Positions 1 to 5,989 of a stretch of 5,989 nucleotides of DNA are shown here, piece after piece (the first letter of the stretch is position 1; each line of letters begins with the position of its first letter). The notes beneath the pieces were generated by a model that was not told where the DNA came from, did not search any database, and worked only from the letters and a program-made list of their open reading frames with translations. Origin of the DNA: an uncultured Clostridia bacterium (GTDB taxonomy: Bacteria > Bacillota_A > Clostridia > Christensenellales > CAG-138); contig CAMNHT010000090.1 in the NCBI GenBank assembly GCA_946539625.1, forward strand, positions 1 to 5,989. The letters are read 5' to 3'. Position numbers and translations under genes: made by a program.

Positions 1-1089
1 GCGGTCGGAACCGACCATGCACCGGAAGCGGACGACGCGGTCGATTGCAGAGGCAGGCTCGTTACGGCAGGGCTTGTCGACTGCCACACGCATCTGGTGT
101 TCGGCGGCTGGCGCGAGCACGAGCTTGCCATGAAGCTTCAGGGAAGAACGTATCTCGAGATCCTCGCGGCGGGCGGCGGGATCCTGTCCACCGTGCGCGA
201 AACACGAAAGGCTTCGGAGGACGCGCTCTTTCTTAAGACGCGCGGGCTGTTCCTCGAAATGCTTGCGCACGGCACGACGGCGGTCGAAATCAAAAGCGGC
301 TACGGGCTCGATCTTGAGACCGAGAAGAAGCAGCTTCGCGTGGTGCGCCGCATGAAAGAGGAATTCGGCGATGTCAAGGCGACGTTCCTCGGCGCGCATG
401 CGTTCCCCGAAGGCATGGATCACGAAGCGTACGTGGATCTTTTGTGCGCTGAGATGATCCCGGCAATCGCCGAAGAAGGGCTCGCGGACTTTGTCGACGC
501 GTTCTGCGACGACGGCGTATTCTCCGCGGAACAGTCCGAGCGAATTCTTCTTGCAGGCAAGCGCTTCGGGCTCGTTCCGAAGCTGCATGCCGACGAGATC
601 AAAGAGATCGGCGGAACGCAAACCGCGGCGCGCGTCGGTGCGATCTCCTGCGATCATCTTTCCGAAACCGGTGAGGAAGGCATCCGTGCCCTGAAGGACG
701 GCGGCGTGATCGCAGTCATGCTCCCCGCAACGTCGTTCTACCTCAAAAAGCCGTACGGCGATTTCCGCGGCATGATCGACGCGGGCGTGCCCGTTGCGGT
801 CGCGACCGACATGAACCCCGGCTCCACGCCGAACCTCAGTTTACAGTTTGCCATGACGGCGGGCTGCCTCTACGGACGGCTGACGCCCGAGGAGATTCTG
901 ACTGCGGCAACGCTGAACGGCGCGGCGGCGATCGGAATGGCGGATCGGCTCGGCACGCTGGAAGCGGGCAAGCAGGCGGACCTCGTCGTCTGGGACGCGG
1001 AAAACCTCGACCAGCTCATTTATCGCTACGGAACCAATCGCGCAGCCGCGGTATACAAACGCGGCGTGCGCATGGCTTCGGGCTGTTAA
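1..1089 (+). CDS. hutI: Imidazolonepropionase HutI, 5'-truncated by window edge
   Basis: This is a cytosolic amidohydrolase-family enzyme of histidine degradation. It hydrolyses 4-imidazolone-5-propanoate to N-formimino-L-glutamate. The reading frame is open from base 1 and ends at TAA 1087-1089, giving 362 residues; the family is about 400-420, so roughly 50 N-terminal residues lie upstream. The GTG at 97 is internal and not a start, because the metal-binding HTH motif (DCHTHLVFGG, His codons 85-87 and 91-93) precedes it in frame. Other family motifs follow in order: KSGYGL (Tyr at 301-303), GAHAFPEG (His at 397-399), HADEIKEIGG (His 586-588, Glu 595-597), DHLSETGEEGI and ATDMNPGS (Asp 808-810). 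By comparison with the well-studied Bacillus enzyme, the HTH pair, the HADE His and the ATD Asp are the metal ligands, and the Tyr and GAHA His contact substrate. The C-terminus (LEAGKQADLVVWD) is the usual amidohydrolase composite end. It is followed by fchA after 33 nt with no terminator, so the two are probably co-transcribed. Confidence 0.96.
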   Translation, partial: AVGTDHAPEADDAVDCRGRLVTAGLVDCHTHLVFGGWREHELAMKLQGRTYLEILAAGGGILSTVRETRKASEDALFLKTRGLFLEMLAHGTTAVEIKSGYGLDLETEKKQLRVVRRMKEEFGDVKATFLGAHAFPEGMDHEAYVDLLCAEMIPAIAEEGLADFVDAFCDDGVFSAEQSERILLAGKRFGLVPKLHADEIKEIGGTQTAARVGAISCDHLSETGEEGIRALKDGGVIAVMLPATSFYLKKPYGDFRGMIDAGVPVAVATDMNPGSTPNLSLQFAMTAGCLYGRLTPEEILTAATLNGAAAIGMADRLGTLEAGKQADLVVWDAENLDQLIYRYGTNRAAAVYKRGVRMASGC

Positions 1090-1122
1090 CCAAGTTTTAA
1101 CCCCCTTGAAAGGAGACTTACT

Positions 1123-1779
1123 ATGGAACGTTTAACCGACCTGACCGTAACCGAATTTACGGATATCTTAGCGAGCGACGCCCCCGCCCCCGGCGGCGGT
1201 TCCGTTGCCGCGCTGCTCGGCGCATGCGGCGCATCGCTTGCCGTCATGACCGCGAACCTCACCATCGGCAAGAAAAAGTATGCCGACCATTGGCAGAACG
1301 CCGAAGCCGCAAAGACGGTCGGCGAACCGCTGATCGAGCAGTTCAGAAAAGCGATCGACGACGATACGATCGCATTCAACAAGCTCTATGAGGCGATGCA
1401 CCTCCCGAAGGACACCGACGAGCAGAAGGCGATCCGCCGCGCGGCGATGGAGGAAACGACCAAGGAAGCGGCGAATATGCCGTTCCATACGCTGACGCTT
1501 TGTGAAAAGACCGTTGCCGTGCTTGAACAGCTCGCGGGACGCATCAATCCGAACTGCGCAAGCGATTTCGGCGTAGGCGCGGCGGCGATCGTGACCGCGG
1601 CGCGCGGCGCGTGGCTGAACGTGAATATCAATCTGCAGTCTCTTTCGGATGAGGCGTTCGTGAACGATCTCTATTCCCGCGCAAAGGCGATCTATGACGA
1701 CGTGACGTCTCGCGCGGATGCGCTCTACCGCACGGTCGACGAACAATGCCGTCCTGAATGCAACCAAATCGGGGGATAA
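1123..1779 (+). CDS. fchA: Formimidoyltetrahydrofolate cyclodeaminase (FchA/FTCD_C family)
   Basis: This 218-aa cytosolic protein belongs to the cyclodeaminase/cyclohydrolase family, which corresponds to the C-terminal domain of mammalian FTCD. It is expected to convert 5-formimidoyl-THF to 5,10-methenyl-THF and ammonia, recovering the one-carbon unit from histidine. What supports this is the N-terminal MERLTDLTVTEFTDILAS followed by the glycine-rich APAPGGGSVAALLGA signature (about residues 21-36), a mostly helical body, and the GVGAAAIVTAARGAWLNVNINL segment (about 147-168) typical of the family. Length is normal. The ATG at 1123 follows GAAAGGAG (1108-1115) with 7-nt spacing. Its position directly after hutI fits the job; some family members are methenyl-THF cyclohydrolases, and the context favours the cyclodeaminase. 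An oddity is that the last codons (C-N-Q-I) overlap the upstream half of the candidate serpin 1 promoter. No terminator separates it from serpin 1 (37-nt gap), so readthrough is possible. Confidence 0.92.
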   Translation: MERLTDLTVTEFTDILASDAPAPGGGSVAALLGACGASLAVMTANLTIGKKKYADHWQNAEAAKTVGEPLIEQFRKAIDDDTIAFNKLYEAMHLPKDTDEQKAIRRAAMEETTKEAANMPFHTLTLCEKTVAVLEQLAGRINPNCASDFGVGAAAIVTAARGAWLNVNINLQSLSDEAFVNDLYSRAKAIYDDVTSRADALYRTVDEQCRPECNQIGG

Positions 1780-1789
1780 GCGGTATTAT
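1759..1789 (+). promoter_or_regulatory. Candidate ECF-type promoter for serpin 1
   Basis: The element is TGCAACCAAAT (1759-1769), 10 nt, then GCGGTATTAT (1780-1789). The element upstream of serpin 3 (4631-4661) has the same halves and the same spacing: 26 of 31 positions match, 21 of 21 in the two halves and only 5 of 10 between them. TGCAAC with CGGT 16 nt further on resembles ECF sigma promoters, which carry an AAC core at -35 and CGT-like bases at -10. A sigma-70 reading would use TATTAT as -10, but no good TTGACA is present at 17 nt. The upstream half lies inside the fchA coding sequence. Assigning it to an ECF sigma is inference. Confidence 0.6.
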
Positions 1790-1800
1790 TGGCAAAACAG

Positions 1801-1808
1801 GAAAGGAG
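1801..1808 (+). promoter_or_regulatory. Ribosome binding site fixing the serpin 1 start
   Basis: GAAAGGAG lies 8 nt before ATG 1817. The frame is open further upstream, with an ATG at 1718 inside fchA. Only the 1817 start has this site and puts a lipoprotein signal at the N-terminus, so 1817 is chosen. Confidence 0.85.
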
Positions 1809-1816
1809 CAACGCCA

Positions 1817-3217
1817 ATGAAACGCTTGCTTTGCACAATACTCGCGGGACTTTTGCTTTTCACCGCGGCTGCCTGCACCATGGATAGGATTCCCCAAACG
1901 GAGGTCCCGACGGAAGCGCCTTCGGACCCTGCTGCCGTGTCGGAGACGGAAGCGACTCCGGAACCGGAGGACAGCAATGTTTCGCTGACCCCGATCGAAA
2001 ATCCGCCGATCCAACCCGGAGAACAGATCGACAATCCGCCGATCGAGCTCACCGACCCGATCCAGCCGATCTATGAAACGGAGGGCACAGACATGACCGT
2101 AAACGGTTACGCAGACTTTGCAAATCTGCTTTCCGCCTCAATTCTTTCCGGAACGCAGAATCAGAATCTTTCGCCGATCAGCGTCTATCTCGCGCTGGCG
2201 ATGGTTGCGGAAGGCGCAAACGGCGACACGCAGGCGGAGCTTTTAAAGCTTCTGGGCTGCAGGGACCTTAAGGAGCTGAACGCGGTCTGCGGCGGCATGC
2301 TCGAAACACTGTCGGTCGACCAGGAGCGCAGCACGCTCGATATGCACAACTCGCTGTGGATGGCGGAATCCATCGGCGGTCAGCCGGTCTCGTTCCGTCC
2401 GGAATACCTGAATACGCTTGCCGAAACGTACCGTTCCGAAGCGAATGTTGTGGAATTCGGCACGGAATCCGCCGCAAAGCAGATCGCGGACTGGATCAAC
2501 AAGCACACCCGCGGCAAGATCAACGTAAGTCCCAACGCGCTGAACTTTGATCCGTCGACGCTCGCGGTGCTGATCAATACGATCTACCTGAAGGACGGCT
2601 GGAGCGAAACATTTGATCCAGAGAGCACCGAACCGGATACGTTCCATGCGTACTCGGGCGACATGACTGCGGACTTCATGCGCCGCTTTGACCGGAACTC
2701 CTCCGTGCGCTTCGGCGACGGCTGGATGGCGTACCGTGTATGGCTGAACCGCGTGGGCTACGTGACGTTCGTGCTGCCGGACGAGGGCATAGAGCTTTCT
2801 GAGCTTTTAGGCACGCCCGACGCGATCGACAAGCTCCTGCATCAGGGCTACGATGTAAAATACGACGTGAGCCTTCGGATCCCGAAGTTCAAGTTCCAGG
2901 ACAAGATGGAGCTCACCGAGGTGCTTTCCGCGCTCGGACTGAATCTCAGCTTTACGCCTGCAGCGGACTTTTCCGGCATGTCCGACGCGCCTTGCTGCAT
3001 CGACAGCGTGATCCAGGAATCGTACATCGGCGTCGATGAAAACGGCGTGGAAGCCGCGGCGTACACGATGGTGCAGATGCGCACGACCGCGTTCTTACCG
3101 CAGCAGCTTGAAAAGCTCGACTTCCACCTCACCCGCCCGTTCTTCTACGCGATCGAATCGCGCGACGGACAGGTGCTGTTTATCGGCACGGTCACGAATC
3201 CCTCCGCGGGAGAATAA
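1817..3217 (+). CDS. Serpin 1: membrane-anchored lipoprotein serine protease inhibitor
   Basis: This is a 466-aa serpin-family protein expected to sit on the outer face of the membrane and trap proteases by the suicide-substrate mechanism. Residues 1-20 form a lipoprotein signal (MKR, hydrophobic stretch, then TAAAC with lipidated Cys20). Residues 21-94 are a Pro/Glu/Thr-rich tether, much longer than in the two paralogues. The serpin domain runs from about 95 to the end. Visible landmarks are NLSPISVYLALAM (shutter region, Asn117), NTIYLKDGW (breach Trp262), VTFVLPDEG, DFSGMSD, the hinge GVEAAAYT (Gly410 = P15) and the C-terminal FHLTRPFFYAI / VLFIGTVTNPSAGE. Counting from the hinge, P1-P1' is Thr424-Ala425, but the loop is about 6 residues longer than in alpha-1-antitrypsin, so the cleavage site is uncertain. 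Residue 400, where alpha-1-antitrypsin has shutter His334, is Gln. A CX9C pair (GC...VC) is shared with serpin 3, and Cys393-Cys394 is unique to this copy. It has its own candidate promoter and a terminator downstream. The target protease is unknown. Confidence 0.93.
   Translation: MKRLLCTILAGLLLFTAAACTMDRIPQTEVPTEAPSDPAAVSETEATPEPEDSNVSLTPIENPPIQPGEQIDNPPIELTDPIQPIYETEGTDMTVNGYADFANLLSASILSGTQNQNLSPISVYLALAMVAEGANGDTQAELLKLLGCRDLKELNAVCGGMLETLSVDQERSTLDMHNSLWMAESIGGQPVSFRPEYLNTLAETYRSEANVVEFGTESAAKQIADWINKHTRGKINVSPNALNFDPSTLAVLINTIYLKDGWSETFDPESTEPDTFHAYSGDMTADFMRRFDRNSSVRFGDGWMAYRVWLNRVGYVTFVLPDEGIELSELLGTPDAIDKLLHQGYDVKYDVSLRIPKFKFQDKMELTEVLSALGLNLSFTPAADFSGMSDAPCCIDSVIQESYIGVDENGVEAAAYTMVQMRTTAFLPQQLEKLDFHLTRPFFYAIESRDGQVLFIGTVTNPSAGE
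1993..2044 (+). repeat. Short imperfect direct repeat in serpin 1 tether
   Basis: Two 19-bp copies, at 1993-2011 and 2026-2044, differ at one base and are offset by 33 bp (11 codons), so frame is kept. They encode IENPPI and IDNPPI in the Pro-rich spacer between the lipid anchor and the serpin domain. This suggests that the tether grew by a small in-frame duplication. Serpins 2 and 3 lack it. Confidence 0.75.
3044..3121 (+). other. Reactive-centre loop of serpin 1
   Basis: The segment covers 26 codons from P15 Gly to the residue before the conserved FHLTRPF strand. The hinge GVEAAAYT matches the other two serpins. The bait part reads MVQMRTTAFLPQQLEKLD. The canonical count gives P3 Arg, P2 Thr, P1 Thr, P1' Ala and P2' Phe. 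If cleavage shifts to Arg422, trypsin-like proteases would be candidates; if to Phe426 or Leu427, chymotrypsin- or elastase-like ones. The specificity cannot be settled from sequence. Confidence 0.75.
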
Positions 3218-3232
3218 AACCATCGTCCACCG

Positions 3233-3260
3233 ATCCGGAGGAATTTTCCTCCGGATTTTT
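3233..3260 (+). terminator. Rho-independent terminator after serpin 1
   Basis: A perfect 10-bp stem, ATCCGGAGGA (3233-3242) with TCCTCCGGAT (3247-3256), has a 4-nt loop and runs directly into TTTTT (3256-3260). It begins 15 nt after the serpin 1 stop codon and separates serpin 1 from serpin 2. Confidence 0.93.
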
Positions 3261-3270
3261 GTAAATCGGA

Positions 3271-3301
3271 TGTAACACTTTTACGCGCTCGGTTGTCTTA
3301 T
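3271..3301 (+). promoter_or_regulatory. Candidate promoter for serpin 2, degenerate form of the shared element
   Basis: TGTAACACTTT (3271-3281), 10 nt, then GTTGTCTTAT (3292-3301) has the same geometry as the elements before serpins 1 and 3. Relative to serpin 1, 6 of 11 and 7 of 10 bases match in the two halves, and the TGNAAC core and the final TTAT are kept. TGTAAC resembles known ECF -35 sequences such as that of Bacillus SigX, but the CGGT core is TTGT here. It starts 10 nt after the terminator, and serpin 2 needs a promoter in this place. Confidence 0.45.
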
Positions 3302-3313
3302 TGTACAGAAACC

Positions 3314-3321
3314 GAAAGGAG
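3314..3321 (+). promoter_or_regulatory. Ribosome binding site fixing the serpin 2 start
   Basis: GAAAGGAG lies 7 nt before ATG 3329. An in-frame ATG at 3293 would add 12 polar residues before the signal peptide, has no ribosome binding site and lies inside the candidate promoter, so it is rejected in favour of 3329. Confidence 0.85.
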
Positions 3322-3328
3322 AAAACCC

Positions 3329-4582
3329 ATGAAGCGTATCGTTTCCGCTCTGCTGATCCTTCTTCTGCTGTCTTCCGTCGGCTGTTCGACGGACAAGCCA
3401 TCCCCTGCATCCTATCCGGACAGCGCTGCCGTCGAGCCGGTCGCGCTCGGCTTTGACGTACCGGAGATCGGTGGCTATGACGATTTCGTCTGTACGCTGT
3501 CCGCCGCGCTTCTGGACGGCACGGCAAATCACAATCTGTCCCCGCTGAGCGTCTATATCGCGCTCGCAATGGCAGCCGAGGGCGCGAACGGACAGACGCT
3601 TGCGGATCTTTTGAACCTTCTCGGCTGTTCGGATCTCGACGCGCTGCATACGCGCACAGGCAACATGATCACAAAGCTCTCCCGAAAAACCGAGACCGGC
3701 GAGATCGCGCTGTGCAATTCGCTGTGGATGTCGGACGTGTTTCCGCTTTCCGGATCGTATCGGAACAGTCTTGCTGAGCTCTATCAGGCGGACGCGGAAA
3801 CCGTGCCGTTCGGCACAGAGGCGGCGGGAAAGCGCATTGCGGCGTGGATCGGGGACAAAACGAACGGGCTGATCACGCCCGCACCGGAAGCGATGCAGTT
3901 CGACGCCCTGACCCTTGCGGTGCTTTTGAATACGGTCTATTTCCGCGATCAGTGGGCATGGCGGTTTTATGAAAGTGAGAACAAACCCGGCACGTTCACC
4001 TGTGCAAACGGCACGGAAACGAACGTCGATTTCATGCATCGGCTTTTGAAGGACGCATACGTTTATCGCGGTGACGGCTTTCTGCGTTGCTCACTTCCGT
4101 TCGAAGGCAGGGGATATATGACCTTTGTCCTGCCGGACGAAGGAATCGCCCTTGATACGCTTTTGGGAACGCCGGAGAAGCTCCAGGCGCTGCTGGAGAG
4201 CGGTGCGCGGATGGACGCCGACGTCGATCTGCTGCTGCCGAAATACTCGATTTCGGATCAGTTTGAGCTCAGTGACGTGCTTTGTTCGCTTGGATTGACG
4301 GATGCGTTTACAAACAACGCCGATTTTTCCGGCATGTCGGACATGCAGCCGCGGCTTGACCGCGTATTTCAGGAGACAGCGATCGAGCTGAACGAGCTCG
4401 GCGTGGAAGCGGCGGCCTATACGAGCATCGACGCGCCGGGTGAAGCCCAGCCGACGGACACGGAGCCGACGCCGCTGCCGCTGATCGAGTTCCATCTCGA
4501 CCGCCCGTTCCTGTTCATCATTTACGCAGGATCCATACCGCTCTTCATCGGCACGGTGACGAATCCCTCCGCGGGCGATTAA
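3329..4582 (+). CDS. Serpin 2: lipoprotein serpin with long Pro/acidic reactive loop
   Basis: This 417-aa serpin has a lipoprotein signal at residues 1-19 (MKR, Leu-rich core, SSVGC with lipidated Cys19), a tether of about 30 residues, and the serpin domain from about residue 48. Landmarks are NLSPLSVYIALAM (Asn69), NTVYFRDQW (breach Trp209), MTFVLPDEG, DFSGMSD, the hinge GVEAAAYT (Gly358 = P15) and FHLDRPFLFII, which fits the classical serpin signature better than the FHLTRPF of its neighbours. It ends LFIGTVTNPSAGD. It is the most divergent of the three. It lacks the CX9C pair, has Gln348 at the alpha-1-antitrypsin His334 position, and its loop is 4 residues longer and rich in Pro, Thr and acid residues, with canonical P1-P1' Glu372-Ala373. 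It may target a protease with unusual specificity or may be non-inhibitory. It is flanked by terminators on both sides, so it is probably monocistronic. Family assignment is firm; the target is unknown. Confidence 0.93.
   Translation: MKRIVSALLILLLLSSVGCSTDKPSPASYPDSAAVEPVALGFDVPEIGGYDDFVCTLSAALLDGTANHNLSPLSVYIALAMAAEGANGQTLADLLNLLGCSDLDALHTRTGNMITKLSRKTETGEIALCNSLWMSDVFPLSGSYRNSLAELYQADAETVPFGTEAAGKRIAAWIGDKTNGLITPAPEAMQFDALTLAVLLNTVYFRDQWAWRFYESENKPGTFTCANGTETNVDFMHRLLKDAYVYRGDGFLRCSLPFEGRGYMTFVLPDEGIALDTLLGTPEKLQALLESGARMDADVDLLLPKYSISDQFELSDVLCSLGLTDAFTNNADFSGMSDMQPRLDRVFQETAIELNELGVEAAAYTSIDAPGEAQPTDTEPTPLPLIEFHLDRPFLFIIYAGSIPLFIGTVTNPSAGD
4400..4489 (+). other. Reactive-centre loop of serpin 2 (long, Pro/Thr/acid-rich)
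   Basis: The segment covers 30 codons from P15 Gly to the Glu before FHLDRPF. After the shared hinge the loop continues SIDAPGEAQPTDTEPTPLPL, with six prolines and no basic residue. The canonical count gives P1 Glu and P1' Ala. It shows no useful similarity to the loops of serpins 1 and 3 beyond the hinge. Confidence 0.75.
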
Positions 4583-4599
4583 CGTTTGTCATCCAAAGC

Positions 4600-4631
4600 A
4601 CGCCTCTCCGGTACGGGGAGGCGTACTTTTT
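4600..4631 (+). terminator. Rho-independent terminator after serpin 2
   Basis: A stem of 11 pairs (4600-4610 with 4614-4624, one G-U) closes a GTA loop and is followed by AC and TTTTT (4627-4631). The last T of the tract is also the first base of the TGCAACC half of the serpin 3 promoter, so the two elements abut. Confidence 0.9.
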
Positions 4632-4661
4632 GCAACCAAATGGTGTGAAACGCGGTATTAT
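4631..4661 (+). promoter_or_regulatory. Candidate ECF-type promoter for serpin 3
   Basis: TGCAACCAAAT (4631-4641), 10 nt, then GCGGTATTAT (4652-4661) repeats both halves of the serpin 1 element exactly. Similarity continues towards the ribosome binding site: 13 of 18 bases match between 4662-4679 and 1790-1807. Here the element is intergenic, so its conservation cannot come from coding constraint. The ECF reading (TGCAAC, 16 nt, CGGT) is inference. Confidence 0.62.
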
Positions 4662-4689
4662 AAGCAAATGAAGAAAGGAATCATCCCTC

Positions 4690-5943
4690 ATGAAACGACT
4701 GATTTGCATTCTGTTTGCCGCGCTGCTGCTTTGCGCATGCACGGTGAACGCAAGACCGACTTCCCCGGCTGCCGAGCCGAGCGAAGCGCCTGAACCGCTT
4801 CCCGATTTCCCGATCCCCGCGATCACGGGCTATACGGGCTTTTCCGACGTGCTTTCCGCAAAGCTGCTGGACGGCACGCAGAACAGGAATCTGTCGCCGA
4901 TCAGCGTTTACCTTGCGCTTGCGATGACCGCGGAAGGCGCGAAGGGCGACACACAGACGGACATGCTGAAGCTTTTAGGCTGCGGCACGGTCGAGGAGCT
5001 CCGCAGCATCTGCGGTGCAATGCTTGAAGCGCTTTCGATCGACACGGAGGACAGCTCGCTTGATATCGCGGATTCGATCTGGATGGCGGATCGGAACGGT
5101 GCTCTGACCTTCCGCGAGGATTACCTCAAAGCGCTCGCCGACACCTACCGTTCCGAAGCCAACGCGGTGGATTTTGCAAATGCGGAAACCGGCAGGCAGA
5201 TCGCGGACTGGATCCGCGTCCATACGCATGACAAGATCACGCTGTCGCCGGAAGACTTCCGATTTGATCCCGAAACGGTCGCGGTCCTGATCAACACGAT
5301 CTACCTGAAGGACGCGTGGCGCGACGAGTTTTATGAAGGCGCGACAGCCTCCGGCACATTCGATGGGCTTTCGGGCGCGCTGACCGTCGATTACATGCAT
5401 CGCTATGACAGCGACTCCGCGATCATGCAGGGCGACGGCTTTCTGCGCTATTCCCTGCCGCTGCTGCGTGTCGGACGCATGACGTTTGTGCTGCCCGACG
5501 AAGGCACGCCTCTTTCCGATCTTCTGGGCACGCCCGAAAAGCTCGACGCGCTGCTGCACAGCGGCGAATCTTTGGAAGCGCATGTCGACGTGAAGGTGCC
5601 GAAGTTCAGATTTGAGGATCAGATCGAACTGAACGACGTGTTGATCGCGCTTGGGCTTGCGCGCGCGTTCGATCCGAACCGTGCGGACTTTTCCGGCATG
5701 TGCGTCGATAAGGATGACATTTTTATCTCGAAGGTGCTGCAGGGCTCGTTCATCGGCGTAGATGAAAAAGGCGTCGAGGCGGCGGCTTATACGATGGTCG
5801 CAATGGTGGATGGCATGGCGATGCCGCGGGAGCTTCCTGAAATCGACTTCCATCTCACCCGCCCGTTCCTCTATGCGATCGAATCGTACGACGGCACGGT
5901 GCTGTTTATCGGCACGGTGACCGCGCCCACGAACGCAGAATAA
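4690..5943 (+). CDS. Serpin 3: membrane-anchored lipoprotein serine protease inhibitor
   Basis: This 417-aa serpin is closest to serpin 1. The ATG at 4690 follows AAAGGA (4674-4679) by 10 nt. Residues 1-17 form the lipoprotein signal, ending LCAC with lipidated Cys17; the nearby Cys15 fits the lipobox less well. A short Pro/Glu/Ala tether runs to about 45, and the serpin domain follows. Landmarks are NLSPISVYLALAM (Asn67), the CX9C pair shared with serpin 1, NTIYLKDAW (breach Trp210), MTFVLPDEG, DFSGMCVD, the hinge GVEAAAYT (Gly361 = P15), FHLTRPFLYAI and VLFIGTVTAPTNAE. Gln351 sits at the alpha-1-antitrypsin His334 position. The canonical P1-P1' is Gly375-Met376; a shift of one residue would make Met the P1, as in alpha-1-antitrypsin. 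It has its own promoter element and a terminator just upstream, and a hairpin follows the stop. It is expected on the outer membrane surface as an inhibitor of an unknown serine or cysteine protease. Confidence 0.93.
   Translation: MKRLICILFAALLLCACTVNARPTSPAAEPSEAPEPLPDFPIPAITGYTGFSDVLSAKLLDGTQNRNLSPISVYLALAMTAEGAKGDTQTDMLKLLGCGTVEELRSICGAMLEALSIDTEDSSLDIADSIWMADRNGALTFREDYLKALADTYRSEANAVDFANAETGRQIADWIRVHTHDKITLSPEDFRFDPETVAVLINTIYLKDAWRDEFYEGATASGTFDGLSGALTVDYMHRYDSDSAIMQGDGFLRYSLPLLRVGRMTFVLPDEGTPLSDLLGTPEKLDALLHSGESLEAHVDVKVPKFRFEDQIELNDVLIALGLARAFDPNRADFSGMCVDKDDIFISKVLQGSFIGVDEKGVEAAAYTMVAMVDGMAMPRELPEIDFHLTRPFLYAIESYDGTVLFIGTVTAPTNAE
5770..5847 (+). other. Reactive-centre loop of serpin 3
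   Basis: The segment covers 26 codons, the same length as in serpin 1. After the shared hinge the loop reads MVAMVDGMAMPRELPEID. Against serpin 1 it keeps only MV, M, one Pro, one Leu and the final Asp, while the strands on either side are nearly identical. The Met/Ala/Val/Gly character around the scissile position would suit an elastase-like protease, but this is a guess. Confidence 0.75.
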
Positions 5944-5957
5944 CCCCTGCCCCCGTG

Positions 5958-5985
5958 TTCCGGTTTTGCCCCCTCAAAGCCGGAA
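5958..5985 (+). terminator. Candidate terminator hairpin after serpin 3, cut by window edge
   Basis: An 11-pair stem (5958-5968 with 5975-5985, one G-U) encloses a CCCCCT loop and begins 15 nt after the serpin 3 stop, as after serpin 1. The four bases left in the window (GCGT) show no T-tract, so it could be an attenuator-like or bidirectional structure instead. Confidence 0.5.
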
Positions 5986-5989
5986 GCGT

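Follow-up and report, generated by a model that had tools for sequence, protein, structure and literature searches.

Three tandem lipoprotein serpins with type-specific bait loops in an uncultured Clostridia bacterium, and their possible link to an ECF sigma factor

A stretch of 5,989 nucleotides from an uncultured, gut-type Clostridia bacterium (henceforth termed the window) carries three adjacent genes for lipoprotein serpins, S1, S2 and S3. By a slight preference, we read these as protease traps on the cell surface that are inducible, have diversified in their baits and would act mainly against microbial proteases, a reading in which we infer anchoring, inhibition, targets, sigma control and the inducing signal. 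The sequence itself shows serpin domains with their hinge, lipoprotein signals, baits and tethers that differ by type, a shared promoter-like motif, exchange of S2 and mosaicism within S3. The motif common to the serpins and an ECF sigma operon would give a concrete answer for one lineage, placing serpins in the envelope stress response, and the type-specific baits together with cassette exchange may amount to a natural experiment on how the specificity of bacterial serpins diversifies.

The earlier note on this DNA described bacterial serpins as usually single genes. Although this describes the majority of genomes with a serpin in our sample, tandem serpins turn up repeatedly and are not unique to the window organism: when relatives were searched for serpin clusters, as the note had proposed, 396 genomes of the order yielded 104 with serpins, 15 of which had them in tandem. 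The serpin genes of C. thermocellum may also be arranged in tandem, and animal tandem clusters hold paralogues with diversified bait loops; unlike these animal clusters, considered here by description only, the window array consists of bacterial lipoprotein serpins. Among the open-licence papers listed in literature searches, neither tandem lipoprotein serpins nor serpins under ECF control were recognised, and the excerpt of one such paper draws no link between the two.

Upstream of the array, on the forward strand like every window feature located below, lie the 3′ part of a hutI-like amidohydrolase (imidazolonepropionase) gene (1..1089; Pfam Amidohydro_1) and an FTCD_C (formiminotransferase-cyclodeaminase C-terminal family) gene (1123..1779; PF04961, 206.7 bits), the 3′ end of which overlaps the promoter-like motif of S1. 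At the loci L002 and L077, Lyase_aromatic, urocanase and formiminotransferase genes precede the hutI-like gene. S1 (1817..3217) encodes 466 aa, and S2 (3329..4582) and S3 (4690..5943) encode 417 aa each; of the span 1780..5943 given previously, the three-gene array stands, whereas the genes start at 1817, 3329 and 4690, and position 1780 is spacer. The same three serpins occur in the same order and place in L002, an independent MAG of a second species. The earlier note asked whether more serpins follow; in L002 the array stops at three and is adjoined by a peptidase M20 gene on the opposite strand. An assembly artefact of one gene is ruled out because identity to S1 is only 46% for S2 and 56% for S3, and by the shared order in L002. 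With three genes each, the window organism and L002 provide two species suited to expression and protease panels.

The description of three adjacent, complete lipoprotein serpins with the hinge GVEAAAYT was borne out by open reading frames, domain matches, hinge and signal. Against a cut-off of 27, PF00079 scores 237.8 bits for S1, 252.8 for S2 and 242.2 for S3, with matches that span almost the full model; the hinge is the same in all three, and an invariant lipobox cysteine follows the hydrophobic signal (...TAAAC, ...SSVGC and ...LLLCAC, respectively); by our own regular expression, all 24 family members have a lipobox. Lipobox and type-specific baits likewise support the proposed combination of surface anchoring with multiple different bait loops. 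A tether is present in all three proteins as claimed, but only that of S1, with 76 residues, is long (29 in S2 and S3). AlphaFold models were made of S2 and S1 (pLDDT 86.1 and 86.0). At E ≤ 0.001 they matched 415 and 412 chains in the PDB, of which the 50 listed for each are all serpins, headed by Foldseek matches at E 3.3e-30 for S2 and 9.4e-32 for S1. Residues 410–423 of the S1 model, which cover the hinge and the start of the bait, form a strand as in a loop-inserted serpin. Such an inserted state is suggested rather than assigned, because the good fits to cleaved serpins (rmsd mostly 2.5–3.3) involve chains without the C-terminal piece, whereas the fit is poor (rmsd 15.9–18.8) to latent forms and to two entries whose titles say cleaved.

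New here is that the three copies are three old types with type-specific baits and, in type A, a longer tether. Types A (S1), B (S2) and C (S3) are monophyletic at 100/99, 100/99 and 98/88 in a 51-row tree; the wider sampling yielded 111 serpin ORFs of at least 380 aa, 72 distinct ones of which were retained and placed in a quick tree. The baits read MVQMRTTAFLP in S1 and MVAMVDGMAMP in S3, and S2 has a long P/E/D-rich bait, SIDAPGEAQPTDTEPTPLP. Between types, identity is 0.15–0.33 in the bait versus 0.45–0.55 in the body, and all ten type A loops carry Thr at the P1 place (miropin register). The share of same-length stretches that vary more than the bait loop is 0.9% in type B (a set that leaves out P0012, in which the bait is missing), 8.5% in type A and 30% in type C, a value that leaves unusual bait variability in type C unsupported.

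S1 and S3 are each preceded by the promoter-like motif M1 (TGCAACCRA-N14-GGTATTAT), found with 0 mismatches at 1759..1789 and 4631..4661. M1 lies upstream of all 22 type A and C genes and, with at most two mismatches, upstream of an ECF sigma-type gene in nine of ten relatives' genomes, the arrangement expected of autoregulation; in G231, one of the ten genomes searched, an ECF sigma-type gene with M1 was not found. The motif precedes none of the 48 other serpins of the order and is rare elsewhere in it, with nine sites in total over 149 further genomes versus five in G002 and six in G107; a reversed-motif control gave two sites. Its −35 part contains GCAACC, and with it the AAC looked for, in 31 of 31 sites, the first base being T in 25 and C in 6. 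The −10 part, mostly CGGTATTAT, lacks the CGT that is named as a hallmark of ECF promoters in the −10 box (excerpt of PMC8103513). Of the nine ECF sigma-type genes, those of L112 and L108 encode 170-aa proteins in which Pfam detected sigma regions 2 and 4 (PF04542, PF08281); the other seven were judged alike by eye. The protein encoded after the sigma gene is 673–694 aa long in eight genomes and 309 aa long in G007; two that were scanned contain a Beta_propel domain and, by eye, a hydrophobic segment, and the best score against anti-sigma profiles was 18.6 bits, far under the cut-off of 100. The shared motif suggests that the serpin set is turned on as part of a response to cell-envelope stress.

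S2 is preceded by a different promoter-like motif, M2 (3271..3301; TGTAACACTTT-N12-TGTCTTAT, a pattern derived from this one site). Since S1, S2 and S3 each have their own promoter-like motif, we do not favour the array as one operon. A generic sigma-70 scan of the window returned no site at the motif places and a single site inside S1, equal to the shuffle count. In the S1–S2 spacer (3218..3328), an inverted repeat with a T run behind it was seen by eye near 3231–3260 and not called by the scanner. A terminator-like hairpin 3′ of S2 (4600..4624) is not significant alone; six such sites occur across the window versus 7.4 in shuffles. Among the 48 other serpins, ECF-like promoters precede four by a loose pattern and with crude gene starts, versus 0.4% in mononucleotide shuffles, a hint that is too thin for generalising. 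A core like CAACAAGCGCTGGATC is shared by 8 of 65 motif sites. These eight were rejected as promoters: the three examined, which either precede a GTPase-like frame or fall within one, resemble conserved coding sequence, and the remaining five were classed with them by similarity.

Recombination appears to have shaped the array. With a dS of 0.06, where S1 and S3 reach 0.46–0.56, S2 resembles a cassette that was inserted and recently exchanged, and the spacer 3218..3328 probably came in with it; the search bearing on S2 scored 7,999 candidates and listed 120 of 1,648 matches. S3 is a within-gene mosaic, L002-like in its 5′ part to about position 5214 and of other ancestry in the remainder, bait included. 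These patterns suggest that the serpin set is swapped between species.

As inducible surface traps, the three lipoprotein serpins would be fixed to the membrane's outer face by tethers of differing length, each offering its own bait, and cleavage by a serine (or similar) protease would lead to trapping via loop insertion. S1 and S3 would probably be co-induced by an autoregulated ECF sigma factor sensing envelope damage, and S2 would be a cassette acquired by recombination that carries its own promoter; with such co-induction and such a cassette, the set could act as an inducible trap whose bait repertoire recombination renews. A fuller scenario, which we offer tentatively, has an autoregulated ECF sigma factor and a membrane beta-propeller protein sensing proteolytic or other envelope attack and turning on type A and C serpins, with baits arriving as a cassette (S2) or by within-gene exchange (S3) and paralogues diversifying in an arms race with microbial proteases.

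The likeliest targets would be proteases of other gut or rumen microbes. Of eight named relatives, three have titles that mention sheep rumen or goat omasum; another three bear RUG isolate names, which denote rumen genomes. Rumen and omasum are forestomachs upstream of pancreatic enzymes. Because several relatives come from there (a habitat of theirs, not the window's own), microbial proteases fit better than neutrophil enzymes. The earlier note's cell-bound shield with several baits is still reasonable as a general idea, but its neutrophil-enzyme target has no direct support. We consider a shield against host digestive or neutrophil proteases unlikely: E. siraeum and bifidobacteria have gut serpins that do inhibit host proteases (excerpts of PMC5127057 and PMC8233489), but several named relatives derive from rumen and omasum, and no bait feature singles out neutrophil elastase.

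That the serpins hold back subtilases on the bacterium's own surface is quite unlikely. Such a role was proposed for serpins of C. thermocellum, in which serpin 1 inhibits subtilisin and an own subtilase is the suggested target (excerpt of PMC6718151). Subtilase matches do occur in eight of ten related genomes (14 matches; open frames of 1,097 to 3,382 aa), but the other two, the drafts G004 and G007, have serpins and no subtilase match, and the sole peptidase among ten scanned neighbour proteins is the M20-type metallopeptidase beside the array, at two loci. Metallopeptidases of this type are a class not expected as serpin targets.

Inhibitory serpins have a small-residue hinge at P17–P9 of the ExGTEAAAA type (excerpt of PMC8233489), and the family has such a hinge. 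It reads E-x-G-V-E-A-A-A-[YF]-T in 24 of 24 members, with P17, P15–P10 and P8 invariant, and departs from the inhibitory type at P14 (Val) and P9 (Tyr/Phe). The shutter histidine (His334 equivalent) is conserved in serpins, though not absolutely; all 24 family members have Gln at this position, and the 48 other serpins of the order have His in 38 cases and Gln in 10. Because P14 Val, P9 Tyr/Phe and shutter Gln are found throughout the family, the inhibition kinetics of S1–S3 type serpins could be poor. That they are non-inhibitory altogether and act as sensors, binders or protease-cut decoys (the last would suit an envelope-stress regulon too) is improbable, for the same three departures favour it but P15 Gly, P13 Glu, P12–P10 Ala and P8 Thr are invariant in 24/24, the shutter Gln recurs outside the family, and the S1 model has its strand at 410–423.

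Known systems share parts of the inducible surface trap that we prefer. C. thermocellum resembles the window in having several surface-held serpins in one Bacillota cell, two cellulosomal and one membrane, although the two are held via the cellulosome, not lipid (excerpt of PMC6718151). In B. breve, proteolytic attack induces a serpin locus via the signalling system SerRK, but SerRK is a two-component system rather than an ECF sigma factor, and the two-gene locus has a single serpin-like gene (excerpt of PMC7822027). Siropins 1 and 2 of Eubacterium siraeum, two serpins in one gut bacterium, have a small-residue hinge as S1–S3 do, and their inhibition is demonstrated: human neutrophil elastase and proteinase 3 are inhibited, although no complex is visible, and trypsin, chymotrypsin, pancreatic elastase and subtilisin are not. 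Siropin 1 is predicted to be intracellular and siropin 2 extracellular, with 60% mutual identity, and the excerpted text names no lipoprotein (PMC5127057). The analogy with the S1–S3 baits is loose, because these loops are not tied to the siropin inhibition profile. For the C-terminal part of S1, the best PDB match is 5ncs, the Group T serpin miropin from Tannerella forsythia. Their P1 Thr residues align, and a basic residue comes before each, Arg at a distance of two places in S1 and Lys at one place in miropin. Unlike miropin, the window has an array of three, Val at P14 and a longer loop after P1; miropin PDB titles name subtilisin- and trypsin-induced forms.

The window carries, all on the forward strand, the 3′ end of a hutI-like (imidazolonepropionase) gene (positions 1–1089), an FTCD_C gene of the formiminotransferase-cyclodeaminase C-terminal family (1123–1779), and three complete serpin ORFs, each starting at its lipoprotein methionine: S1 (1817–3217, 466 aa), S2 (3329–4582, 417 aa) and S3 (4690–5943, 417 aa). 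S2 and S3 are 46% and 56% identical to S1. With serpin profile scores of 237.8–252.8 bits (cut-off 27) and a lipid cysteine and GVEAAAYT hinge that are invariant across all three, the array of three adjacent lipoprotein serpins described in the earlier note is correct.

In a careful tree of 51 serpins with four outgroup rows, the three proteins fall into separate clades, termed types A (S1; 10 rows, support 100/99), B (S2; 25 rows, including 23 database proteins, 100/99) and C (S3; 12 rows, 98/88); A forms a sister clade to C (99/94). S1, S2 and S3 represent three old types. Tethers measure 55–87 residues in all ten type A proteins and 28–35 residues in all 14 type B and C proteins taken from loci. 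The type A bait reads [RK]-[TA]-T-[AG]-[FY], with threonine at the predicted P1 place in 10 of 10; the variable part of the type C bait ends in A-[ML] in all 12, followed directly by proline in nine; the type B bait is longer and rich in proline, glutamate and aspartate. Bait loops of one type share a mean identity of 0.57 (A), 0.62 (C) or 0.46 (B); between types the loops are 0.15–0.33 identical, compared with 0.45–0.55 for the bodies. We read each type as having its own target preference, the P1 residues being predictions.

AlphaFold models of S1 and S2 (pLDDT 86.0 and 86.1) matched 412 and 415 chains of solved serpins, respectively, at E ≤ 0.001, with 50 listed for each. The S1 model has a strand at residues 410–423 (GVEAAAYTMVQMRT); loop insertion is only suggested by this model, because its best low-rmsd fits are to cleaved serpin chains without the C-terminal piece, and its fit to latent forms is poor. 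S2 bait residues 367–375 and 378–380 have pLDDT below 50. The best PDB match for the C-terminal part of S1 is miropin (5ncs), where, with the register counted from the hinge glycine, the threonine of VKTSS aligns under the second threonine of S1 RTTAF.

A genome scan with S3 as query yielded eight loci. L002, from a sheep-rumen MAG, matches the window in its three serpins, their order, and the hutI and FTCD_C genes in front of them; upstream of these lie genes for histidine degradation (aromatic amino acid lyase, urocanase, formiminotransferase), which look unrelated in function to the array. S1- and S3-type genes lie side by side at that place in L008 and in genomes G006, G107 and G231; in L001 and L003 they are 3–4 kb apart with other genes between, a glycosyltransferase among those in L001, and L004–L007 have one serpin on the matched contig. 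Arrays of three are uncommon. Of 396 genomes from the order to which G002 belongs, 104 contain a serpin above the cut-off. Among the matches listed, at least 13 of the 104 show serpins on the same strand no more than about 2 kb apart (G002, G016, G107, G147, G177, G211, G231, G248, G263, G299, G303, G357, G375); in two further genomes, G056 and G128, the second serpin is cut by the contig end, and serpin ORFs were seen at all 15 tandem places. A phylum-wide sample gave serpins in 75 of 398 genomes and such neighbours in six (G002, G531, G587, G709, G751, G781), with G752 in fragments. Given these counts, tandem serpins are a recurring minority pattern: the earlier view that bacterial serpins are usually single stands as to the majority, but tandems recur. 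Neighbours are mutual closest relatives in a quick tree of 72 serpins in G016, G147, G177, G248, G299 and G357, which points to separate duplications in these six genomes. Another triple cluster of the order, L063 (G357), has a strongly diverged third member (end branch 1.7) with a non-canonical hinge. A further distant serpin of another clade, without a lipobox by regex, lies away from the array in G002 (L027/L076) and G008 (L026), and two short adjoining matches at G006:C7:51914-52194 are possibly a decayed serpin.

A promoter-like motif, M1 (TGCAACCRA-N14-GGTATTAT), lies upstream of 22 of 22 type A and C genes, including the window's two (≤2 mismatches), and a stricter pattern precedes 21 of 24 type A, B and C genes. 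M1 was found before neither of two type B genes, and none of 48 other serpins in the order is preceded by it in strict form. At type A genes, the motif lies partly within the end of the FTCD_C gene. Over 31 sites, mean conservation is 1.82 bits at −35, 1.72 at −10 and 0.65 in the spacer; type A sites taken separately show spacer conservation too (1.68), much of that spacer lying within coding sequence. Ten related genomes contain 65 sites (≤2 mismatches) and none of the reversed pattern: 20 before A/C serpins, nine before one ECF sigma-type gene, and eight that look like part of a GTPase-like coding region; among the remaining 28, those opened include a DUF4349 lipoprotein, short lipoprotein-like peptides and membrane proteins. 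Across 151 genomes of the order (≤1 mismatch), G002 has five sites and G107 six, and the other 149 together have nine, with two of the reversed pattern. Both sigma proteins scanned (L112, L108) contain sigma regions 2 and 4, and the other seven look alike; the gene is followed by a protein of 673–694 aa in eight of nine genomes and of 309 aa in G007, with a Beta_propel domain in the two scanned. A review (PMC8103513) names as ECF hallmarks the box sequences AAC (−35) and CGT (−10), positive autoregulation, and an anti-sigma factor transcribed together with the sigma gene; AAC fits, as does autoregulation, M1 preceding the sigma gene, but CGT does not, and the protein encoded after the sigma gene is no more than a possible anti-sigma factor. 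A motif common to A/C serpins and an ECF operon is a point worth following.

Short lipoprotein-like peptides (MKQ...YPKK...GC) stand behind M1 in L119 (G002:C27), L125 (G003:C89) and L083 (G007:C6). The L119 peptide is followed by a radical SAM gene, and a second peptide there has an M2-like site (L141); such peptides are a possible modified-peptide system in the M1 regulon. A DUF4349-type lipoprotein lies behind M1 in G006 and G107 (L124, L126; G107 protein scanned). Since a loose ECF-like pattern precedes four of the 48 other serpins (L038, L057, L067, L069; 0.4% in shuffles), ECF control of serpins might extend beyond this family. S2 has another motif, M2 (TGTAACACTTT-N12-TGTCTTAT), with 36 sites in nine of ten genomes (≤3 mismatches; six control sites), one at the S2 gene of L002. 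It occurs before lipoproteins, among others, and at L139 before a gene that the protein scan identified as ECF sigma, L140 and L142 being similar by eye; M2 is the weaker evidence.

Lipoprotein serpins on the cell surface would present different baits, proteases cutting these would become trapped, and envelope attack would likely switch on the A and C serpins through the ECF sigma factor, an induction logic known for the B. breve serpin via SerRK (PMC7822027). Microbial proteases are the favoured targets because several relatives come from rumen and omasum. The cell's own subtilases are rival targets, with a subtilase match in eight of ten genomes (G001–G008, G107, G231); these subtilases lie in very large open frames (1,097–3,382 aa). 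Host enzymes, digestive or neutrophil, which the earlier note proposed among the targets of a cell-bound shield, are another rival; its neutrophil reading has no direct support here. Non-inhibitory roles are a further rival; hinge conservation speaks against them, although valine at P14 and glutamine for the shutter histidine, in 24 of 24 serpins of the family, leave some doubt.

The genes that would supply the baits bear marks of exchange. DNA identity between the window and L002 is 0.845 in hutI, 0.919 in FTCD_C, 0.859 in S1, 0.991 in the S1–S2 spacer, 0.977 in S2 (0.97–1.00 over 3301–4350) and 0.792 in S3, and dS (custom script) is 0.46, 0.06 and 0.56 for S1, S2 and S3. No type B gene was seen in other loci of the family. 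The A–C spacers of four genomes without S2 resemble the window's S2–S3 spacer (0.68–0.73; shuffled maximum 0.57), partly through the shared M1 motif, and not its S1–S2 spacer (0.52–0.54), so that the S1–S2 spacer and S2 probably entered as a unit. The final 30 bases of S1 and S2, 90% identical, are a possible crossover place. The placements of S1 and S3 in the 51-serpin tree conflict, S1 pairing with L002 (100/98) and S3 with L001 and L007 (100/99). Of the five blocks that cover the first 525 bases of S3, four have L002 as the nearest sequence and one has it in second place (0.81–0.90); in the later part, including the bait, L002 falls to 0.61–0.79, with other sequences nearer, and recovers in the last block (0.90). 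Cassette-like exchange is likewise worth following. Among database proteins P0036–P0108, near-identical serpins carry swapped hinge and bait blocks (e.g., P0041, P0062), as if paralogue baits recombine.
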